A DNA stretch of 64,000 bases from Thermophilibacter provencensis (lineage in GTDB: Bacteria > Actinomycetota > Coriobacteriia > Coriobacteriales > Atopobiaceae), in assembly GCF_030372065.1 (NCBI RefSeq), contig NZ_JAUDEA010000001.1, positions 124,001-188,000 of the forward strand, in the 5' to 3' direction. Shown here piece by piece: positions 1 through 64,000 of this stretch. Position numbers and translations under genes: made by a program. Numbering within the stretch: the stretch's first letter is position 1; each line of letters opens with the position of its first letter. The notes beneath the pieces were generated by a model that saw only the letters and a program-made list of their open reading frames with translations, had not been told where the DNA came from and did not search any database.

Positions 1-389
1 TTGCGCCCGGCAGCTACGAGCCGGCCTTTGGCAGCGTGGAGCTCGCGCGACCGGAGGGCGAGCCGAGGGTCTTTGTGATCGCGGGCGGCGGCTCTGGTGC
101 GGCGTGCTTCCGGCGACTCGCCCGCGAGGGCGTGCCGTTTGCCACGGGCGTGCTGCACCGCCACGACGTCGACGGCCTGCTCGCCGCGCAGCTCGCGGCT
201 CGCGTCATCTATGAGCGCGACTTCGAGCCCGTGAGCGAGCGTGCCGTGGAGGAGGCGCGCGAGGTCCTTCTCTCCTGCGAGCGCGTCATCTGCTGCGTGA
301 GCGAGTTCGGCACCGTCAACGCCCGCAACGCCGAGCTTCTGCAATTTGGGGACGTGTTTTTTGATGCAGACAAAAAGGGACAGGCCTAG
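1..389 (+). CDS. ABC transporter ATP-binding protein, C-terminal part only (5' end outside window)
   Basis: The frame is open from base 3, so the start lies upstream. Only the C-terminal extension is visible: a glycine-rich GGGSG segment, then GVLHRHDVDGLLAAQLA and CVSEFGTVNARN. This kind of domain follows the nucleotide-binding domain in some iron/cobalamin-type ABC ATPases. That family placement is from memory and no Walker motif is in view. The final residues are encoded by the palindromic element at 348-453, which supplies the stop codon, so the native C-terminus may have been replaced. Convergent with rpiB. Confidence 0.55.
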   Translation, partial: APGSYEPAFGSVELARPEGEPRVFVIAGGGSGAACFRRLAREGVPFATGVLHRHDVDGLLAAQLAARVIYERDFEPVSERAVEEAREVLLSCERVICCVSEFGTVNARNAELLQFGDVFFDADKKGQA

Positions 390-453
390 AACGCCCAATC
401 CAAGGCGCCCGAGGCCTGTCCCAAAAACTCTGAGAGAAAAAACACGTCCCCTT
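348..453. repeat. Dispersed palindromic element, copy 1 (terminator/REP-like)
   Basis: Outer arms GGGGACGTGTTTTTT (348-362) and its exact complement (437-451) enclose a second pair, GGGACAGGCCT (377-387) and AGGCCTGTCCC (412-422). It lies between convergent genes and directly abuts the rpiB stop codon. The right arm also carries CTCTCAGAGTTTTTGGGACAGG, seen on the minus strand, which recurs at 22467-22631. It probably acts as a bidirectional terminator, but the shared sequence at two loci suggests a dispersed repeat family. Confidence 0.8.
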
Positions 454-912
454 TTAACAGGAGAGGTGCTGGGTCTGCTCGATCTCCATGATCTGGGCCA
501 CGCGGCGGGCGTGACGGCCGCCCTCAAACTCGGCGTCCATCCAGGCGTCCACGATCTGCTTGGCAACCTCGGGCCCCACGACGCGCGCGCCAAAGCAGAT
601 GATGTTGCTGTTGTTGTGGCGCTTCGAGAGCTCCGCCGAGTACGGCTCGGAGCACACGCACGCGCGAATGCCGTGCACCTTGTTGGCGGCCAGGCTGATG
701 CCCACGCCCGTGCCGCAGATGAGAATGCCGCCGTCGACCTCGCCATCGGCCACGAGGCGCGCCACGCGATAGGCGCTCACGGCGTAGTCGAAGCTCTCCG
801 GCGAGTTGGTCCCCACGTCAACGAGCTCAACGTCACCGCGCTCGTTGAGGTGCTCGATCACCTCGGCCTTGATGGCCAGGGCGGAGTGGTCGTTTCCAAT
901 CGCGAGCTTCAT
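454..912 (-). CDS. rpiB: Ribose-5-phosphate isomerase B (RpiB/LacAB family)
   Basis: 152 aa. RpiB interconverts ribose-5-phosphate and ribulose-5-phosphate in the non-oxidative pentose phosphate pathway (cytosolic). The N-terminus KLAIGNDHSAL, the catalytic-loop CGTGVGIS and the phosphate-binding RHNNSNI are diagnostic, and the length is typical. The ATG at 912 is chosen because it follows AAGGGGGAAAC and starts the conserved fold; an upstream in-frame ATG would add 30 non-conserved residues. The TAA stop touches the palindromic element at 348-453. It could act on allose-6-phosphate or galactose-6-phosphate instead. Confidence 0.9.
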   Translation of the reverse strand: MKLAIGNDHSALAIKAEVIEHLNERGDVELVDVGTNSPESFDYAVSAYRVARLVADGEVDGGILICGTGVGISLAANKVHGIRACVCSEPYSAELSKRHNNSNIICFGARVVGPEVAKQIVDAWMDAEFEGGRHARRVAQIMEIEQTQHLSC

Positions 913-1013
913 GTTTCCCCCTTGGACGGTCGCTGTTCCGGAGGGCCTGCCCTCCTCGCCTCCATTATGCGGCATCGCCGGCTCATGTCGAGTTCCCTTC
1001 ATGCTTGGACTTC

Positions 1014-1051
1014 GTGACAGATTACCCTGTCACCTTTGTCAACCTTTGTCA
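1014..1051. repeat. Hairpin plus 10-bp tandem repeat
   Basis: GTGACAG (1014-1020) pairs with CTGTCAC (1027-1033), followed by two head-to-tail copies of ACCTTTGTCA at 1032-1041 and 1042-1051. Function not evident. Confidence 0.55.
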
Positions 1052-1126
1052 CCTACCGACACCGATGCCCCCGACGAGGAACGAGATTCCTCGCGTTGAG
1101 CCCTTGCCTGACACGGGCGTCTGTAG

Positions 1127-1148
1127 ACGTTTTGGAGTAGCAAAACGT
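1127..1148. repeat. 8-bp inverted repeat
   Basis: ACGTTTTG (1127-1134) and CAAAACGT (1141-1148) separated by 6 bases. It is downstream of the lipase gene on the minus strand and may be a weak terminator. The ACGTTTTGG core resembles the palindromes around 52448 and 53779. Confidence 0.5.
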
Positions 1149-1225
1149 CCGGGAACCGCCCGCACCCCAAGTACGGGCAAGTTACGGACGGTTTGGGCGA
1201 GAAGAACGTCCGGCCGCCCCCCGTA

Positions 1226-2548
1226 CTACTCCGCAAGGGTGTCGAGGGACTGCATCCAGGCGATGTAGACGCTCGGGTAGTGGCCGTAGAGCACCTGCAC
1301 GGGGTTCACGTCGGCGAGAAGGTCGTGCACAAGCGAGACCACGCCACCAGCACTCGCCAGGTCGTCGGCCGTGGGAATCTCGCGCCCCAGGTCCTCCACC
1401 AGCTTGTCCACGTGCTCGCGGTCCTCGGGCACGTAGGGACACTCCACGCCCGTGTTGGCCTCGAAGACCTGGCACGCCTCCGCGTACTTCTCGGCAAATC
1501 CGTCGTCACCGTAGCCGGGAAGCCAGAGGTCGTGCCCGTAGCGCTCGTAACCCCAGGACGCCAGCGGCAGGCGCGGGACCATGTCGCTCGGGTTCATGAT
1601 GTTGAAGATGTTGTCGTAGAGCGCGTCGTGCGCGGTGTCGAAGGTCGTGACCTCAGGCGTCGCAAAGGTGTAGCAGTAGATGCTCGAAAGCGGCGCCAGC
1701 ACGCGCAGGCCCTGGGACATCTCGTCGGCGTACGCGGCGGCGATGTTGGCCGTGGCCGCCCCGCGAGAGTGGCCGGTGAAGAGCAGGCAGATGTCGTCCG
1801 TGCCACCAAGTCCCGCCTCCTCGGTGATGCGCGCCGCAAGCTCGTCCACGATCTCACGCGCGGCCTGGGCAAAGCCCTCGTGCGTGATCTCGTCCATGTC
1901 ATAGGCGGCGGCGCTGCCCATGTTGAGGTCGCTCAGCCACTCGGATCCGTAGCTGCCGCGAATGGACACCAGAAAGAGGGTCTTCTCGGCACCGTCCGCG
2001 CTGGTCACGTGCTTGGTGGCAACCGAATAGGCAACCACGTCGTCCGTGCCAGCAATGAAGTCCACGATCTCGTCGAAGATCTCGCTGCGGTACTGGTAGG
2101 ACGCCGTGGAGATCTCCTCAAAGCCCAGCGCTGCGAGTGCGGCCTCCATGTACGCCGGCGAGTTCGAGCCCGCCTGATAGTACGCGGACTCCGAGTTGGC
2201 CACGGCCGAGAGCACGGAGCACGTGGTGGCAAGCTCGTGGTTGTATGCGGTGGGGTCCTGGAAGAACCACTCGTCATCCCAGGCCACCTCAGTGGAGATG
2301 GTCTCCGCGCCGGTGGCCATGCTCGTGAAGTCAATGCGCGTGGTAAACGCACCCGTGCGCCCAGAGGACCCCTCGAGCTCCGCAAACTCGCTCGGCGGCT
2401 GGACCACGCCCTCGCCCAGCCGGCGCTGCTCGAGCCGGTGCCACACGCCAATAGCCAGCGCCACGCCGGCCACGATCACGACCGCCAGCAGGGCAAGAAG
2501 AACGCGCCGCCCCCAGTGCGGGCGCTTCTCGGCAGCCCCCTCCGTCAC
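1226..2548 (-). CDS. Membrane-anchored class 3 lipase-like alpha/beta hydrolase
   Basis: 440 aa. An N-terminal membrane segment at about residues 16-36 (VLLALLAVVIVAGVALAIGV) suggests an extracellular anchored enzyme. The nucleophile elbow FTGHSRGAA at about residues 245-253 and the later NPSDMVPRLPL segment, which supplies the catalytic Asp in lipase_3 proteins, support an esterase/lipase. The substrate is unknown. The GTG start at 2548 overlaps the TGA of the upstream CmpB-like gene (GTGA), so the two are translationally coupled. Confidence 0.75.
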   Translation of the reverse strand: MTEGAAEKRPHWGRRVLLALLAVVIVAGVALAIGVWHRLEQRRLGEGVVQPPSEFAELEGSSGRTGAFTTRIDFTSMATGAETISTEVAWDDEWFFQDPTAYNHELATTCSVLSAVANSESAYYQAGSNSPAYMEAALAALGFEEISTASYQYRSEIFDEIVDFIAGTDDVVAYSVATKHVTSADGAEKTLFLVSIRGSYGSEWLSDLNMGSAAAYDMDEITHEGFAQAAREIVDELAARITEEAGLGGTDDICLLFTGHSRGAATANIAAAYADEMSQGLRVLAPLSSIYCYTFATPEVTTFDTAHDALYDNIFNIMNPSDMVPRLPLASWGYERYGHDLWLPGYGDDGFAEKYAEACQVFEANTGVECPYVPEDREHVDKLVEDLGREIPTADDLASAGGVVSLVHDLLADVNPVQVLYGHYPSVYIAWMQSLDTLAE

Positions 2549-3870
2549 AGCTCATCATCCTCAAACGTGGCATCGGCAGCGCCCTCGAGGAACTCCTCGT
2601 CCACCTCGACGTTCGCCGCGCGCGCCGCACCGTCCACGCGCGCGGAGTCGTCCGGCGTGATGGTCATGGACTCAAATCGGTGCGCCATGTAATCGTTGTC
2701 GTAGCGCTCCGCGTAGAACTGCTCGACGGGCGTGGTCTGCGGGATGCCGGAGAGACGCTCAAACCAACAGTCCAGCGCCTCAAGCGTCATGACACCGTTC
2801 ACCAGCATGAGGACGGCGCAGAGCGTGGTGAAGGAGTAGCGGATCTTCCAGGGGATGAGGTTGATGAGCTTGAGCATCCACGGCAGGCAGAGCTTGATCC
2901 ACACAAAGCCGAGCACGCCCCACATGCACATGAAGAGGGCACTCGTGCGCCCGCCAAAGATCACGGCAATGGGGTCCGGGAAGAGGCCAAAGATCGTGGA
3001 GCCCGAGTAGTCCCATGCCACGGCGCCAAAGCCCATCTCCATGAACCAGGCCGTCGCCGCCTCAAAGAGGCCGCCGATCACAGCGGAGACCAGGAAGATG
3101 ATCACCGGGTTGGCCTTGTAGAAGCGGTTGAGCGCCACCGTCATGAGCACGGCGCCAAAGCCGTAGATGGGCGAGAAGGGCCCAAAGAGCAGGCCGGCAC
3201 GGTCCTGAATTTCTCCGGGGACCACCACCGCGAAGTGATAGACGGTCTCGATGATGAGGCCGAGGAAGCAGCAGATCACGAAGACCCAGAACAGGTTGAA
3301 GAAGTTGAGCTCAATGTAGCCCTTACCCTCGAGGTCGCGTCCGAGCATGCCCTCCTCGGCGGCCTCGCGGTCAACCATGTCCTGCATGCGCTTCTTGAGC
3401 GCGCGCTCCTGACGCAGCGACGGGTCCACGGTAACGGAGATCGCCACGAGGATGAGCAGCTGGATGGCATCGGAGATCAGTGTGGTGTCGATGCCCTGCA
3501 GCATGATCTTCAGCAGAATCTGAATGACCGAGGTGCCGATGAGCACGTGCGACCAGCGCACCGCGTTGCGCCGCTGGCTCTTGCGCAGCGAGTGGCCAAA
3601 GACGAGCAGGGCCATCGCGTTTCCTATGGTAACGAGGTAGCTGATGACGAGAAGGACCACGGGCAGCGTGGGGTCGGTGCCCACGATGATCATCGACGGG
3701 TCGGCCTGGAGCGCCCATGCCATGAGGGCGGCAAAGACGATGACCGCAAACGCGGTGAACACGCCGAGGACCGAACAGAGAATGCCAAAGAGGCGCATCA
3801 CGAGCGGAATCTTGCGCTTCTCTGCGGGCTCGTTGCTAGTTGAGGGAGTGGGCGTAGCGTCTGGGATCAT
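2545..3870 (-). CDS. CmpB-family (PF06541) multi-pass membrane protein, 'putative ABC transporter permease'
   Basis: 441 aa with about ten hydrophobic segments. The hallmark GPFSPIYGFGAVL at about residues 230-242 and the following aromatic-rich GGLFEAATAWFMEMGFGAVAWDYSG segment (quoted here in part: FEAATAWFMEMGFGAVAWDY) place it in the CmpB family, whose members are labelled permeases without proven substrate. The C-terminal 60 residues are acidic and cytoplasmic-looking. First gene of a two-gene unit with the lipase, divergent from the LysR regulator at 4114. The ATG follows AAGGAGCCCC. Confidence 0.75.
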   Translation of the reverse strand: MIPDATPTPSTSNEPAEKRKIPLVMRLFGILCSVLGVFTAFAVIVFAALMAWALQADPSMIIVGTDPTLPVVLLVISYLVTIGNAMALLVFGHSLRKSQRRNAVRWSHVLIGTSVIQILLKIMLQGIDTTLISDAIQLLILVAISVTVDPSLRQERALKKRMQDMVDREAAEEGMLGRDLEGKGYIELNFFNLFWVFVICCFLGLIIETVYHFAVVVPGEIQDRAGLLFGPFSPIYGFGAVLMTVALNRFYKANPVIIFLVSAVIGGLFEAATAWFMEMGFGAVAWDYSGSTIFGLFPDPIAVIFGGRTSALFMCMWGVLGFVWIKLCLPWMLKLINLIPWKIRYSFTTLCAVLMLVNGVMTLEALDCWFERLSGIPQTTPVEQFYAERYDNDYMAHRFESMTITPDDSARVDGAARAANVEVDEEFLEGAADATFEDDEL

Positions 3871-4113
3871 GGGGCTCCTTAAAGAGAGCGTCGATGGGCG
3901 TGGACCAGTTCAGTGTTACCTGAATGAGAGCAGGCTCAAAACAGGCTTTCCCCTCTCTCCGCCTCTTTCAATATCTAGTTGACTATCGAGGGAGGCAAGG
4001 AGCCTAAGCAACGAATACAGCTGGGTATACGCTCCCCAAGAGCAACATATGCCCCCCGCCTCCGCACAGCGCCCTACACTAATTGGTGTTTCTGCCCTCA
4101 TCGAAAGGCGCGC

Positions 4114-5046
4114 ATGAACATCCGACAACTCAAGTTCTTCTGCCTCGCGGCGAGCACCGGGACCTTCTCCGCAGCAGCCCAGAAGGAGGGGGTCACGGTA
4201 CAGGCGGTCTCAAAGTCCATCCATGAGCTCGAGGAGGAGCTGGGCGGGCCGCTGTTTGCCCGCGCGGGAAAGGGAATGAGGCTGACCCCTCTCGGCGAGA
4301 CGATCCTCGGGCCCGCACAAGAGGCCATGACGAGCTTTGAGCTCGTCGAGCGCGCGGCGCGCTCTTGGGACACTGCCGTCTGCGGGCGCAGCGACCTTCG
4401 CCTTGCACTGGTGACCCCACCCTTCTCGAAGCACGAGTTCATCTGCGGCGTAATCGCGCGTCTCATGACGCGCTCCCTCGGGATCAGCACGCAGCTCTCC
4501 ATAAGCGTGGGAAGCAGGGCGTATGCCAACCTGATGGCAGGGGCGCTCGACGCGCTGTTCACCGTTGGCCGCCTGAGCGCCCCTCAGTGCTCGTGCGTGC
4601 AGATCGGCTCGGTCATGCCGGGGGTCTTTCTTGGCAGAAACCACCCGCTGCGCAAGAAGCCCATGCTCTCCTTTGCCGACCTCGAGCCCTATCCCGCGCT
4701 CTGGTCCGAGGAGGTTGATGGCTTCAACGACACCGTCCTCGTCACCTGCCGAAAGGCGGGGCTTGCGTCCCCCCTTGTACCCATCGACACAAACGAGGGG
4801 GTCGTTGACTTCCTGGAGAGTCAGAACGGCTTCATCATGGGCATCAACCTCAAGGCGCTGAGCATCAGGCCCTTTGCGATGATGCACGACGTGGACCCCG
4901 CAGACGCCCCCTCAATACCGGTGTGCCTCGTGACGCGCGCGGAGCAGCGACGAGCGGAGGTTGAGCGGCTGCGTCAGTTTACCAGCAGCGAGTTCTCCCT
5001 CATGAAGCGCCTGTTCAACGCCGACAAGACGATGTCCGGGTACTGA
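4114..5046 (+). CDS. LysR-family transcriptional regulator
   Basis: 310 aa. The N-terminal winged helix (NIRQLKFFCLAASTGTFSAA, then VTVQAVSKSIHELEEELG, residues 2-45) is a standard LysR DNA-binding domain, followed by the RAGKGMRLTPLGE wing and a periplasmic-binding-protein-like effector domain. The ATG at 4114 is preferred because GAAAGG precedes it by 5 bases and the HTH begins there; the upstream frame is not conserved-looking. Divergent from the CmpB/lipase pair 243 bp away, which is a plausible target. Effector not identifiable. Confidence 0.85.
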   Translation: MNIRQLKFFCLAASTGTFSAAAQKEGVTVQAVSKSIHELEEELGGPLFARAGKGMRLTPLGETILGPAQEAMTSFELVERAARSWDTAVCGRSDLRLALVTPPFSKHEFICGVIARLMTRSLGISTQLSISVGSRAYANLMAGALDALFTVGRLSAPQCSCVQIGSVMPGVFLGRNHPLRKKPMLSFADLEPYPALWSEEVDGFNDTVLVTCRKAGLASPLVPIDTNEGVVDFLESQNGFIMGINLKALSIRPFAMMHDVDPADAPSIPVCLVTRAEQRRAEVERLRQFTSSEFSLMKRLFNADKTMSGY

Positions 5047-5221
5047 GTCGGGGCGGGGTTTGGTGGCAGGGGCAGCGAGCGGCAGGCCCGCCAGCATGAC
5101 GAGGCCGAGCGCTCCTGCCAGTCGGGGCCTTCCCACCAAGCGAGAAACGGGAACAACACCTGTTGATGGACTTTAGTGAGACAATGGGGGAAACGTCTGT
5201 CCTGCGCGGAGGTTTCCTGCC

Positions 5222-6010
5222 ATGACCAACATCGCAATCGTCACCGGGGCGTCATCCGGGCTGGGTGCCAAGATCGTGCAGCAGCTCGCCGAGGGCGCCT
5301 TCGGCCCGCTCGACCAGATCTGGTCCGTCTCGCGCCGTGCCGAGCGCACCTCCCCACGCGTGCGCCCCTTTGCGCTCGACCTCACGGATCCTGTCTCGTT
5401 TGACGTGCTTGAGCGGTCGCTTTCCGAGGCGCCCGGTGCGCGTGTGGCCCTTCTCGTCAACAACGCCGGCTTTGGGACGTTTGGCGACTTTGCGGACATG
5501 CCGGCGGCGGACAACGCCAACATGGTGCGCCTCCTCATGCTCGCGCCCGTGGAGCTCACGTATCGCACGCTGCCGTACATGGCCGCGGGCTCGCGCATCC
5601 TCAACGTGGCGAGCGTGGCCGCCTTCATGCCGCAGCCGGGCCTTGCCACGTACTCGGCGGCAAAGCGCTTTGTGCTGGACTTCTCGCGCGCGCTCGACGC
5701 CGAGCTTGGGAGCGTGGGCATCCACGTGACGGCACTCTGCCCCAAGTTCATGCGCACGGGCTTTCTTGACCACGCCGGGGCGGACGATGTGGCGGCGGAC
5801 ATGGCCGGTCTCACCGGATTTGAGGACGTGGAGCGCGTGGCTCGTCTCGCCCTCGGGGCGGCGCGAGAGGGACGCGCGCTCTGCATCCCGTCTGCGGACA
5901 TGCGCGCGTTCTACGTTGCCGCAAAGCTGCTCCCCTACCCGCTCGTCCTCAACCTGGAGCGTGCGCTCATGAACCTCGGTGAAATGCGCGGCAGCAAGCG
6001 GGTACCCTAG
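5222..6010 (+). CDS. Short-chain dehydrogenase/reductase (SDR)
   Basis: 262 aa. A classical SDR Rossmann fold: TGASSGLG cofactor loop (residues 8-15), NNAG (about 80-83), and catalytic Ser with YSAAK (about 143-147). It should use NAD(P)H to reduce or oxidise a small carbonyl/alcohol substrate. Nothing in the neighbourhood fixes the substrate. The ATG follows GGAGGTTTCCTGCC. The 175 bp upstream (5047-5221) hold no gene that I can see. Confidence 0.85.
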   Translation: MTNIAIVTGASSGLGAKIVQQLAEGAFGPLDQIWSVSRRAERTSPRVRPFALDLTDPVSFDVLERSLSEAPGARVALLVNNAGFGTFGDFADMPAADNANMVRLLMLAPVELTYRTLPYMAAGSRILNVASVAAFMPQPGLATYSAAKRFVLDFSRALDAELGSVGIHVTALCPKFMRTGFLDHAGADDVAADMAGLTGFEDVERVARLALGAAREGRALCIPSADMRAFYVAAKLLPYPLVLNLERALMNLGEMRGSKRVP

Positions 6011-6049
6011 AGGGGCAGGCGCGCCCCGGCGCATAACGAAAGGATGCAC

Positions 6050-6337
6050 ATGGACGTTCAGGCAATCATCGCACAGGTTTCCGCCGCCCTTGCGGAGGCT
6101 CCGGAGAAGGTCCAGGGCCTTCTCGCCGACCCCAAGGGCACCATCGAGGAGATCACCGGTCTCGAGCTTGGCGAGGGCGACCTCTCGCAGATCGTCGACG
6201 GCGTGAAGAGCGGCATCGCCGACGGCAGCCTCGACATCTCCAAGCTTGACCTCGGCAGCATCGACCTCGGCAGCATCGCCGGCAACCTGGGGGGCATGCT
6301 CGGAGGGCTGGGTGGCCTCTTTGGCAAGAGGAATTGA
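6050..6337 (+). CDS. Small protein of unknown function, Gly/Leu-rich C-terminus
   Basis: 95 aa, not recognised. The first half is helical and acidic; the second half has a repeated hydrophobic pattern (KLDLGSIDLGSIAGNLGG) and ends in a glycine-rich GGMLGGLGGLFGKRN tail. The ATG at 6050 is chosen because GAAAGG sits 6 bases upstream, whereas the ATG at 6044 abuts the ribosome binding site. It lies between an SDR and a metallo-hydrolase with short gaps, so all may be one transcript. Confidence 0.65.
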   Translation: MDVQAIIAQVSAALAEAPEKVQGLLADPKGTIEEITGLELGEGDLSQIVDGVKSGIADGSLDISKLDLGSIDLGSIAGNLGGMLGGLGGLFGKRN

Positions 6338-6367
6338 CGTGCTCGCCCTACACCGAAAGGGGTCGTC

Positions 6368-7033
6368 ATGAGCGATAGCCTCAAGAACGTCCGCGTGTTC
6401 ACGCAGAGCGCCATCCGCCTGGAGGGAGCGCGCGGCACCGTCGTCTACTTCGACCCCTTTGCGCTTACGGAGGAGGAGGCCGTTCACGACGCGGACTACG
6501 TGCTCATCACGCATGCCCACTACGATCACTTCTCGCCCGAGGACTACGCCCGCGTGGCCGGCGAGAAGACCGTGGTCGTGGCGCCAGCGAGCATAGCCGG
6601 CGAGATTGCTGGGCTGGATGCGGCAGAGACCCACCTCATGGTTGCCGGCGAGAAGCTCGAGCTGCCGGGGCTTTGCGTGGAGGCCGTGCCTGCCTACAAC
6701 GTGGAGCCCGAGCGCCTGGGCATGCACCCGCAGGAGAACGGCTGGCTCGGCTACGTGGTGACGCTCGACGGCGAGCCCACGCGCTACTACATCTCTGGCG
6801 ACACGGACCAGAACCCCGACAACGAGGCCGTGCGCTGCGACGTGGCGCTCGTGCCGATCGGCGGCACCTACACCTGCGACCCGCGCCAGGCAGCAGCGTT
6901 TGTGAACGCGCTGCGCCCTGCCGCCGCGGTGCCCACCCACTACGGCAGCATCGTCGGCGCCTATGCCGACTTCGACGCCTTTGCCGCCGAGGTGGACCCC
7001 GCGATCGAGGTCGTAAAGAAGCTGGAGCGCTAG
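6368..7033 (+). CDS. Metallo-beta-lactamase-fold hydrolase (UlaG/UPF0173-like)
   Basis: 221 aa. The metal-binding THAHYDHFS at about residues 47-55, the second ligand region YYISGDTDQ at about 140-148 and THYGS near residue 195 fit a binuclear metal hydrolase of the UlaG/UPF0173 type. The substrate is unknown. GAAAGGGG precedes the ATG. The next gene starts 2 bp after this stop, so co-translation is likely. Confidence 0.8.
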   Translation: MSDSLKNVRVFTQSAIRLEGARGTVVYFDPFALTEEEAVHDADYVLITHAHYDHFSPEDYARVAGEKTVVVAPASIAGEIAGLDAAETHLMVAGEKLELPGLCVEAVPAYNVEPERLGMHPQENGWLGYVVTLDGEPTRYYISGDTDQNPDNEAVRCDVALVPIGGTYTCDPRQAAAFVNALRPAAAVPTHYGSIVGAYADFDAFAAEVDPAIEVVKKLER

Positions 7034-7035
7034 CC

Positions 7036-7998
7036 ATGCTCGGCAAGCGAGAGACGCTTGCCCTGCTTGACCAGGATAATATCGCTTACGAGCTTTACGA
7101 GCACGAGGCGGTCTTCACTGTGGAGCAGGCGCATGCCGCGGGGATTCCCCATCAGGAGCTTGGCGCCAAGAACCTCTTTCTGCGCGACGACAAGCACCGC
7201 GCGTACTACCTCGTCTGCCTGCCGGACGAGAAGGACGTCTCGCTGCGAGAGATCCAGGAGCGTCTGGGCTCGCGCCGCCTCTCGTTTGCCAGCGAGAGAG
7301 ACCTGGGAGAGATGCTCGGCCTCGTGCCGGGCTCCGTCACGCCCCTCGGTGCGTTGAACGATACCGAGGGGTGCGTGGAGGTCGTGATCGACCAGGAGCT
7401 CGTCGACGCCGGGCGCGTGACCGTGCACCCGTGCGACAACACCGCCACCGTGCTTCTCGCCACAAAGGACCTGATTGCGCTGCTGCGCGAGTACGGCCAC
7501 ACCGTACGCGTAGTCGACCTCTCCCCCTTTGCACGACGCAGGCTCACCGACGAGGACCTTCCCGCTCTCCTCGCCCTTTGCGAGAGCAACCCCGCGTACT
7601 ACGAGCTCTACGGTGAACGGCCGACACTCGAGAACCTAGCCCAGGCGCTCCGCGAGCTCCCTCCCGGATGCCGCGCCGATCAGAAGGAGTTTCTCGGCTT
7701 CTTTGCGGAGGGGCTCGTTGCCGTCATGGACGTCATCCGCGGCTACCCCGATGAGCGAGCTGCCTACGTAGGATTTCTCATGGTCGACGGAACGTGGCAT
7801 GGACGCGGGATTGGTTCCCAAGTCGTGCGGGATGAACTCCACCGGCTACGGACCAAGGGCTTCTCTCGCGTACGCCTGGCCTACATCCATGGCAACGAGC
7901 CGGCGCGAACGTTCTGGGCCAAACTCGGCTTTGAGCCTGCCGGAGCGCCCGTGAGCACGTCACACTACATCGCCATTCCCATGGAGCGCGAGCTCTAG
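7036..7998 (+). CDS. Fusion: YbaK/ProX aminoacyl-tRNA deacylase + GNAT acetyltransferase
   Basis: 320 aa. Residues 1 to about 155 match the ProX/PrdX editing family that hydrolyses mischarged Ala-tRNA(Pro): ELYEHEAVFTVEQA, AKNLFLRDDK and a KDVSLREIQERLG segment. Residues about 165-320 form a GNAT domain with the acetyl-CoA loop in GTWHGRGIGSQVV and the terminal FWAKLGFEPAG. The frame is continuous with no internal start site. The ATG at 7036 is 2 bp after the metallo-hydrolase stop. The target of the acetyltransferase half is unknown. Confidence 0.82.
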   Translation: MLGKRETLALLDQDNIAYELYEHEAVFTVEQAHAAGIPHQELGAKNLFLRDDKHRAYYLVCLPDEKDVSLREIQERLGSRRLSFASERDLGEMLGLVPGSVTPLGALNDTEGCVEVVIDQELVDAGRVTVHPCDNTATVLLATKDLIALLREYGHTVRVVDLSPFARRRLTDEDLPALLALCESNPAYYELYGERPTLENLAQALRELPPGCRADQKEFLGFFAEGLVAVMDVIRGYPDERAAYVGFLMVDGTWHGRGIGSQVVRDELHRLRTKGFSRVRLAYIHGNEPARTFWAKLGFEPAGAPVSTSHYIAIPMEREL

Positions 7999-8020
7999 CA
8001 CCTTTTTCGGTTTTCTAGTT

Positions 8021-8052
8021 GGCGCCCGTCTACAAACAGGTAGACGGGCGCC
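8021..8052. terminator. 13-bp-stem hairpin between convergent genes
   Basis: GGCGCCCGTCTAC (8021-8033) pairs perfectly with 8040-8052 across a 6-base loop. It sits between the stops of the ProX-GNAT gene and the DUF1016 gene. T-tracts are poor on both sides, so termination is likely but may be weak. Confidence 0.75.
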
Positions 8053-8058
8053 TGGCGA

Positions 8059-9108
8059 TTATTTCTCCTCTCGCTCCGCCCGAGCCTCCGCAATTGCGCG
8101 ACGCGTGGGCTCGAGGGCGTCGGTCAGCTCCTCCTCGGTAGGCAGGCACGTGACGTAACTCGACGCAAAGAGCCCCTTGCCGTCGGCGAGCGCGGAGTAC
8201 TTTGCCACCGTCCGATCGGAACTCGAGCAAAGGATGAGACCGATGGTCGGGTTGTCATCAGGGCCGGCGTACTTCTCGTTGAACAGGCGGACGTAGAAGT
8301 CCATCTGACCCACGTCCTTGGCGTTGAGCGGACGAGTCTTGAGCTCGATGAGCACGTAACACTTGAGCTTAATGTTGTAGAAGATAAGGTCGACGTAGTA
8401 GCTCGCCTGCTCGCCGTCGAGCCGATACTGTCGGCCCACGAAGGCAAAGCCGCGCCCCAGCTCCAGCATGAACTCCTGCAGCCGCGTCATGAGCGCCTGC
8501 TCGAGCTGGTGCTCGTCAAAGTCCGTACGACCGCCCAGGTCTAGGAAGTCCAAAACGTACGGGTCCTTGATGAAGTCGTCCGCAGCGGTCACCGGCTCGG
8601 AACGCTGAATCTCGGAGCGTATAAGCTCGCGCTTCTCGCCCTGCGAGGAAAGCAGACGCTCACGGTAGAACGTTGCAATCTGATGGTCGAGCTGGCGGAC
8701 CGTCCAATGCTCCTCGGCGGCGGCATTCATGTAGAACTCGCGCTGCTCCTGGTTGGGAATACGCATCAACCTGCGGTAATGCGACCAGCTCAATTCTTGA
8801 CACACTGTGTCAAGAATTGGAAAAGCTTGGTAGAACTTACGCATATTGGTGAGGTTGGTGTAGTCAAACCCCTTCCCGTACTCCGCCGTCAGCCTCTCGG
8901 CAAGATACCTCACCAGATGCTTCCCGTACTCCGCACGCTCGCCCGTCGCCCCCACGATCTGGCGCCCGATCTCCCAGTATGCCTCGACCATGGCGCTGTT
9001 GACGACACGCTCCACCTTGCCGCGCGCGGACTCCAACGTCTCGCGAACCGACACGTAGACCTGCTCGTCGTTCTTCTCGTCAAACTGCTTTATGGACTTC
9101 TCGGCCAT
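8059..9108 (-). CDS. DUF1016/YhcG-type PD-(D/E)XK nuclease-domain protein
   Basis: 349 aa. N-terminal helical DUF1016 region (ARGKVERVVNSAMVEAYWEIG) followed by SWSHYRRLMRI, then a C-terminal nuclease-like core with D in VDLIFYN, and ELK in VLIELKTRPLNAKDVGQMDF. Family members occur with restriction and mobile elements but have no settled role. A perfect 29-bp palindrome (8791-8819) lies inside the reading frame just before SWSHYRR. The ATG follows GGGGGTTTAGCT. Monocistronic. Confidence 0.85.
   Translation of the reverse strand: MAEKSIKQFDEKNDEQVYVSVRETLESARGKVERVVNSAMVEAYWEIGRQIVGATGERAEYGKHLVRYLAERLTAEYGKGFDYTNLTNMRKFYQAFPILDTVCQELSWSHYRRLMRIPNQEQREFYMNAAAEEHWTVRQLDHQIATFYRERLLSSQGEKRELIRSEIQRSEPVTAADDFIKDPYVLDFLDLGGRTDFDEHQLEQALMTRLQEFMLELGRGFAFVGRQYRLDGEQASYYVDLIFYNIKLKCYVLIELKTRPLNAKDVGQMDFYVRLFNEKYAGPDDNPTIGLILCSSSDRTVAKYSALADGKGLFASSYVTCLPTEEELTDALEPTRRAIAEARAEREEK
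8791..8819. repeat. 29-bp perfect palindrome inside coding sequence
   Basis: Arms CAATTCTTGACACA (8791-8804) and TGTGTCAAGAATTG (8806-8819) around one central base, in frame within the DUF1016 gene (encodes PILDTVCQELS). It could be an inserted palindromic element or an operator embedded in the gene. Confidence 0.75.
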
Positions 9109-9422
9109 AGCTAAACCCCCGTCTCACTCACGGCTTATTAACCTGCGCAGACTGTGAGCTCCGGACTTTGCGGGTGCCGGAAGATGGGCGTACCAACCCA
9201 CCCGAGACAAACAAGTGTGACCAGTCCCCGTTACCCCTGATCACCTGCCGACACGTACCATTGGGGGCCTCCGTGCCGCTCTTGTCGCCCTCGTACCTTG
9301 CTGAGAGTATAGCACAGTTGGAAACGTTTGTTCGCTCGAATCCAATTTGATTTGGTGCGGCATAACTAACCCATCCAAGTTTGTATAACAGCCATATCCA
9401 GCATGAACAGACAGGGGCAGCC
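9109..9422. other. Intergenic region between divergent genes, no gene seen
   Basis: 314 bp between the DUF1016 start and the next gene. No RNA gene or ORF with a ribosome binding site is evident. AT content rises towards 9300-9400, where the plus-strand promoter should be. Confidence 0.5.
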
Positions 9423-10442
9423 ATGAAGACCATCGACAGCGCCGCGCTCGCCAAGATTCTCAACACGTGCATGCCATCGGAAGACATGGCTCGATTCCTT
9501 GCCGACAATCCCCCGTCACCGCACGTTCTCATCGAGCTTGTCCGCGACGCCCCTGTCCCACTGCTCACCAAGATCGAAGCCTTTGAGGCGCTCACCCCCT
9601 GCAGCCCGAGCGAGCCGGAAGACGCTCGCTCGGCCGTCTATCAACTAGCAGAGCACCGCCGCGCCTTCGAAGAGGCAACCACGATCAGCGACGACGAGTT
9701 CCTCTGCCTGCTCGACTGCTGCGAGCTCACCCCCGACGACGAGTGGGACGAGGACTTCTCTGGCGCGTTTGCCTCAATCGACGATGCTCTCGCCTGGATT
9801 GCCGCATACTACGACAAGCCGGACGACCTCGACCCCAGCATCCCCCACTGGTTCGTCCTCGAGAAGTGGCGCCAAGAGCGCGGCAACAACAGCAGGCGCA
9901 CCTTCACCAACCCTTATACGTTCTACCTCATAGACGACGAGGTCTGCTACTTCGAGAAGAACCGCTTTGATGCCACCTGCCACCGCTGGCGACGCGAGCA
10001 CGAACCGTTCAGTGACCTCAACCTTCGCACCCCGTACGCAGCAGGCGACGTCGTTGCCTTTCACTGCAGGCCCTTCACCGAAGAGTACGTCGCCGTTATC
10101 GTGGAGCCGGAACGAGAGGATGTCACGGACTGCTGCTGGCCCCAGGTTCTCTACCGCAACGCCAAGGGACACTTTGACCTTTGCGCCCTCAAGCACCTAG
10201 TCAGAGGTGAGGCCGCTCTCCACCGCTACTCTCCGCTCTACAACATCAGAAGGCTCGATGATCCGGCCAACGAAGCCAATGCCGATTCCGCGCTTCTCGA
10301 GGCTGCGGCCCTTCTCAACGGAAGCGCCGAGAAGGGCCGCGAGCTCTGGAACGCGCTCAACGACGTGCAGACGCAGGGAGGCGGCCGCATCAGCGACGAG
10401 GCACTGCGCCAGGCGCTCAGCTTCTGCAGCAGATCCGAATGA
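9423..10442 (+). CDS. Acidic protein of unknown function
   Basis: 339 aa, not recognised. Rich in Asp/Glu and aromatic residues; the mid-region contains NNSRRTFTNPYTFYLIDDEV and a GDVVAFHCRPF segment. The layout (helical N-terminus, then an aromatic beta-like domain with a GD-hydrophobic motif, then a helical tail) loosely resembles the two proteins at 10450 and 17746, whose shared motif is LPFKRGDI. The ATG at 9423 follows ACAGGGGCAGCC. The low-hydrophobicity sequence suggests a cytosolic protein. Confidence 0.65.
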   Translation: MKTIDSAALAKILNTCMPSEDMARFLADNPPSPHVLIELVRDAPVPLLTKIEAFEALTPCSPSEPEDARSAVYQLAEHRRAFEEATTISDDEFLCLLDCCELTPDDEWDEDFSGAFASIDDALAWIAAYYDKPDDLDPSIPHWFVLEKWRQERGNNSRRTFTNPYTFYLIDDEVCYFEKNRFDATCHRWRREHEPFSDLNLRTPYAAGDVVAFHCRPFTEEYVAVIVEPEREDVTDCCWPQVLYRNAKGHFDLCALKHLVRGEAALHRYSPLYNIRRLDDPANEANADSALLEAAALLNGSAEKGRELWNALNDVQTQGGGRISDEALRQALSFCSRSE

Positions 10443-10449
10443 ACTCCTG

Positions 10450-11547
10450 CTAGATAACCCCAATGTACTCCGTCTCCATCTCCGAGCGAAGCTTTTCTGC
10501 CCTGACCTCGGCAGCAACAAGGGCGGCGTTGTTAATCGCAAAGTCGAGGTCTATCTCGCCACGCGCCCACCGGGAGGCAACCTCAAGCAGGCGCAACTTG
10601 CCCTCAAGCGGCTCACGATAATACTCAAGATCCAGATAGTTGTGGCAGGCTCCAAAGGGGTCGTAGGCAAGAAAGGCCGGGTCCTCCGCAGTAAGCAGAG
10701 AGCCGGGCGTCAGCGACCAGCCCATCGCCGGCATGTACGAATCGTCCTTGGACCCCTCCGCGCGCCAGTTGGCAACGTACCTGTCGATCTTCTCGGCACG
10801 CTCCGCGCTGAGCACGTGGCCATGCTCGGCAAGCGTCGCGGAGTCCCAGAACTTCAGGTAGTCGAACACAAACGGCCGCGGGTCGCGCGCCGTGCGGTCG
10901 ATAACGATGTCCCCGCGCTTGAACGGGATGGGGAGCTCGAGAAACGCACAGCATAGGTGCATGTCGACGTCATCGTAATCGGAGGGGTCGTGGTTGGCCC
11001 ACGTGACGTCTAGCACGCGAAACCGCTCGTCAAGGGTGACATATCCCGAATCCCCTCCGTCAATTGCGCGCTTCGCGATGCAATAGCGATCAAATTCTGG
11101 CGCCCCCTCGAGATCATGACGCAGGCTGTCAACGCACTTGTCAAAACTCGAGAATGGGTCAGGCATCTCCTGAATCCAAAGCGAGTGCTCGTCCCTCCCA
11201 TATCGAATAGCCGTCTCAGGGGTGAACCGAAATTCATGCGGCATGTAGACGCAACCCTCGCCGTCCATGAACTTCCTCAGCATGAGCTTCATGGTGAAGA
11301 TGTACTCCCTCAGAAACTGATGCTCGCTCTTGTAGTCCCTTTTGAAGTAGGGATCCAATGCGGAGTGGCACACCGGACAGTCAGGCATCGTGTCCACGAT
11401 CTCCTGCCAGGCCACAAGCTTCTCGTCGAGGGTCGCCGTATCCGAGAGATAGACGATGTATGCCGCCTCGGCAGCGGTGAACTCGTGCTTCTCGCCACGC
11501 AGGTAATCGGCGACGTCACGCGAGTTGAAGAACGAATAGATGTCCAT
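10450..11547 (-). CDS. Uncharacterised protein, paralogue of the 17746 gene
   Basis: 365 aa. Shares with the protein at 17746 an N-terminal AAYIVYLSD...LDEKLVAWQEIVDTMPD block (there ASFIIWNSHKRTIAEKHAAW), the motif PIPFKRGDIVI near residue 225, and a C-terminal RWARGEIDLDFAIN block (there RFSRGEIDLKRCL). No catalytic motif is visible. The ATG at 11547 follows AAGGAGCCCC; the longer frame has no ribosome binding site. Convergent with the 9423 gene, with only 7 bp between stops. Family function unknown; an immunity-like or regulatory role is only a guess. Confidence 0.72.
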   Translation of the reverse strand: MDIYSFFNSRDVADYLRGEKHEFTAAEAAYIVYLSDTATLDEKLVAWQEIVDTMPDCPVCHSALDPYFKRDYKSEHQFLREYIFTMKLMLRKFMDGEGCVYMPHEFRFTPETAIRYGRDEHSLWIQEMPDPFSSFDKCVDSLRHDLEGAPEFDRYCIAKRAIDGGDSGYVTLDERFRVLDVTWANHDPSDYDDVDMHLCCAFLELPIPFKRGDIVIDRTARDPRPFVFDYLKFWDSATLAEHGHVLSAERAEKIDRYVANWRAEGSKDDSYMPAMGWSLTPGSLLTAEDPAFLAYDPFGACHNYLDLEYYREPLEGKLRLLEVASRWARGEIDLDFAINNAALVAAEVRAEKLRSEMETEYIGVI

Positions 11548-11668
11548 GGGGCTCCTTCCCTCACACCTTGCTTGCGCCCAGCCTATCGCCGGACATGGGT
11601 CGAAATTGACGCACACAGCGCTCTATCCTGCAGGCTAAGTGCAGGCATCGAAGGAAAGCGAGAAGGAC

Positions 11669-12193
11669 ATGTGCGATGAGAAGCAGACGCCGGACCAGCA
11701 CACGGAAGACAACGAGGACCACGACATCACCCTCAGTGTCCTCGTCCTGATGCCCGGCCGCTACGAAGAAGAGGCGGATAGGCATGGCTGGTGGAACTAC
11801 TGGCGCTTGATGGTCGACTCCCTGCGCCGCGGTGGCTTTGACTCCTCGCTCTTTGAGGACATGGCCCTCTTTGCCATCGATGAGCTCATCGAACACGCAC
11901 AAGAGGAGAGCCTCCCCAAGAGGAGCGCCCATCTCGTGGCCGTGATGAGGGAGTTTGCCGACGCCCCGCTCGACGAGTTCTCCGAAAGGGTCGCCGAGTA
12001 CATCCGCGCCGCGCAGCTCCTCACGGAGGCAATCTGCATGCAGGCCGTCACGAACTGGGTTCCGGTTGACGGCGAGATCTCCGACAAGAAGATCGTTGTG
12101 CTCGACCAGGACAACAACGAGGTCATGATTGACCTCTACGACCCTGACGATATGCTCATGCCGCTGCTCCCCGCCGACTGGAGCCTCGACTGA
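11669..12193 (+). CDS. Acidic protein of unknown function
   Basis: 174 aa, not recognised. Very acidic N-terminus, then HGWWNYWRLMVDSLRRGG and long predicted helices (LVAVMREFADAPLDEFSERV), ending in DLYDPDDMLMPLLPADW. The ATG at 11669 has AAGGAAAG 10 bases upstream; a GTG at 11639 is an alternative start. It precedes rtcB by 76 bp on the same strand and could be co-transcribed with it. Confidence 0.6.
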   Translation: MCDEKQTPDQHTEDNEDHDITLSVLVLMPGRYEEEADRHGWWNYWRLMVDSLRRGGFDSSLFEDMALFAIDELIEHAQEESLPKRSAHLVAVMREFADAPLDEFSERVAEYIRAAQLLTEAICMQAVTNWVPVDGEISDKKIVVLDQDNNEVMIDLYDPDDMLMPLLPADWSLD

Positions 12194-12269
12194 AGCCGCA
12201 AAGGGCGCTCCCTTGTCGTTCTTTGACTTCCCCAACAAGCAGGAATCCAGCGCGAGAAACGGAGCAACG

Positions 12270-13472
12270 ATGCTGGCAATCACGGGAAAGTTCGCCACCG
12301 CCGCGTGCTACGCCACTCAAATCGAGGACGCTGCCATTGAACAGGTCCGAACGTTATGTGACCAGGAATTTGCCCTTGGCTCTCACATCGCCATCATGCC
12401 GGACGCGCACCCTGGAATCGGATGCACCATCGGCACGACCATGACCATCATTGACAAAGCCGTACCTAACCTCGTGGGCGTAGACATCGGCTGCGGCATG
12501 TACACGGTGAGCCTGGGACACCAAGATCTTGACCTGCCGCGCATTGACGAAGCGTGTCACTATGTGCCCTCAGGCTGGAAGATCTGGGACGGGCGTCAGG
12601 AACGCTTTCCCCTCACCGTCCTGCGGTGCTATCGCTCACTAAAGGACACGAAGCGTCTCGAGCGGAGCCTCGGCACCCTCGGAGGCGGCAACCACTTTAT
12701 TGAAATCGACCGCGCGAGCAGCGGCGAGCAGTACCTCGTGGTTCACTCCGGTAGCCGTAACCTCGGAACGCAGGTCGCTACCCATTACCAGAGCATCGCC
12801 ATCGATCTCAATCGAGGCAAAGGCCAGCTCTTCAAACAGCGCGACGACCTCATTGCGCGCTACAAGGCCGAAGGACGCCGCGATGAGATAAAGCCTGCCC
12901 TCAAGGAACTGTACGGCACGTTCGAGGCAAAGCCCCTCACCGTCCCAGAAGAGCTCTGCTGGCTCTATGACGAGTGGCTGAATGACTACCTGCACGACAT
13001 GGAGCTCTGCCAGCAGTTCGCCCGCCGCAATCGCGAGCTCATCGCTCAAGTGGTGCTGGAGCGGTCTGGCATCACGCCAGGTGAGTCGTTCCACACCACT
13101 CACAACTACATCGATACGTCCGAGCGCATCCTTCGCAAGGGCGCCATCGCCGCACACAAGGGTGAGCGAGTGCTGATTCCCATCAACATGCGCGATGGCA
13201 GCATCATCGCCACAGGGCGCGGCAACCCCAACTGGAACTGGTCAGCGCCACATGGCGCAGGTCGTCTTCTTTCCCGAACCGAGGCCCGGCAGCGCCTGAG
13301 CATGGAAGACTTCAAGGCGTCGATGGAGGGCATCTACACAACGTCCGTCCGCGAGGAAACGCTCGACGAGGCGCCCATGGCATATAAGTCAATTGACGAC
13401 ATCATCGGCCCAATCGCAGAATCGGTAGACATAGAAGCGGTAATTAAGCCCATATACAACTTTAAGGCATAG
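12270..13472 (+). CDS. rtcB: RtcB-type RNA-splicing ligase
   Basis: 400 aa. RtcB joins 2',3'-cyclic phosphate and 5'-OH RNA ends using GTP and Mn. Metal and guanylation residues are visible in order: MPDAHPGIG, GVDIGCGMY, LGGGNHFIEI, VVHSGSRNLGTQ and SAPHGAGRLLSR (the His that accepts GMP). This is the shorter bacterial form. The ATG at 12270 follows GGAGCAACG. The gene 91 bp downstream encodes a WYL regulator, so an RNA-repair locus under ligand-sensing control is plausible; WYL replaces the sigma54 activator RtcR known in proteobacteria. Confidence 0.92.
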   Translation: MLAITGKFATAACYATQIEDAAIEQVRTLCDQEFALGSHIAIMPDAHPGIGCTIGTTMTIIDKAVPNLVGVDIGCGMYTVSLGHQDLDLPRIDEACHYVPSGWKIWDGRQERFPLTVLRCYRSLKDTKRLERSLGTLGGGNHFIEIDRASSGEQYLVVHSGSRNLGTQVATHYQSIAIDLNRGKGQLFKQRDDLIARYKAEGRRDEIKPALKELYGTFEAKPLTVPEELCWLYDEWLNDYLHDMELCQQFARRNRELIAQVVLERSGITPGESFHTTHNYIDTSERILRKGAIAAHKGERVLIPINMRDGSIIATGRGNPNWNWSAPHGAGRLLSRTEARQRLSMEDFKASMEGIYTTSVREETLDEAPMAYKSIDDIIGPIAESVDIEAVIKPIYNFKA

Positions 13473-13520
13473 TGGTCCGACAGCGATGCCATCAGCGATC
13501 ACTCCTTGTCATGGGACAGA

Positions 13521-13526
13521 TATAAT
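13521..13526 (+). promoter_or_regulatory. -10-like TATAAT upstream of the WYL gene
   Basis: Consensus TATAAT 38 bp before the chosen ATG at 13564. No good -35 at 17 bp, so this may be an activator-dependent promoter or chance. Confidence 0.35.
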
Positions 13527-13563
13527 GCGACGTAACGAACTCCCCGTAGAGAGGTTGCGCCGC

Positions 13564-14619
13564 ATGAACCCAAAGCAGCCAAAGAAGATGCTCATCATGG
13601 ACATCCTCGAAATCTTGCGGAAGTACTCGGACACTGAGCACCGACTCAGCCAGAAGGACATCATCGACCTGCTGGAGAGCAAGTTCGGCATGAAGGCGGA
13701 CCGCAAGGCCGTTGCCCGCAACATCGCCGACCTCATCGACGAGGGCTACGCGATTGGCTATCGCGAGGTTCCGCGCATAACGCGCGACCCCAAGACCGGC
13801 GAGGAGCGCTCGGCAAACATCGTCACCGACTACTACCTCGAGCGCGACTTCACGGACGCCGAGCTGCGCCTACTCATCGACGGCCTGCTGTTCTCCCGCC
13901 ACATCTCGCCCTCGCAGCGCAAGGACCTGATCGGCAAGCTCGAGGACCTCTCAAGCGTGTACTTTAAGTCGCACATGACGCACGTGAACGCCATGCCCAA
14001 GGACCGCACGGACAACAAGCAGCTCTTCTACACCATCGAGCTGCTCGACGAGGCCATCAGCCACAAGCGGAAGGTCTCCTTCAAGTATCTCTCCATCGGC
14101 ACGGACAAGAAGGCGCACCCGCGCTGCCGCCCCGACGGAACCGAGCGCGTCTACGTGTGCACGCCCTACCAGATGGCCGTCAACGAGGGAAAGTACTACC
14201 TCATCTGCAACTACGACAAGTACGACGACATCACCAACTACCGGATTGACCGCATCATGGACCTGGAGATACTTGACGAGCGGGGCAAGCCGTTCAGCTC
14301 TCTTGGCAAGGCTGGCGACAAGAACCTCGATCTTGGCAAGTACATGCGCGAGCACATCCACATGTACGCCGGCGGCACCGCACGCGTGACGTTTAGGATC
14401 GTGCGGCGCATGGCGGGCGACATCGTCGACATCTTTGGCGACGACGTGCGCTTCTTCAACGAGACGGACAATCACGTGGATGTCGAGGCCTACGTGAACG
14501 AGAGCGCCATGGTCCGCTTTGGCCGCAGCAACGCCCCAGACGTGGTGGTGCTATCGCCGCAGCATCTGGCGAACGAGATCGGCCGGCAGCTGCATGCGGC
14601 TGCGGAGGTGTATGAGTAG
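13564..14619 (+). CDS. WYL-domain transcriptional regulator
   Basis: 351 aa. An N-terminal HTH (KMLIMDILEILRKYSDTEHR, then LSQKDIIDLLESKFGMKADR) is followed by a WYL ligand-binding region (TPYQMAVNEGKYYLICNYDK and NYRIDRIMDLEIL) and a C-terminal WCX-like extension. WYL domains are thought to sense nucleic-acid or nucleotide ligands and regulate DNA/RNA damage and defence genes. The ATG at 13564 is preferred because GAGAGG lies about 10 bases upstream. Located between rtcB and an AT-rich gene, both possible targets. Confidence 0.85.
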   Translation: MNPKQPKKMLIMDILEILRKYSDTEHRLSQKDIIDLLESKFGMKADRKAVARNIADLIDEGYAIGYREVPRITRDPKTGEERSANIVTDYYLERDFTDAELRLLIDGLLFSRHISPSQRKDLIGKLEDLSSVYFKSHMTHVNAMPKDRTDNKQLFYTIELLDEAISHKRKVSFKYLSIGTDKKAHPRCRPDGTERVYVCTPYQMAVNEGKYYLICNYDKYDDITNYRIDRIMDLEILDERGKPFSSLGKAGDKNLDLGKYMREHIHMYAGGTARVTFRIVRRMAGDIVDIFGDDVRFFNETDNHVDVEAYVNESAMVRFGRSNAPDVVVLSPQHLANEIGRQLHAAAEVYE

Positions 14620-14649
14620 CAATTCAACCATAATCAAAGGAGCATCCAC

Positions 14650-15660
14650 ATGAAGGCCGATTTACAAACACAGCTAAACCCGGAACAATGCTGGCGAATC
14701 TACTCTCGTCTCGAAGAAATGTCGCTGAAGCTAGCGAAAACCGTCGGCATTGAAGAAAGAGAGCTCGAAAGATACTACGTACCCCTCTGTCAAAACGACG
14801 AAGATCCCGGCAACCTCAAGCGTGCAATTTACCCACAGGCCATTACCAAGAAAACTGCAATGAGACAATTTGTACGCTCTCTCCAAAACAGCGGAAGAAA
14901 AAGTCGCCTAATCGGACTCGACAAGGCCCTTGAAGAAGAGCTCGGCTCCAAAGCTCTGAATGATTATAACCCGGATGAAATAGCAGGAAAAACCTTTGAA
15001 AGGCTGAAGGAAGACATAGCGGAGACAGTCGTCGATTATAGAAACAACAGAGCTGGAAGCAATAAAAGCTCCAAAAATAAGTTAAACGCTACCAATATAT
15101 CTAAAAAGGAAATGTTCCAAGAGTATGTGAGGGGGATTGCTTGTGCTGCAACGTTTTTAGTGGCCAATAATGGCTCCGGATTAAAATCAGTCAACAAAGC
15201 GATAGAGCTTTCATATTATGATTTATGGGACTATGAAATGAACGAGATTCCGAATGATATTCGCATATCAATAAAAGATATATGTAAAGCAATCAATAAA
15301 ACATCAGACGGAAATAGTGCAGGTCTTGGGCCTGCCCTCGTCCGTGACTTTCTCAAAGAATGCGGCTGTGTCTGGCTGGCCAAACCCGATGTTCACGCAA
15401 TCGAGATCTTCAAGAGACTTAAGATTCTCGATAAGAATAAAGACACAGCATATTACGGCAGCGTAAAGGGTGCCGACCAGTTTACTGAAAAGATTTTTAA
15501 TTTCGCAAGGAGCCTCCGCGCAAATAGTACGATGAACCACTCATCGATAACGCCTTATAAACTCGATAAACTGGTATGGCTGTTGTGCACAGGTAACTTC
15601 TACCTTCACGAAAAGAAAACAGATATCCACGATCTGATTTCTGTGAATCTCCTGGGCTAG
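14650..15660 (+). CDS. AT-rich accessory gene, possible HhH-GPD-like C-terminal domain
   Basis: 336 aa. Base composition is clearly more AT-rich than the flanks and codons such as AAT, ATA and TTA are common, suggesting recent transfer. The N-terminal half is lysine-rich and helical. The C-terminal half has GLGPALVRDFLKECGC, then KPDVHAIEIFKRL and a final DKLVWLLCTGNFYLH, an order that recalls helix-hairpin-helix DNA glycosylase-type folds; this is resemblance from memory, not proof. AAAGGAG precedes the ATG. 30 bp after the WYL regulator, so likely in the same transcript. Confidence 0.7.
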   Translation: MKADLQTQLNPEQCWRIYSRLEEMSLKLAKTVGIEERELERYYVPLCQNDEDPGNLKRAIYPQAITKKTAMRQFVRSLQNSGRKSRLIGLDKALEEELGSKALNDYNPDEIAGKTFERLKEDIAETVVDYRNNRAGSNKSSKNKLNATNISKKEMFQEYVRGIACAATFLVANNGSGLKSVNKAIELSYYDLWDYEMNEIPNDIRISIKDICKAINKTSDGNSAGLGPALVRDFLKECGCVWLAKPDVHAIEIFKRLKILDKNKDTAYYGSVKGADQFTEKIFNFARSLRANSTMNHSSITPYKLDKLVWLLCTGNFYLHEKKTDIHDLISVNLLG

Positions 15661-15694
15661 AAGCCTACTTTACTCTTTCAATTCCAAAAACCCG

Positions 15695-15726
15695 ATTGCT
15701 CCCCTTGGTTAACCATGGGGAGCAAT
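15695..15726. terminator. 32-bp near-perfect palindrome/terminator
   Basis: ATTGCTCCCC (15695-15704) pairs with GGGGAGCAAT (15717-15726); the loop itself contains TGGTTAACCA, also palindromic. It lies between the convergent ends of the AT-rich gene and the gene at 15741, so it probably terminates both. Confidence 0.8.
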
Positions 15727-15740
15727 TATGGCATGCGAGT

Positions 15741-16217
15741 TCAATCATCGAGGCTTGTCATGAATTGTTCTACGTTGTCGAATGTTTCGCCTATCCCATG
15801 CTCTGCCTCAAAACGTGCCTCGAAATTTGATACATGTTTCTTCATTTCGCTAATTTGGAAGCACCCGAAATGGGCAGTGCTGTCACCGGCGGCGCTTTCC
15901 TCCCGCACGTCAACATCCGGCCTCCCTCCCAGCGCACGCTCTATCTGCTTGCGAGAGCGCTCCTGCTCCTTTAATGCCGCTTTGAGCTCTTTGCGGCGGG
16001 CGACCATGGTGCGGACGACTTCGACCTCGGAGGCGGGGATGTAGTCAGAAAGCACCCTGTCTCCCTCACGATGATTGAGGTAGTAGTACTCGCGCCCACG
16101 AATCATCCGAACACGAACGCTCCCCTTTGGAAGCGAGGCAAGCTCCTTCTCCATAAGGTGACCAAGTCGCAAGGAGCGAGCATATTCCTCTCTGAGAACA
16201 TCTTCCAGGACCGACAT
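15741..16217 (-). CDS. Small basic/helical protein with a RGREYYYLNHREGDRV motif, function unknown
   Basis: 158 aa. The central KGSVRVRMIRGREYYYLNHR segment, then GDRVLSDYIP, is a beta-rich motif seen in many small uncharacterised proteins near toxin-antitoxin and mobile genes. A helical, charged region follows (VVRTMVARRKELKAALKEQE). The ATG at 16217 lies 12 bp from a perfect inverted repeat (16230-16271), suggesting autoregulation. Single gene, convergent with the AT-rich gene. Confidence 0.65.
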   Translation of the reverse strand: MSVLEDVLREEYARSLRLGHLMEKELASLPKGSVRVRMIRGREYYYLNHREGDRVLSDYIPASEVEVVRTMVARRKELKAALKEQERSRKQIERALGGRPDVDVREESAAGDSTAHFGCFQISEMKKHVSNFEARFEAEHGIGETFDNVEQFMTSLDD

Positions 16218-16229
16218 AGGCGCCCCTCT

Positions 16230-16271
16230 GTTACCCTACTTTTTTCTTTTTGTCTACTATTGTAGGGTAAC
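16230..16271. promoter_or_regulatory. Operator-like inverted repeat
   Basis: GTTACCCTAC (16230-16239) and GTAGGGTAAC (16262-16271) are perfect complements separated by a 22-base T-rich spacer, immediately upstream of the minus-strand gene at 16217. The downstream end of the PRTase gene (16283) is just beyond. Confidence 0.7.
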
Positions 16272-16282
16272 ATAGATTGTGC

Positions 16283-17128
16283 TCAGACCCCATTAATCAA
16301 AGAGCCCCGCCCCACCTCCGGCCTCCCAACCAGCGTGAACACGTACACCTCCAGGCTCGGGTTGAGCTTGCCGAGCATGCGAAGAATCTCGTTCAGCGTC
16401 GATCCGGACGTGTTGACGTCGTCGACCACCAACACGCGGGCGCCATGTGCGGCGCACAGCTTCTCATACTGTTTGACCTGCTCTTTATTGAACTCAAGGA
16501 AGTTCATGATGTAGGGGCGGTACCTCATCTTGACCACCTTTGACAGCGAGAAGTACTCCCCCGCGCGGATTGACGGGAGAAGCTCGTTCTCAACGTAGGT
16601 CCTCATCTGGTGGTACCGGTTGTCATAGCCGCGATTGCTCGTGGGCGCGTAACGCCGGTCGAACTTCTCCCAGTCAAAGCCAATCTCCGAGGGAGGTCGC
16701 TTCACAAGCTCCAGCGAGACGCCCTCGACCTCATGTGAGGTCCACTCGTCGATCTGCTCGATCATCCTGTTGACGAGCGGGCTCCGCCCCGAGACGGGGT
16801 ACACAAAGAAGTCGATCGTTGCCAGGTTTACCTGCTCGTTCAGCAGCGCAAGCGGCGCGTTGATGAACTTCCTGAGATAGCCCTCCGGAATGACGTTCTG
16901 CCCCAGCCCCTTGATGTCCTCGAGAAACGCCCGACGGTCGAGGGGATGAGAGTCCGGCCTGAACTCATAGCCAAACCAGTAGGCTCTTCCCTTGAACTCG
17001 TCCCGCACCAGCGTCGGCGCGCAAAGGTCGACGACGCTCATGAGACTCTCGATGTCCCAGTGGTACTGTTTGACGCCATTTTCCACCGTCACGCGAGCGG
17101 CGATGCGATAGTTGTTCCCCTGAGCAGC
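16283..17128 (-). CDS. Phosphoribosyltransferase-like protein in a Doc operon
   Basis: 281 aa. Near the C-terminus VLVVDDVNTSGSTLNEIL matches the type I PRTase PRPP-binding signature (two acidic residues then T-S-G-S-T). The N-terminal 180 residues (for example HWDIESLMSVVDLCAPTLV and RMIEQIDEWTSHEVEGVSL) are unfamiliar. The start is placed at 17128, preceded by AAAGGTGAGCTC, and 7 bp after the doc stop. A missing base-specificity hood means that no substrate can be proposed. A PRTase downstream of a toxin is unusual and may modify or regulate it. Confidence 0.72.
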   Translation of the reverse strand, partial: AAQGNNYRIAARVTVENGVKQYHWDIESLMSVVDLCAPTLVRDEFKGRAYWFGYEFRPDSHPLDRRAFLEDIKGLGQNVIPEGYLRKFINAPLALLNEQVNLATIDFFVYPVSGRSPLVNRMIEQIDEWTSHEVEGVSLELVKRPPSEIGFDWEKFDRRYAPTSNRGYDNRYHQMRTYVENELLPSIRAGEYFSLSKVVKMRYRPYIMNFLEFNKEQVKQYEKLCAAHGARVLVVDDVNTSGSTLNEILRMLGKLNPSLEVYVFTLVGRPEVGRGSLINGV

Positions 17129-17135
17129 CATGAGC

Positions 17136-17522
17136 TCACCTTTCACCCGTCTCTTGACGTACAAAACTGAGGAGCTCCTGATAACCCTTTGACCCAGCGG
17201 CAACGCCCACGATGGCGTGGAGAAGGTCGCTCGCAGCGGGCCTGAACGCATACCCCTCCCCGCGGAGAAGCACGCCGAGAAGAAGCGCGCCAGCACGCTT
17301 GTTGCCGTCAACGAACGGGTGCTGGGTCACGACCTCGAAGCACAGGCGTGCCGCCTTCTCCTTTGGGGTCGGATAAAGCTCGACGCCGCCGAAGGTTTGC
17401 CAGGGCTGTACGAGCGCCGCGTCGAGCAAGCCCGCATCACGTACGCCCCGCGAGCCGCCAAACCGCTCGATAGCGCGCCCGTGCAGAGCCAAGGCAACCT
17501 CTCTGGAGAGCGGCCCCGTCAT
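17136..17522 (-). CDS. doc: Doc-type Fic-fold toxin
   Basis: 128 aa. HPFVDGNKRAGA at about residues 68-79 is the Fic motif with the Lys variant typical of Doc, which phosphorylates EF-Tu rather than AMPylating. The N-terminus (REVALALHGRAIERFGG and RDAGLLDAAL) also fits Doc. The ATG overlaps the TGA of a 32-codon upstream ORF (ATGA), the arrangement expected for an antitoxin-toxin pair. No Phd homologue is seen. Confidence 0.9.
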   Translation of the reverse strand: MTGPLSREVALALHGRAIERFGGSRGVRDAGLLDAALVQPWQTFGGVELYPTPKEKAARLCFEVVTQHPFVDGNKRAGALLLGVLLRGEGYAFRPAASDLLHAIVGVAAGSKGYQELLSFVRQETGER

Positions 17523-17617
17523 CCGGCCAGCTCCTCAAAGACGTCCACATACTCGTCCATGAAATCGTCCGCAACTTCGATGTAGTCGAAGTTCTTCTCG
17601 GCATCTGTGTCGAACAT
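17519..17617 (-). CDS. 32-aa acidic ORF upstream of doc, candidate antitoxin
   Basis: A 32-codon frame starting MFDTDAEKNF and ending FEELAG, with about one third Asp/Glu. Its stop overlaps the doc start (ATGA). The frame stays open further upstream (…LLKHLVYWREERA), so a TTG start could add about 10 residues. The ribosome binding site is weak (AGAAG). Too short for a full Phd with a DNA-binding domain, but a neutralising acidic peptide is plausible. Not recognised by family. Confidence 0.5.
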   Translation of the reverse strand: MFDTDAEKNFDYIEVADDFMDEYVDVFEELAG

Positions 17618-17745
17618 CGCCCGTTCTTCTCGCCAGTAAACCAAGTGCTTCAGGAGAGACGTTACTGAGAGACATGGGACAGAAACGACTCATGCAACCT
17701 CATATCCTGAACCGTAGACAGGACACCTTGCACAAAGGAGCAAAC

Positions 17746-18885
17746 ATGAATACATTCAACCTGGCAGCTTCTGCAGAGAGCGGGCAACCTCTCGACGTCC
17801 TCGACTTTGTCGACTCCCCCGCCGTTCGCGCCCACTGGGAGAAGATCGGCTGGAACCCGTCTCCCATCGAGGCGTCCTTCATCATCTGGAACAGCCATAA
17901 GCGCACGATTGCCGAGAAGCACGCCGCATGGCGCAGTCTCATCGAGACCACGCCGGACGCCATCTTTCCCAAGCACATGCTGTATCTCGCGGGCGGGAGC
18001 CTCCACGCGTTCCTTGAGGCGTACATGCGAATCGAGGAGCAGCTTCTGGACGACCTCCGCTCATCGGAACCCGGAGAGGCCTGTTGCTGGATCGTCCAGA
18101 AGCGCGAGGTCCGCTATAGGTACGACGCGTACGTGCGCCCGTCGTTCGAGAGGGCAATCCGCAAGCTGCGCGACTGCATCGACGAGGAGGACTGGGGGCT
18201 CAAGGACGACCGGTTCATCCTCACCAAGCGATACTTTGCCGACGACTCCGACGAAGAGGACTACGACAGCGACGTGAGCGTGCTGGTCTCGCCGGACCTG
18301 GAGCCCATTTCCTTTGTCGACGATCGATCGCCCCGTCTGACCCAAGAGGAGAAGGACATACTCTGTCCGGGCTTTGAGGATATGTGGTTCAACTTCACGC
18401 TTCCGTTCAAGCGGGGCGACATTCTTGTGCACCATTCCCGCATCTACGGTGACGAGAGCCACTTTGTCCTCGATCACGATGCGACGCTCGACCCGGCGCG
18501 GGATGACGACGCAAGGATTCTCCGGCTCCGGAAGGAGCGCGGCGACTACACGGACATGCTGGTCCGCGGGCACTGGGTTGACGAGGTGGACGGCGTCGTG
18601 TGGTTCCGCGGCGGCTTTCACGACCTTCTCTCGCTGGAGCCGTACGACGGGGAGCTCGGTGGCTTTGAGCGAAAGCTTGAGCCGCTGAGCCGCTTCTCCC
18701 GCGGGGAGATCGACCTCAAACGCTGCCTGCAGGAGTGCGAGGCACTGGACGCCCAGGCGCGCAAGGAGCTCGAAGTCGAGCCCAGGAAGACCCAGCTCGA
18801 GCATGTCCGCTGCATATACGGGACATGGTCGCCCGAGCTGCACGACGCCGTGCTGCCGCCCGAGCTTCTCGACCTTCTTGGGTGA
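17746..18885 (+). CDS. Uncharacterised acidic protein, paralogue of the 10450 gene
   Basis: 379 aa. Shares the N-terminal ASFIIWNSHKRTIAEKHAAW block, the LPFKRGDILV motif at about residue 218 and the RFSRGEIDLKRCLQE block with the protein encoded at 10450-11547. A DDSDEEDYDSD acidic stretch lies near residue 165. The ATG at 17746 follows AAAGGAGCAAAC; upstream in-frame codons lack a ribosome binding site. Convergent with the helicase gene 18 bp away. No function assigned. Confidence 0.72.
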   Translation: MNTFNLAASAESGQPLDVLDFVDSPAVRAHWEKIGWNPSPIEASFIIWNSHKRTIAEKHAAWRSLIETTPDAIFPKHMLYLAGGSLHAFLEAYMRIEEQLLDDLRSSEPGEACCWIVQKREVRYRYDAYVRPSFERAIRKLRDCIDEEDWGLKDDRFILTKRYFADDSDEEDYDSDVSVLVSPDLEPISFVDDRSPRLTQEEKDILCPGFEDMWFNFTLPFKRGDILVHHSRIYGDESHFVLDHDATLDPARDDDARILRLRKERGDYTDMLVRGHWVDEVDGVVWFRGGFHDLLSLEPYDGELGGFERKLEPLSRFSRGEIDLKRCLQECEALDAQARKELEVEPRKTQLEHVRCIYGTWSPELHDAVLPPELLDLLG

Positions 18886-18903
18886 TCGCCTGGGCGCGGC
18901 TGG

Positions 18904-21900
18904 TCAGGAGGCGGACTGGACCAGCCACTCCTCGTAGGCCCGCTGCATGACGCAGGCCCTGCCCGCCTTGGAGCGCTCGCTCTCCTGCTGGGCCAGCGCA
19001 AGCTCGTAGAGCTCGCTTTGCTCGAAGGCACTCGTGTCCCACTGTCCCGCCTGGATGCGCGCCCACACGACGTCAGCGAGCCTTTCGAGGGAGCGAACCT
19101 CCTCGTCTGTTGCCGTAACGGAGAGCGGAGGATGGAGCTCGCCTGTGTCCTTCTCGGGCTCCACGTAGAAGTCGCCCATGGAGACGACCTCGTAGCCCTC
19201 AAACTGGGGCGAGGACTCCACGAGCAGCTTGTAGAACCTCAGCTGACGCTCGTAGTCATCGGAGACGTTGTAGCTAAAGCCGGTCTTGTAGTCGACGATG
19301 CGCACCGTCTTTGCCGCATCATCAATGAGAAGCAGGTCAAGATAACCAAAGAGTGGGGTTCCCGCAGCGGTTGAGGCGGACAGCTTGGCCTCCGTGACCC
19401 TTCTGTAGCCCCTTGCGCTCTCAAGGAGCCACGGCACAAAGCTCGTGCAGATTCGCTCGAAGCGCTGCTCGTAACGAGAGACATCCGCAGCGGAGAAGTC
19501 CATCCATCGGACCCTATGGCGATGGGCCGCCATGACCTCGTCCAGCGAGGCGCCCTCTGGCCCCATGACCCGATTAGCTATGTCCTCCATCATCGCGTGC
19601 ACAATGCTGCCAAACTCAAGCTGAATCTGGGGAGCCTCGGGCAGTCGCAGAACCTGGCGCTCGGGGAACGAGAGGCTGTTCGTGCAGCCCTCCTTGTAGC
19701 AGACAAAGGCATTGAGGGCAGAGGCCGAGAGATGCCTCACGTCCTTGTTGGCGTCGAGCAGGGTAACGAGCTCAGGAGTGTCAAGCCGGTAGCTGTCATG
19801 CCACTCGGTTGCGACGGCCACGTCAAGGGCATGAGGATCCGGGTCGACCTCGCGGGCCTCGACCACACCCGAGAGCTCACGCAAGGTTGACCCGGCGGCG
19901 CGATAGAGCTCCAGATGGCGCTTTGCGCGCGTCAGGGCAACGAAGAGAAGGCGCAGTGCGTCATCCTCGTCCTTCTCGTCACCAATGAGCAGGTTTAAGG
20001 GGTAGAGGCTCCCTCCGTTGGCCCCCTTGTGCCAGGTGGCGTCGTCGGCGTCGACAAGATAGACGCAATCGAACTCAAGACCCTTGGAGCTATGGGCAGA
20101 CGTTAGCCGCACGGCCCCGGGAGCACCGAGGCTGACGCTCGCCTCGATGGACACACCATACTTTTGAGCCGCCTCGAGCAAATCCTCAACGTCGGGCAGA
20201 CGAAGCGCTCGGCCGAGACCACCTGCCTGCGCGAACTCTCCCTCCACAAAGTCGAGCAGGGCCCGCATGCCGGCGTTGAACTCCGCTGCCGCAAGCGGAT
20301 CCTTCTCGCCCTGATGACGGTAGTGCGTCATCGGGCGCGCCGCCATCTTGAAGAGCAGCTCGCGCACTGGCGAGCTTGACGCCTCCGCGGCCCAGGTCAT
20401 GAGTCTGTCGTATATGCCACGGATGCGCTCGTTTTGCGTGCGCTCCATGGCGAGCAGCCAGTCTCCATGGAACTCCCTGTGCGCGGCGAGGGCAAAGCGC
20501 ACCGAGCTCGGATGGTCACCGCCCAGCTCGGGCGCGCACACAATCTGAGGCAGACAGCTCGAGGCAACCTGCGCCTGCCCCCGCGAGAGCGCGCAGACGC
20601 AGCGAACCAGCGCAAGCATGGTCTGCATGCGCTCGGATGCAAAGAGATCTTGCGTCTGACGGTACGAGAAGGGAACGCCCTCCGCAACGAGATACGGGAT
20701 GAGCGCCTTCAGGACGGTGTGTTTGGGTGAGATAACCGCAATGGCCTCGTCGGGATCCTTGCAGGTATTGAGGTAGCCGCCATCGATGCGCTCGCGGATG
20801 TCACGCGCCAGGGCGGCATACTCCTCCGCCTTGCTCTGAAAGACGGTCTCGGAGAACTCGGTCTGGTCTCCTCGGGGGCAGTTGGCCCGAATCGCCTTGT
20901 CGTCGCTTGCCGCGAGGCGACGCTCAACCTGTACCGCCACTCTCTGGCCAAGCTCGACGATGTCCGGAGTGGAGCGGTAGTTGATCATGAGCACGACGCT
21001 CTGCGGGTGGTAGCGATCAACGAACTGGTTGATGCACTCGATGGTCGCGCCCTGGAAGCGCATGATGGCCTGGTCGTCATCACCTACCGCCATGACGTTG
21101 GGGCGCTCAAGACCCTCGCAGAGGAGCTCGACGATTCTCATCTGGGCACCATTGGTGTCCTGGAACTCGTCGACCTGAATGTAGGTATAGGTGTCCTGGA
21201 GCTCCTGGCGTAGATTGTCGTCATTCTCGACCGCCTTTACGAAGTTGGCAATCATGTCATCAAAGTCGTAAAGATGCTGGTTGTCGAGGGTCTCTTGGTA
21301 GCGCCGGGCAACCGCGCAGGCAGCAAGGAGCCGTTCGCTCCCCTTCCGGATGCGGAGGCGCCTCCCCTCTCGGTTGCTTCCCTCGAAGAACGCGTTTCGG
21401 ACGCTTGTGTAGCCCGCGGTCTTCTCGTTCTCGTCCACGAGCTCGGTGCGTCGGACGGTGTCGCGAAGGCTCGTGATAAAGGGCGCGTAGATTCCAGGAG
21501 TGGTGACCACGGGACGCTTGAGCTCGTCAGGGGCGTCCCCGCAGGCGTGCTCGACCTCGGTCTCAAAGCGCTCCGCAACGCGCGCGCTCGCCGTCATGGC
21601 AGCAATGTCGCAAAGCGAGGAGTTTTGCTCAAGCCAGTCCGCGGCATGGATGTTCTGCTCGGCAATCTTGGACAGCGCCTCGTAGGAGATACCGCTACGC
21701 TTGACCTTTGAGACAAAGGCAAGCATCTCCCGCGAGAAGTGCGCAACGTCTCCCCTGCCGATGCTTGAGAGCGGAGACCCAAACGGCAGCGTCTTGAGCA
21801 GCTCGTCCATGATCTCCGCTTGTCGAAGGCTTGTGACGAGCTGGTCGGAGGCGGGGCGGGGAAAGCTTTCCGGATGAGCCGCGCGAACGCTGCTGGCAAA

Positions 21901-22188
21901 CCCGTGGAAGGTACTCACCTGGATGCCGTATGCCTCTCTGCCAATGAGCTCGATCAGGCGGGAGCGCATGGCCTCGGCACCTGCCTCGGTGTACGTGAGG
22001 CAGAGGATGTTCTGGGGAGCGGCGTCGCGCTTGATGAGGATGTTTGCCGCCCTCAGGCTCAGGAGCTGAGTCTTGCCCGTGCCAGGGCCGGCAATCACCA
22101 TCAGCGGGCCATCCAGGCACTCCACGGCACGGCGTTGCTCGGGATTGAGCTTCTCCAACGCAGTCTGGAGCTCGTCGGTCATCTTCAT
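18904..22188 (-). CDS. UvrD/Rep-family helicase with C-terminal PD-(D/E)XK nuclease domain
   Basis: 1094 aa. Superfamily 1A motifs in order: Q-motif LNPEQRRAVECLDG, Walker A AGPGTGKT (about 35-42), motif Ia LCLTYTEAGAEAM, motif II VDEFQD, motif III GDDDQAIMRF, then LTSAHSSKGLEF (motif V) and LFVALTRAKR (motif VI). The C-terminal 250 residues carry GYLDLLLIDDAAKTVRIVDYKT (quoted: VRIVDYKT), the D-x-K nuclease core of AddB/RecB-type proteins. Likely a DNA repair or recombination helicase-nuclease. Start at 22188 with GGGGATCCAGGA upstream. Confidence 0.9.
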   Translation of the reverse strand: MKMTDELQTALEKLNPEQRRAVECLDGPLMVIAGPGTGKTQLLSLRAANILIKRDAAPQNILCLTYTEAGAEAMRSRLIELIGREAYGIQVSTFHGFASSVRAAHPESFPRPASDQLVTSLRQAEIMDELLKTLPFGSPLSSIGRGDVAHFSREMLAFVSKVKRSGISYEALSKIAEQNIHAADWLEQNSSLCDIAAMTASARVAERFETEVEHACGDAPDELKRPVVTTPGIYAPFITSLRDTVRRTELVDENEKTAGYTSVRNAFFEGSNREGRRLRIRKGSERLLAACAVARRYQETLDNQHLYDFDDMIANFVKAVENDDNLRQELQDTYTYIQVDEFQDTNGAQMRIVELLCEGLERPNVMAVGDDDQAIMRFQGATIECINQFVDRYHPQSVVLMINYRSTPDIVELGQRVAVQVERRLAASDDKAIRANCPRGDQTEFSETVFQSKAEEYAALARDIRERIDGGYLNTCKDPDEAIAVISPKHTVLKALIPYLVAEGVPFSYRQTQDLFASERMQTMLALVRCVCALSRGQAQVASSCLPQIVCAPELGGDHPSSVRFALAAHREFHGDWLLAMERTQNERIRGIYDRLMTWAAEASSSPVRELLFKMAARPMTHYRHQGEKDPLAAAEFNAGMRALLDFVEGEFAQAGGLGRALRLPDVEDLLEAAQKYGVSIEASVSLGAPGAVRLTSAHSSKGLEFDCVYLVDADDATWHKGANGGSLYPLNLLIGDEKDEDDALRLLFVALTRAKRHLELYRAAGSTLRELSGVVEAREVDPDPHALDVAVATEWHDSYRLDTPELVTLLDANKDVRHLSASALNAFVCYKEGCTNSLSFPERQVLRLPEAPQIQLEFGSIVHAMMEDIANRVMGPEGASLDEVMAAHRHRVRWMDFSAADVSRYEQRFERICTSFVPWLLESARGYRRVTEAKLSASTAAGTPLFGYLDLLLIDDAAKTVRIVDYKTGFSYNVSDDYERQLRFYKLLVESSPQFEGYEVVSMGDFYVEPEKDTGELHPPLSVTATDEEVRSLERLADVVWARIQAGQWDTSAFEQSELYELALAQQESERSKAGRACVMQRAYEEWLVQSAS

Positions 22189-22298
22189 TCCTGGATCCCC
22201 TGTTCGCCGCACACCCGTCAAGTGTCTCCATCAGTCTACACACGAGAAGTACGAAAAGATGTGATGAGAAAACGACCCATAGATGCGAATATACTGGA

Positions 22299-22330
22299 TG
22301 GTCCAAAAGGGGCTGTCCCCTTTTGGACCA
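22299..22330. repeat. 14-bp-arm perfect hairpin
   Basis: TGGTCCAAAAGGGG (22299-22312) and CCCCTTTTGGACCA (22317-22330) around CTGT. It sits about 110 bp upstream of the helicase start in a region otherwise lacking genes. The shape resembles the palindrome at 52448 (GTGTCCAAAACGT). Confidence 0.75.
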
Positions 22331-22351
22331 TTACCAGTTGCCAGACAAAGG

Positions 22352-22477
22352 AAAAGCTGTCGACATGCCCTCTGGCACGCGAGCTCGGGCGCAGACCCCG
22401 TCTTTGGCGCCGTGCCGGGCGAGCGCTACGCCGACAGCAGCGACGAGTTCACACCGCGCATCGTAAGCGAGCTGTAA
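22352..22477 (+). pseudogene. Possible 3' remnant of a deleted gene
   Basis: A frame reading ADPVFGAVPGERYADSSDE then FTPRIVSEL-stop has protein-like composition and ends exactly at the inverted repeat, yet has no start or ribosome binding site. The last 11 bases are the same as the end of the OYE gene in inverted orientation, because the 53-bp repeat includes them. I do not recognise the parent family. Confidence 0.25.
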
Positions 22478-22631
22478 AAGGGGGACGTGTTCTTCCTCTC
22501 AGAGTTTTCGGGACAGGCCTCGAGTGTTGCTTGAGGCCCGCCCCAGACTCTCTGAGCGGAAGAGCCCGTCCCCCCTGCGGCCTGTCCCGAAAACTCTGAG
22601 AGGAAGAACACGTCCCCCTTTTACAGCTCGC
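22467..22631. repeat. Dispersed palindromic element, copy 2: 53-bp perfect inverted repeat
   Basis: 22467-22519 is the exact reverse complement of 22579-22631. Each arm reads, from outside in, GCGAGCTGTAA, then AAGGGGGACGTGTTCTTC, CTCTCAGAGTTTTC and GGGACAGGCC. The outermost 11 bp are coding ends including stop codons. Between the arms, 22541-22575 is a degraded third unit. Shares its core with the element at 348-453. Confidence 0.88.
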
Positions 22632-24594
22632 GGGCGAGGGAGTAGGCGGTGGCCATTGCGTCCTTGATGTTTCCGGGCTTCTCGGCGTCGCCGATCACGT
22701 GAACGCGCGCCCCGGCGGCCGTCAGAGCCTCGGCGAGCGAGCCGTCCGGACGGTAGCCAAGCGCGAGCACCATCGTGTCCGCGCCCTCGATGACGTGCTC
22801 CTCTCCGTCCTTCTCGTAGGAGATCGAGTCCTCCGTCACGCCGGTGACGCGTGCCTCCGTGAGCACGTGCACGCCCTTGCTCATCATGCGCGTGATGAGG
22901 GCGGCACGGCCGGCGGCACCCTCCGTCGGGTCAAGCGTGGGCCCCATCTCCACGAGCGTGATGTCTCGGTTACCCTTGGCAAGGTCGTTCACCAGCGGCG
23001 CAAGGTAGTCGGCCACCTCGCAGCCCACAGATCCTCCGCCCACGACCACGATCTTCTTGCCCGGGAACGCGCGGCCGGCAAGGATGTCGTCGGCGGTCAC
23101 GGCCTGCTTGAAGGCGCCCGCCCAGGCGGGCACGATCGGCTCCGCACCCGTGGCCAGGACAACCTCGTAGCCCGCAAAGTCGCGCGCCACGTCCTCGGCC
23201 GTGAGGTGCCGTCCCAGCCGCACCTCCACGCCAGCCTGCTCGAGGCGGCGCGCCTGGAACTTGATGACGCGCGTGAGATCCTGCTTGGCGATGGGCACCG
23301 CGGCGATGCGCATGGTGCCGCCCGGCTCGTCCGCCGCGTCCACGAGAACCACGTGGTGCCCGCGGCGCGCCGCCACAAAAGCCGCCTCCATGCCCGCCGG
23401 GCCCGCTCCGACAACCAGCACGTCGCGTTTCTCGGCGGCAGGCTCCACCGCGCCGTCGTCATGCTCCACGTCCGGGTTCACCGTGCAGGCGATGGGCTTG
23501 CCAAACATGATGCCCGTGAGGCAGCGGAGGCACCCGATGCAGGGGCGGATGTCATCGGTCGCGCCCATGGCGGCCTTGTTGCAGAACTCGGCGTCACAGA
23601 GGTTGGCGCGACCCATCATGCAGGCGTCGGCCACGCCCTCCTCGAGAAGCTCCTCGGCAATCCAGGCCTCGTTGATGCGGCCAACCGTTGCCACCGGGAT
23701 GCTCACGCAGCGCTTGATCTGGCGCGCCACCTCGGCGTGGCTGCCCTGGCGCGTGCCCGCGGCGGGAATTGCCGAGCCGCGCTTGATGGTGGTGCCGCCG
23801 GAGACGTGCAGCAGGTCAACGCCGGCGCGCTCGAGCGCGCGGGCCACGTGGCACATGTCGGTGATGGTGAGACCACCGTCAGAGTACTCGTCCCCGGAGA
23901 TGCGCACGTCGATGATGAAGTCCTCGCCGCAGCGCTCGCGCACCTCGCGAACGACCTCCAGCGTGAGGCGCAGGCGCGCGTCGATGTCGCCGCCGTACTC
24001 GTCGGTGCGCTTGTTGTAGAGCGGCGAGAGGAAGCCGCCGAGAAGCCCGTGCGCGTGCGCGGCGTGAATCTCCACGCCGTCGGTGCCGGCGAGCCTCATG
24101 CGCTCGGCCGCGTCACCAAACTGGCGCACGAGCACGGCAAGCTCCTCACGCGTCACGGGGCGCGGCGCCTCGCGCGCGTAGTAGGGGCCAACGTTGGACG
24201 GGGCGATCAGCTGCGGCGTGCCGGGAATCGGGAAGGCCATGTAGGCGGGGTGGAAGAGCTGCGGCAGGATCTTTCCGCCGTGCTCGTGGACGGCGGCGGC
24301 GAGGCGCTCCCAGCCGGGGACGTAGGAGTCGTCGGCGATGCACATGTCGCCAGGGAGGTAGACGTAGGTGGGCTCAACGGTCACGACCTCGGTGACGATG
24401 AGGCCCACGCCTCCCTTGGCGCGCGCCGCGTAGTGGTCGATGAGGGCGTCGGTCACATAGCCGTGGTCGGCCAGGTTGGTCGAGACGGGCGGCATGAAGA
24501 CGCGGTTTCTCACCTCCTGGGTGCCCACCTTGAGGGGCGAGAACAGCAGCGGGTACTTCTCGGAGCTCGACGCGTGGTGCTTCTTTGATGTCAT
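22621..24594 (-). CDS. Old-Yellow-Enzyme-family NADH:flavin oxidoreductase (BaiCD/BaiH, dienoyl-CoA reductase-like)
   Basis: 657 aa. N-terminal FMN TIM barrel ([47 protein letters not shown]), then a 4Fe-4S cluster motif [11 protein letters not shown]...ACTVNP at about residues 350-375, then an FAD/NAD domain with [12 protein letters not shown] and a second [13 protein letters not shown]. This architecture reduces enoate-type substrates (2-enoates, bile acid intermediates, dienoyl-CoA). The substrate cannot be set here. ATG at 24594 after AGGAAGTGCC. The stop lies inside the inverted repeat. Confidence 0.87.
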
Positions 24595-24801
24595 GGCACT
24601 TCCTTCCTGGGCGCACGGGGCACGGAATGGTATTGCATCAACCATAGCGCTTGCGCCCAGCGCGCGGTCCCGGACCCACGAGCGAAACCGCCTACCGCGG
24701 CGGGCGGCCGCCTGCGAGCCCGCGGCCCGCCCCGTGAAAGAATGTGGGCAGCCGGGGTAAAGAAGCTACATTTGCACCCCCTTCCACAGAATCGAGATAG
24801 C

Positions 24802-27800
24802 ATGCCACGCACCCTCACCCGCATCGCCGCTCTTCTCGCCAGCGCGGCGCTTGCCGTCCTTCTTGCCTGCGTCGTGCCCGGAAGAGCCCTAGCCCAGGCC
24901 GTCTCCAAGGTCGTTGACCCCAACACCTCCTCGCGGTGGGAGGAGGTCCTCGGCGGGGGCGCCGGCGGGGGCGGCTACTCCACCGACCAGGCCGGGCGCA
25001 TCTGGGTCGACAAGTCCGTCTACGGTAGCACCGATGAGGCACGCTCGGCCGGGCTTAACGTCACGCTCGCCGACGAGCGGCACGGATTTGCGGTGGGGCT
25101 CTCAGCGCTCTCCTCCGCCGTGTCCGTGCGCCAGGAGGGCGGACCGGCGCATGACGTCGTGTTCGTGGTGAGCACCAACCGGGTCCTGTCCGACCTGTCC
25201 TTTGGCGGCCGGCACCAGGCCGCCTACCTCGCCGACGCGCTCAACACCTCCATCGCACGCCTCATGGCGCAAAACGACGGCTCGGCCACTCCAACGCGCG
25301 TCAGCGTGATTGGCTACGACTCTGACGTGGTCACGCTCATGCCGCTCGATGTCTACGAGCCGGACCAGGACGGCCACTACGTGCGCTTCTTGCCCGGCTC
25401 GGGCGGCGCCGCGGGCTCGCTCGAGGTGGTGGCTACCGCGAAAAGCGGGGCAGAGACCGCGGACGCCGCGCTCGGCAGCGGCTCCTATCTGCAGCGCGCC
25501 GTGCACCTGGCGGGCGAGTCCCTCGTGGGGGCGGCCGGTGACGCCGGAGCCGCCGAGCGCGAGCCCGTCCTCGTGGTGATGGGGGTCGAGACGCCGCCCA
25601 TGGCGAGCGTGAGCCTCTTCGACCCGCCCACCTACACGGGGGACGCCGCCGGCTTCCTGGGCCCGCTGCCCGGAACCCGCGTGACGGGCTACGGCACCGA
25701 CGCGCTTCTCGCCACGCTGCTCACCATGCGCCACGAGGCGAGCCGTGTGGACAAGGCATGGGGCGAGGGGCGCGGGCTCGCCTTCTACACCGTTGGCCTT
25801 GACACGAGCGAGACGGCCGCCTACCTGCTGGAGACCCCGCTCGAGCAGGCGGCCCACGAGCTGCCGGGCTCGGGGGCTGCCACCGGGCAGGACCTGCGTG
25901 ACAACCTTAAGGAGGCGGCGCGGGCCTATGCCGAGGCGGCTGCCGTGGGCGAGAAGAGCGTAGAGCTCGACCTGTTTGGCTCGGGCAGGGGCGGGCTCAC
26001 CCCAGCCAAGGTGACGCTTCCCGTCGAGGGGGGCCTGGTCCCAGCCGACGACCCGCTCGCGGTCTCTCCCGTTGACGACTACCTCCCCGCACGCAGCGCC
26101 CGGGCGCTCACCTGGGCGCTCGGCTCGGCCGTGGGACGCTCGCTCGGTGTCTCCTACACCGCTCCGGCCTCGGGAGGCCCAGGCGAGGACGCGCCGGGCG
26201 GCAGCCGCGTCCAGCTCACCGACCGGATTGGCGCGGGCATGCAGGTCACGCGCGTGGACGGCATCGTCTACGGGTCGCACCTGCTCAGCGGGGCGGGAGC
26301 TGCCCAGGCGGTGAAGGTCAGCCTCGAGGACCCGTACAACCCCGACGCCACCCACGAGTTCAGCTACCTCGTGGAGGCCATGAACGCGCGCTACAACCTG
26401 GGCAGCGAGACCTACGGACTCTTCTACCAGGCGCTCGTTGACGGCCAGTTCTCCTACGCGAGTGACGACGACTTCTCCAACCACGCCTCCTGGTACGTGA
26501 ACGAGGCACACGAGATGGTCCCCTCGCAGGGCAGCTCGTACACCTTCGCCACCCAGGCAGAGGTCGACGCCGCGGCGGACGGCAACTGGCAGGAGCGCGC
26601 CGACGAGGACGTGCGCGGTCGCATCGAGGCCGCCCAGGCGGCGGGCGCCACCGCCGTGTGCGAGACCTACTTCTACATCGGCGACTACCGCAGTCAGTAC
26701 AGCGGCGGTGACGTCACGCTCTACGACTTCGTGGTGATGGTGGAGACCAGCCTTGCGACGGGGCGGCAGGAGCTTCTGCTCTCCATCCCCGTGGAGGCCG
26801 TGCCCGCCCTGCGCGCGGACGTGAGCGTGCGAGCGGACGGCACCGCCACCATGCGGCTCGACGAAGCGCTCGAGACGACCCCGATCCGGCTCGCCTACCA
26901 GGTTGCCCCCACGCCCGCCGTTTCCGCGCTGCTCGAGCGCATGGAGGCCGGCGAGCTCGTGAGCGACGCGGAGCTCGAGGGCGCGCTCGGCGAGAAGGTC
27001 GCGCACGGCGGGCTCGCAACCCGTCTGATCTTTGCGAGCGACTTCACCGGCTCGGGAGACTCCGCCGAGGCGGGGGCGACCGCGAATGCCTGGGCCGCCC
27101 AGACGAACTCCTACTACGCCTTCACGCGTGACACGCCCCTGCTTGTGCGCCAGGGCAGCGCCTACGTGCCGCTCGCCACGATGCCCGTGGCCGGCGAGAC
27201 GTACTACTTCGAGAGGACCACGTACTCGGCGAGCTTCCCCTCGCCTGACGACGAGGTGCCGGCGAGCGTCGAGCGGACGTACGCGCCCTACGTGATGGCG
27301 GAGGGCGCCGCACAGGCCGAGAGCCGCTTCGTGCTCCAAGACGGGCAGTGCGTGGCACTCGCCGGGACCCCGCGCTACGTCACGGCCGAGACGCTTGGCT
27401 CGGTGGAGAAGATCCCCAACGCCACCGCGAGCGCGCCCTACGTGGAGCGCCTCTCCGTGGAGGCGCCCGAGTCCGGGGGCGTCCACCTTGTGGCGAGCCT
27501 CGGAAACAACGGCGCGCTCGTCGTGCCGGCCGGGGTCGGGCTGGGCACGCTGCGCGTGAGCAAGGGCGTGGACGGCGGCGCGCCCGGCGCGAGCTTCGCC
27601 TTCACCGTCACGCTCCGGGACGCGGACGGCACGTCCCTCTCTGGGGAGGTGGGCTATCGCGTGGGCGACTCCGCGGAGACGGCCGTGCTCGACGACAGCG
27701 GGTCCTTCTCGGCAAAGCTCTCCGACGGACAGGAGCTCGTGGTCGAGGGGATACCCGAGGGCACGCGCTACCTCGTGCGGGAGGACGACTACTCCGCCTC

Positions 27801-28710
27801 CGGCTACCTCTCCCTGCAAACGGGCAGCGAGGGGACGATCGAGGCTGACGGTGAGGCGCTTGTCTCCTTCACCAACGTATGGAGCGCGGGCGGCCTGGGC
27901 ATCGCCAGCGTGATGGCCGGCAACGACGCCGAGCCCGACCGTGCGGTCTCGTTCGAGGTGGTCGTGCGCGGCCTCTTTGCGGCGCACCCGGGCGAGGACG
28001 AGCTCACCTTCGAGGCAACGCGCCACGCGGGCGACCAAGTTAGCAAGGAGCGGCTCGTGTTCTCGCGCGTGGAGGGAGGGACCGACGGCGTGGCACGCGT
28101 CGAGGGACTCACGGGAGGGTCGGGGCTGCTCGTGTCCGGACTCCCGGAGGGAGCCTCGTACACGGTGAGCGAGCTTGACGCCGACGCGCTCGTCGCCGAC
28201 GGCTACGTCATCTACGCGGGAAGCGCCGACGAGGTTGCGGCGGGCAGGGAGGCTACCTCCGCCGAGGGCACCGTCGCGGGCGGGGACGCCGTGAGCGCGG
28301 CCTACTTCGTGCACGTGCGCGAGAAGGACCCCGATCCGACGCCCGACCCGGACCCCGATCCGACGCCCGATCCGGACCCCGATCCGAGCCCGGGCACCGA
28401 CCCGACGCCCACGCCCGACCCGACGCCGGAGCCGGAGCCTGATCCAGAGCCGGATCCCGAGCCGGAGCCTGATCCAGACCCAACACCGGAGCCTGACCCA
28501 GAGCCGAATCCCGAGCCGACACCGGACCCGGACCATGACCCGACTCCCGAGCCCGAGGGTGAGGAGGCCAACGGTCAGGCAGATGCCGAGCCCCTCCCCG
28601 AGTCCGGCGACGCGACAAGCTCCCCCGGGGTTCTTCTCGCCGTGGGGGCGTGCGGCGTGGCGCTCGTAGCCGCTGGCATCGTGGTCGCCAGGAGACGCGG
28701 CGGGCGATGA
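24802..28710 (+). CDS. Large sortase-anchored surface protein (vWA-like, Cna-B-like domains)
   Basis: 1302 aa. Signal peptide (residues 1-32: [21 protein letters not shown]). Residues about 110-380 look like a von Willebrand A-type fold ([20 protein letters not shown]). Two C-terminal beta-rich repeats (about 925-1040 and 1045-1170), each with a [14 protein letters not shown]- or [14 protein letters not shown]-type strand, resemble Cna-B/prealbumin-like domains. Then an about 80-residue Pro/Asp/Glu repeat, LPESG as sorting signal, a membrane helix and RRRGGR. Likely adhesin or pilin-tip-like. No sortase in the window. Confidence 0.85.
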
Positions 28711-28738
28711 GCCCGCTGCCGGCGCCCTCGCCCTTTGG

Positions 28739-29653
28739 CTAGAAGCCCACCTCGATCTGGCGGATGCGCCCGTAGAGCCAGCGGTTGGTGGGGACGAGGA
28801 TGCCGTGGCTCTCGGCAAGCCGGATGACGGTGCCGGAGAACTCCTCCACCTCGGTGGGCCTGCGGTTGATGCGGTCCTGCGCCATGGAGGGCAGGCCGTC
28901 CGGATCGAGGCCCGCCACGAGCTCGGCCATCTGCGCGAGGTCCGCCTCGGTAACGTCGACGCCCTCGGCGCGCGCCACGGCCAGGGCCTCGCGCATGGCG
29001 GCCACGAAGCAGCGGTTCTGCTCGCTGCCCGGCTCGCTCGCGGTGCCGTACGTGCCGCCAAAGGCCATGCAGGTCTGGTTGATGCCAACGTTGAGCATGA
29101 GCTTCACCCACATGCGGCGGCGGATGTCGGCCTCGACCACATGCGGGATGCCGGCGCGCGCGTAGAGGTCAGCGACGTCGTCCACCACGCCCGCCTCGGT
29201 CCCCGGTGCCGCGCCAAAGCGAATCTCGCCAGGGTGGGTGTAGGTCATCTCGCCGCCGATGAAGACGGCGTCCATGCCCTGCGCGACCGAGAGCACGGTG
29301 CGCCCCCAGCCAAAGCGCTCCGCCACGCGCTCCTCGCTCGTGACGCCGTTGAGCAGCGAGGCGATCGCCGTGCGCGGCCCGACGAGCCGCTCCATGGTTT
29401 CGAGCGCCCGGTCGAGCCCGGTCGCCTTGGTGGCAAGGATCACCAGGTCGACGGGGCCGGCCTCGCTCGCGGGCAGGGTTCGCACGCGCAGCGGCTCCCC
29501 GTTGACGGTCGGCACCTCCCCCGCGTGCCGCTCAAAGCGCTCGTCGTCCATCACGAACTCGACGACGCCCGGCCCGAGGTTCTTCTCGGCGATGGAGCCG
29601 TAGAGCATCCCCACCGCTCCGCGCCCGATGATGGCCACGCTCTCGATTGCCAT
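28739..29653 (-). CDS. Ketopantoate reductase family (PanE/ApbA) protein
   Basis: 304 aa. N-terminal Rossmann motif AIIGRGAVGMLYG (GxGAVG), substrate-domain signatures ILATKATGLDRAL, LLNGV and the conserved KLMLNVGINQTCMAFGGTYG helix with catalytic Lys. PanE makes D-pantoate with NADPH for CoA synthesis, but paralogues act on other 2-oxo acids and no other pantothenate gene is nearby, so the symbol is withheld. ATG at 29653. Downstream on the same strand of the guanidinium exporter, separated by 64 bp. Confidence 0.82.
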   Translation of the reverse strand: MAIESVAIIGRGAVGMLYGSIAEKNLGPGVVEFVMDDERFERHAGEVPTVNGEPLRVRTLPASEAGPVDLVILATKATGLDRALETMERLVGPRTAIASLLNGVTSEERVAERFGWGRTVLSVAQGMDAVFIGGEMTYTHPGEIRFGAAPGTEAGVVDDVADLYARAGIPHVVEADIRRRMWVKLMLNVGINQTCMAFGGTYGTASEPGSEQNRCFVAAMREALAVARAEGVDVTEADLAQMAELVAGLDPDGLPSMAQDRINRRPTEVEEFSGTVIRLAESHGILVPTNRWLYGRIRQIEVGF

Positions 29654-29717
29654 GTGCGCCTCCCCGCCCCCGTCGTTCTTCTCGCCGGAATTGTAGCGCG
29701 AGGGAGAGGCTGCCGCA

Positions 29718-30041
29718 CTAGTGCGACTCGCCCACGATCTTGAGGCCCACCACGCAGGCCACGAGCCCGACGATCAGCGCGATCTTGACCCAGGAGAACG
29801 GCTCGGTGCCCGTGACGATGCCGTAGCCCACCGTGAGCGCTGCCCCGATGCCCACCCACACGGCGTATGCGGTCCCGATGGGAATGGTGCGGACGGCGTG
29901 GCTGAGACCCAGCATGCTCGCGGCGAGCGCCGCAAAGAAGATGACGGTGGGAAGCGGTCGGGTGAAGCCCTCCGCGCGGTCGAGCGCCTGGGCCCACACG
30001 GCCTCCATCGCCCCCGACGCAACCAGCACGACCCAGTCCAT
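29718..30041 (-). CDS. gdx: SMR-family guanidinium exporter (Gdx/SugE type)
   Basis: 107 aa with four membrane helices. The first helix has ASGAMEAVWAQALDRAEGF: the Glu is the proton/substrate-coupling residue, and the A-L/K-x-S-E-G-F ending is the SugE/Gdx variant. RTIPIGTAYAVWVGIGA is the family signature. Gdx exports guanidinium in exchange for protons. A guanidine-III-like riboswitch at 30075-30114 lies in its leader, which supports this over a general drug exporter. AGAAAGGGG precedes the ATG by 5 bases. Confidence 0.88.
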   Translation of the reverse strand: MDWVVLVASGAMEAVWAQALDRAEGFTRPLPTVIFFAALAASMLGLSHAVRTIPIGTAYAVWVGIGAALTVGYGIVTGTEPFSWVKIALIVGLVACVVGLKIVGESH

Positions 30042-30055
30042 GACGGCCCCTTTCT

Positions 30056-30069
30056 GCGGGATTCCCCGC
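30056..30069 (-). promoter_or_regulatory. Short hairpin next to the gdx ribosome binding site
   Basis: GCGGG and CCCGC (5-bp stem, 4-base loop) directly 5' of AGAAAGGGG. It could be the expression platform linking the riboswitch to ribosome access. Confidence 0.45.
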
Positions 30070-30074
30070 GTCGC

Positions 30075-30114
30075 GCGCCGTCTTTTCGATCCTGGTACGG
30101 CTGCCCTCGTCAGG
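30075..30114 (-). promoter_or_regulatory. Guanidine-III (ykkC-III) class riboswitch aptamer
   Basis: On the minus strand the leader reads CCTGACGAGG, GCAGCCGTACC, AGGATCGAAAAG, ACGGCGC. This closely follows the guanidine-III consensus as I remember it, including the conserved ACGAGG, GCCGTACC and AAGACGG blocks. CCTG (30114-30111) pairs with CAGG (30094-30091) and the enclosed GCCGT (30101-30097) pairs with ACGGC (30081-30077), forming the H-type pseudoknot expected. It ends 33 nt before the gdx ATG. Confidence 0.88.
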
Positions 30115-30164
30115 GGCCCGGTGGGCCGTCGAGCAGTGTAGCACGCCGCGAGCGGAAAGAGAGC

Positions 30165-30491
30165 TTACGCCGACCAGCGCCCGGCATGACCGCGCGCCTT
30201 GAAAAACTGGTCGTGCGACCCCGTTCCCACAAAGCGGACAAGGCCCTCGCCTCGGATAACGGCATAGATAAGTATCCAATCCCCCAGATCGGCAACGTGG
30301 CACTCGCGCGCGCCACTCCAATTTCCGCGGAGTGCGTGGTCACGATAGTCACGCACAAGAATCGTCCGAGACTGTTCGGTGTCCTCACAGACGAGCCGCA
30401 TGACCTCCCCCAGCTCGTCCATGTCCCAGTGGCGCCGGGCGCATGCTTTCATGTCCCGCTTGAAGGCCCCGCTGACCGCCGCCTCAAGCAT
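30165..30491 (-). CDS. YafQ/RelE-type mRNA interferase toxin
   Basis: 108 aa. The C-terminal half has DHALRGNWSGARECHV, DWILIYAVI and FVGTGSHDQFF, matching the YafQ order of catalytic and structural residues (DH-x-L, RECH, DW-x-LIY, TGSH-x-x-F). These toxins cleave mRNA on the ribosome. Its ATG overlaps the antitoxin gene's stop by 8 bp, so translation is coupled. It is slightly longer at the N-terminus than YafQ. Confidence 0.87.
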   Translation of the reverse strand: MLEAAVSGAFKRDMKACARRHWDMDELGEVMRLVCEDTEQSRTILVRDYRDHALRGNWSGARECHVADLGDWILIYAVIRGEGLVRFVGTGSHDQFFKARGHAGRWSA

Positions 30492-31371
30492 CTACGTCCA
30501 TCTCGCTGAAGAGCCCGTCGACATCCGCGCGCTCCCACTCGTCCCCGCCCGAGCCAAGCCGACTCGTCAGCTCGACGCTCGGCTCAAAGAGGCGCTCCTC
30601 CACGAGCGACCACACCTCCGAGCCGCGCTCATAGGGGATGAGTTTTCCGTTGGCTGTCGTCTGCCAGCACGGAAGGGCATGCGTTGCCTCGCTGAGCTGG
30701 CCAACCGTTGGGAAGGAGTCAACAAAGCGAGCAGCCAGGTCAAGCAGGTCAAGGTCATCGGAGGAGAAGAGGTCGGTGACACTCAGCTCGTTGCTCGGGA
30801 CAAAGAGCAGCCCCAGCCCGTCATCCTCGAGCTCGATGTCCCCCGACTGCTCGAGCGCACGCCGAATCCGTTGATGACCGTCAATGACCGGGCCGTGCGG
30901 AGCGCGCGCGTAGCTCAGCCCCAGGAGGGACACCCCGTCCCTCTCAAAGGACAGGAAGTCCGCCACGAAGCAGGCTTTGATGACGCGCGTGTAATAGGGA
31001 TGTGCGCATAGCGCCGAGAGATAATTCATTGCCGCCGCAATGCGCCCTCGGTCGGGGACCGTGAACCCGCTTTCTGAGGAGGCGTCGCCCAGAGCGTCAT
31101 GCTGGGGCGAGACGACATCGAGCGCGGCGGCCATTGACGCACGCTGGACGGCTGGAAGCAGCCTTCCTGCTTCCTCGAAGCAGCGACGCATGTACGCCGG
31201 GCTCTCGGCGAGTTCAAGCAGCCTGGCATTGGAGGGAGACGGCTCTTTGCCCCCCTCATAGCGCACGATGCTCGGCTCGCTGATGCCCAGCAAGATGCCC
31301 AGCGAGCGCTGCGAAATGCCATAGCGCTCCCTCACCGCACGTACCCTGTCCGACCAAGACTTAACTCCCAT
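30484..31371 (-). CDS. HTH-Panacea (SocA/DUF4065-like) antitoxin
   Basis: 295 aa. Residues about 8-55 form an XRE-type helix-turn-helix (RVRAVRERYGISQRSLGILL, then EPSIVRYEGGKEPSPSNARL). Residues about 110-220 resemble the Panacea/SocA domain (RIAAAMNYLSALCAHPYYTR, then SYARAPHGPVIDGHQRIRRA), a promiscuous antitoxin module known to pair with many toxin folds. The partner here is YafQ-like. The ATG is inside a 38-bp perfect palindrome that probably is the autoregulatory operator; AGGAG in that palindrome is the ribosome binding site. Confidence 0.82.
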   Translation of the reverse strand: MGVKSWSDRVRAVRERYGISQRSLGILLGISEPSIVRYEGGKEPSPSNARLLELAESPAYMRRCFEEAGRLLPAVQRASMAAALDVVSPQHDALGDASSESGFTVPDRGRIAAAMNYLSALCAHPYYTRVIKACFVADFLSFERDGVSLLGLSYARAPHGPVIDGHQRIRRALEQSGDIELEDDGLGLLFVPSNELSVTDLFSSDDLDLLDLAARFVDSFPTVGQLSEATHALPCWQTTANGKLIPYERGSEVWSLVEERLFEPSVELTSRLGSGGDEWERADVDGLFSEMDVDA

Positions 31372-31406
31372 GCTACACTCCTATCATTTGATAGGAGTGT
31401 AGCATG
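31369..31406. promoter_or_regulatory. 38-bp perfect palindrome (operator) spanning the antitoxin start
   Basis: CATGCTACACTCCTATCA (31369-31386), TT, then the exact complement (31389-31406). Each strand therefore reads TAGGAGTGTAGCATG, i.e. a ribosome binding site and ATG in both directions: antitoxin on the minus strand, a three-codon ORF on the plus strand. Confidence 0.9.
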
Positions 31407-31423
31407 GGGCTATAAGAGGCACC

Positions 31424-31525
31424 ATGAGGGACAGACTCTACCCACTTTCTCCGCAGGCGTCGGAAACTCTGCGAGAGCTTGACCGCAAAACCGAACCAGG
31501 CGAACAGGCGGGAGCCCCGGACTAG
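31424..31525 (+). CDS. 33-aa divergent small ORF, candidate
   Basis: ATG at 31424 with AAGAGGCACC upstream, reading MRDRLYPLSPQASETLRELD and stopping at 31523-31525. It lies just beyond the shared palindrome, divergent from the antitoxin. Amphipathic middle, no known family. Could be a leader peptide, or the truncated start of a lost gene. Confidence 0.35.
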   Translation: MRDRLYPLSPQASETLRELDRKTEPGEQAGAPD

Positions 31526-31769
31526 ACGACTTGATTTACTTTGGATGCGCAGAACGTGGCCATGGCGGAGCCGTATCCGTCACCCCCCTTGGTCGTGCCA
31601 GACCCAACCAGAACCTGGTACGGCAAGGAGGCGCGATGCGGGCGGGACGGGGCACGCCCCGCCTCCATTCCAATCTGTGGATTCGCCCGGGAGTCGGGCG
31701 GCGACCGCATCTTGGGCGGTTTTCCCTCAGAAATACTAGATGTGGTATCCCCGACCCGAAAGGATCGTC
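31526..31769. other. Intergenic region upstream of the antiporter, no gene seen
   Basis: Between the small ORF and the antiporter start. Contains a GGGG-CACG-CCCC hairpin near 31655-31666 and no ORF with a ribosome binding site other than the antiporter's. Confidence 0.4.
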
Positions 31770-32741
31770 GTGCTTCTGAGCCTTCTCGCAATCGTTGTCG
31801 GCTTTGGCCTGCTCGTGGGCGGAGCCAACCTCCTCGTGGACGGCGCCTGCCGCCTCGCCGCGCGCTTCGGCATGCCCGAGCGCGTGGCCGGCCTCACCGT
31901 CGTCGCCATCGGCACCTCCCTGCCCGAGCTCGTCGTGAGCATCACCTCGGCCGCCGCTGGCCACGCCGACATGGCCTTCGGCAACGTGGTGGGCAGTTGC
32001 CTCGCCAACCTGCTGCTCATCCTCGGCCTCTCCGCCGTCATCGCCCCCGTCGCCCTCTCGCGCGGCACCATCCGCTTTGAGATCCCGGTGGGCGTGGCCG
32101 CCTGCGCGCTCCTCGCGCTGCTCGCCAACACCGGAGGCGAGGTCACCCAGCTCGAGGGCGTCGTGCTGCTCGCGGCCTTTGCGGCGTTTCTCGTGCGGAC
32201 CACGCAGATGGGCCTGAAGGAGGGCGCGGACGAGAAGGACGCGGGCTCGCGGGAGGGCGCCGGGGAGCAGGCCGCGGGCGGACGGCGTCCGAGCGTCGCC
32301 TGGGCGCTGTGGCTCGTCGTCGTGGGCGCCGTCATGCTCAAGGTGGGCGCCGACCTCGTGGTGGACAACGCCACGCTCGTCGCCACCGCCGCCGGCATCT
32401 CCGAGCGCGTCATCGGCATCACCGTGGTGGCGCTCGGCACCTGCCTGCCCGAGCTCGTGACGAGCGTCGTGGCCGCGCTGCGCGGCAACTCCGACATCGC
32501 CGTGGGCAACGTCACCGGCTCCAACATCGCCAACCTGCTGCTCGTGATGGGCGGGCCCGCGCTCTTCTCGTCCATTCCCTACGACGCGGCCTACAACCTG
32601 GACCTCGCGCTCGTGGCCGTGTTCTCGCTCGCGCTCGTGGGCTTCTGCTACGTGGGCAGGCATCACGAGATGAGCCGCGTGAACGGCGTGATCTTCGTGG
32701 TGCTCTACGCCGCCTACATCGCGGCGTCCGTGCTGAGGTAG
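31770..32741 (+). CDS. CaCA-family Ca2+/Na+ (K+) antiporter, YrbG-like
   Basis: 323 aa, about ten membrane helices in two inverted repeats. Each repeat has the alpha motif: VVAIGTSLPELVVSITSAAA with GNVVGSCLANLLLILG (about residues 46-95), and VVALGTCLPELVTSVVAAL with GNVTGSNIANLLLVMG (about 220-270). The Glu in each G-T/C-x-LPEL supplies the ion site. A charged cytoplasmic loop (about 150-185) lies between halves. The GTG at 31770 is chosen because GAAAGG precedes it by 6 bases. Confidence 0.9.
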   Translation: MLLSLLAIVVGFGLLVGGANLLVDGACRLAARFGMPERVAGLTVVAIGTSLPELVVSITSAAAGHADMAFGNVVGSCLANLLLILGLSAVIAPVALSRGTIRFEIPVGVAACALLALLANTGGEVTQLEGVVLLAAFAAFLVRTTQMGLKEGADEKDAGSREGAGEQAAGGRRPSVAWALWLVVVGAVMLKVGADLVVDNATLVATAAGISERVIGITVVALGTCLPELVTSVVAALRGNSDIAVGNVTGSNIANLLLVMGGPALFSSIPYDAAYNLDLALVAVFSLALVGFCYVGRHHEMSRVNGVIFVVLYAAYIAASVLR

Positions 32742-32846
32742 CGGACGCCGAGGGACATGAGGCGCATCGCCGTCACGGGGAGCCCGGGCGCGGCGTAGAC
32801 GACGGGAACGCCCGCCCGCAAGGCTCCCGCAGGCAGTCCCGTTGCG

Positions 32847-33536
32847 CTACGCGCCCATGAGCGAGCCGTTGAAGTGGATGATGAGCAGCAGCATGGCCAC
32901 GAGGCTCGCGGCAAAGAGCGCGCCGCCCGCGACCATGAGCGCCTTGGCCCAGCGCGGGACGGGCCGGAGCACGCTCTGGCCGCCTATCCCAATCATGAAC
33001 ATCAGAATCGACGCCCCAAGGCCCACCATGGCCAGGCCCTCGCCGGTCGCGAGCGCCGGGACGTCCGCGGGCGCCACGTTGGCGTAGTGGTAGCCGTGCA
33101 GGAGGCTCACGTCCCCGGTCGCGATCATGTAGGCGCCCGGCACGAGGCCCATGAGCGAGAGCAGCGCGCCCACCGCCGCACAGACCGCCATCGAGGCGCG
33201 CGGGCCCAGGCCGCCCAGGCCCGCCCCGGCGGCCGAAGTCACAAGCCCGCCGTTGTGCCGGGCGATGGTGACCAGCGTCCCCGCAATCCCCACCACGAGC
33301 AGAGTCACGCCCACGACCGTGGCCCAGTCCGGCAGGGCGCTCGGAATCATGAGCGCGATGGCCACGGCCAGGACCACCATCCAGACCCCCGTCTCTCGCG
33401 CGAGGAGGGGACGTTCCGACTCGGGGGTGGTGGCGTAGTGGTAGCCGTGCAGCAGGCGACAGTCCCCCGTCACGATCATGTACACACCGAGAAGGGCCGT
33501 AACCCCCGCGATGGCGACGCCGATGAAGCCCTCCAT
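32847..33536 (-). CDS. Membrane protein with duplicated GD-LLHGYHYA unit (DUF3784-like)
   Basis: 229 aa, six predicted membrane segments. Two halves each start with a helix ending in MIVTGDCRLLHGYHYA (about residue 20) or MIATGDVSLLHGYHYA (about 140), then a short soluble loop with an acidic residue and two more helices. This is an internal tandem duplication of a three-helix unit. Function unknown. ATG at 33536; gaps on both sides hold nothing recognisable. Confidence 0.75.
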   Translation of the reverse strand: MEGFIGVAIAGVTALLGVYMIVTGDCRLLHGYHYATTPESERPLLARETGVWMVVLAVAIALMIPSALPDWATVVGVTLLVVGIAGTLVTIARHNGGLVTSAAGAGLGGLGPRASMAVCAAVGALLSLMGLVPGAYMIATGDVSLLHGYHYANVAPADVPALATGEGLAMVGLGASILMFMIGIGGQSVLRPVPRWAKALMVAGGALFAASLVAMLLLIIHFNGSLMGA

Positions 33537-33703
33537 GACGACCTCCCAACCACAGCGCCCTTCACGCCCGCGGACGCCTGACCATGTGGTGAGAGGATTG
33601 TAGTCCCGCGCGAGCCGGGCGCAAGCGTCTTTTGGGCGAGAGGCCAGAGGGGGGCAAGCGGGCTAAGAGGGCCGGCGCACGGCGGGCGCGCAAGGGGTTG
33701 CCC

Positions 33704-34231
33704 TCAGACGTCTCGGCGATTCCCGACGTGAGGCGCCACGAGCGCCCTGACCTTCTCGAGCTCCCCCGGAGCGAGCTCGCGGCCGTCCACGAGCACCAGC
33801 TTGTTGTCCCCGCGCCTGAGGTAGAGGTAGTCCCCCATGGTCCCCCACTCCCTAAAGGAGGGCCAATAGCTCACGCCGTGACCGACCTGCGAGTCGACGG
33901 TCACGCCGTCGTCGTCGAAGGTGTAGCGCACCTCGCCGGAGCGGAAGGCGTCATCGACGAGCGTCTCCGCGCGCCTGAGCACGAAACGCTGAAACGCCCG
34001 CGCCCGCGCGCCGAGCACGATCGCCACACCCCCAAGGACGAGGTAGGCGACGCCGAGGACGTCCGACCCGGAGCCGAGAATCAGCGCTCCGATCGCGACG
34101 AGCAGCGCACCCAGAACGACGAGAACGGGCCCGCCGATGCGACGCCGTCGCACGTTGCCGGGGCTCTCCAGCGCAACTTCGATCGCCACGGCACGCCGCT
34201 CGTCGTTCAGGTCCATCTGATAAGAGACCAT
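33704..34231 (-). CDS. YcxB-like membrane protein
   Basis: 175 aa. Two adjacent membrane helices (about residues 35-78, VLVVLGALLVAIGALIL and LGVAYLVLGGVAIVLGA), then a soluble beta domain (VRYTFDDDGVTVDSQVG, YLYLRRGDNKLVLVDGREL) as in YcxB-type proteins. The ATG at 34231 with GGGAGGTGTCT is preferred to the GTG two codons earlier. Role unknown. Confidence 0.72.
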   Translation of the reverse strand: MVSYQMDLNDERRAVAIEVALESPGNVRRRRIGGPVLVVLGALLVAIGALILGSGSDVLGVAYLVLGGVAIVLGARARAFQRFVLRRAETLVDDAFRSGEVRYTFDDDGVTVDSQVGHGVSYWPSFREWGTMGDYLYLRRGDNKLVLVDGRELAPGELEKVRALVAPHVGNRRDV

Positions 34232-34313
34232 AGACACCTCCCGACTCGGATGGCCTTAGTATAGCCCGCGGGCCGTGGGCCGCCCTCTCGCCCAGGTGCT
34301 TCTCGCCGGCTTA

Positions 34314-34382
34314 TGCAAAGCTTACTTGTCATTTTTTGCAAAGCGTACTATGCTTATCTTGCAAAGCGCGCTTGTCATTTTT
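34314..34382 (+). promoter_or_regulatory. Three 23-bp direct repeats overlapping a promoter
   Basis: TGCAAAGC begins at 34314, 34337 and 34360, a strict 23-bp period; copies 1 and 3 continue to ACTTGTCATTTTT / GCTTGTCATTTTT. A promoter fits inside: TTGTCA (34325-34330), 17 bases, TATGCT. Probably the autoregulatory site of the XRE regulator at 34410. Confidence 0.78.
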
Positions 34383-34409
34383 GTAGCCGACGACCGAGGA
34401 GGCGATGCC

Positions 34410-34619
34410 GTGCGAACAAGGATCAAGGAGCTGCGTCGGGAGCGGAGGCTCTCGCAGGCCGATCTCGCCGACGCCGTGGGCACCACGCGCCAGACCATCA
34501 CCTCCATCGAGGTGGGCAGGTACACGGCATCGCTGCCGCTCGCCCACAAGATAGCCCGCTACTTTGGGCTCACCATCGAGGAGGTCTTTGACTTTTCCGA
34601 GATAGACGAGGAGCTGTGA
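34410..34619 (+). CDS. Small XRE-family transcriptional regulator
   Basis: 69 aa, a single HTH (RIKELRRERRLSQADLADAV, then TTRQTITSIEVGRYTASLPL) plus a short acidic tail, the YozG-like stand-alone type. The GTG at 34410 follows GAGGAGG with 7-base spacing. The stop is 5 bp before the next gene, a membrane protein, which is the usual partner arrangement. Likely binds the three repeats upstream. Confidence 0.88.
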   Translation: MRTRIKELRRERRLSQADLADAVGTTRQTITSIEVGRYTASLPLAHKIARYFGLTIEEVFDFSEIDEEL

Positions 34620-34624
34620 TCAGC

Positions 34625-35185
34625 ATGAGCAAGCTTGACACCCTTCGCAACGCGCTCGACCTCTTTCCTGGCGAGAAGGACCTCGCGCCCGGGCGCTCCC
34701 TCGACGCCATGCACGCGGACGCACGGCGGCGCCTGCGCCGCGAGACCGCCTCGGTGGCCGTCATCTGCGCCTCGATCGTCGCCCTGTGCGTCCTCGTGGC
34801 GACCGACGGCCTGCCCGCCCTGCGCGGCGACGCGCCCTCCTCGAGCTTTCTCGGGGGCTTCCTCATGGGGCTTTTCTGCGTCGCGGGGGTCGTCAGCGTC
34901 CGCCAGGTAGTGACGCTCAGGCGCGCGCTCGCAGACGACCGTGAGCTGCGCCGCTACTACGCGCGCGAGAACGACGAGCTCACGGCCCACATGGAGCGCG
35001 AGGTGGCGCGGACGTTCGTGCGGGCCATCCCCGCGCTCGCCGTGGTAGCGATCTTCGCCGGGGCACTCGTGAGCTTCGAGGCGATGGCTGCCGTGGCGGC
35101 GACGCTGGTGTTTCTCTCGTTGGCGCTTCTCGCCGTCAAGCTCTCGTACCGTGCGCGCTACCGCGCTGGGGCCGAGGCCGAGTAG
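34625..35185 (+). CDS. Membrane protein co-transcribed with the XRE regulator
   Basis: 186-187 aa. Cytosolic N-terminus with a basic segment (ADARRRLRRE), then four predicted membrane helices in two pairs (about 45-62/80-95 and 135-150/158-175), separated by a charged stretch RALADDRELRRYYARENDEL. Not recognised beyond belonging with small-XRE operons. The ATG at 34625 uses GAGGAG in the end of the upstream gene. Confidence 0.75.
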   Translation: MSKLDTLRNALDLFPGEKDLAPGRSLDAMHADARRRLRRETASVAVICASIVALCVLVATDGLPALRGDAPSSSFLGGFLMGLFCVAGVVSVRQVVTLRRALADDRELRRYYARENDELTAHMEREVARTFVRAIPALAVVAIFAGALVSFEAMAAVAATLVFLSLALLAVKLSYRARYRAGAEAE

Positions 35186-35199
35186 CGCGGGCAACGGGC

Positions 35200-35625
35200 T
35201 CACGCGCCGGTGTAGGCATCCTCTGCGGAGTTGGAGAAGTCCTGCTCGGCGAGCCATGCGGCCTCCGCCTCCGTCTCGGGGAGGTCGATGCGCTCGATCT
35301 TGAAGACCGCCGGGCGCGTGCCGTCGTTGCAGCAGGCGATCATCACGCGCTCATCGTTGGTCCAGCCGTGCATGATGGAGCCGCCCTGCAACGCCGCGTA
35401 GATGTAGCGGCTGACGCAGTCCCACGCCTCGGCGCACGGGAAGGCCGGGTCGAGGTCGCGCCCGAAGTGCCAGAAGTCATCGCGTCCGTCCTCGCGCGAG
35501 AACAGGAACTCCTACCCCACCTCAAAGCACGGGCACGGCCCGCTCTTGGGGTCGGCCAGGCAGCGCTCCTGCAGGTCGGGGAAGCACTTCTTGTCCAGGA
35601 CCGTCACCTTGCACTGATGCCTCAT
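35200..35625 (-). pseudogene. TIGR04076-family protein interrupted by an in-frame amber codon
   Basis: The frame MRHQCKVTVLDKKCFPDL ... GPCPCFEVG, stop, EFLFSREDG ... CNDGTRPAVFKIERI is one TIGR04076-type protein of 141 codons with a TAG at 35514-35512. The family usually has a Gln or similar at the G-x-E position, so CAG to TAG (one transition) explains it. The ATG at 35625 follows a GGGAGGCCCC-like site. Two fragments of 37 and about 103 codons result; the second has no ribosome binding site. It could also be a sequencing error. Confidence 0.75.
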
Positions 35626-35771
35626 GGGGCCTCCCATTCGTTGACTTGTGCGAGTTATACCCACCGCGCCGGCAAGCGTACCGCTGCGCCCGCGCGCAAC
35701 GAAGCGTTGCTTGGACCGGGGCCTCCGTTCGGCGATACTGGTGCCAGCAACCAAGCCGAAGGGAGGCCGAC

Positions 35772-36221
35772 ATGGCCATCAAGGACGTGCTGCCAAGCCT
35801 GCGCCGCGAGCGCGGGCTCACGCAGGAGGAGCTGGCTCGCAGGCTCTACATCACCCGTCAGGCCGTGAGCCGCTGGGAACGCGGAGAGACCTCGCCGGGA
35901 ATCGACATGACCAAGCTCATCGCGCGCGAGCTCGACGTCCCCGTGACCGAGCTGCTGGAGATGCCCGAGCACTATTGCCAGAGCTGCGGCATGATGTTCA
36001 CCGGCCCTGACCAGCTCGGGCACGACGCCGACGGCACCGAGAACCCCGACTTCTGCCGCTGGTGCTACGACGGCGGCTCTTACACCTACGAGACCACGAT
36101 GGACGAGATGATCGAGGACTGCGCTCCGCGCATGGCCGAGGCGATGGGCTGGACCGTGGACGAGAGCGCGTCGCTTCTGGGCGCGGTGCTGCCCACCCTC
36201 GAGCGCTGGCGCGACGCGTAG
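35772..36221 (+). CDS. XRE regulator fused to a zinc-ribbon domain
   Basis: 149 aa. N-terminal HTH (LRRERGLTQEELARRLYITR, then QAVSRWERGETSPGIDMTKL) followed by a zinc-ribbon YCQSCGMMF...PDFCRWCYDGG (four Cys, about residues 66-100) of the putative zinc-ribbon_2 type and a helical tail with APRMAEAMGW. Widespread in Firmicutes and Coriobacteria as a presumed stress or metal regulator. The ATG at 35772 follows GGGAGGCCGAC. Confidence 0.87.
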   Translation: MAIKDVLPSLRRERGLTQEELARRLYITRQAVSRWERGETSPGIDMTKLIARELDVPVTELLEMPEHYCQSCGMMFTGPDQLGHDADGTENPDFCRWCYDGGSYTYETTMDEMIEDCAPRMAEAMGWTVDESASLLGAVLPTLERWRDA

Positions 36222-36251
36222 GGCGACGGGGCGAGAAGGACGTCGGGTCGG

Positions 36252-36818
36252 CTACGCGCCGGCGAAGTAGGGGCACGCGCCCGCGAGGCACGCGCCGTTG
36301 CGGTCGGAGACCGCGCAGCGCGGCTCGGAGGCCGCGGGCGCGAGCTCCACGCCGAGCAGGCGCTCGAACCACGGAACCGCACCACGCACGACGATGCGGG
36401 CGTCGCGCTTGCAGCAGCGCGGGGCGCCCGCCTCGGCGATCGCCCGCAGCAGGTCGGAGACCATGAGCTGGCACTCGCTCCAACCCTCGGCCCTGAGCGG
36501 GGCGTTCTCCAGCAGGATCGCGAGCGCCATGCCGCACGAGGCTGCGGCGCCGCACACGCCCCAGCGCGCGCACGCCGCGCCGGGCACCGCCGCCGAGCGC
36601 GCCCGGAGCTCGGCGAGCTGGGCGGCGAGGTCCCCCTCGCCGCGCGCGTTGCGGACGCAGGTGACGAGCGCCGCCCCCGCCAGATAGTGGTGCACGGGCC
36701 CAAAAGCGTCACACTCCGGCGCAGCCATGAGCTCCTCAAGGAGGTCGGCGGGGCTCAGCGCGTCGCTCTTCTCGCAGATTCTTGTGGCCCAGGCGTATGC
36801 GTCCTGCTGGTCGCTCAT
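36252..36818 (-). CDS. DUF5714-domain cysteine-rich protein
   Basis: 188 aa. The central block CGAAASCGMALAILLENAPL and the signature GAPRCCKRDARIVVRGAV match DUF5714, with a further Cys-rich C-terminus (EPRCAVSDRNGACLAGACPY). Function unknown. Divergent from the ArsC-ArsR fusion, with 101 bp between starts containing an ArsR-type operator, so it is probably under the same control. The many cysteines would suit metalloid binding (inference). Confidence 0.75.
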   Translation of the reverse strand: MSDQQDAYAWATRICEKSDALSPADLLEELMAAPECDAFGPVHHYLAGAALVTCVRNARGEGDLAAQLAELRARSAAVPGAACARWGVCGAAASCGMALAILLENAPLRAEGWSECQLMVSDLLRAIAEAGAPRCCKRDARIVVRGAVPWFERLLGVELAPAASEPRCAVSDRNGACLAGACPYFAGA

Positions 36819-36830
36819 TGCATCCCCCAC

Positions 36831-36852
36831 ATATTGATAACTATCGATATAT
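36831..36852. promoter_or_regulatory. ArsR/SmtB-like operator between divergent genes
   Basis: Imperfect dyad ATATTGATA...ATCGATATAT with a short centre, AT-rich, of the kind bound by ArsR/SmtB repressors. A second partial copy (TTTATCAAT) occurs at about 36879-36887. It lies between DUF5714 and the ArsC-ArsR fusion. Confidence 0.6.
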
Positions 36853-36919
36853 TGCTGAGTGTATACTCTGCATCGACGTTTATCAATCTGTTGGGCAGGC
36901 GGGCGCGAAGGGGGCCACC

Positions 36920-38188
36920 ATGGGCGTCACGTTGGGGGAAGCGGGCAATCGCAGGCCGCGCGTGGCGTTTGTGTGCACGCACAACTCATGCCGGAGCCAG
37001 ATCGCCGAGGCGCTCTCCCGGGTGCTCGCCTCGGACGCGTTCGAGGCGTTCTCGGCCGGCACGCACCCCGCAGACGCCGTGAACCCCGACGCGCTGCGGC
37101 TCCTTCGCAACGTGCCGGGAGTCGACACGGCAAGGCTTCGTCCCAAGGCGCTCGACAAGCTGCCCCCGGTTGACGTCGTGGTCACGATGGGCTGCGGCGT
37201 CCAGTGCCCGATGCTGCCCTGCGCGCATCGCGAGGACTGGGGGCTCGAGGATCCAACAGGCAGGGGCGACGAGGCATTTCTCGCCACCATGGACGAGATT
37301 GAGCGCCGGGTGCGCGACCTTGCGGAACGCCTTGCGCATTGCGAAGTCGCCACAACGGACAAGAGCGACGGGCTCTCTGCGGACTTGCTCAAGGCGCTTG
37401 CGGACGAGAGGCGCCTCGACGTCCTGCGCGCGCTCTCCCAGGCCGACGAGCTCTGCGCCTGCAAGCTGCTCGAGCGCCTCGACATCAGCCAGCCCACGCT
37501 CTCCCACCACATGGCGCTGCTCGTCTCCGCGGGCCTCGTCAGCGCGGAGCGACGCGGCCGCTGGACGCACTACCGGCTTGAGCGCGGGCGCATGGCTCGG
37601 CTCGCCGCCGCGCTCGAAGAGCTTGCAAACGCGAAGCCGTCGAACCCGGACGCAGCCGTTCCCGCCTCCGCACGCAAGACTCTCTACCTCGTTGGCGGCC
37701 CGATGGGCGTCGGCAAGTCGACCGTCTGCCGCGAGCTCAGCCGCATGCTGCCGCGCTCGGTTCTTCTCGACGGGGACTGGTGCTGGCAGGCGGACCCCTT
37801 CCAGGTGACGCCCGAGACCAAGGCGGTGGTGCTCGACAACATCTGTCACGCGCTCGGCAACTTCCTGCGCTGCGACGCCTACGAGAACGTCGTCTTTGGC
37901 TGGGTGATGCACGAGCGAGCGATCGTCGAGGGGATTCTCGCGCGCCTGCCAATCGCCGAGTGCGGCGCGGCGGTGCGGTGGGTCTCGCTCGTGGCGAGCG
38001 AGGAGGAGCTGCGCAGGCGTATCGAGGGTGACGTGTCCGCCGGGCTGCGCAAGGCGAACGCGGTGGAGCGCGCCCTCGCCTACCTGCCCCTCTACCGGGA
38101 GCTTGGCTCCGAGCTCGTGGACACCACCGGGCGCTCGCCCCGCGAGGTGGCGGAGCTCGTCGCGGGCGGTGCGCGGAAGGGCCGCTAG
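36920..38188 (+). CDS. Triple fusion: ArsC-type arsenate reductase + ArsR repressor + P-loop kinase
   Basis: 422 aa. Residues about 12-145: low-molecular-weight-phosphatase-type arsenate reductase (VAFVCTHNSCRSQIAEAL, then VVTMGCGVQCPMLPC and REDWGLEDPTG). Residues about 155-240: ArsR helix-turn-helix (LLKALADERRLDVLRALS, ELCACKLLERL with the Cys-x-Cys metalloid site, SQPTLSHHMALLVSAGLVS). Residues about 258-420: P-loop domain (YLVGGPMGVGKSTVCREL, LLDGDWCW) like small-molecule kinases. The frame has no internal break. The ATG at 36920 is preceded by a weak GGGGGCC site. Confidence 0.85.
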   Translation: MGVTLGEAGNRRPRVAFVCTHNSCRSQIAEALSRVLASDAFEAFSAGTHPADAVNPDALRLLRNVPGVDTARLRPKALDKLPPVDVVVTMGCGVQCPMLPCAHREDWGLEDPTGRGDEAFLATMDEIERRVRDLAERLAHCEVATTDKSDGLSADLLKALADERRLDVLRALSQADELCACKLLERLDISQPTLSHHMALLVSAGLVSAERRGRWTHYRLERGRMARLAAALEELANAKPSNPDAAVPASARKTLYLVGGPMGVGKSTVCRELSRMLPRSVLLDGDWCWQADPFQVTPETKAVVLDNICHALGNFLRCDAYENVVFGWVMHERAIVEGILARLPIAECGAAVRWVSLVASEEELRRRIEGDVSAGLRKANAVERALAYLPLYRELGSELVDTTGRSPREVAELVAGGARKGR

Positions 38189-39105
38189 GCCTCAGGAACC
38201 ATGCGCGCGTCTGCCCACCATCCCGGCACCAGCTCGCCGAGCCGAGCCGTGCGTCGCGACTCGTAGTCGAGAAGCACCTCGACCTCCCGCGCCGCGGGGT
38301 CGAGCTGCATCATGAGCTCCCGGCACGCCCCGCACGGCATCCCGGCGCCCCCGCCCGGCATGACGGCGACGATCCTTCGTATCCGCGACTCCCCCGCCGT
38401 GACCATGGCCGCGATCGCCGAGCGCTCCGCGCACATCCCGAGCGAGCACGCCGTGTCGATGCAGACGCCCACGTAGACGCTGCCGGCCTCCGTGAGCAGC
38501 GCCGCCGCGACGGAGCCCGCCTCCACGAGCGGGGAGATCTCGCGGGGGCGCTGCACGCGCCGGGCAGCAAGGTAGAGGCGGTCCCAGGAGTCGTCGTAGC
38601 ACGCGAGCGCCCGAGCCTCCAGCGCGCGCACGAAGCGGTCCTTGCCGTCGCAGTAGCCCTCGATGTCGTACGGAAAGCGCCGTGCGAGTGAGCGCTTGAG
38701 GGCGGCGTACTCGTCCCGCGCGTCCTCATGGGAGCGCAGGTAGTCGCAGAGCGCCAGGTGACGGACGATATTCTTCCTGTCGCCCGCGTCAAAGACATGG
38801 ACCTGATGCGTGCGCTCGTCGCCGCCCTTGCGAAAGTAGCGCCGCCCCGAGATGCCGAACTCGCCGAGGCACTCATAGCCCAGCTCGCGCATGCGCGGCT
38901 CGACGGCGTCGACCTCCCCGAGGCTGCGCGCCGCCACGAGCACGTCCACGACCGGCTTGGCGGCTAGCCCCGGCACCGACGTGCTCCCGATGTGCCAGAT
39001 TGCGAGCGTCGCCTCGCCGAGCGCGCCGCAAAGGCGGTCGCGCTCCTCCCGAAAGCGCTGCTGCCAGGACGGGTCGTAGTCAACGACGGTAACGTGTTGG
39101 GGCAT
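38185..39105 (-). CDS. Fusion: GrpB nucleotidyltransferase-like + cytidine deaminase-like
   Basis: 306 aa. Residues 1 to about 170 are a GrpB-family nucleotidyltransferase-like domain (VDYDPSWQQRFREERDRL, IWHIGSTSVPGLAAKPVVDV). Residues about 175-306 have a cytidine-deaminase zinc site: CAERSAIAAMV and PCGACRELM with the preceding TEAGSVYVGVCIDTA. The ATG at 39105 follows GGTGCCTCC; an upstream in-frame ATG is unconserved. Stop codons overlap the ArsC-ArsR fusion's by 4 bp. Reaction partner of the GrpB half unknown. Confidence 0.8.
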   Translation of the reverse strand: MPQHVTVVDYDPSWQQRFREERDRLCGALGEATLAIWHIGSTSVPGLAAKPVVDVLVAARSLGEVDAVEPRMRELGYECLGEFGISGRRYFRKGGDERTHQVHVFDAGDRKNIVRHLALCDYLRSHEDARDEYAALKRSLARRFPYDIEGYCDGKDRFVRALEARALACYDDSWDRLYLAARRVQRPREISPLVEAGSVAAALLTEAGSVYVGVCIDTACSLGMCAERSAIAAMVTAGESRIRRIVAVMPGGGAGMPCGACRELMMQLDPAAREVEVLLDYESRRTARLGELVPGWWADARMVPEA

Positions 39106-39242
39106 GGAGGCACCTCTCTCGATCGACGATGCGCCTGTCGTGCGCGCGACCAATTATGCGCCTCTCCCAGACCAGTCCGTCCCCGCGCCACCGCCCCACG
39201 CGCTACACTGAGCACACGCCCGCACCACGCGAAGGAGGCACC

Positions 39243-39593
39243 ATGCCGCGCACCCCCATCGCAAAGATGTCGCTTGCCAAGGTCTACCCGCTGCTCGTCC
39301 AGAAGGCAGAGCGCAGGGGTCGCACGCGCGAAGAGGTGGACGAGGTGGCCTGCTGGCTCACCGGATACGACGCCGCCGGCCTCGAGCGCCAGATCGCCGA
39401 GGGCGTTGACTACGAGACGTTCTTCTCGGAGGCCCCCGCACTGAACCCCAACCGCGCGCTCATCACCGGCAAGGTCTGCGGCGTGGACGTTGCCGCCATC
39501 GCCGACCCCGTGGAGCAGAACGCCCGCTACCTCGACAAGCTCGTCGACGAGCTCGCCCGCGGGCGCGCCATGGAGAAGATCCTGCGCTCGTAG
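39243..39593 (+). CDS. DUF2200 family protein
   Basis: 116 aa. KMSLAKVYPLLVQKAERRGR, VDEVACWLTGYD and the C-terminal NARYLDKLVDELARGRAMEKIL are typical of DUF2200. Small helical cytosolic protein, function unknown. AAGGAGGCACC precedes the ATG. The last 12 codons (GRAMEKILRS and stop, positions 39555-39597) recur exactly at 40983-41025, beyond the adjacent ATPase gene. Confidence 0.85.
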   Translation: MPRTPIAKMSLAKVYPLLVQKAERRGRTREEVDEVACWLTGYDAAGLERQIAEGVDYETFFSEAPALNPNRALITGKVCGVDVAAIADPVEQNARYLDKLVDELARGRAMEKILRS

Positions 39594-39597
39594 CCGC
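39555..39597 (+). repeat. 43-bp direct repeat, left copy
   Basis: Identical to 40983-41025, offset 1428 bp. This copy is the native 3' end of the DUF2200 gene. The two copies bound a unit with a single ATPase gene. Confidence 0.9.
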
Positions 39598-39631
39598 CGA
39601 GAGTGTCTCCACGGCCCGATGGATGTCGCCC

Positions 39632-40861
39632 CTAGCCCCTGTGCCCCGCACCCATCCAGCTTTCGTCGAGCATCCACTCGACCGCGTTGGCATGACGGAC
39701 ACCCCGATAGTCCCCCACCCCAACGCGGTCGAGCGTCAGCACGGTCTTGGGATAGTTGTCCGCAATCGCCTCGAGCGGCGCGAACTCCCGTCTTCGCGTA
39801 GACTCGTCCAGCACCGTCTGCGAAACCTGGAAGTATTCCGGCCCGTCGTCTCCCACGGCAACGAAGTCGACCTCCGCCGTCCCGACCTTGCCAACGGAGA
39901 CGGTGCGATAGCGCCTCAGCAACTCGAGATAGACTGCGTTCTCAAGGCGCCTGCCCAGGTCTCCTTGTTCCTTCCCCAGCAGCCAGAACCTAAACCCCAG
40001 GTCGCCCAGATAGTACTTCTCAAGCGTCTCGAGGTACTCCCTGCCCCTCAAATCGTACCGGCTCACCTTGAAGACGAGGTAGTTCTCCATGAGGGTATCG
40101 AGGTACGCCCCTACCGAGAGAGGCGAAATCCGCGTCCCCGCCGCTGTGAGCCCTGATGCGATGCGCTTGCGAGAGGTGATGTTCCCCACGTTGTCGGCAA
40201 CAAACGACGACAGGTCCCTGAACGCCCTCATGTCCATGCGCGGGTGCCGTCGCGCAACGTCCTCAAGGATAATCGTGTTAAACACGCCACCAAGGTAGTC
40301 GGCCACCGTCTGGGCGTCTTCGAGCGTCGCCGCGAAGGGCATTCCGCCATAGGTGAGGTACCGGTCAAACGCGTCGTCCGGATTCCCCTTCTTACCCCAG
40401 GCCACATAGTATTCCGCAAACGAGAAGGGCAGCATGCGGAGCTCCACATAGCGGCCGGTAAGCAGCGTCGCCAACTCGCCGGAGAGGAAGAAGGCGTTAG
40501 ACCCCGTGATGTACAGGTCAACATCATCTCGAACCGCCAGCCCGTCCACGACCCGCTCAAATTCTTCGACATGCTGGACCTCATCAAGAAACACGTAGTT
40601 AGTGCCCGCTCCAAGCCGCTGAACGACGTAGCGGTACAGTTCCCGCGCATCGAGGGGATAGTCCTCGTCCAGGCTCTCGAAGTTGATGCTCAAGATGTTT
40701 TTCTCTGAAACCCCCTGGGCAAGCAGCCGTCTGCGGAAGAGCTCGAACACGCTCGACTTTCCGCAACGCCTCAGGCCAGTGGTCACCTTGATGACATCGC
40801 GGTCCCTCCACCGGTCGAGCCATGAGAGATAAAGCGGTCGGTCTATGAGCTCGTTTTTCAT
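39632..40861 (-). CDS. AAA_14/DUF4143-type ATP-binding protein
   Basis: 409 aa. Walker A TGLRRCGKSS (about residues 28-37), Walker B NYVFLDEVQ (about 88-96), sensor ITGSNAFFL, then the DUF4143 C-terminal region (ISPLSVGAYLDTLMENYLVF, then TAEVDFVAV). These ATPases are patchily distributed, without established function. The gene sits between the two 43-bp repeats. The upstream region 40862-40982 is AT-rich and contains an inverted repeat. Confidence 0.88.
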   Translation of the reverse strand: MKNELIDRPLYLSWLDRWRDRDVIKVTTGLRRCGKSSVFELFRRRLLAQGVSEKNILSINFESLDEDYPLDARELYRYVVQRLGAGTNYVFLDEVQHVEEFERVVDGLAVRDDVDLYITGSNAFFLSGELATLLTGRYVELRMLPFSFAEYYVAWGKKGNPDDAFDRYLTYGGMPFAATLEDAQTVADYLGGVFNTIILEDVARRHPRMDMRAFRDLSSFVADNVGNITSRKRIASGLTAAGTRISPLSVGAYLDTLMENYLVFKVSRYDLRGREYLETLEKYYLGDLGFRFWLLGKEQGDLGRRLENAVYLELLRRYRTVSVGKVGTAEVDFVAVGDDGPEYFQVSQTVLDESTRRREFAPLEAIADNYPKTVLTLDRVGVGDYRGVRHANAVEWMLDESWMGAGHRG

Positions 40862-40933
40862 GATGTGTCCAAACCGATTATCTGTTTTAGTCTCTTTATC
40901 ATACTATGCAAAAACCGACTGATTTATCTCAAC

Positions 40934-40957
40934 GGTTTTCTCATTTTTGAGAAAACC
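40934..40957. promoter_or_regulatory. 10-bp-arm inverted repeat upstream of the ATPase
   Basis: GGTTTTCTCA (40934-40943), TTTT, TGAGAAAACC (40948-40957). About 75 bp before the ATPase start; operator or hairpin. Confidence 0.6.
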
Positions 40958-40982
40958 AGTTACCTGGTTCAGGAGGATTGTT

Positions 40983-41025
40983 GCCCGCGGGCGCGCCATG
41001 GAGAAGATCCTGCGCTCGTAGCCGC
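40983..41025 (+). repeat. 43-bp direct repeat, right copy
   Basis: Exact duplicate of the DUF2200 3' end at 39555-39597, here not preceded by the rest of that gene. Confidence 0.9.
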
Positions 41026-41131
41026 AGGACGCGTTTTCGCAGGTAGATGCCAACTCGCCCAACGGTCGATTGACGTGCGCGGCACCGCGGCGCAGCATCG
41101 TGGCTACGTTCCGACCCAGGAGGGAGACCAC

Positions 41132-41950
41132 ATGACAGACGACCCGGAATCGCACGGCCCCAAGGCCCCGCAGCTCGACGCGACCACCCTCGGCGCGTTT
41201 GTCGCCCGTGTCCGCGCCGAGCGCGGGCTCACGCAGCGACAGCTCGCCGAGCGCCTCTACGTGAGCGACAAGACCGTGAGTTCCTGGGAGCGCGGGCTCA
41301 GCCTGCCGAGCGTTCCGCTGCTCGTGCCGCTCGCCGGGGCCCTTGGCCTCTCCATCTCCGAGCTCATGGCCTGCGAGGAGGCCGCGCACGAGGAGAGCCT
41401 GGGGCGCGCCGAGGCCGACCGCCTCATCGCCGCCTCGCTCGACCTCTCGGGCGCCGCGCTCACCGGGCGGCAGCGGGCGCTGCGGTGCGCCGCCTTTGCG
41501 GCGACGGTCGCCGTCTGGGGCGCGCTCACGGCACGCGTGGTCTTCTCGCGCAATCTGGGCCTGCTCGTCTCGGGCCTCGCCGACCCTGCCGTCTCCGGAG
41601 GCCTCCTCATGCTCGTGGCGCTGGCGTGGTTCTCGTTCTTCTGCCATGAGACCCTGCCCGGATACTACGACGAGAACCGCATCTCCTTCGTGGCGCAGGG
41701 CCCCTTCCGCATGAACCTCGGCTGCCTCATGCGCGTCCACAACGGCAACTGGCCCGCCATCTGCCGCGCGGCCCGCTGGTCGGCCGCCGCGGCGGCGGTG
41801 CTGCTGCCGGCGCTCGAAAAACGGGCGCGCCGTGATGGACGCGAAGGTTCGGACCGCACGCGCGTCGCGCGCGATAAGCGGTGTCAGCCGAAGCGTGGAC
41901 CGCGTGTTCTTCTCGCCCATAAAGCCCCTCCTGCCGGCTACGCCAGGTAG
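41132..41950 (+). CDS. XRE regulator with membrane C-terminal domain, 3' end altered
   Basis: 272 aa. N-terminal HTH (RVRAERGLTQRQLAERLYVS, then DKTVSSWERGLSLPSVPLLV), a linker, and two or three membrane helices (LRCAAFAATVAVWGAL, AVSGGLLMLVALAWFSFF), with GPFRMNLGCLMRVHNGNWP. After AVLLPALEK the sequence turns basic and unlike a membrane protein (RARRDGREG...), so the last about 45 residues probably come from a deletion junction near 41813. The ATG at 41132 follows AGGAGGGAGACC. Confidence 0.75.
   Translation: MTDDPESHGPKAPQLDATTLGAFVARVRAERGLTQRQLAERLYVSDKTVSSWERGLSLPSVPLLVPLAGALGLSISELMACEEAAHEESLGRAEADRLIAASLDLSGAALTGRQRALRCAAFAATVAVWGALTARVVFSRNLGLLVSGLADPAVSGGLLMLVALAWFSFFCHETLPGYYDENRISFVAQGPFRMNLGCLMRVHNGNWPAICRAARWSAAAAAVLLPALEKRARRDGREGSDRTRVARDKRCQPKRGPRVLLAHKAPPAGYAR
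41813..41920 (-). pseudogene. 5' remnant of a deleted gene, downstream of the TipAS gene
   Basis: A minus-strand ATG at 41920 has a near-ideal ribosome binding site (AGGAGGGGCTTT) 17 bp after the TipAS stop and reads MGEKNTRSTLRLTPLIARDA, then RAVRTFASITARPFFE, before running into the antisense of the XRE gene. A start this strong with no gene body implies that the 3' part was deleted. Family not recognised. Confidence 0.55.
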
Positions 41951-42363
41951 GACTCGAGCGCGGCGACCAGAAACTCCGTCGCGCCCTCGCCCACCGCCTC
42001 GTCGTAGTACGCGCGAAAGCGGTCGTCGGCGAGATACATCTGCGCGAGACTCCGGTGCGCCTCGCGCGAGTAGCGTCCCTCGCCCCAGTGCAGGGCGATC
42101 CAGCGCGCGTGCATCCGCGCGAGCTCTCGGGCCGGCTCGCCCGCCGGGTCGCCCGTTGCCATGGCGGCGCGCAGGCGCTCCTTGATTGCCTGCTCGAGCC
42201 GGTCCTTCTCGCCCCACTCGTCGCGGGAGAGCGAGGCCAGTCGCTCGTTCGCCGCGTCCACCGCATCGTCCCCGTAGCGCGCTCGCGCCTCGCGGCCGTA
42301 CGCGCGCTCGTTCTCCTCGATCGCGTGACGCTTGAGCGCCTTGAACGCCTCTCGCTCGCCCAT
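41938..42363 (-). CDS. Stand-alone TipAS ligand-binding domain protein
   Basis: 141 aa. KALKRHAIEENERAYGREAR, YGDDAVDAAN and the tail MYLADDRFRAYYDEAVGEG match the TipAS antibiotic-recognition domain, normally fused behind a MerR HTH. Here no HTH precedes it. The ATG at 42363 follows GAAGGGATTGAGGAC. It may sequester thiopeptide-like or other ligands, or be the sensor half of a split regulator. Confidence 0.82.
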   Translation of the reverse strand: MGEREAFKALKRHAIEENERAYGREARARYGDDAVDAANERLASLSRDEWGEKDRLEQAIKERLRAAMATGDPAGEPARELARMHARWIALHWGEGRYSREAHRSLAQMYLADDRFRAYYDEAVGEGATEFLVAALESYLA

Positions 42364-42454
42364 GTCCTCAATCCCTTCCGCCGTAGCAGCGTTCCCGATC
42401 ACGTCAGAGAATAGCGCGTCTCTCGCATCTCGAAACCGGCTTGCCCTCTCTCGT

Positions 42455-42476
42455 AAACCTATCGTATACTAGGTTT
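42455..42476. promoter_or_regulatory. TetR-type operator
   Basis: AAACCTA (42455-42461) and TAGGTTT (42470-42476) with an 8-base centre, just upstream of the TetR gene start. Likely the autoregulatory site, possibly also affecting the divergent TipAS gene. Confidence 0.72.
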
Positions 42477-42498
42477 TAGCGACCACAGGGGGGGAGGC

Positions 42499-43122
42499 AT
42501 GGGGCGACCGGCCGGACCAACGAGCGACACCAAGCGCCTCATCTGCGAGCGCGCCCTCGAGGTGTTTGCCGAGAAGGGCTACGCCGCAGCAACGATGCGC
42601 GACGTTGCGGCCGCAGTGGGCCTGCGCGAGGCCTCGCTCTACAGCCACTTCCCCGGCAAGCAGGCCATCTTCGACGCGGCTGTGGAACACCAGCTCGACC
42701 GCCTGACGCAGGCGCTGCGCTCCCGGCGCGCCCTCGCCCACCCCGCCGACGACGCGAGCGCCTACCTCGCGGACGGGCCCGCGCTCGCCGAGGTGGTTCT
42801 CGCCAGCTACGAGCCCCTCTTCGCGGACGCCGGCATCACACGCCTGCGCCACGTGCTCGAGGGGGCGCGCCACACGGACCCCCGCTGCGACGAGCTCTAC
42901 CGCACCGTCTTCGTGAAGCGCCCGCTCGAGCTGCAGCGCGCGATCTTCTCGCGCCTCGTCGACGCCGGCCTCTTCTCCCCCTGCGACGTCGACCTCGCAG
43001 CCCGCCAGTTCCACGGGCCCGTGTTCCTCGCGCTCTGCGAGGGCACGCCCTGGCCGCAGGCGCGCGGGCTCGTGGAGCGCCATCTCGTCGCGTTTCTCGC
43101 CCAGCACCGAGCGAAGGAGTGA
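42499..43122 (+). CDS. TetR-family transcriptional regulator
   Basis: 207 aa. The N-terminal HTH is canonical: ICERALEVFAEKGYAAATMR then DVAAAVGLREASLYSHFPGK (residues about 14-55). The C-terminal ligand domain is variable. GGGGGAGGC precedes the ATG. The stop lies 2 bp before the flavodoxin-like gene, so it probably controls its own operon via the dyad at 42455. Confidence 0.88.
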   Translation: MGRPAGPTSDTKRLICERALEVFAEKGYAAATMRDVAAAVGLREASLYSHFPGKQAIFDAAVEHQLDRLTQALRSRRALAHPADDASAYLADGPALAEVVLASYEPLFADAGITRLRHVLEGARHTDPRCDELYRTVFVKRPLELQRAIFSRLVDAGLFSPCDVDLAARQFHGPVFLALCEGTPWPQARGLVERHLVAFLAQHRAKE

Positions 43123-43124
43123 GC

Positions 43125-43661
43125 ATGAGCACCGCCGTCGTCTACTGCTCGCAGACCGGGTTCACCGAGAAGTACGCCCGCTGGCTCGCGGAGTCGCTCG
43201 GGACCAGGGCCGTCCCGTTCGCAGATCGCGCCTCGGCCGGCGTGGCCGCCGCGGAGACGGTCGTCTTTCTCAGCTGGTTCCACGCCGGAGGACTCAAGGG
43301 CGCGCGCTGGCTGCGCTCCGTCATGGACGCCCGGCCCGAGCGCCGCTACGTGGTCGTGGGCGTGGGAGCCTATCCCATGCCGAGCGACGAGTGGCCCAAG
43401 AGCGAGACCGACGCCGGCTTCGAGCACGCCTTCCCGCACGAACGCTACCCCCGCCTCGCACGCTTCTACTGCCAGGGCGGGTTTGACTTCGACCGCCTGT
43501 GCGCCCTCGACAAGCTGGCCATGCGCGCCTTCTTCCGCATGCAGGCCAAGGAGGCCGAGACCGACCCGCGCGCGGCCTTCGCGCTCGACGCCATGCGCGA
43601 GGGCTTCGACGGGACGCGGCGCGAGTACCTGCAGCCGGTGCTCGAGCACCTGCGGGGCTGA
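43125..43661 (+). CDS. Flavodoxin-domain protein
   Basis: 178 aa. The N-terminal FMN phosphate-loop STAVVYCSQTGFTEKYARWL and a following FLSWFHAGGLKGARWL segment indicate a flavodoxin fold as in protoporphyrinogen-oxidase-like and short flavodoxin proteins. The C-terminal helix-rich tail is not typical of electron-carrier flavodoxins. ATG at 43125 uses AAGGAG at the end of the tetR gene. Redox partner unknown. Confidence 0.78.
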   Translation: MSTAVVYCSQTGFTEKYARWLAESLGTRAVPFADRASAGVAAAETVVFLSWFHAGGLKGARWLRSVMDARPERRYVVVGVGAYPMPSDEWPKSETDAGFEHAFPHERYPRLARFYCQGGFDFDRLCALDKLAMRAFFRMQAKEAETDPRAAFALDAMREGFDGTRREYLQPVLEHLRG

Positions 43662-43683
43662 GCCGGGCAAGGGTCCACGACCG

Positions 43684-44625
43684 TCACGCGCCGTCGGCGA
43701 GCCTCAGGTAGAGCAGCGGGTAGGGTCTGCCGTCGTCGTCCGTGGACGTGCGGCGATAGGCCGAGAAGCCCAAGTGCTCGTAGAACCCCACCGCCTGCGG
43801 GTTCTGCTCGTTCACCGAGACCTCGCGCGCGCCGAGAAGCTCCGTCGCCCGCTCCATGAGCAGCCGACCCACGCCGTGCCCGCGCTCCTCGGGGTCCACG
43901 AAGAGCATCTCCACGAAGTCCCCGTCCATGCCGAGAAACCCGATCGGCGCGCCCGACCGGCGCGCGACGAGAAGGAGCGGCACGTGACCGATTGCGTCGG
44001 GCACCATCGGCCGCATCCGCCCCACCTCGCCGGGCAGGAGGAAGTCGTGCGTCGCGCGGACCGAGCGCTCCCAGACGTCGGCGAGCGCGCGCACCAGGGC
44101 CGCGGGGCGCTCGGGGGCCTCGGTGACGACCAGCCCCTCGCGCTCCAGGGCGAGAAGGGCCCGCTTGCACCAGATGCCGCCCGCGTAGCCGGTGAGCGCG
44201 CCGTGGGCGCCGAGCACGCGATGGCAGCCCACGATCACCGAGACCGGGTTGCGCCCCACCGCCGAGCCCACCGCCCGCGGTGAGGTGGCACGGCCCAGGC
44301 GGCCGCCCAGGCGGGCCGCCAGCTCGCCGTAGGTGACGGTCTGGCCGCTCCCCACGAGGCGCAGCTCGTCCCAGACGGCGCGCTGGAAGGGCGTGCCCGC
44401 AAGCGCGAGCGGCGGCACGGAACCGGGATGGCCGCCCGTGAAGTAGGAGTCCAGCCATGCGCGCACCCCATCAAAGACGGGCAGCCCGTCACAGGCGCGA
44501 GCATCCGGCGCCACGCCTGCGGCAAAATGCCGCTGCCCCTCGAACCAGAGCCCGGTGAGCGCGGAGCCGTCGCTCGCAAGCAGCATCTCCCCCAGCGGGG
44601 AGCGATAGACGGACGTGCGCCTCAC
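43684..44625 (-). CDS. Fusion: Ogt-type O6-alkylguanine-DNA alkyltransferase + GNAT acetyltransferase
   Basis: 313 aa. Residues 1 to about 165: alkyltransferase with the HTH segment (TPFQRAVWDELRLVGSGQTV, TYGELAARLG) and active-site VGCHRVLG, in which the usual Pro before Cys is Gly. The downstream GALTGYAGGIWCKRALL is normal. Residues about 170-313: GNAT domain (MLFVDPEERGHGVGRLL, FYEHLGFSAYRRT). The GTG start overlaps the TGA of the upstream gene (GTGA). The fusion may repair alkylated DNA and acetylate an unknown partner. Confidence 0.83.
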   Translation of the reverse strand: MRRTSVYRSPLGEMLLASDGSALTGLWFEGQRHFAAGVAPDARACDGLPVFDGVRAWLDSYFTGGHPGSVPPLALAGTPFQRAVWDELRLVGSGQTVTYGELAARLGGRLGRATSPRAVGSAVGRNPVSVIVGCHRVLGAHGALTGYAGGIWCKRALLALEREGLVVTEAPERPAALVRALADVWERSVRATHDFLLPGEVGRMRPMVPDAIGHVPLLLVARRSGAPIGFLGMDGDFVEMLFVDPEERGHGVGRLLMERATELLGAREVSVNEQNPQAVGFYEHLGFSAYRRTSTDDDGRPYPLLYLRLADGA

Positions 44626-45065
44626 GGCTGCTCGCCGAGCCCCGCCCGACGGCGCAGCTCGCCCATCAGGTTGTCGTTGCCAATCACCGAGACCGCGGCG
44701 TCGCCGTCCCGGGGCGCCTCTATGAAGACGCCGTCGAGCGCCGCCGTACACTTGTGGCCGGTGAACTGCTCGGACGAGCCCGTGTAGGGCCGCACGCCCG
44801 TCACGTGCCCGTACAGGATGATCGTGCGCCCCCAGCCAAAAACGATCTCCAGGCGGTCGCGGTAGAGCTCCACGCGGTTGCGCACCACCGCCGGCCACAG
44901 CACGACGGCGCCGGCGACGAGCAGCGCCGCCGGCACGCCGGCCGGCATCCCGGGCTGCAGCGCCAGAATCGCGGCCGCCGCGGCCACAAGACCAGAGAGC
45001 GCGCCGTACCACGGAGCCACCTTCCCGCGAAAGACAAGCTCGGGATTACCCCTGTAGATGCGCAT
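44622..45065 (-). CDS. Membrane protein with a bacterial PH-like (bPH) domain
   Basis: 147 aa. Two membrane helices (about residues 20-60: YGALSGLVAAAAAILALQ, AALLVAGAVVLWPAVV) followed by a soluble beta domain (RVELYRDRLEIVFGWGRTII, DGVFIEAPRDGDAAVSV) like PF06713/bPH proteins. Sits between an MFS gene, 1 bp downstream of its stop, and the Ogt fusion that overlaps its stop. Function unknown. Confidence 0.72.
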   Translation of the reverse strand: MRIYRGNPELVFRGKVAPWYGALSGLVAAAAAILALQPGMPAGVPAALLVAGAVVLWPAVVRNRVELYRDRLEIVFGWGRTIILYGHVTGVRPYTGSSEQFTGHKCTAALDGVFIEAPRDGDAAVSVIGNDNLMGELRRRAGLGEQP

Positions 45066-45066
45066 G

Positions 45067-46278
45067 TCAGCTCACCTCGCACGGGACACCCGGCCGGCGC
45101 GGCCTCCAGCCCTTGAGCGCCATGAGGCCGAGAAACGCGGCGAGAACCACCACGGAGAGCGCGAGCAGCGCCACGGGGAAGAGCCAGAAGCCCACGCGCT
45201 CCGCCGCCACGCCAAAGAGCGGCGGCAACGTGAGGGCGCCCACGTAGGATGCCGCCATCTGCACGCCGATCACGGCCTGCGAGAGGTCGCGACCAAAGAG
45301 GCGCGGCGTGAGGTGCAGCATGTTGGGGTAGAGCGGGCTGTTGCCAAAGCCCACGAGAAAGAGCCCCACCGGCGCCGCGGCGAGCGGCAGCGGGGCCAGG
45401 AGCACGAGCACGGCCACGAAGGTGACCGCCTGCCCCAGCCCCACGAGCTGCTTGCTGGAAAGCCGGTTGGCCAGCACGCCGGAGAGGAAGCGCCCGGCCG
45501 TCACACCCACGTAGTAGACCGTCACCATGCCGGCGGCCTCGCCCGCCCCCATGCCGCGAGAGCTCACGAGATAGCTCGTGCACCAGGTGTTGCACACGCC
45601 CTCGATGGCCACGGACGCCATGAAGACGAGGCAGGCCAGGCGGATGTCGCGGCGGCGGACGAGCGCGAGCGGGCTCGCGGCGCGGGGCGCGGGGTCATCG
45701 TCCTTCTCTCCCGCCGGATCCTCATCCGCATGGCCGACGCGGGACCAGAGCGGCAGAATCGCAATGGTGGCTGCCATGATGGCCGCCTGGCAGGCCGCCG
45801 CCTCAAGATAGCCGTCGCGCCAGGTGCCCCCCGAGAGCGCAAGAGACATGAGGAACGGGCTCACCGTGATGCCCACGCCGTAGGCGCAGTGCAGGAAGTT
45901 CATGTGCGTGGCCTTGTAGTGCAGGGCGACGTAGTTGTTGAGCGCCGTGTCGATGGCGCCCGCGCCGAGGCCGAGGGGAATCGCCAGCAGGCAGAGCCAC
46001 GGAAAGCTCGGCGCCACGGCAAAGCCAAGAAGTGCCGCCGCCGTGAGCGCGGTGGAGACGGCCGTCACGCGCCCGGTGCCAAAGCGGCCGATGAGCGCGG
46101 CGGACGAGAGGCTGGAGACAACCGTTCCGCAGCAGGTGACCATCGTGACGAGGCTGCCCCACGAGACGGGCACGCCGAGGTCCGCGTGGAGGGCCGGCCA
46201 CGCCGCCCCAAAGAGCGAGTCCGGGATGCCCAGACCAACAAAGGCAACATAGATGACAACGAGAAGAACCACGGACAT
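45067..46278 (-). CDS. MFS transporter
   Basis: 403 aa with 12 predicted helices and a long loop after helix 6 (about residues 190-205, GHADEDPAGEKDDDP). The segment ALIGRFGTGRVTAVSTALTA is the first-loop MFS motif. The substrate is unknown; a LacI-type operator upstream (46311-46326) hints at a sugar. The ATG at 46278 follows GGGAGCCTCC. Heads a three-gene operon with the PH-domain and Ogt-GNAT genes. Confidence 0.85.
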   Translation of the reverse strand: MSVVLLVVIYVAFVGLGIPDSLFGAAWPALHADLGVPVSWGSLVTMVTCCGTVVSSLSSAALIGRFGTGRVTAVSTALTAAALLGFAVAPSFPWLCLLAIPLGLGAGAIDTALNNYVALHYKATHMNFLHCAYGVGITVSPFLMSLALSGGTWRDGYLEAAACQAAIMAATIAILPLWSRVGHADEDPAGEKDDDPAPRAASPLALVRRRDIRLACLVFMASVAIEGVCNTWCTSYLVSSRGMGAGEAAGMVTVYYVGVTAGRFLSGVLANRLSSKQLVGLGQAVTFVAVLVLLAPLPLAAAPVGLFLVGFGNSPLYPNMLHLTPRLFGRDLSQAVIGVQMAASYVGALTLPPLFGVAAERVGFWLFPVALLALSVVVLAAFLGLMALKGWRPRRPGVPCEVS

Positions 46279-46310
46279 GGAGGCTCCCAAGCGGAAAGGA
46301 CGTCACTTGA

Positions 46311-46326
46311 CTGGAAACGTTTCCAG
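46311..46326. promoter_or_regulatory. LacI/GalR-type operator upstream of the MFS gene
   Basis: Perfect 16-bp palindrome CTGGAAACGTTTCCAG with the central CG typical of LacI-family sites (also cre-like). 33 bp upstream of the chosen ATG. No LacI gene is present in the window. Confidence 0.82.
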
Positions 46327-46382
46327 CACATGATAGCGGCAGCGTCGAAGCGGGTCAATCCGCTACGGCCGCCCCAAAGAGG

Positions 46383-46414
46383 AGGGCCCGTCGGGCATGG
46401 CAAACCGACGGGCC
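46383..46414 (-). terminator. Rho-independent-type terminator after the NCS2 permease
   Basis: GGGCCCGTCGG (46383-46393) and CCGACGGGCCC (46404-46414), 10-base loop, followed on the minus strand by a T/C-rich run. Isolates the permease from the MFS operon. Confidence 0.8.
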
Positions 46415-46459
46415 CCGCGAGGGAATATCAGGTTGGGTCGTGCAGGTGGGGCCAGGCGC

Positions 46460-47845
46460 CTACGCGTCCTCGTCCTCCTCGATGGGACGCAGGCTCTTCT
46501 TGTCCGGCGCGGCCTCGCTGTCGGGCGGGAGGATGGAGTTTAGGATGATCGCCATGACGGCGCAGGGCGTGATGGCGGAGGTGCCAAAGATCGTGGCCAG
46601 CCAATCCGGCATGCCGGGGCCGGTAAGCGAGCCGGAGACCTGGGCGATGCCAATGCCAAAGGCCACGGAGATGCCAAAGACGGTACAGGCACGCGGCGTG
46701 AGGCCGTCCTTCACCAGGATGCGGATGCCGTTCAGGGTGATGGTGCCAAAGACGCTGATGGTGGCGCCGCCGATCACCGGCTGCGGGATCATGAGCAGGA
46801 TCGCGGAGAGCTTGGGGCACAGGCCCGCGGCAAGAAAGACTATTGCCGCCGTGCCAAAGACCCAGCGGTTGATGACCTTGTTGGAGACGATGATGCCCAC
46901 GTTCTGGCCAAAGGCCGAGGTGGGCATGCCGCCCAGTACGGAGGAGATCATGCTCACGATGCCCTGCGCCTTGATGGCGCCACTGATCTCTCGCTCGGTG
47001 GGCATGCGGTCCATGCTGCCCGCGCAGGAGGCGGAGAGGTCGCCGATGAGCTGCACGTTCACCATCACGTACACCATGGCCAGCGTGATGCACGCCGCGG
47101 GGTTGAAGACGATCTCAAACGGGAAGAGCTCCGGCAGCGAGAACCACGCGGCGCCGGCCACCTCCTCGGCGCTCACCATGCCAAACGGGATGGAGACGAG
47201 CACGCCGATGATGATGCCAAAGAAGATGGACCCCAGCTTGAAGACGCCCGTGGCAAAGTTGGAGAGCGCAAAGACCACGGCAAAGGTGATGAGGCCCACG
47301 ATCCAGTTCTGCACGCCGCCAAAGTCCGCCGCGCCCGAGCCACCGGCCATGTACGTGATGGCCGTGGGATAGAGCGAGACGCCAATGGTGAAGATCACCG
47401 TGCCCGTGACGAGCGGCGGAAAGAGCCCGCGCACCTTGGTGTAGAAGATGCCAAAGAGCACCGCCACCGCACCGCCGATGAGCTCGGCGCCCAGCAGCGT
47501 GGAGAAGCCAAACTCAATGCCCACCGCCTGGAAGGCCGGCAGAAACGCAAACGAGACGCCCGTCAGGATGGGGAGCCCCGAGCCAATGCGCCCAAAGAGC
47601 GGGAACTGCTGGAGCAGCGTGTCTATTGCCGAGAGGATGAGCGCCACCTGGATGATGGCGGTCTCCTGCGCCTCGGTGAAGTTGCACATGGTGGCGATGA
47701 TCATCGCCGGCGTGATGACGCCGGCAAAGGAGGCGAGCACGTGCTGGAGCGAGGTGGGGATGAGGTCCTTGATCGGGGGGACGCCCTTGCGCCTGAAGAG
47801 GGCCTCGTTGAGTTCGTTCTCGACCTGCTGGGCGGGTGCTGCCAT
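46460..47845 (-). CDS. NCS2-family nucleobase (xanthine/uracil) permease
   Basis: 461 aa, about 12-14 helices. The NCS2 signature region is LGGMPTSAFGQNVGIIVSNK (Q-N-x-G) at about residues 310-325, and helix 1 contains QHVLASFAGVITPAMIIA. Imports a purine or pyrimidine base with cation; the xanthine dehydrogenase operon that follows suggests purine. The ATG at 47845 follows GGGAGGCAGC; upstream residues have no conserved features. Two 9-bp arms lie in its leader (47901-47931). Confidence 0.88.
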   Translation of the reverse strand: MAAPAQQVENELNEALFRRKGVPPIKDLIPTSLQHVLASFAGVITPAMIIATMCNFTEAQETAIIQVALILSAIDTLLQQFPLFGRIGSGLPILTGVSFAFLPAFQAVGIEFGFSTLLGAELIGGAVAVLFGIFYTKVRGLFPPLVTGTVIFTIGVSLYPTAITYMAGGSGAADFGGVQNWIVGLITFAVVFALSNFATGVFKLGSIFFGIIIGVLVSIPFGMVSAEEVAGAAWFSLPELFPFEIVFNPAACITLAMVYVMVNVQLIGDLSASCAGSMDRMPTEREISGAIKAQGIVSMISSVLGGMPTSAFGQNVGIIVSNKVINRWVFGTAAIVFLAAGLCPKLSAILLMIPQPVIGGATISVFGTITLNGIRILVKDGLTPRACTVFGISVAFGIGIAQVSGSLTGPGMPDWLATIFGTSAITPCAVMAIILNSILPPDSEAAPDKKSLRPIEEDEDA

Positions 47846-47900
47846 GCTGCCTCCCTCGTGCGGGCGACGGCGTGGCGGGCCGTCGCGCGGAGCTGTTGTG

Positions 47901-47931
47901 CAAAATATTATTCTGTTGACCAAATATTTTG
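47901..47931. promoter_or_regulatory. AT-rich operator-like repeat upstream of the NCS2 permease
   Basis: CAAAATATT (47901-47909) and AATATTTTG (47923-47931), complements with a 13-base spacer, between the divergent permease and 48004 genes. Confidence 0.62.
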
Positions 47932-48003
47932 TTTGGTTTTGTCGCTGAGCAGCGCAAACGGCGCTAATATGGTGGCGAGCGGTACTTATCAAAAGGAGTC
48001 ACC

Positions 48004-48471
48004 ATGATCGACGCAACCGAGGCGCGCGAGCTCACCGCCGCGGCCATCCCGGACCGCCAGCGAGCCGAGGCGGACACCCTCGCCCAGAACGCCATGAGCT
48101 GGGCGCTCAGAAACGCGGAGGCCCGCACGGACACCCGCATCCGCATGTACGCCAAGTACGGCAACAGCTCGCTCGCCGTCAAGTTTGCCCCCGGCATGTT
48201 CGACGGCAATGGCAACGGCAACTCGTTCTACAACGACCTCGTCGCAAACTCCAACACGGCGGTGGCCGACGCCATCACCTGCATCATCTATGGTCGCGAT
48301 CAGGACCTCATCTCGCCCATCCAGTCCAAGCGCCTCCTCAACACCTTCAACGCCCGCCTCGTGAAGTTTGTGAGCACGCTGAGGAGACTCGGCTTTGGCG
48401 TGGAGGCCGGCGAGGACGAGTACGGCAACGCCAACCTCGACGACAGCACCATCATCGTGAGCTGGGAGTAG
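48004..48471 (+). CDS. Protein of unknown function
   Basis: 155 aa, not recognised. Helical N-terminus (TLAQNAMSWALRNAEARTD), a Gly/Asn-rich middle (GMFDGNGNGNSFYNDL), then LLNTFNARLVKFVSTLRRLG and an acidic C-terminus ending STIIVSWE. No signal or membrane segment. AAAGGAG precedes the ATG. Divergent from the permease and convergent with xdhC. Confidence 0.65.
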   Translation: MIDATEARELTAAAIPDRQRAEADTLAQNAMSWALRNAEARTDTRIRMYAKYGNSSLAVKFAPGMFDGNGNGNSFYNDLVANSNTAVADAITCIIYGRDQDLISPIQSKRLLNTFNARLVKFVSTLRRLGFGVEAGEDEYGNANLDDSTIIVSWE

Positions 48472-48493
48472 GGCCCGCACGCGGCGGGCCCTA
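48469..48493. terminator. Bidirectional terminator
   Basis: TAGGGCCCGC (48469-48478) and GCGGGCCCTA (48484-48493) with a 5-base loop, between the convergent stops of the 48004 gene (whose TAG is in the stem) and xdhC. Confidence 0.75.
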
Positions 48494-48527
48494 CGGGGGT
48501 GCGCATCTGGCGAGAAGTGCCTCGCCC

Positions 48528-49034
48528 CTACGCGTTCTTCTCGGCGGGCTCGCCCACCATGCCGTGCACGACCTCGATGGCCTTCTCCACGGCGTTCACG
48601 ATGTTCTCGTAGCCGGTGCAGCGGCAGAGGTGCCCGGAGAGCTGCTTTCTGATCTCGTCGCGCGTGTAGGTCTTTCCGGAGCGGACCATCTCCTCGGCGC
48701 TCATGATGATGCCGGGGATGCAGAAGCCGCACTGCACGGCAAACTCGTCAACAAAGGCCTGCTGGACGGGGTCGAGCGAGCCGTCCGGCGCCTGGAGGCC
48801 CTCCACGGTGAGGATCTCCTTGCCCTGCGCCCAGTCCGTGAGGTAGAGGCAGGTGTCGGTGGCCACGCCGTCAACGAGCACCGTGCAGGCGCCGCACTCC
48901 CCCACCTCGCAGCCGCGCTTGACGCTCGTGAGGCCAAGGCGGTTGCGCAGCGTGTCGAGCAGGGACTCGCGCGGGTCGTAGCCCACCTGGACCTCGCGGC
49001 CGTTGACCGTGCACTTGAGAATCTTCATGTCCAT
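48528..49034 (-). CDS. xdhC: Xanthine dehydrogenase 2Fe-2S subunit
   Basis: 168 aa. Two [2Fe-2S] motifs: CEVGECGACTVLVDG (plant-ferredoxin-like, about residues 40-54) and QCGFCIPGIIM with CRCTGYENIV (about 100 and 133-142). In Coriobacteria and Clostridia this is the third subunit of molybdenum hydroxylases. Its ATG overlaps the xdhB stop (TAATG). Electrons pass from the Mo site through these clusters to FAD. Subunit letter follows the E. coli xdhABC order. Confidence 0.9.
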   Translation of the reverse strand: MDMKILKCTVNGREVQVGYDPRESLLDTLRNRLGLTSVKRGCEVGECGACTVLVDGVATDTCLYLTDWAQGKEILTVEGLQAPDGSLDPVQQAFVDEFAVQCGFCIPGIIMSAEEMVRSGKTYTRDEIRKQLSGHLCRCTGYENIVNAVEKAIEVVHGMVGEPAEKNA

Positions 49035-49915
49035 TAGAGCCTCGCCCCTCCCCTCCGCGCGGCCTCGATGAGGGAGCGCTTTGACATCTCCTTGATGAGC
49101 TGGAGACGGAACTCCTTTGAGGCGCGCCAGCTGTCGCGCGGGTTCGTGCACGCCGCGGCGAGCTCGCCGATCTTCTCGGCCGCCTCCGCAACGCCCATGC
49201 CGCGCACCGCGTCCTCCGCCGCCAGGGCGCGCATGGGCGTGGGCCCGGCAACGCCGAAGGCGAGGCGGATGTCCTCGATGGTGGACGCGTCCGCAGCGAG
49301 CTTGACCAGGCAGCAGCAGCCCATGGTGGTGATCTCGAGGGCGCGGCGCTTGCCGTACTTGAAGTAGTGACCCGTGAAGCCCTCGTAGCGCTCGCGCGGG
49401 ATGCGGATCTTTACCAGCACCTCATCGCGCTCCTTGTGCGAGCGCCCGGGGCCGGCGTACCACTCCTCGATGGGGATGGTGCGCTCGCCGCGCACGCTCC
49501 GCACGTCAAGAAGGGCGCCGTACGCAAAGAGCGTGGAGGCGGAGTCGGCCGAGGTCGCCGCCGTGCAGACGTTGCCGCCGATAGTGCCGGACGTGCGCAG
49601 CTGCGGGCCTCCCGGGGTGTCGCACGCCTCGCCGAGCGTGGGCACGGTTCCCTGGATGATGGGGCTCACCGTCACGTCGTGGAAGACCGTGAGGGGGCCA
49701 ATCTCCACGGTGCCGTCCTCGGCGAGAGAGACGCCGGCGAGCTCGCCTCCGAGCTCGTGGATGGAGACGAGGTGCGCGGGCGTGCCCTTGCCCTCGCGCA
49801 GCTTCACCAGCACGTCGGTACCGCCGGCGATGATCACCGCGAGCGGGTCCTCGGCGAGGGCGCGGGCGGCATCGTCGACGCTTTGTGCCTCGTAGAGCGA
49901 TTCGATGTCATACAT
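49034..49915 (-). CDS. xdhB: Xanthine dehydrogenase FAD-binding subunit
   Basis: 293 aa. FAD-binding CO-dehydrogenase-flavoprotein fold: AVIIAGGTDVLVKLREGK, QLRTSGTIGGNVCTAATSAD, then a C-terminal ALEITTMGCCCLVKLAADA domain. Passes electrons to NAD or ferredoxin. TGATG overlap with xdhA and TAATG with xdhC show a tightly coupled operon. Confidence 0.9.
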   Translation of the reverse strand: MYDIESLYEAQSVDDAARALAEDPLAVIIAGGTDVLVKLREGKGTPAHLVSIHELGGELAGVSLAEDGTVEIGPLTVFHDVTVSPIIQGTVPTLGEACDTPGGPQLRTSGTIGGNVCTAATSADSASTLFAYGALLDVRSVRGERTIPIEEWYAGPGRSHKERDEVLVKIRIPRERYEGFTGHYFKYGKRRALEITTMGCCCLVKLAADASTIEDIRLAFGVAGPTPMRALAAEDAVRGMGVAEAAEKIGELAAACTNPRDSWRASKEFRLQLIKEMSKRSLIEAARRGGARL

Positions 49916-52257
49916 CAGATGAGCCCCTCCCTCTTAAAGCCCTCGAAGAGACGCTGCGGCGTCATGGGCTCCACATAGAACTTGACGCCGGTGGCGTTGA
50001 GGATCGCGTCGCGGATCGCCGCCGCCGGGGAGATGACGGGCGTCTCGCCCACTGCCTTGTTGCCGTAGGGGCCCGTGGGGTCGGGCTTCTCGACAAAGTC
50101 CGCCTTGAGGTCGGGCACGTCCATCGACGTGGGGATCTTGTAGTCGAGCAGCGTGGAGTTGAGCACGCGGCCGGTCTTGGGGTCCACCTGGACCTCCTCG
50201 TAGAGGCCAAAGCCAATCCCCTGCGCCATGCCACCGTGAATCTGCTGCTCCACAAGCTTGGGGTTGATGAGCGTGCCCGAGTCGTGAACGTTGATGATCT
50301 TGTTGACGGTGACCTTGCCCAGGGGCATATCCACGGTCACGTCCGCAAAGGTGCACCCGCCGGCGATGGCGTTGGTGTGCACGTTCACGGTCTCGTGCGC
50401 GTGGAGCTGGTCGGCGCGGTCGAGGTTGTAGTAGGCCTCGAGCGCCAGCGTCTTGAGGTCGCAGACGGGGTGCCCCAGCGCGTCCAGCACGTGATGGTCG
50501 CGCAGCGTCAGCTCGCCCTGGGCGTTTGGGTACAGGAAGCGCGCGTAGTCCAGAATCTTCCTGCGCAGCGTGAGGCCGGCCTTCTTGACCGCGGTGCCCG
50601 AGACGTAGGTCTGGCGCGAGGCGTAGGCGCCCGAGTCGTACGGCGTGACGTCGGTGTCCTGGAAGGAGACGATGTGCACGTCCTCGGTGTCTACGCCTAT
50701 GGCCTCGGCAGCCATCTGCGAGAAGACCGTGTCCGCGCCCTGGCCAATCTCCGTGGCGCCCATCTGGAGCTGCACCGTGCCGTCCTGGTTGAGCGTGAGC
50801 GCCGCCGTGGCGGTCTCCAGCGCAAAGGGCGCCACGGCCGTCTTGTACACGAAGAGGGCCACTCCCACGCCGTGGCGCACGGGCCCGGTCTGGTTGGCAT
50901 ACTCGGCGCGCTTCTTGTCCCACTCGATGTAGGCCTTGCCCTTCTCCACGCATTCGGGAATGGCGCAGGTGTGGGCCGCGATCACGCCGCCGGGGGTGAA
51001 CTCGTCCACAAAGGCGTCCGTGTAGACGTTCTTGAGGCGAAACTCCACGCCGTCCCAGCCCATGTCGTAGGCGATATCGCCCATCAGGCACTCGGCCGCC
51101 CAGTTGCCCTCGGGCACGCCGTAGGCGCGCATGGCGCCGGTGTGCGGGCCGTTGGTGTAGGCGGTGAAGGCCTCGCTCCTCGTGGCAAACTCCTGACCGT
51201 GATAGAGCCAGCGGAAGGAGTTCACCGAGTTGAGCACGAGCGCGTGGCCGTGATGGCCGTAGCCGCCGGTGTTGGAGTAGGCAACAATGGAACGGGCGCG
51301 CAGGTTCATGTCGTCGTCAACGGAGGCCTCGACGTCAAAGCTCTTGGGCTGCCGTCCGCTCGTGTCCCAGAAGAGCTCCTCGCGTGAGATCTCCAGCTTG
51401 ACGCAGCGCCCGCCGATCTGCTGGCAGATCCAGGCGTTGAGCGGCTCGTAGTGCACGTCCTGCTTGGTGCCAAAGCCGCCGCCAATGTAGGGCTTGATCA
51501 CGCGCACCTGGCCCCAGGGAATGCCGAGCGCCTGACCGATGACGCGGCGCACCACGTGCGGAATCTGCGTGGACGTCACGCAGACGATCTTGCCGCCCTC
51601 CTCGTAGCAGTACGAGACGCAGGTCTCGATGTGCACCTGGGACTGCTCGCGCGACTCGATGTGCGCGGAGAAGTGATGGTAGCGCGGGTCGGCGAGAACC
51701 GCCTCCACGCTGTCATAGCCTTGCTCGGCGAGCTTCTCGTCGGGCGTCACGGCGAGCGAGTGCGCCAGGAGGTTGTCCGGGCAGCGCTCCTGCACGGGGT
51801 GCTCGGTCCCCGCGAGGGACTCCTGGGCGTCGTAGACGACGGGCCACTCCTCGTAGGTGACCTTCACCTTGCTCACGCCGCGCGCGCAGGCAACCGAGTC
51901 CTCGCCCACCACCACGGCGATGTTGTCACCGTAGATGCGCACGCGGTCGTCGAGGAGCTTGCGATCCGCGAGGTCGCGCTTCTCGGCCTTGGAGTCCGCG
52001 TACCACGGGTGGCCGGCCACCGGGAAGCAGATGTCCGGCACGTCAAAGCAGGTAAAGACCGCAACCACGCCGGGCTCCGCAAGCGCCTCGGACGTGTCTA
52101 TTGAGACCACGCGACCGTTTCCAATGGTGGCGTGAACGAGCTTGGCCTCCAGGCACGGCTTGGGGCACAGGTCGTCGGTGAACATGGCCCGCCCCGTCAC
52201 CTTGTCAAACGCGTCGACGCGTGGGACAGGCCGCCCGACCTCCCTCAGTTTCTCCAT
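49915..52257 (-). CDS. xdhA: Xanthine dehydrogenase molybdenum-binding subunit
   Basis: 780 aa. Mo-pterin signatures: PYIGGGFGTKQD, GAMRAYGVPEGNWAAECLMG (Arg and aromatic near the substrate), QMGATEIGQGADTVFSQMA, and the catalytic Glu region KAVGETPVISPAAAI at the C-terminus. Family predicted to hydroxylate xanthine or related purines. The ATG at 52257 follows GGAAAGGAAGGACGCC. First gene of xdhA-xdhB-xdhC. Confidence 0.9.
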   Translation of the reverse strand: MEKLREVGRPVPRVDAFDKVTGRAMFTDDLCPKPCLEAKLVHATIGNGRVVSIDTSEALAEPGVVAVFTCFDVPDICFPVAGHPWYADSKAEKRDLADRKLLDDRVRIYGDNIAVVVGEDSVACARGVSKVKVTYEEWPVVYDAQESLAGTEHPVQERCPDNLLAHSLAVTPDEKLAEQGYDSVEAVLADPRYHHFSAHIESREQSQVHIETCVSYCYEEGGKIVCVTSTQIPHVVRRVIGQALGIPWGQVRVIKPYIGGGFGTKQDVHYEPLNAWICQQIGGRCVKLEISREELFWDTSGRQPKSFDVEASVDDDMNLRARSIVAYSNTGGYGHHGHALVLNSVNSFRWLYHGQEFATRSEAFTAYTNGPHTGAMRAYGVPEGNWAAECLMGDIAYDMGWDGVEFRLKNVYTDAFVDEFTPGGVIAAHTCAIPECVEKGKAYIEWDKKRAEYANQTGPVRHGVGVALFVYKTAVAPFALETATAALTLNQDGTVQLQMGATEIGQGADTVFSQMAAEAIGVDTEDVHIVSFQDTDVTPYDSGAYASRQTYVSGTAVKKAGLTLRRKILDYARFLYPNAQGELTLRDHHVLDALGHPVCDLKTLALEAYYNLDRADQLHAHETVNVHTNAIAGGCTFADVTVDMPLGKVTVNKIINVHDSGTLINPKLVEQQIHGGMAQGIGFGLYEEVQVDPKTGRVLNSTLLDYKIPTSMDVPDLKADFVEKPDPTGPYGNKAVGETPVISPAAAIRDAILNATGVKFYVEPMTPQRLFEGFKREGLI

Positions 52258-52306
52258 GGCGTCCTTCCTTTCCACAGGTCCTCAGGACACGCATACGAAA
52301 CAATCA

Positions 52307-52341
52307 CTAACAAAATGTTAGCCACGCAGACGCGATGTTAG
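52307..52341. promoter_or_regulatory. CTAACA/TGTTAG half-site cluster upstream of xdhA
   Basis: CTAACA (52307-52312) and TGTTAG (52316-52321) form a dyad, and another TGTTAG occurs at 52336-52341. Candidate operator or chance; a related CTAACAAAAA occurs near 55645. Confidence 0.5.
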
Positions 52342-52447
52342 ACACAAAAGATCGTGAGCGGTATCTCTGCGCTGGTGGACGCAAGCGCACGTCAAGGGAG
52401 CTTAAAAACCGCCGCTGAACTGCTCGTTATTTACCGAGAAACGCAAC

Positions 52448-52480
52448 GTGTCCAAAACGTGCCGGGTACGTTTTGGACAC
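52448..52480 (-). terminator. 13-bp-arm palindrome after the guanine deaminase gene
   Basis: GTGTCCAAAACGT (52448-52460) and ACGTTTTGGACAC (52468-52480) with loop GCCGGGT, 6 bp past the guaD stop. A related, degraded palindrome is at 53779-53811 on the other side of guaD. Confidence 0.78.
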
Positions 52481-52486
52481 GGGGCA

Positions 52487-53764
52487 TCAGTCGAGCGACA
52501 CCTCGCGCCCGGCAACGAACTTGCGCTCGATGCGGCCACCCTCCTCCGCGAGGTAGACAAAGCGCTCCAGGCGCTCCCATACGGTGAGTTTGCGCGGGGT
52601 GCGGATGCCGGAGTCGTTGAGCACGAGCGCGTCGAGCTCGTAGCCCTCCGCGAAAGATCCCACGCGACCGAAGAAGGAACCGCCGCCCACCGTGGCGAGC
52701 CACAGTGCCTCCTGCGTGGTGAGCGGGGCGAGGCTCTGGTCAACCAGGCGCCAACGCAGCTTGGAGGCGGCAACGGCGTCCGCCATGCAGCGAAACATCG
52801 AAAGGCTGGCACCGCCCGCCACGTCCGTGCCCAGGCCCACGCTCATGCCAAGGTCCAGGTAGCGTCGCACCGGCGCGATGCCGCTTGCGAGCTGGGCGTT
52901 GCTCTGGGGGCAGTGCGCCACGTAGGTGCCCGTGCGGCGCAGCAGCTCCACCTCCTCGTCCGTTGAGTGGACGCAGTGCGCCATCACGGTCTTCTCGCCA
53001 AGAAGGCCAAAGTGGTCGTAGGCGTCCGCGTAGCAGCTCGACCACGGGCAGAGCTCCTTCACCCAGCTCACCTCGGAGGGGTTCTCCGAGAGGTGGCTCT
53101 GCACCGGCAGGTCGTACTTCTCGCGCAGGGCGCCGAGCTCTGCCATGAGGCCGTCGGTCACACTGGGGGTGAAGCGCGGGGTGATGATGGGATGCGTTCG
53201 CTCAAAGCGACCGCACACATCCTCCAACCAGCGTCGCGTTGCCTCAGCCGAGCGCGCGCTCGTCTCAACGAGGCGCTCCGGGGCGTTGCGGTCCATGTTG
53301 ACCTTGCCCACGTACGTCACGAGCCCCGTTGCCTCAAGGCGTTCCATGAGGAGTTCGGTTGCCGGAACGTGGACCGTGCCAAAGACCACCGCGCGCGTGG
53401 TGGCGCAGCGGCGCAGGTCGCCCGCGAAGACGTCGTAGGCGCGCGCGGCGTAGTCCAGGTCCGCGTAGCGGGTCTCCTCGGGGAAGGTGTGGGTGTTCAG
53501 CCAGTCGAGCAGTTCGAGGTCCATCCCCAGGCCGCGGAAGGCGTACTGCGGGGCGTGGAGATGGATGTCGCAGAGCCCCGGGATGACAAGACGGCCCGTG
53601 CAGTCAACGAGCGGGGACGCGGCGTAGCGCTCGGGGAGCTCCTCGAAGACGCCGGCGCTCCTGCCGTCAACGCACACCAGGTAGCCACCCTCGACGCAGC
53701 GAACCTCACGAGGGCTCAGGCTGTAGCAGATGTCTCCCCTGAGGACAAACGACTCAGCTCCCAT
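52487..53764 (-). CDS. guaD: Guanine deaminase, amidohydrolase fold
   Basis: 425 aa. Metal ligands and family signatures: PGLCDIHLHAPQYAFRGLGM (with LELLDWLNTHTFPEE), VQSHLSENPSEV, VMAHCVHSTDEEV, GLGTDVAGGAS. The DIHLHAPQY-x-x-x-G and WLNTHTFPEE strings are typical of guanine deaminase; the related SsnA-type hydrolase is less similar from what I can see. Deaminates guanine to xanthine, the substrate of the xdhABC enzyme. ATG at 53764 encodes MGAESFVL. Convergent-spaced between palindromes. Confidence 0.86.
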   Translation of the reverse strand: MGAESFVLRGDICYSLSPREVRCVEGGYLVCVDGRSAGVFEELPERYAASPLVDCTGRLVIPGLCDIHLHAPQYAFRGLGMDLELLDWLNTHTFPEETRYADLDYAARAYDVFAGDLRRCATTRAVVFGTVHVPATELLMERLEATGLVTYVGKVNMDRNAPERLVETSARSAEATRRWLEDVCGRFERTHPIITPRFTPSVTDGLMAELGALREKYDLPVQSHLSENPSEVSWVKELCPWSSCYADAYDHFGLLGEKTVMAHCVHSTDEEVELLRRTGTYVAHCPQSNAQLASGIAPVRRYLDLGMSVGLGTDVAGGASLSMFRCMADAVAASKLRWRLVDQSLAPLTTQEALWLATVGGGSFFGRVGSFAEGYELDALVLNDSGIRTPRKLTVWERLERFVYLAEEGGRIERKFVAGREVSLD

Positions 53765-53778
53765 GGCTGCTCCCACCG

Positions 53779-53811
53779 TGTCCACGTTGTACCCGGTACG
53801 TTTTGGGGCAG
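53779..53811. repeat. Degenerate palindrome upstream of guaD
   Basis: Reads GTGTCCACG, TTGTACCCGGTAC, GTTTTGGGGCA. It is a decayed partner of the perfect palindrome at 52448-52480 (shared CCGGTACGTTTTGG core). Confidence 0.55.
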
Positions 53812-53875
53812 GGGTGGGCACGCCCAGCGCACCCACCCCCAATCTCAACAGATCACAGATAAGATCTTGCGAGGA

Positions 53876-54973
53876 CTACAGGGTGTCCTCGATGGCCTGG
53901 ACCTCCTCGTCGGTGAGGAAGGAGTCGGCCTTGATCTGCTCGGCGTACTCGTTGATCTGATCCTGGACCTCGGCCGGGACCTTGTCGGAGAAGGTGCCGA
54001 GGTAGACGCCGCCGTTTTCCATGTTGGCCTCGATGGCGACGCCGCCACCGAAGGTGCCGGCCTCAATCTCGTCCATGGCCTGGCCGAACATCCAGTCGGT
54101 CACCGTGGAGGTGATGACGGTGGGCTGGCCCTCGCCGACGATGTCAGCGGGCTGCGCGATGTCGAAGTGCGTGTCCGCGCCGGCGGCCTCGAGGGCCTGG
54201 CGGGCGCCGTTGTCTACGGCGGAGGCGTCGCCCCACATGACGTCGACGCCATTGGAGTTGATCCACTGCTCGGTGAGCTTGGCGCCGAAGGAGGCGTCGC
54301 TGAAGCCGGCCTCAAAGTTGTAGTGGCCCTCGACGTCCGGGTTGACCTTCTGAGCGGCCGCTATGTAGGCGGCGTACTTGGTGAGCGTGGTGGGGATGCG
54401 CATGCCGCCGATGAAGCCGATGTGGTTGCTCTCGGTCATGAGGCCGGCCACAACGCCCGCGAGCGCACCGGTCTGCTTGAGGTTGACCTGCACCGTCTCG
54501 ACGTTCTCCAGGGTCTCGTAGTCGGCGAGGTCCACGGCAGGGTCGGTGTTGGTCATGAGGAACTTGATGTTGGGATAGTTCTCGGCTGCCTCGGCCACGA
54601 CGTCGCCCCACGCGGAGACAAACTCGTTGCCGGCGGCGATGATGAGGTCGCAGCCCACGTCGACGAGGGACTGCGCGGCGGTGCCGGCGTCGGCGGAGGC
54701 GGTGTTCTCCTTGGGCTCGAGCATCTCCCAGTTGTCGCGACCCTCGAGCGCGGCGACGAGGGAGTCGTAGTGGCCCTGGCCCCAGCCGCCGTCAAGGGCG
54801 GGACCGCTGATGACGAGGGCGACCTTGTAGGTCTTCTCGCCGTCCTCGCCCGTGCTCTCGCCGCCGCCGTCGCAGGCGGCAAGGCCCAGCGCGGCAGCAC
54901 CGGCGGCACCGAGCTTGAGCGCGTTGCGACGCGTCATCGAGGGCCCTAGGGCGGACACGTTCTGCTTCTTCAT
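53876..54973 (-). CDS. BMP/PnrA-family nucleoside-binding lipoprotein 1
   Basis: 365 aa. Lipobox LGLAAC after a TRRNALKLG twin-arginine-like signal. The Bmp domain spans the mature part: ALVISGPALDGGWGQGHYDS, AGNEFVSAWGDVV, GALAGVVAGLM, GFIGGM, NSNGVDVMWGDASAVDNGAR. Binds purine nucleosides extracytoplasmically in related PnrA/NupN systems. Highly similar to the protein at 55732. ATG at 54973 follows GGAAGGGAAGGTTGGGAA. Separated from its ABC partner genes by the deaminase and the second copy. Confidence 0.87.
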   Translation of the reverse strand: MKKQNVSALGPSMTRRNALKLGAAGAAALGLAACDGGGESTGEDGEKTYKVALVISGPALDGGWGQGHYDSLVAALEGRDNWEMLEPKENTASADAGTAAQSLVDVGCDLIIAAGNEFVSAWGDVVAEAAENYPNIKFLMTNTDPAVDLADYETLENVETVQVNLKQTGALAGVVAGLMTESNHIGFIGGMRIPTTLTKYAAYIAAAQKVNPDVEGHYNFEAGFSDASFGAKLTEQWINSNGVDVMWGDASAVDNGARQALEAAGADTHFDIAQPADIVGEGQPTVITSTVTDWMFGQAMDEIEAGTFGGGVAIEANMENGGVYLGTFSDKVPAEVQDQINEYAEQIKADSFLTDEEVQAIEDTL

Positions 54974-55036
54974 TTCCCAACCTTCCCTTCCCCGCCGAGG
55001 CGGGTCCACGCGCCTTGCGGCGCCCTTCCCAGCTTG

Positions 55037-55534
55037 CTAGTCCCAGTAACCCTCGTGCACGGCCGCAGCCTCAACCTCGAGCTCGGGGAACGGCCCCACG
55101 ACCTCGATATCCTTCTGGCCGGCGGCAAAGACGGTGCGGCACGGGAGGTCGAAGGTGGGGTTCTGCTCGTTGGAGCCCGTGAGCTCGAGCAGGCGGCGCT
55201 CCGTCATGGCGTACACCACGCGGCCCACGTTGGCCCAGTAGATGGCGCCGGCACACATGGAGCAGGGTTCGGCGGAGGTGTAGAGGGAGCAGTCCCAGAG
55301 GTAGGCCTTGTCATAGAGCTGCGAGGCGCGTTCGACCGTCTGCGTCTCGGCGTGGCCGGTGCACTTGTGCGTGTCAATCTCCACGTTCTCCTGCTCGAGG
55401 AGGATCTCGCCGTCGGGCGAGACGAGCAGAGCGCCAAACGGAGTGTTGCCGTGCTCGCGCGAGGCGCGGGAGATCTCGATCGTGCGCCTCAGGTACCTTA
55501 CGTCATCCTCGTGCGTGAACTCCTTGCGTGCCAC
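55037..55534 (-). CDS. CDA-fold nucleoside/guanine deaminase
   Basis: 165 aa. Zinc-binding HAETQTVERAS (with catalytic Glu) and PCSMCAGAIYWANVG, plus NTPFGALLV. The YWAN and GHAE arrangement is similar to the Bacillus GuaD guanine deaminase and to tRNA adenosine deaminases; context favours a purine deaminase. GTG start at 55534 after GAGAGGAGCTGCA. Lies between two BMP genes, downstream of a strong terminator. A second, unrelated guanine deaminase is at 52487. Confidence 0.82.
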   Translation of the reverse strand: MARKEFTHEDDVRYLRRTIEISRASREHGNTPFGALLVSPDGEILLEQENVEIDTHKCTGHAETQTVERASQLYDKAYLWDCSLYTSAEPCSMCAGAIYWANVGRVVYAMTERRLLELTGSNEQNPTFDLPCRTVFAAGQKDIEVVGPFPELEVEAAAVHEGYWD

Positions 55535-55656
55535 TGCAGCTCCTCTCAGAGAACCGATGGACGGGCTTGCGTTTCATGATACGAGGCGAATCACCGTGCG
55601 GCGCGCCTGACATCGCCGCACGGCACGAGAAGCGCGGCAAGCGGCTAACAAAAAGT

Positions 55657-55690
55657 CATGCGCCCTGCAAAATAATCTGCAGGGCGCATG
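55657..55690 (-). terminator. Strong rho-independent terminator after BMP lipoprotein 2
   Basis: CATGCGCCCTGCA (55657-55669) and TGCAGGGCGCATG (55678-55690) with an 8-base loop; on the minus strand it is followed by GACTTTTTGTT. Thirteen-base-pair stem. Confidence 0.9.
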
Positions 55691-55706
55691 CATCATCCGA
55701 AGTGCC

Positions 55707-55721
55707 TCAAAAGGGGACGGT
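55707..55721. repeat. Small GGGGAC/GTCCCC hairpin
   Basis: AGGGGAC-G-GTCCCCT immediately after the BMP gene stop. Its GGGGAC arms recall the dispersed element, but too short to assign. Confidence 0.45.
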
Positions 55722-55731
55722 CCCCTCTGGC

Positions 55732-56862
55732 TTACTGGAGACCGGCCTCGATGGCGTCAACCTCCTCATCGGTGATGAAGGTGCCGGCCTTGATCTGCTC
55801 GGCGTACTCGTTGATCTGCTCCTGGACCTCGGCCGGGACCTTGTCGGAGAAGGTACCGAGGTAGACGCCGCCGTTGTCCATGTTGCCGATGATGGCCTTG
55901 CCGCCGCCGTAGGTGCCGGCCTCGATCTCGTCCATGGCCTGGCCGATCATCCAGTCGGTCACCGTGGAGGTGATGACGGTGGGCTGGTCCTCGCCCACGA
56001 TGTCGATCGGCTGCGCGATGTCGAAGTGGGTGTCCGCGCCGGCGGCCTCGAGGGCCTGGCGGGCGCCGTTGTCAACGGCGGAGGCGTCGCCCCACATGAC
56101 GTCAACGTTGTTGGAGTTGATCCACTGCTCGGTGAGCTTGGTGCCGAAGGAGGCGTCGGTGAAGCCAGCCTCGAAGTTGTACTGGCCGGTGACACCCTCG
56201 TTGACCTTCTGCGCGGCCGCGAGGTAGGCGGAGTACTTGGTGGTGGTGGAGGGCAGGCGCATGCCGCCGATGAAGCCGATGGACTTCGTCTGCGTCATGA
56301 GGCCGGCCACCACGCCGGCCAGCGCGCCGGTCTGGACGAAGTCGGGAAGCACGGTCTCGACGTTGTCCATGACCTCGCAGTCGGTCATCTCGAGCTCGGG
56401 GTCGGTGTTGGTGATGAGGAAGTGCACGTTGGGGTGGGTCTCGGCGGCATCGGTGATGACCTCGGCCCACGTGGAGGCAAACTGGTTGCCGTTGCCCACG
56501 ATGAGGTCAACGTCCATGTCAACGTAGGACTGGGCGGCGGTTGCCGCGTCGGCGTCGGCGGTGTTCTCCTTGGGCTCGAGCATCTCCCAGCTGGGGTGGC
56601 TCTCGATGGCGCGCTGGAGGGACTCGTAGTGGCCCTGGTCCCAGCCGCCGTCGGTGATGATGCCGCTCATGATCATGGCAACGCGATAGCTGCTCTTCTC
56701 CTCGCCGCCCTCATCGGTGGTGTCGTCACCGCCTTCGGGAGTCTGGCCGCCACCGTCACAGCCCGCGAGGGCGAGCGCCGCGGCGCCGCCGAGGCCGAGC
56801 CCGAGCGCGGTGCGCCTCGAGACCATCATGGAGTCGAGCTGGTTCTTGTTGTTCTCGCTCAT
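55732..56862 (-). CDS. BMP/PnrA-family nucleoside-binding lipoprotein 2
   Basis: 376 aa. Signal with VSRRTALGLGL and lipobox LALAGC, then a Bmp domain with the same strings as copy 1: NSNNVDVMWGDASAVDNGAR, ADTHFDIAQP, TVTDW, FSDKVPAEVQEQINEYAEQI. Likely the primary receptor of the ABC transporter encoded at 57042-60594 on the same strand, after an intervening terminator. ATG at 56862 after GAAAGGACCAAGGT. Confidence 0.9.
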   Translation of the reverse strand: MSENNKNQLDSMMVSRRTALGLGLGGAAALALAGCDGGGQTPEGGDDTTDEGGEEKSSYRVAMIMSGIITDGGWDQGHYESLQRAIESHPSWEMLEPKENTADADAATAAQSYVDMDVDLIVGNGNQFASTWAEVITDAAETHPNVHFLITNTDPELEMTDCEVMDNVETVLPDFVQTGALAGVVAGLMTQTKSIGFIGGMRLPSTTTKYSAYLAAAQKVNEGVTGQYNFEAGFTDASFGTKLTEQWINSNNVDVMWGDASAVDNGARQALEAAGADTHFDIAQPIDIVGEDQPTVITSTVTDWMIGQAMDEIEAGTYGGGKAIIGNMDNGGVYLGTFSDKVPAEVQEQINEYAEQIKAGTFITDEEVDAIEAGLQ

Positions 56863-56982
56863 ACCTTGGTCCTTTCCTCGTGACCGTTGCGCCCAACGTC
56901 TTTGGGCGCATTCTGTGTCACCCCCCCACGGCCCCCGTTCCCTAAGGGAGACCGTGTTCCAATAACCAATGATAAAGCAAGA

Positions 56983-57022
56983 CGGCCCGCAGGGCCCGAC
57001 ATATTGCGGAGCCTGCGGGCCG
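56983..57022 (-). terminator. Terminator after ABC permease 2
   Basis: CGGCCCGCAGG (56983-56993) and CCTGCGGGCCG (57012-57022), followed on the minus strand by TCTTGCTTTAT. It separates the transporter core from the binding-protein gene, allowing different expression levels. Confidence 0.82.
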
Positions 57023-57041
57023 CCTGTGAAAGGGTGCCTGC

Positions 57042-57977
57042 CTAGCGCTGCTCGCGCAGGTACGGCTTGCCGCTCGCCTTGGGGCCGGCGCTCCTGGAGC
57101 CAAAGAAGATGAGCGCCACGATGGTGAAGACGTACGGGATCATCTTGAAGAACATGATGGGCGCAGCCTGGAACTGGGCCTGGAGCGCCACGCTCGTGCC
57201 GTCGAAGAAGCCGAAGAGCAGGCTCGCGGCAAGGACGCCAAAGGCGTTCCAGCGACCGAAGATCAGGGTCGCCAGGGCAATGAAGCCACGGCCCATGACG
57301 ATGCCGTCCGTGTAGATGGGCGTGTAGCACAGCGTGAGGAAGGCGCCACCCGCGGCCGCGAGCGCGCCGCACACGACGCAGGCCACGTACTTCATGCGCA
57401 CGACGTTGATGCCAAGGGTCTCGGCCGCCTGCGGGTTCTCGCCCACGGAGCGGAAGGAGAGGCCGGCGCGGAAGCGGCTGAAGAAGACCGCCACGCAGGG
57501 CACCAGAAGGAAGGCGAGGTACGCCACAGGCGTCTGGTTGAAGAGCGCGTCGCCGATGAAGGGTATCTGGGAGAGCCCGGGGATGGCGATGCTCGCCATC
57601 TGCTCGCCGGTGGCGTTGGCGGGGTTGGCGCCCACGAAGAGGTTGTAGCCAAAGAGTGCGATGGCGGGTGCGAGGATGTTGATCGCCATGCTGGTGACCA
57701 CCTGGTCGGAGCAAAGCGTGACCGTGCAGAAGGCGTAGATCATGTTGACGGCGATGCCCGCGAGCATGGCAACGAGCAGGCCCATCCAGAGGTTGCCCGT
57801 GACCTTGGCAACGGCAAAGCCGACAAAGGCACCAACAGCCATGATGCCCTCGAGGCCAATGTTGACGAGGCCTCCGCGCTCGGAGAAGAGCTCGCCGAGG
57901 GATGCGAGGAGGATGGGCACGGCGCCCATCGCCATTGCCTTGAGAATCGTAGGCAGTGCAGTGATGAAGATATCCAT
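57042..57977 (-). CDS. ABC transporter permease (NupQ/YufQ-like)
   Basis: 311 aa, about nine helices. Starts ALPTILKAMAMGAVPILLAS and has GELFSERGGLVNIGLEGIM (a BPD_transp_2 signature) and the EAA-like ENPQAAETLGINVVRMKY segment. Simple-sugar/nucleoside branch of BPD_transp_2 permeases. ATG overlaps the upstream permease stop (TAATG). Confidence 0.88.
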   Translation of the reverse strand: MDIFITALPTILKAMAMGAVPILLASLGELFSERGGLVNIGLEGIMAVGAFVGFAVAKVTGNLWMGLLVAMLAGIAVNMIYAFCTVTLCSDQVVTSMAINILAPAIALFGYNLFVGANPANATGEQMASIAIPGLSQIPFIGDALFNQTPVAYLAFLLVPCVAVFFSRFRAGLSFRSVGENPQAAETLGINVVRMKYVACVVCGALAAAGGAFLTLCYTPIYTDGIVMGRGFIALATLIFGRWNAFGVLAASLLFGFFDGTSVALQAQFQAAPIMFFKMIPYVFTIVALIFFGSRSAGPKASGKPYLREQR

Positions 57978-59071
57978 TACGCGTTCGCCTCGACTTTCTT
58001 GCTCTTGGAGCCGATAGATGCGATGAAGGCCTTGATGGCGGGAAGCTTGATCATTGCCATACCCGCCACGGCGAAGATGATGATGAGGCCGCGCGTGATG
58101 TCGATGATGGCGGTGGGAACGCCGATGACGCTCTGCATCATCGTGCCGCCCGTGGAGAGGATGCCGAACAGAATTGCCACAACGATGGCGGCAATCGGGT
58201 TGAGCTGGGCAATGAGCGCGATGGCCACGCCGTCGAAGCCAAAGCCCGAGCCAAAGCCGTCAGCAAGACGGTAGGGCGCCTTGCCCAGAAGCTCGATCGA
58301 GCCGCCCATGCCGGCGATGGCACCGGAGATGACAAAGGAGAGCAGGACGAGCCTGCGCACCGGGAAGCCGTTGACGCGCGCCGCCGTCTGGTTCATGCCC
58401 GTGGCGCGGATCTTGAAGCCAAAGGAGGTGCGGAAGAGCACGTACCAGATGACGATGCCGAGGATGATCGCCATGAGCACGCCAATATGGGCGCTCAGGA
58501 GCTCGGGAAGTCGTCCGTCCTTGGGGATGGCGGGCGTCTTGGGCAGGCCCTGGTCGGAGAAGAGGTTCTTGAAGACGAACTCCATGAAGTACATGGCCAC
58601 GTAGTTGAGCATGATCGTGGTGATCATCTCGTTGAGGCCGCGGGTGATCTTCATGATGCCCGGCAGGAGGCCCCAGATGCCGCCGACCACGATGCCGGCG
58701 ATGAGGCCGAGCGCCAGGGCGGCGGGGCCGGTGAGGCCCAAGCCGAAGACGGTGAGCGCGGTGGCGCAGCCACCCATGATGAACTGGCCCTCGCCGCCGA
58801 GGTTGAAGACGCCGCACTTGTAGGCAAAGACGGCCGCGAGGCCCGTGAAGATCAGCGGGCAGGCGCGCTCGAGGGTCTTGCCGATCTTGGGCAGGTCGCC
58901 CAGCGAGCCCTGGAGCAGGGCGGCGTAGCCCTGCAGGGGGTTCTTGCCAAGACAGGCGATGATGATGGCGCCCACGATGAGGGCGAGAAGCACGGAGGCG
59001 ACGGGCGTGAGGACCATGAGGGTCTTCTCGCGACGCTCCTCCGCGCTGAGCGTGTGCTTTGACTTGGTCAC
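57977..59071 (-). CDS. ABC transporter permease (NupP/YufP-like)
   Basis: 364 aa. About ten helices with ACPLIFTGLAAVFAYKCGVF, NLGGEGQFIMGGCATALTV and RATGMNQTAARVNGFPVRRL, typical of nucleoside-type BPD_transp_2 permeases. Forms a heterodimer with the permease encoded just downstream. The ATPase gene ends 11 bp upstream. Confidence 0.88.
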   Translation of the reverse strand: MTKSKHTLSAEERREKTLMVLTPVASVLLALIVGAIIIACLGKNPLQGYAALLQGSLGDLPKIGKTLERACPLIFTGLAAVFAYKCGVFNLGGEGQFIMGGCATALTVFGLGLTGPAALALGLIAGIVVGGIWGLLPGIMKITRGLNEMITTIMLNYVAMYFMEFVFKNLFSDQGLPKTPAIPKDGRLPELLSAHIGVLMAIILGIVIWYVLFRTSFGFKIRATGMNQTAARVNGFPVRRLVLLSFVISGAIAGMGGSIELLGKAPYRLADGFGSGFGFDGVAIALIAQLNPIAAIVVAILFGILSTGGTMMQSVIGVPTAIIDITRGLIIIFAVAGMAMIKLPAIKAFIASIGSKSKKVEANA

Positions 59072-59082
59072 CTTGCTACCTC

Positions 59083-60594
59083 CTACTTCCCTGCCATGGC
59101 CAGCGAGATCTCCTTGATGGGCGGGTTGGCGCCGGGGTAGGTGCCCATGATCTCACCCTCAAAGAGAACGACGATGCGGTCCGAGAGCTTGAGGACCTCG
59201 TCAAAGTCGGCCGAGATGAGCAGCACCGCGCAGCCCGCGTCTCGCTGGGCCACGATCTGCTTGTGGATGAACTCGGTGGCGCCGATGTCAAGGCCACGCG
59301 TGGGATAGACGGCCACGAGCAGCGTGGGGGCGCCGTCGAGCTCGCGGGCGAGAATGACCTTCTGCTGGTTGCCGCCCGAGAGGCTACGCGCCGTCTGGTT
59401 GACGGAGGTGCAGCGGATGTCGTTCTCCTGGCGCTTCTCCTCGGCAAACTCGGCGATGGCACCCATCTTGAGCCACGCGCCGTGACCGGAGGAGAACCTG
59501 TCCGAGGTGGTCTGCTTGAGCACGAGGTTCTCGGCGACGGTCATGTCGCCCACGAGGCCCATCTTGTTGCGGTCCTCGGGAATGTTGCCCACTCCCGCGC
59601 CGATGAAGGCCTCGGGCGAGAAGAGCGCGATCTTGGCGCCGTCCGGGCCGGTAACTTCGCCGGACTCCGGGGAGATGAGGCCCGTGACGAGCTCGGCGAG
59701 CGGGGTCTGGCCGTTGCCGTCGATGCCCGCCACGCCCAAGATCTCGCCGCGGTGAATGGTGAGCGAGACGTCCTTGAGGCCGCCGTGCTTGACCTCGGGG
59801 TGGTAGGAGACGTTCTTGAGCGTGAGCTCGGGGGCACCCGCCTCCTCGACCTTCTCGTACACGCTCTCGGTGAACTTCTGTCCAATCATGAGGTCGGCGA
59901 GCTCCTGCTCGGTGGTGTCGGCAACGCGCACCGTCTCGACGGACTCGCCGCGGCGCAGCACCGTCACGCGGTCGGAGATCTGCATGACCTCGCGCATCTT
60001 GTGCGAGATGAAGATGATCGACTTGCCCTCGGAGGTGAGCGAGTTCATGATGTCAAAGAGGCCCTGCACCTCGAGGTCGGTGAGGACGGCCGTGGGCTCG
60101 TCGAGGATAAGCAGCTCGGCGCCGCGGAAGAGCACCTTCATGATCTCGACGCGCTGCTGCATGCCGATGGACATCTCGCCCACGCGCTCGTCGAGGTCGA
60201 TCTCAAGGCCGTAGCGCTCCATGAGCTCCTCGACGGTCTTGCGGTCGTCTGCCTTCTGGAGCATCAGGGACTTGTGGCGCTTGTCGCCGAGGATGATGTT
60301 CTCGAGGCCCGTCATGTTCTCGATGAGCATGAAGTGCTGGTGCACCATTCCGATGCCCTGCGCGACGGCGTCGGCCGGGGAGGCGATCCTCACCTCTTTC
60401 CCGTTGATAGAGATGGTGCCCTCCGTCGGCTGGTAGAGGCCGATGAGGACGTTCATGAGCGTGGACTTGCCCGCGCCGTTCTCGCCGAGCAGCGTGTGCA
60501 CCTCACCCCGCTCCACTTCCAGGTTCACGTTCTTGTTCGCGTAGAACGAACCGAAGCGTTTGCTGATGTTCGTCATTCTCAGCAACTCGGCCAT
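59083..60594 (-). CDS. ABC transporter ATP-binding protein with two nucleotide-binding domains (NupO/YufO-like)
   Basis: 503 aa. First [12 protein letters not shown] Walker [12 protein letters not shown] signature, [12 protein letters not shown] Walker B. Second [14 protein letters not shown] signature; its Walker A is the degenerate GIDGNGQ form normal for this RbsA/NupO type. Energises uptake of nucleosides from the BMP lipoproteins. The ATG at 60594 follows GAAAGGTGGTAGGT. Start of the minus-strand operon with the two permeases; a -10-like TATAGT lies near 60636. Confidence 0.9.
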
Positions 60595-60691
60595 ACCTAC
60601 CACCTTTCAGGGTCCTGTGCCGTCCCACCTAGCTATAGTACATGCGCCGCGCGATTTCGTCCCATCTTGCCACGCGACGGCAACCCTCGCC

Positions 60692-63469
60692 TCACCTTCT
60701 TGCATACGGCGTGTCTTCGAGCGGCAACCTTGTCTGGAGCCTGCCGGTGAGCGCGCGGTAGGCGTTCTGCACCGCCGGGGCAGTGGGAATCGTAGCGATC
60801 TCGCCGATGCCCTTGCCTCCGTAGGCAACCGGAAGCAGCTCGTCCTTCTCGACGTAGATGGCGTGGATGTTGGGGATGTCCGGGGCGCGGAAGAGGCCGA
60901 GCGTGCCAAACCTCACCTGCGGCACGCAGTCCTTGAGGTCAAAGCGCTCCGTGAGCGCGTAGCCCATGCCCATGAGCACCCCGCCCTCGATCTGGCCCTG
61001 GATGGCGATGGGGTTCACGACCTTGCCCGCGTCGTGCGCAGCGTAGACCTCGCTCACGCGGCCGTCGTCGTCCAGGATCACCACGTGCGTGGCAAAGCCG
61101 TAGCAGATGTGGCTCTTGGGGTTGGGCACGTCCGCGCCAAGCTTGTCGGTCCTCTCGAGGTACTCGTAGCCAAACTCGCAGCCCTCGAGCGCGCGGATGG
61201 CCGAGGACGGGTCCCTGGGGTGCAGGCCCTCGCCGGCGCGCAGGTGGGCGCCCCAGCCCTCGTAGGGCGTGCCGTCCAGGTACTCCGAGGTGATGCCGTC
61301 GCCCTTGGCGCGGACGGGCCCCTCGGGCGCGCCCTCGCCCGCCTCGACGCGCAGCATCGCGTCGCGCAGCAGGAAGGCGGCGCCACGCACGGCCTCGCCC
61401 GTCACCACGGTCTGGCGCGAGCCCGAGGTGGTGCCGGAGTCCGGCGCGGCCTCGGTGGAGCACTCGCCGTTGGCGACCTGCGCGCGCGGCAGGCCCGTGG
61501 CCTCTACGATGTCCTGGAGAAAGACGGTGTTGCAGCCCTGACCGATATCCGAGGTGGCGGCATAGGCAACGGCCACGCCGTCCTCCACGCGGATGAGGCA
61601 GCGCCCGGCGTCCGGCAGGCCAACGCCCACGCCGGCGTTCTTCATGGCACAGGCGATGCCCGCGTGACCGGGGTGGGCGTCGTAGGCGTCCTTGACGGCG
61701 AGCAGGGTCTCCTTAAGCGCCGTCGAGCAGTCGGCTATCTGGCCGTTGGGCAGCACCTCGCCCGGCTCGATGGCGTTGCGGAAGCGAATCTCCCACGGCG
61801 AGATGCCGACCTTCTCGGCGAGAAGGTCGACGAGGCACTCGAGCGCAAACTCGCTCTGGCACACGCCGAAGCCGCGAAACGCCCCCGCGGGCGGGTTGTT
61901 GGTGTACCAGCCGTAGCCGCGAATGTCGGTGTTCTGATAGCGGTAGGGGCCCACCGAGTGCGTGCAGGCGCGCTCGAGGACCGGGCCGCACAGGCTCGCG
62001 TAGGCGCCGGTGTCGAAGTTGATCTCGCAGTCGAGGCCGGTGAAGATGCCGTTCTCGTCGCAGCCGAGGGTGAAGGTGCCCTCCATGTAGTGGCGCTTTG
62101 GGTGAAAGTTGATGGACTCCTGGCGCGCGAGCTTGCACTTGACGGGGCGCTGGAAGCGATAGGCGGCAAGCGCGGCCAGATGCTGCACGGAGACGTCCTC
62201 CTTGCCGCCAAAGCCGCCGCCCACGAGCATGGTCTCCACGACCACGCGGTCCTGCTCGTCGTCCCAGCCAAACATGTGGGCGATCTCGTGGCGCGAGTCA
62301 TAGGCGCCCTGGTCGGTGGACTGCACCCACACGCCGTTCTTGTACGGGTGGGCGACGGCGCACTCCGGCTCCAGGAACGCGTGCTCGGTGAAGGGCGTCG
62401 TGAAGGTCTGCGTCGCCGTGTGGGCGGAGCCCGCGAGCGCTGCGGCAGCGTCGCCGCGGGTCACGTGGCGCTGCTGGCAGATGTTGTTCTCGAGAACGAC
62501 CTCGTTGCCAAAGGCGTGGTAGCTCTTGTGAAGGATGGGGGCGTCCTCGGCGCGGGCCTCGGAGATGGAGCGGACGGGCTCGAGCACCTCGTAGTCAACC
62601 TTCACGAGCTTCTTGGCCTTGGCGAGCGCCGCCTCGCTCTCCGCCACCACGAGGGCGATCGCGTCGCCCACGCAGCGGGTGACGTCGCCCTCGGCGATCA
62701 TGACGTCCCAGTCCTGGATGATGTGACCCACCTGGTTGACCGGCACGTCACGCGCCGTGAGGACGCCCAGGACGCCCGGCACCGCCTCCGCCTTGGAGGT
62801 GTCAATGCGCAGAACGCGGGCGCGCGGGTGGGAGGAGCGCACCGCGCTCGCATAGGCGAGGTCGGGATAGTCGCGCTCGTCGATGTCGTCCGGGTACTTG
62901 CCAAAGCCCAGGACCTTGGGGCGAACGTCCACGCGGAATGCCCGCTCGCCCACGCCGTAGGCGTCGCCCCGCTCGAGGCCCTCCTCGATCTGGGCCTCTC
63001 CACGCAGCACCCTGGCGGCGAGCAGGATGCCCTCGATGATCTTCTTGTAGCCGGTGCAGCGGCAGACGTTGCCGCGGATGGCTCTCCTGACCTCGTCCTC
63101 GGTGGGGTCAGGAACGTGGTGGATAAGACCCGCGCCGCTCATGACCATGCCGGGAATGCAGAAGCCGCACTGCACGGCGCCCACGGCGCCGAAGGCGTAG
63201 ACGAAGGCCTCCTGCTCCTCCTTGGGCAGACCCTCCACGGTCACGACGTCATGCCCCGCGGCCAGGCGCGTGGTGAGGACGCACGCCTTCGTGGCGCGGT
63301 CGTCCACGAGCACGGTGCAGGTCCCGCACGCCCCCTCGGAGCAACCGTCCTTGGCGCTCGTGATGTGGAGGTCGTCACGCAGGTAGCGAAGGAGCGGCTT
63401 GTCCTCGTGGGTGACGCGCTCCTCTCCGTTGACGGTGAAGCGGTACTCGGCGCTTGCGCTTGCAGCCAT
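60692..63469 (-). CDS. Selenium-type xanthine dehydrogenase: 2Fe-2S domain fused to Mo-binding domain
   Basis: 925 aa. Residues 10-155: two 2Fe-2S motifs (CSEGACGTCTVLVDD, QCGFCIPGM, CRCTGYKKI). From about 190: Mo domain with LVGGGFGGKED, GAFRGFGVCQSEFALE, ATSDIGQGCN and the C-terminal GKGIGEIATIPTAPAVQNAY catalytic Glu. No FAD domain, as in the selenium-dependent purine hydroxylases of Clostridia. ATG at 63469 after GGAGGAACAACC. The ferredoxin gene ends 11 bp upstream and is probably its electron carrier. Confidence 0.85.
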   Translation of the reverse strand: MAASASAEYRFTVNGEERVTHEDKPLLRYLRDDLHITSAKDGCSEGACGTCTVLVDDRATKACVLTTRLAAGHDVVTVEGLPKEEQEAFVYAFGAVGAVQCGFCIPGMVMSGAGLIHHVPDPTEDEVRRAIRGNVCRCTGYKKIIEGILLAARVLRGEAQIEEGLERGDAYGVGERAFRVDVRPKVLGFGKYPDDIDERDYPDLAYASAVRSSHPRARVLRIDTSKAEAVPGVLGVLTARDVPVNQVGHIIQDWDVMIAEGDVTRCVGDAIALVVAESEAALAKAKKLVKVDYEVLEPVRSISEARAEDAPILHKSYHAFGNEVVLENNICQQRHVTRGDAAAALAGSAHTATQTFTTPFTEHAFLEPECAVAHPYKNGVWVQSTDQGAYDSRHEIAHMFGWDDEQDRVVVETMLVGGGFGGKEDVSVQHLAALAAYRFQRPVKCKLARQESINFHPKRHYMEGTFTLGCDENGIFTGLDCEINFDTGAYASLCGPVLERACTHSVGPYRYQNTDIRGYGWYTNNPPAGAFRGFGVCQSEFALECLVDLLAEKVGISPWEIRFRNAIEPGEVLPNGQIADCSTALKETLLAVKDAYDAHPGHAGIACAMKNAGVGVGLPDAGRCLIRVEDGVAVAYAATSDIGQGCNTVFLQDIVEATGLPRAQVANGECSTEAAPDSGTTSGSRQTVVTGEAVRGAAFLLRDAMLRVEAGEGAPEGPVRAKGDGITSEYLDGTPYEGWGAHLRAGEGLHPRDPSSAIRALEGCEFGYEYLERTDKLGADVPNPKSHICYGFATHVVILDDDGRVSEVYAAHDAGKVVNPIAIQGQIEGGVLMGMGYALTERFDLKDCVPQVRFGTLGLFRAPDIPNIHAIYVEKDELLPVAYGGKGIGEIATIPTAPAVQNAYRALTGRLQTRLPLEDTPYARR

Positions 63470-63480
63470 GGTTGTTCCTC

Positions 63481-63972
63481 CTACCTGCCCGCGAAGAGGC
63501 CAAAGGCATCGGCGATGGCGTCGCGCGGACACTTGGTGGCGCACATGCCGCACGAGATGCAGAGCGCGTGGTCAATGCGCGCGCAGCCGTCCGCCACTCG
63601 GATGGCGCCCACGGGGCAGGCGCGCTCGCACATGCCGCAGCCAATGCAACTCGTGGCACAGACCTTGCGCGCCACGGGGCCCGGGTCGGGGTTCACGCAG
63701 CGCACGGCGATGCGCTGGTCGGGGTCGATCATCTCAATCACGCCCCGTGGGCAGGAGCGCGCGCAGAGGCCGCAGCCGCGACAGGCCTCGCGGTCCACGA
63801 CGGCAACGCCGCGCTCGCCGATGCTCACGGCGCCAAAGCGGCAGGCCTCGACGCAGGCCCCGCAGCCAACGCAGCCGTGCTCGCAGCACGGCCCGCCCTC
63901 GGTCGCGGGAGTTCCGCCGCCGCAGCGCACAAAGGCCACGGGACGCGGCTTGCGCGAGCGCTTCTCTCCCAT
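63481..63972 (-). CDS. Polyferredoxin, four 4Fe-4S motifs
   Basis: 163 aa. Four CxxCxxCxxxC motifs: CVGCGACVEAC, CRGCGLCARSC, CIGCGMCERAC and CISCGMCATKC, plus an N-terminal CGGG/CC cluster and a CVNPD...C pair, resembling RnfB-like polyferredoxins. Fits as an electron acceptor for the Mo hydroxylase at 60692, which has no flavin domain. ATG at 63972 with AGGGGAGAG upstream. Promoter lies beyond the window edge. Confidence 0.85.
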   Translation of the reverse strand: MGEKRSRKPRPVAFVRCGGGTPATEGGPCCEHGCVGCGACVEACRFGAVSIGERGVAVVDREACRGCGLCARSCPRGVIEMIDPDQRIAVRCVNPDPGPVARKVCATSCIGCGMCERACPVGAIRVADGCARIDHALCISCGMCATKCPRDAIADAFGLFAGR

Positions 63973-64000
63973 GTCTCTCCCCTCTTTCCCTCAAGCCCGC

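Follow-up and report, generated by a model that had tools for sequence, protein, structure and literature searches.

A single open frame in Thermophilibacter provencensis joins an arsenate reductase (ArsC) domain, an ArsR-type repressor domain and a P-loop kinase domain, and lies divergent from a gene for a protein of the DUF5714 family (Table 1; coordinates refer to the window, the whole 64,000-nucleotide stretch of DNA that was analysed). The core working unit is the ArsC-ArsR fusion together with DUF5714. Judging from sister sequences, the triple fusion is most likely the outcome of the capture of a neighbouring kinase, which then rides as cargo of the cassette and would not be a designed component of it. 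We consider it probable that the locus serves Coriobacteriia as a compact cassette for responding to arsenic, in which a kinase has been captured and DUF5714 handles arsenite.

Table 1 Features of the fusion locus in window coordinates (L numbers denote loci)
Feature	Position	Strand	Remarks
HTH/zinc-ribbon gene that originally adjoined the kinase	35772..36221	+	PF01381, PF12674; directly before the stand-alone kinase in L009, L010/L028 and L011/L029
Putative inserted cassette (DUF5714 divergent from ArsC-ArsR)	36222..37669		By comparison with cassette-free L028, L029 and L009
DUF5714 protein, 188 aa, divergent partner	36252..36818	-	PF18978, E 3.3e-50; 7 Cys invariant in 53 sequences
Operator-like palindrome 1	36833..36848		Exact ATYGAYNNNNRTCRAT
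Operator-like palindrome 2	36872..36887		Exact ATYGAYNNNNRTCRAT
ArsC-ArsR-kinase fusion gene	36920..38188	+	422 aa; L003/L022 and L004/L023 have the three domains in one frame too
ArsC (LMWP-type arsenate reductase) domain, residues 14-138	36959..37333	+	C19/C24/R25/S26 loop, C92 and C96, D111-P112
ArsR/SmtB repressor domain, residues 154-237	37379..37630	+	C179-A-C181
P-loop kinase domain (AAA_18), most likely captured	37670..38185	+	Stand-alone-gene homology from residue 251

Domains of the fusion protein

The 422-residue frame runs without interruption from the ATG at 36920 to the stop at 38188, and three Pfam families match it above their gathering scores: LMWPc at residues 15–134 (PF01451, E 9.5e-17), HTH_5 at residues 162–208 (E 1.6e-12) and AAA_18 at residues 257–371 (PF13238, E 3.3e-15; its score of 57.1 against a cut-off of 29.4 identifies a P-loop kinase). 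Together with the CX5R nucleophile loop of the reductase, C19-T-H-N-S-C24-R25-S26, and the P-loop at residues 259–268, these matches confirm the claim of an earlier, sequence-only reading that the frame comprises an ArsC, an ArsR and a P-loop kinase part. In the structure model of the fusion, pLDDT is mostly above 70 within the three domains and drops below 50 at residues 1–10, 147–151, 238–251, 290–294 and 417–422; the low-confidence linkers and the pTM of 0.49 suggest that the domains are flexibly strung. The Foldseek relatives of the model are the arsenate reductases 3rh0, 3t38 and 1jf8, the ArsR-type regulator 7p6f and, for the kinase part, 2bdt, 2vli, 3t61 and gluconate and shikimate kinases.

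The best solved relative of the ArsC domain is the arsenate reductase 3t38 (sequence match, E 1.8e-23), the thioredoxin-coupled Cg_ArsC1′ of Corynebacterium. Residues C19, C92 and C96 of the fusion align with it, and C92 and C96 fall on its MGCGDVCP, so that the two proteins have the MGCGxxCP arrangement in common, but the 213-residue chain of 3t38 matches the ArsC domain only. The two extra redox cysteines (C92 and C96) are kept in 15/15 non-identical ArsC-ArsR fusions, and these 15 frames (25 with duplicates) all retain CTxNxCRS, MGCxVxCP, DWGLxDP and CAC. The domain scores far below the NCBIfam arsenate-reductase cut-offs (NF010053, 70.5 versus 215; TIGR02689, 66.8 versus 157.6; TIGR02691, 59.4 versus 174.3), and the ArsR part passes the cut-off for metalloregulators (HTH_metalloreg NF033788 of NCBIfam, 88.4 bits versus 55). 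A paired-cysteine (CxC) metalloid site is a feature of Escherichia coli ArsR; the CAC of the 15 non-identical fusions lies in the ArsR domain, at C179-A-C181 in the window.

Pairwise dN/dS is 0.13–0.16 for ArsC (3 pairs), 0.05–0.27 for DUF5714 (15 pairs), 0.28–1.07 for ArsR (15 pairs) and 0.29–0.61 for the kinase in 34 of 36 pairs (0.12 and 0.87 in the remaining two). By these ranges, ArsC and DUF5714 are clearly constrained and ArsR less so.

Probable capture of the kinase by insertion of a cassette

A view of the kinase as a designed third component of the chain is not supported. Two observations speak against it: sister species encode the kinase in a gene of its own at this site, and pairs of ArsC-ArsR and DUF5714 occur without a kinase in other genera. 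The kinase ATG of L028 (Thermophilibacter provencensis), L029 and L009 lies 12 bp past the stop of the HTH/zinc-ribbon gene, and neither DUF5714 nor ArsC-ArsR is present at the kinase site. In the window, the stop of the HTH/zinc-ribbon gene at 36221 is followed by DUF5714 and then by ArsC-ArsR, and homology to the kinase resumes at 37670. Because the kinase is separate and only 12 bp downstream in the cassette-free sisters, we infer that two adjoining genes were separated by the insertion of a cassette some 1.45 kb long. The fusion contains no methionine usable as the old kinase start between Met225 and the P-loop Met262; the ArsR frame runs into the kinase, which is thus left without an ATG of its own and is now the third domain. 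The cassette-free sister site shows how an insertion turned an adjacent gene into the third domain of a protein.

The resemblance of the kinase to solved structures is general and gluconate/shikimate-kinase-like. It shares the fold and the P-loop with 2bdt, which also matches by sequence, and with 2vli, a tunicamycin resistance protein, but differs from such kinases in being fused to ArsR. It may retain an older, unrelated small-molecule activity and would then merely be co-produced with the cassette. On the minus strand, window positions 38188-39105 encode a fusion of a GrpB domain (PF04229, 1.7e-51) with a cytidine-deaminase-like domain (PF00383, 9.6e-6). A relative of this protein is found after the kinase in L006/L026, L008/L027, L010/L028 and L011/L029, and none was seen in L003–L005, L007 and L009.

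Distribution of the fusions

The three-domain architecture and the adjacency of DUF5714, both of which the sequence-only reading had proposed to check elsewhere, recur in other genomes (for the former, L003/L022 and L004/L023), DUF5714 remaining divergent from the fusion. Among the 31 genomes of the genus sample, three have a three-domain match (the genome of the window, G000, with G026 and G009), three have ArsR-kinase (G027, G006 and G003) and five have ArsC-ArsR without the kinase in that frame (G011, G007, G001, G017 and G020); in several others the kinase is present and the remainder absent. DUF5714 is kept next to ArsR-kinase in G027, G006 and G003, in which there is neither an ArsC domain in the ArsR-kinase frame nor any other ArsC match to the query, so the reductase is dispensable in these three. 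A scan of a one-genome-per-species collection, which starts from exact peptide patterns and may miss distant copies and own-genome records, yielded 65 loci; all three domains are in frame only in L022 and L023 (Olsenella MAGs), the sequences of which are identical to those of G026 and G009.

At least 10 of the 246 Coriobacteriia genomes that make up the class sample carry ArsC-ArsR in one frame. DUF5714 is present in 8 of these 10 fusion genomes (G000, G011, G069, G087, G104, G132, G200 and G255) versus 35 of the 236 others (Fisher p 1.7e-5) and, with our own genus excluded, in 6/8 versus 33/225 (Fisher p 3.4e-4), p values that are only a guide because the genomes are related and not independent. 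In all eight paired genomes, DUF5714 is divergent from the fusion. The two fusion genomes that lack it are G226 and G208. In G226 (L165), the fusion forms the end of an arsA-acr3-[ArsC-ArsR] run, an arrangement that connects fusions of this type with arsenic. In G208 (L164:6643-7353), the ArsC-ArsR copy is degenerate: CRS is replaced by CRG and CAC by CAR, and neither DUF5714 nor a known pump was found within the 14 kb read.

The DUF5714 protein and its neighbourhoods

The description of the divergent gene product as a cysteine-rich DUF5714 protein holds, both in its Pfam match and in its seven invariant cysteines (Table 1). Positions invariant in 53 DUF5714 sequences include G40-P, H43-H44, C83, W86-G, C89-G, PR-C135-C136-KR, C168, N174, C177 and C182. 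The model of the protein is all-helical (pLDDT 80.3, pTM 0.84). A structure search of the model gave no PDB match at E ≤0.001 (best 0.79), and comparison of the sequence with the PDB gave nothing meaningful (best E 1.9, a designed protein); neither route to a function yielded a clue. Vicinal thiols are known to bind arsenite. The NCBIfam model of the metal-binding double selenoprotein MbdU (NF045648) matches DUF5714 at 64.9 bits, far below its cut-off of 600, and the DUF5714 frame has no internal stop that could encode Sec, of which MbdU has two. The vicinal CC of DUF5714 is notable both for its thiols and because CU is the motif listed for the matching MbdU (PMC13188914), to which the invariant CC may correspond. 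Our search of the open-access literature found no paper naming DUF5714.

PF18978 was detected in 43 of the 246 class genomes and in 0 of 14 control genomes, and the search is hence without an outside positive control. We read 40 DUF5714 neighbourhoods (L121–L160) from 39 of the 43 positive genomes. Nine contain an ars gene: six have an ArsC-ArsR fusion, L127 has a divergent ArsR, L121 has DUF5714 divergent from acr3-arsC-arsR, and L122 (G005) has the order arsR-arsD-arsA-DUF5714-acr3, with DUF5714 between arsA and acr3 (ArsD, 121.6 bits versus 90; ArsA, 1e-97). The acr3 of this last locus (L122:6157-7302) is above cut-off yet contains an in-frame TGA, and the single-contig genome has a second acr3. 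The other 31 neighbourhoods display no ars gene (about 7 kb, blastp 1e-5); they comprise 8 of the 16 close DUF5714 forms (51–68% identity) and 23 of the 24 distant forms, and it is these neighbourhoods that speak most strongly against a role of DUF5714 in arsenic alone. Near four of the distant forms (L146, L150, L152 and L159) there are methyltransferases whose best NCBIfam model is arsenite methyltransferase, at scores far below its cut-off.

Outside the class, DUF5714 is fused to ArsC in Firmicutes (L038, L040, L041 and L042, of which L040 was confirmed by Pfam). It also matches seven plasmid records (23–36% identity) and no phage record. Among the plasmid copies, that of Lachnospira eligens lies in a consecutive arsR, DUF5714, arsC series, that of Paraclostridium adjoins a gene annotated as arsM and has an arsR close by, and that of Selenomonas has no ars neighbour. 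Since DUF5714 recurs in arsenic loci, the earlier suggestion that it is a metalloid partner is a fair reading, and an uncharacterised domain is thereby tied to arsenic through several distinct genome arrangements.

Operator-like palindromes

The spacer between DUF5714 and the fusion contains ATYGAYNNNNRTCRAT twice, without mismatch. With at most one mismatch allowed, the window has 4 matches versus 0.87 expected, and 0 of 100 shuffles reached 4, although this count is not blind because the pattern was picked after the spacers of relatives had been viewed. Our own genome holds three exact sites, two of them at this spacer, and 0 for the reversed-pattern control; the third is at G000:C30:39841-39856 (L163). 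The exact motif is found twice upstream of DUF5714 in 6/6 kinase-fused loci of the genus (L001 and L003–L007) and once in L034. Of the neighbourhoods L121–L160, 6/9 with ars genes and 0/31 without them contain it. It is absent from the ArsC-ArsR loci L012–L015 and L018 (genus two-domain) and L134, and from L122 and L127, in several of which variants are visible by eye. The ArsR-like operator that had been proposed from the sequence thus has a plausible counterpart in two palindromes, putative sites conserved across the kinase-fused loci.

Arsenite pumps

Across the class, ACR3 above cut-off was found in 60 of the 246 genomes, ArsB in 31 and ArsP above cut-off in 61; of the 14 known genomes used as controls, 6 to 8 were positive for these families. 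The eight genomes with a DUF5714-paired fusion are all outside these sets. The search of our own genome covered ArsB, ArsP, ACR3 and aquaporins; it found no aquaporin, and its one ACR3-model match was weak, at 20.6 bits versus a cut-off of 282.8; a hidden pump of these families was rejected on this basis, as none of them has a match above cut-off. The genome is 94.7% complete, and a pump could be missing from its assembly; the completeness of G011, G069, G087 and G104 is 99%. Not all carriers are without a pump: G020, a genome of the genus outside the class sample, has both an ArsC-ArsR fusion and an ArsP gene.

Comparison with known systems

ArsRC fusion proteins are the subject of Chen et al. 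2022 (Environ. Microbiol. 24:1977, cited in PMC9479143), and for arsRC-arsB of Leptospirillum ferriphilum one product is described as both ArsR and ArsC (PMC4443643). As in these proteins, repressor and arsenate reductase are combined in one chain in the window. The name of the published proteins suggests that ArsR comes first in them, whereas the window has the reductase first, the repressor second and the kinase third; furthermore, the window locus is without a linked pump gene and has DUF5714 as its divergent partner. The link to DUF5714 and the lack of a known pump among the families searched set the locus apart from the published ArsRC fusions. With canonical ars operons (arsRBC, arsRDA-acr3) it has in common the ArsR-type control over a reductase, a likeness that extends to DUF5714 itself in the arsenic operon of G005, but the genome of the window has no ArsB, ArsP or ACR3 above cut-off. 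No title on an ArsC-ArsR-kinase fusion is among the open-access literature matches listed.

A model of the cassette

Combining these findings, we propose that the ArsR part represses both divergent promoters. Incoming arsenate would be reduced to arsenite by the ArsC domain, and arsenite would bind to the nearby Cys-Ala-Cys and release the repressor, so that arsenate could be sensed without a separate reductase; the reductase may in this way feed or titrate its own repressor, titration having been the suggestion of the sequence-only reading. DUF5714, the sole other gene found under this operator, would take up the arsenite by binding, hand-over or conversion in cells for which the searches gave no ACR3, ArsB or ArsP. 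The core unit is likely to work like the published ArsRC fusions. Besides the neighbourhoods without ars genes, the model has against it the lack of the exact operator in several ArsC-ArsR loci, the three relatives whose ArsR-kinase frame goes without ArsC, the weak constraint on ArsR and the low NCBIfam scores of the ArsC domain. As ArsR-ArsC fusions are already known, the novel part would be the arsenic role of DUF5714, which appears from genome comparison to handle arsenite in genomes that yielded no known pump. A more far-reaching proposal, towards which we are slightly more sceptical than inclined, is that DUF5714 represents a new arsenic-detoxification family that replaces export, its vicinal Cys-Cys binding or converting ArsC-made arsenite, and that the cassette is an export-free ars system of gut anaerobes in which a reductase-repressor fusion senses arsenate directly. 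If true, there would be arsenic resistance in gut bacteria without any pump found.

The kinase could instead serve the arsenic response by using ATP to phosphorylate a metabolite, a step that would be coupled to reduction and sensing. Its linkage to ArsR in 6 of the 31 genus genomes fits this explanation, as do a P-loop and a DGD motif that are intact across the aligned kinases and the constraint on the kinase in the dN/dS values given above. In sister species, however, the kinase stands alone with neither DUF5714 nor ArsC-ArsR beside it, and the genus triple fusions are the only ones among the 25 ArsC-ArsR frames to include it; its constraint is not visibly stronger fused than alone (3 stand-alone pairs), and the modelled chain, with its low-confidence linkers at 147–151 and 238–251 and low pTM, argues in the same direction. 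We regard a working role in the response as unlikely. Separate kinase genes in relatives together with a frame error in the window were one of the two refutations that the sequence-only reading named for itself. The separate genes do exist, in the cassette-free species, and would suit a frame or assembly error joining two genes; the error does not, as the fusion is open in three separately assembled species (84–88% identity) and ArsR-kinase in three more, and these six assemblies leave it a negligible probability.

The arsenic reading of the cassette has to be weighed against one in which the ArsC part acts as a thiol enzyme of another sort, for example a phosphatase-like one, ArsR senses a signal other than arsenic, such as antimony, a different soft metal or an oxidant, and DUF5714 serves that stress. 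ArsC and low-molecular-weight phosphatases are of one fold, the domain scores under the curated arsenate-reductase cut-offs, and ars genes are missing around many DUF5714 loci; but among solved chains the best match is an arsenate reductase, with which C19, C92 and C96 align, and such fusions and DUF5714 adjoin arsA, arsD and acr3 elsewhere, which makes this alternative quite improbable. Much the same holds for the idea that the cassette is being lost and that the chain is a decaying by-product, mere read-through that still makes the kinase. The absence of ArsC from three genus relatives (L005–L007), the weak constraint on ArsR and the degenerate copy without DUF5714 in G208 are all consistent with decay. 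On the other hand, the ArsC domains of the two other triple fusions are 95–96% identical to that of the window and evolve at the low dN/dS given above, the catalytic and ligand residues are retained, and both operators persist in 6/6 kinase-fused loci; decay is accordingly a poor candidate beside a functional arsenic-response cassette.

Two further loci deserve mention in their own right. In Olsenella profusa (L031:7160-8428), the cassette adjoins a frame that by eye resembles a phage terminase, a hint of a mobile surrounding. In a Eubacteriales MAG (L074:97-1257), one 387-residue frame combines RNase H (PF00075, 3.8e-30) with ArsC (3.2e-20).
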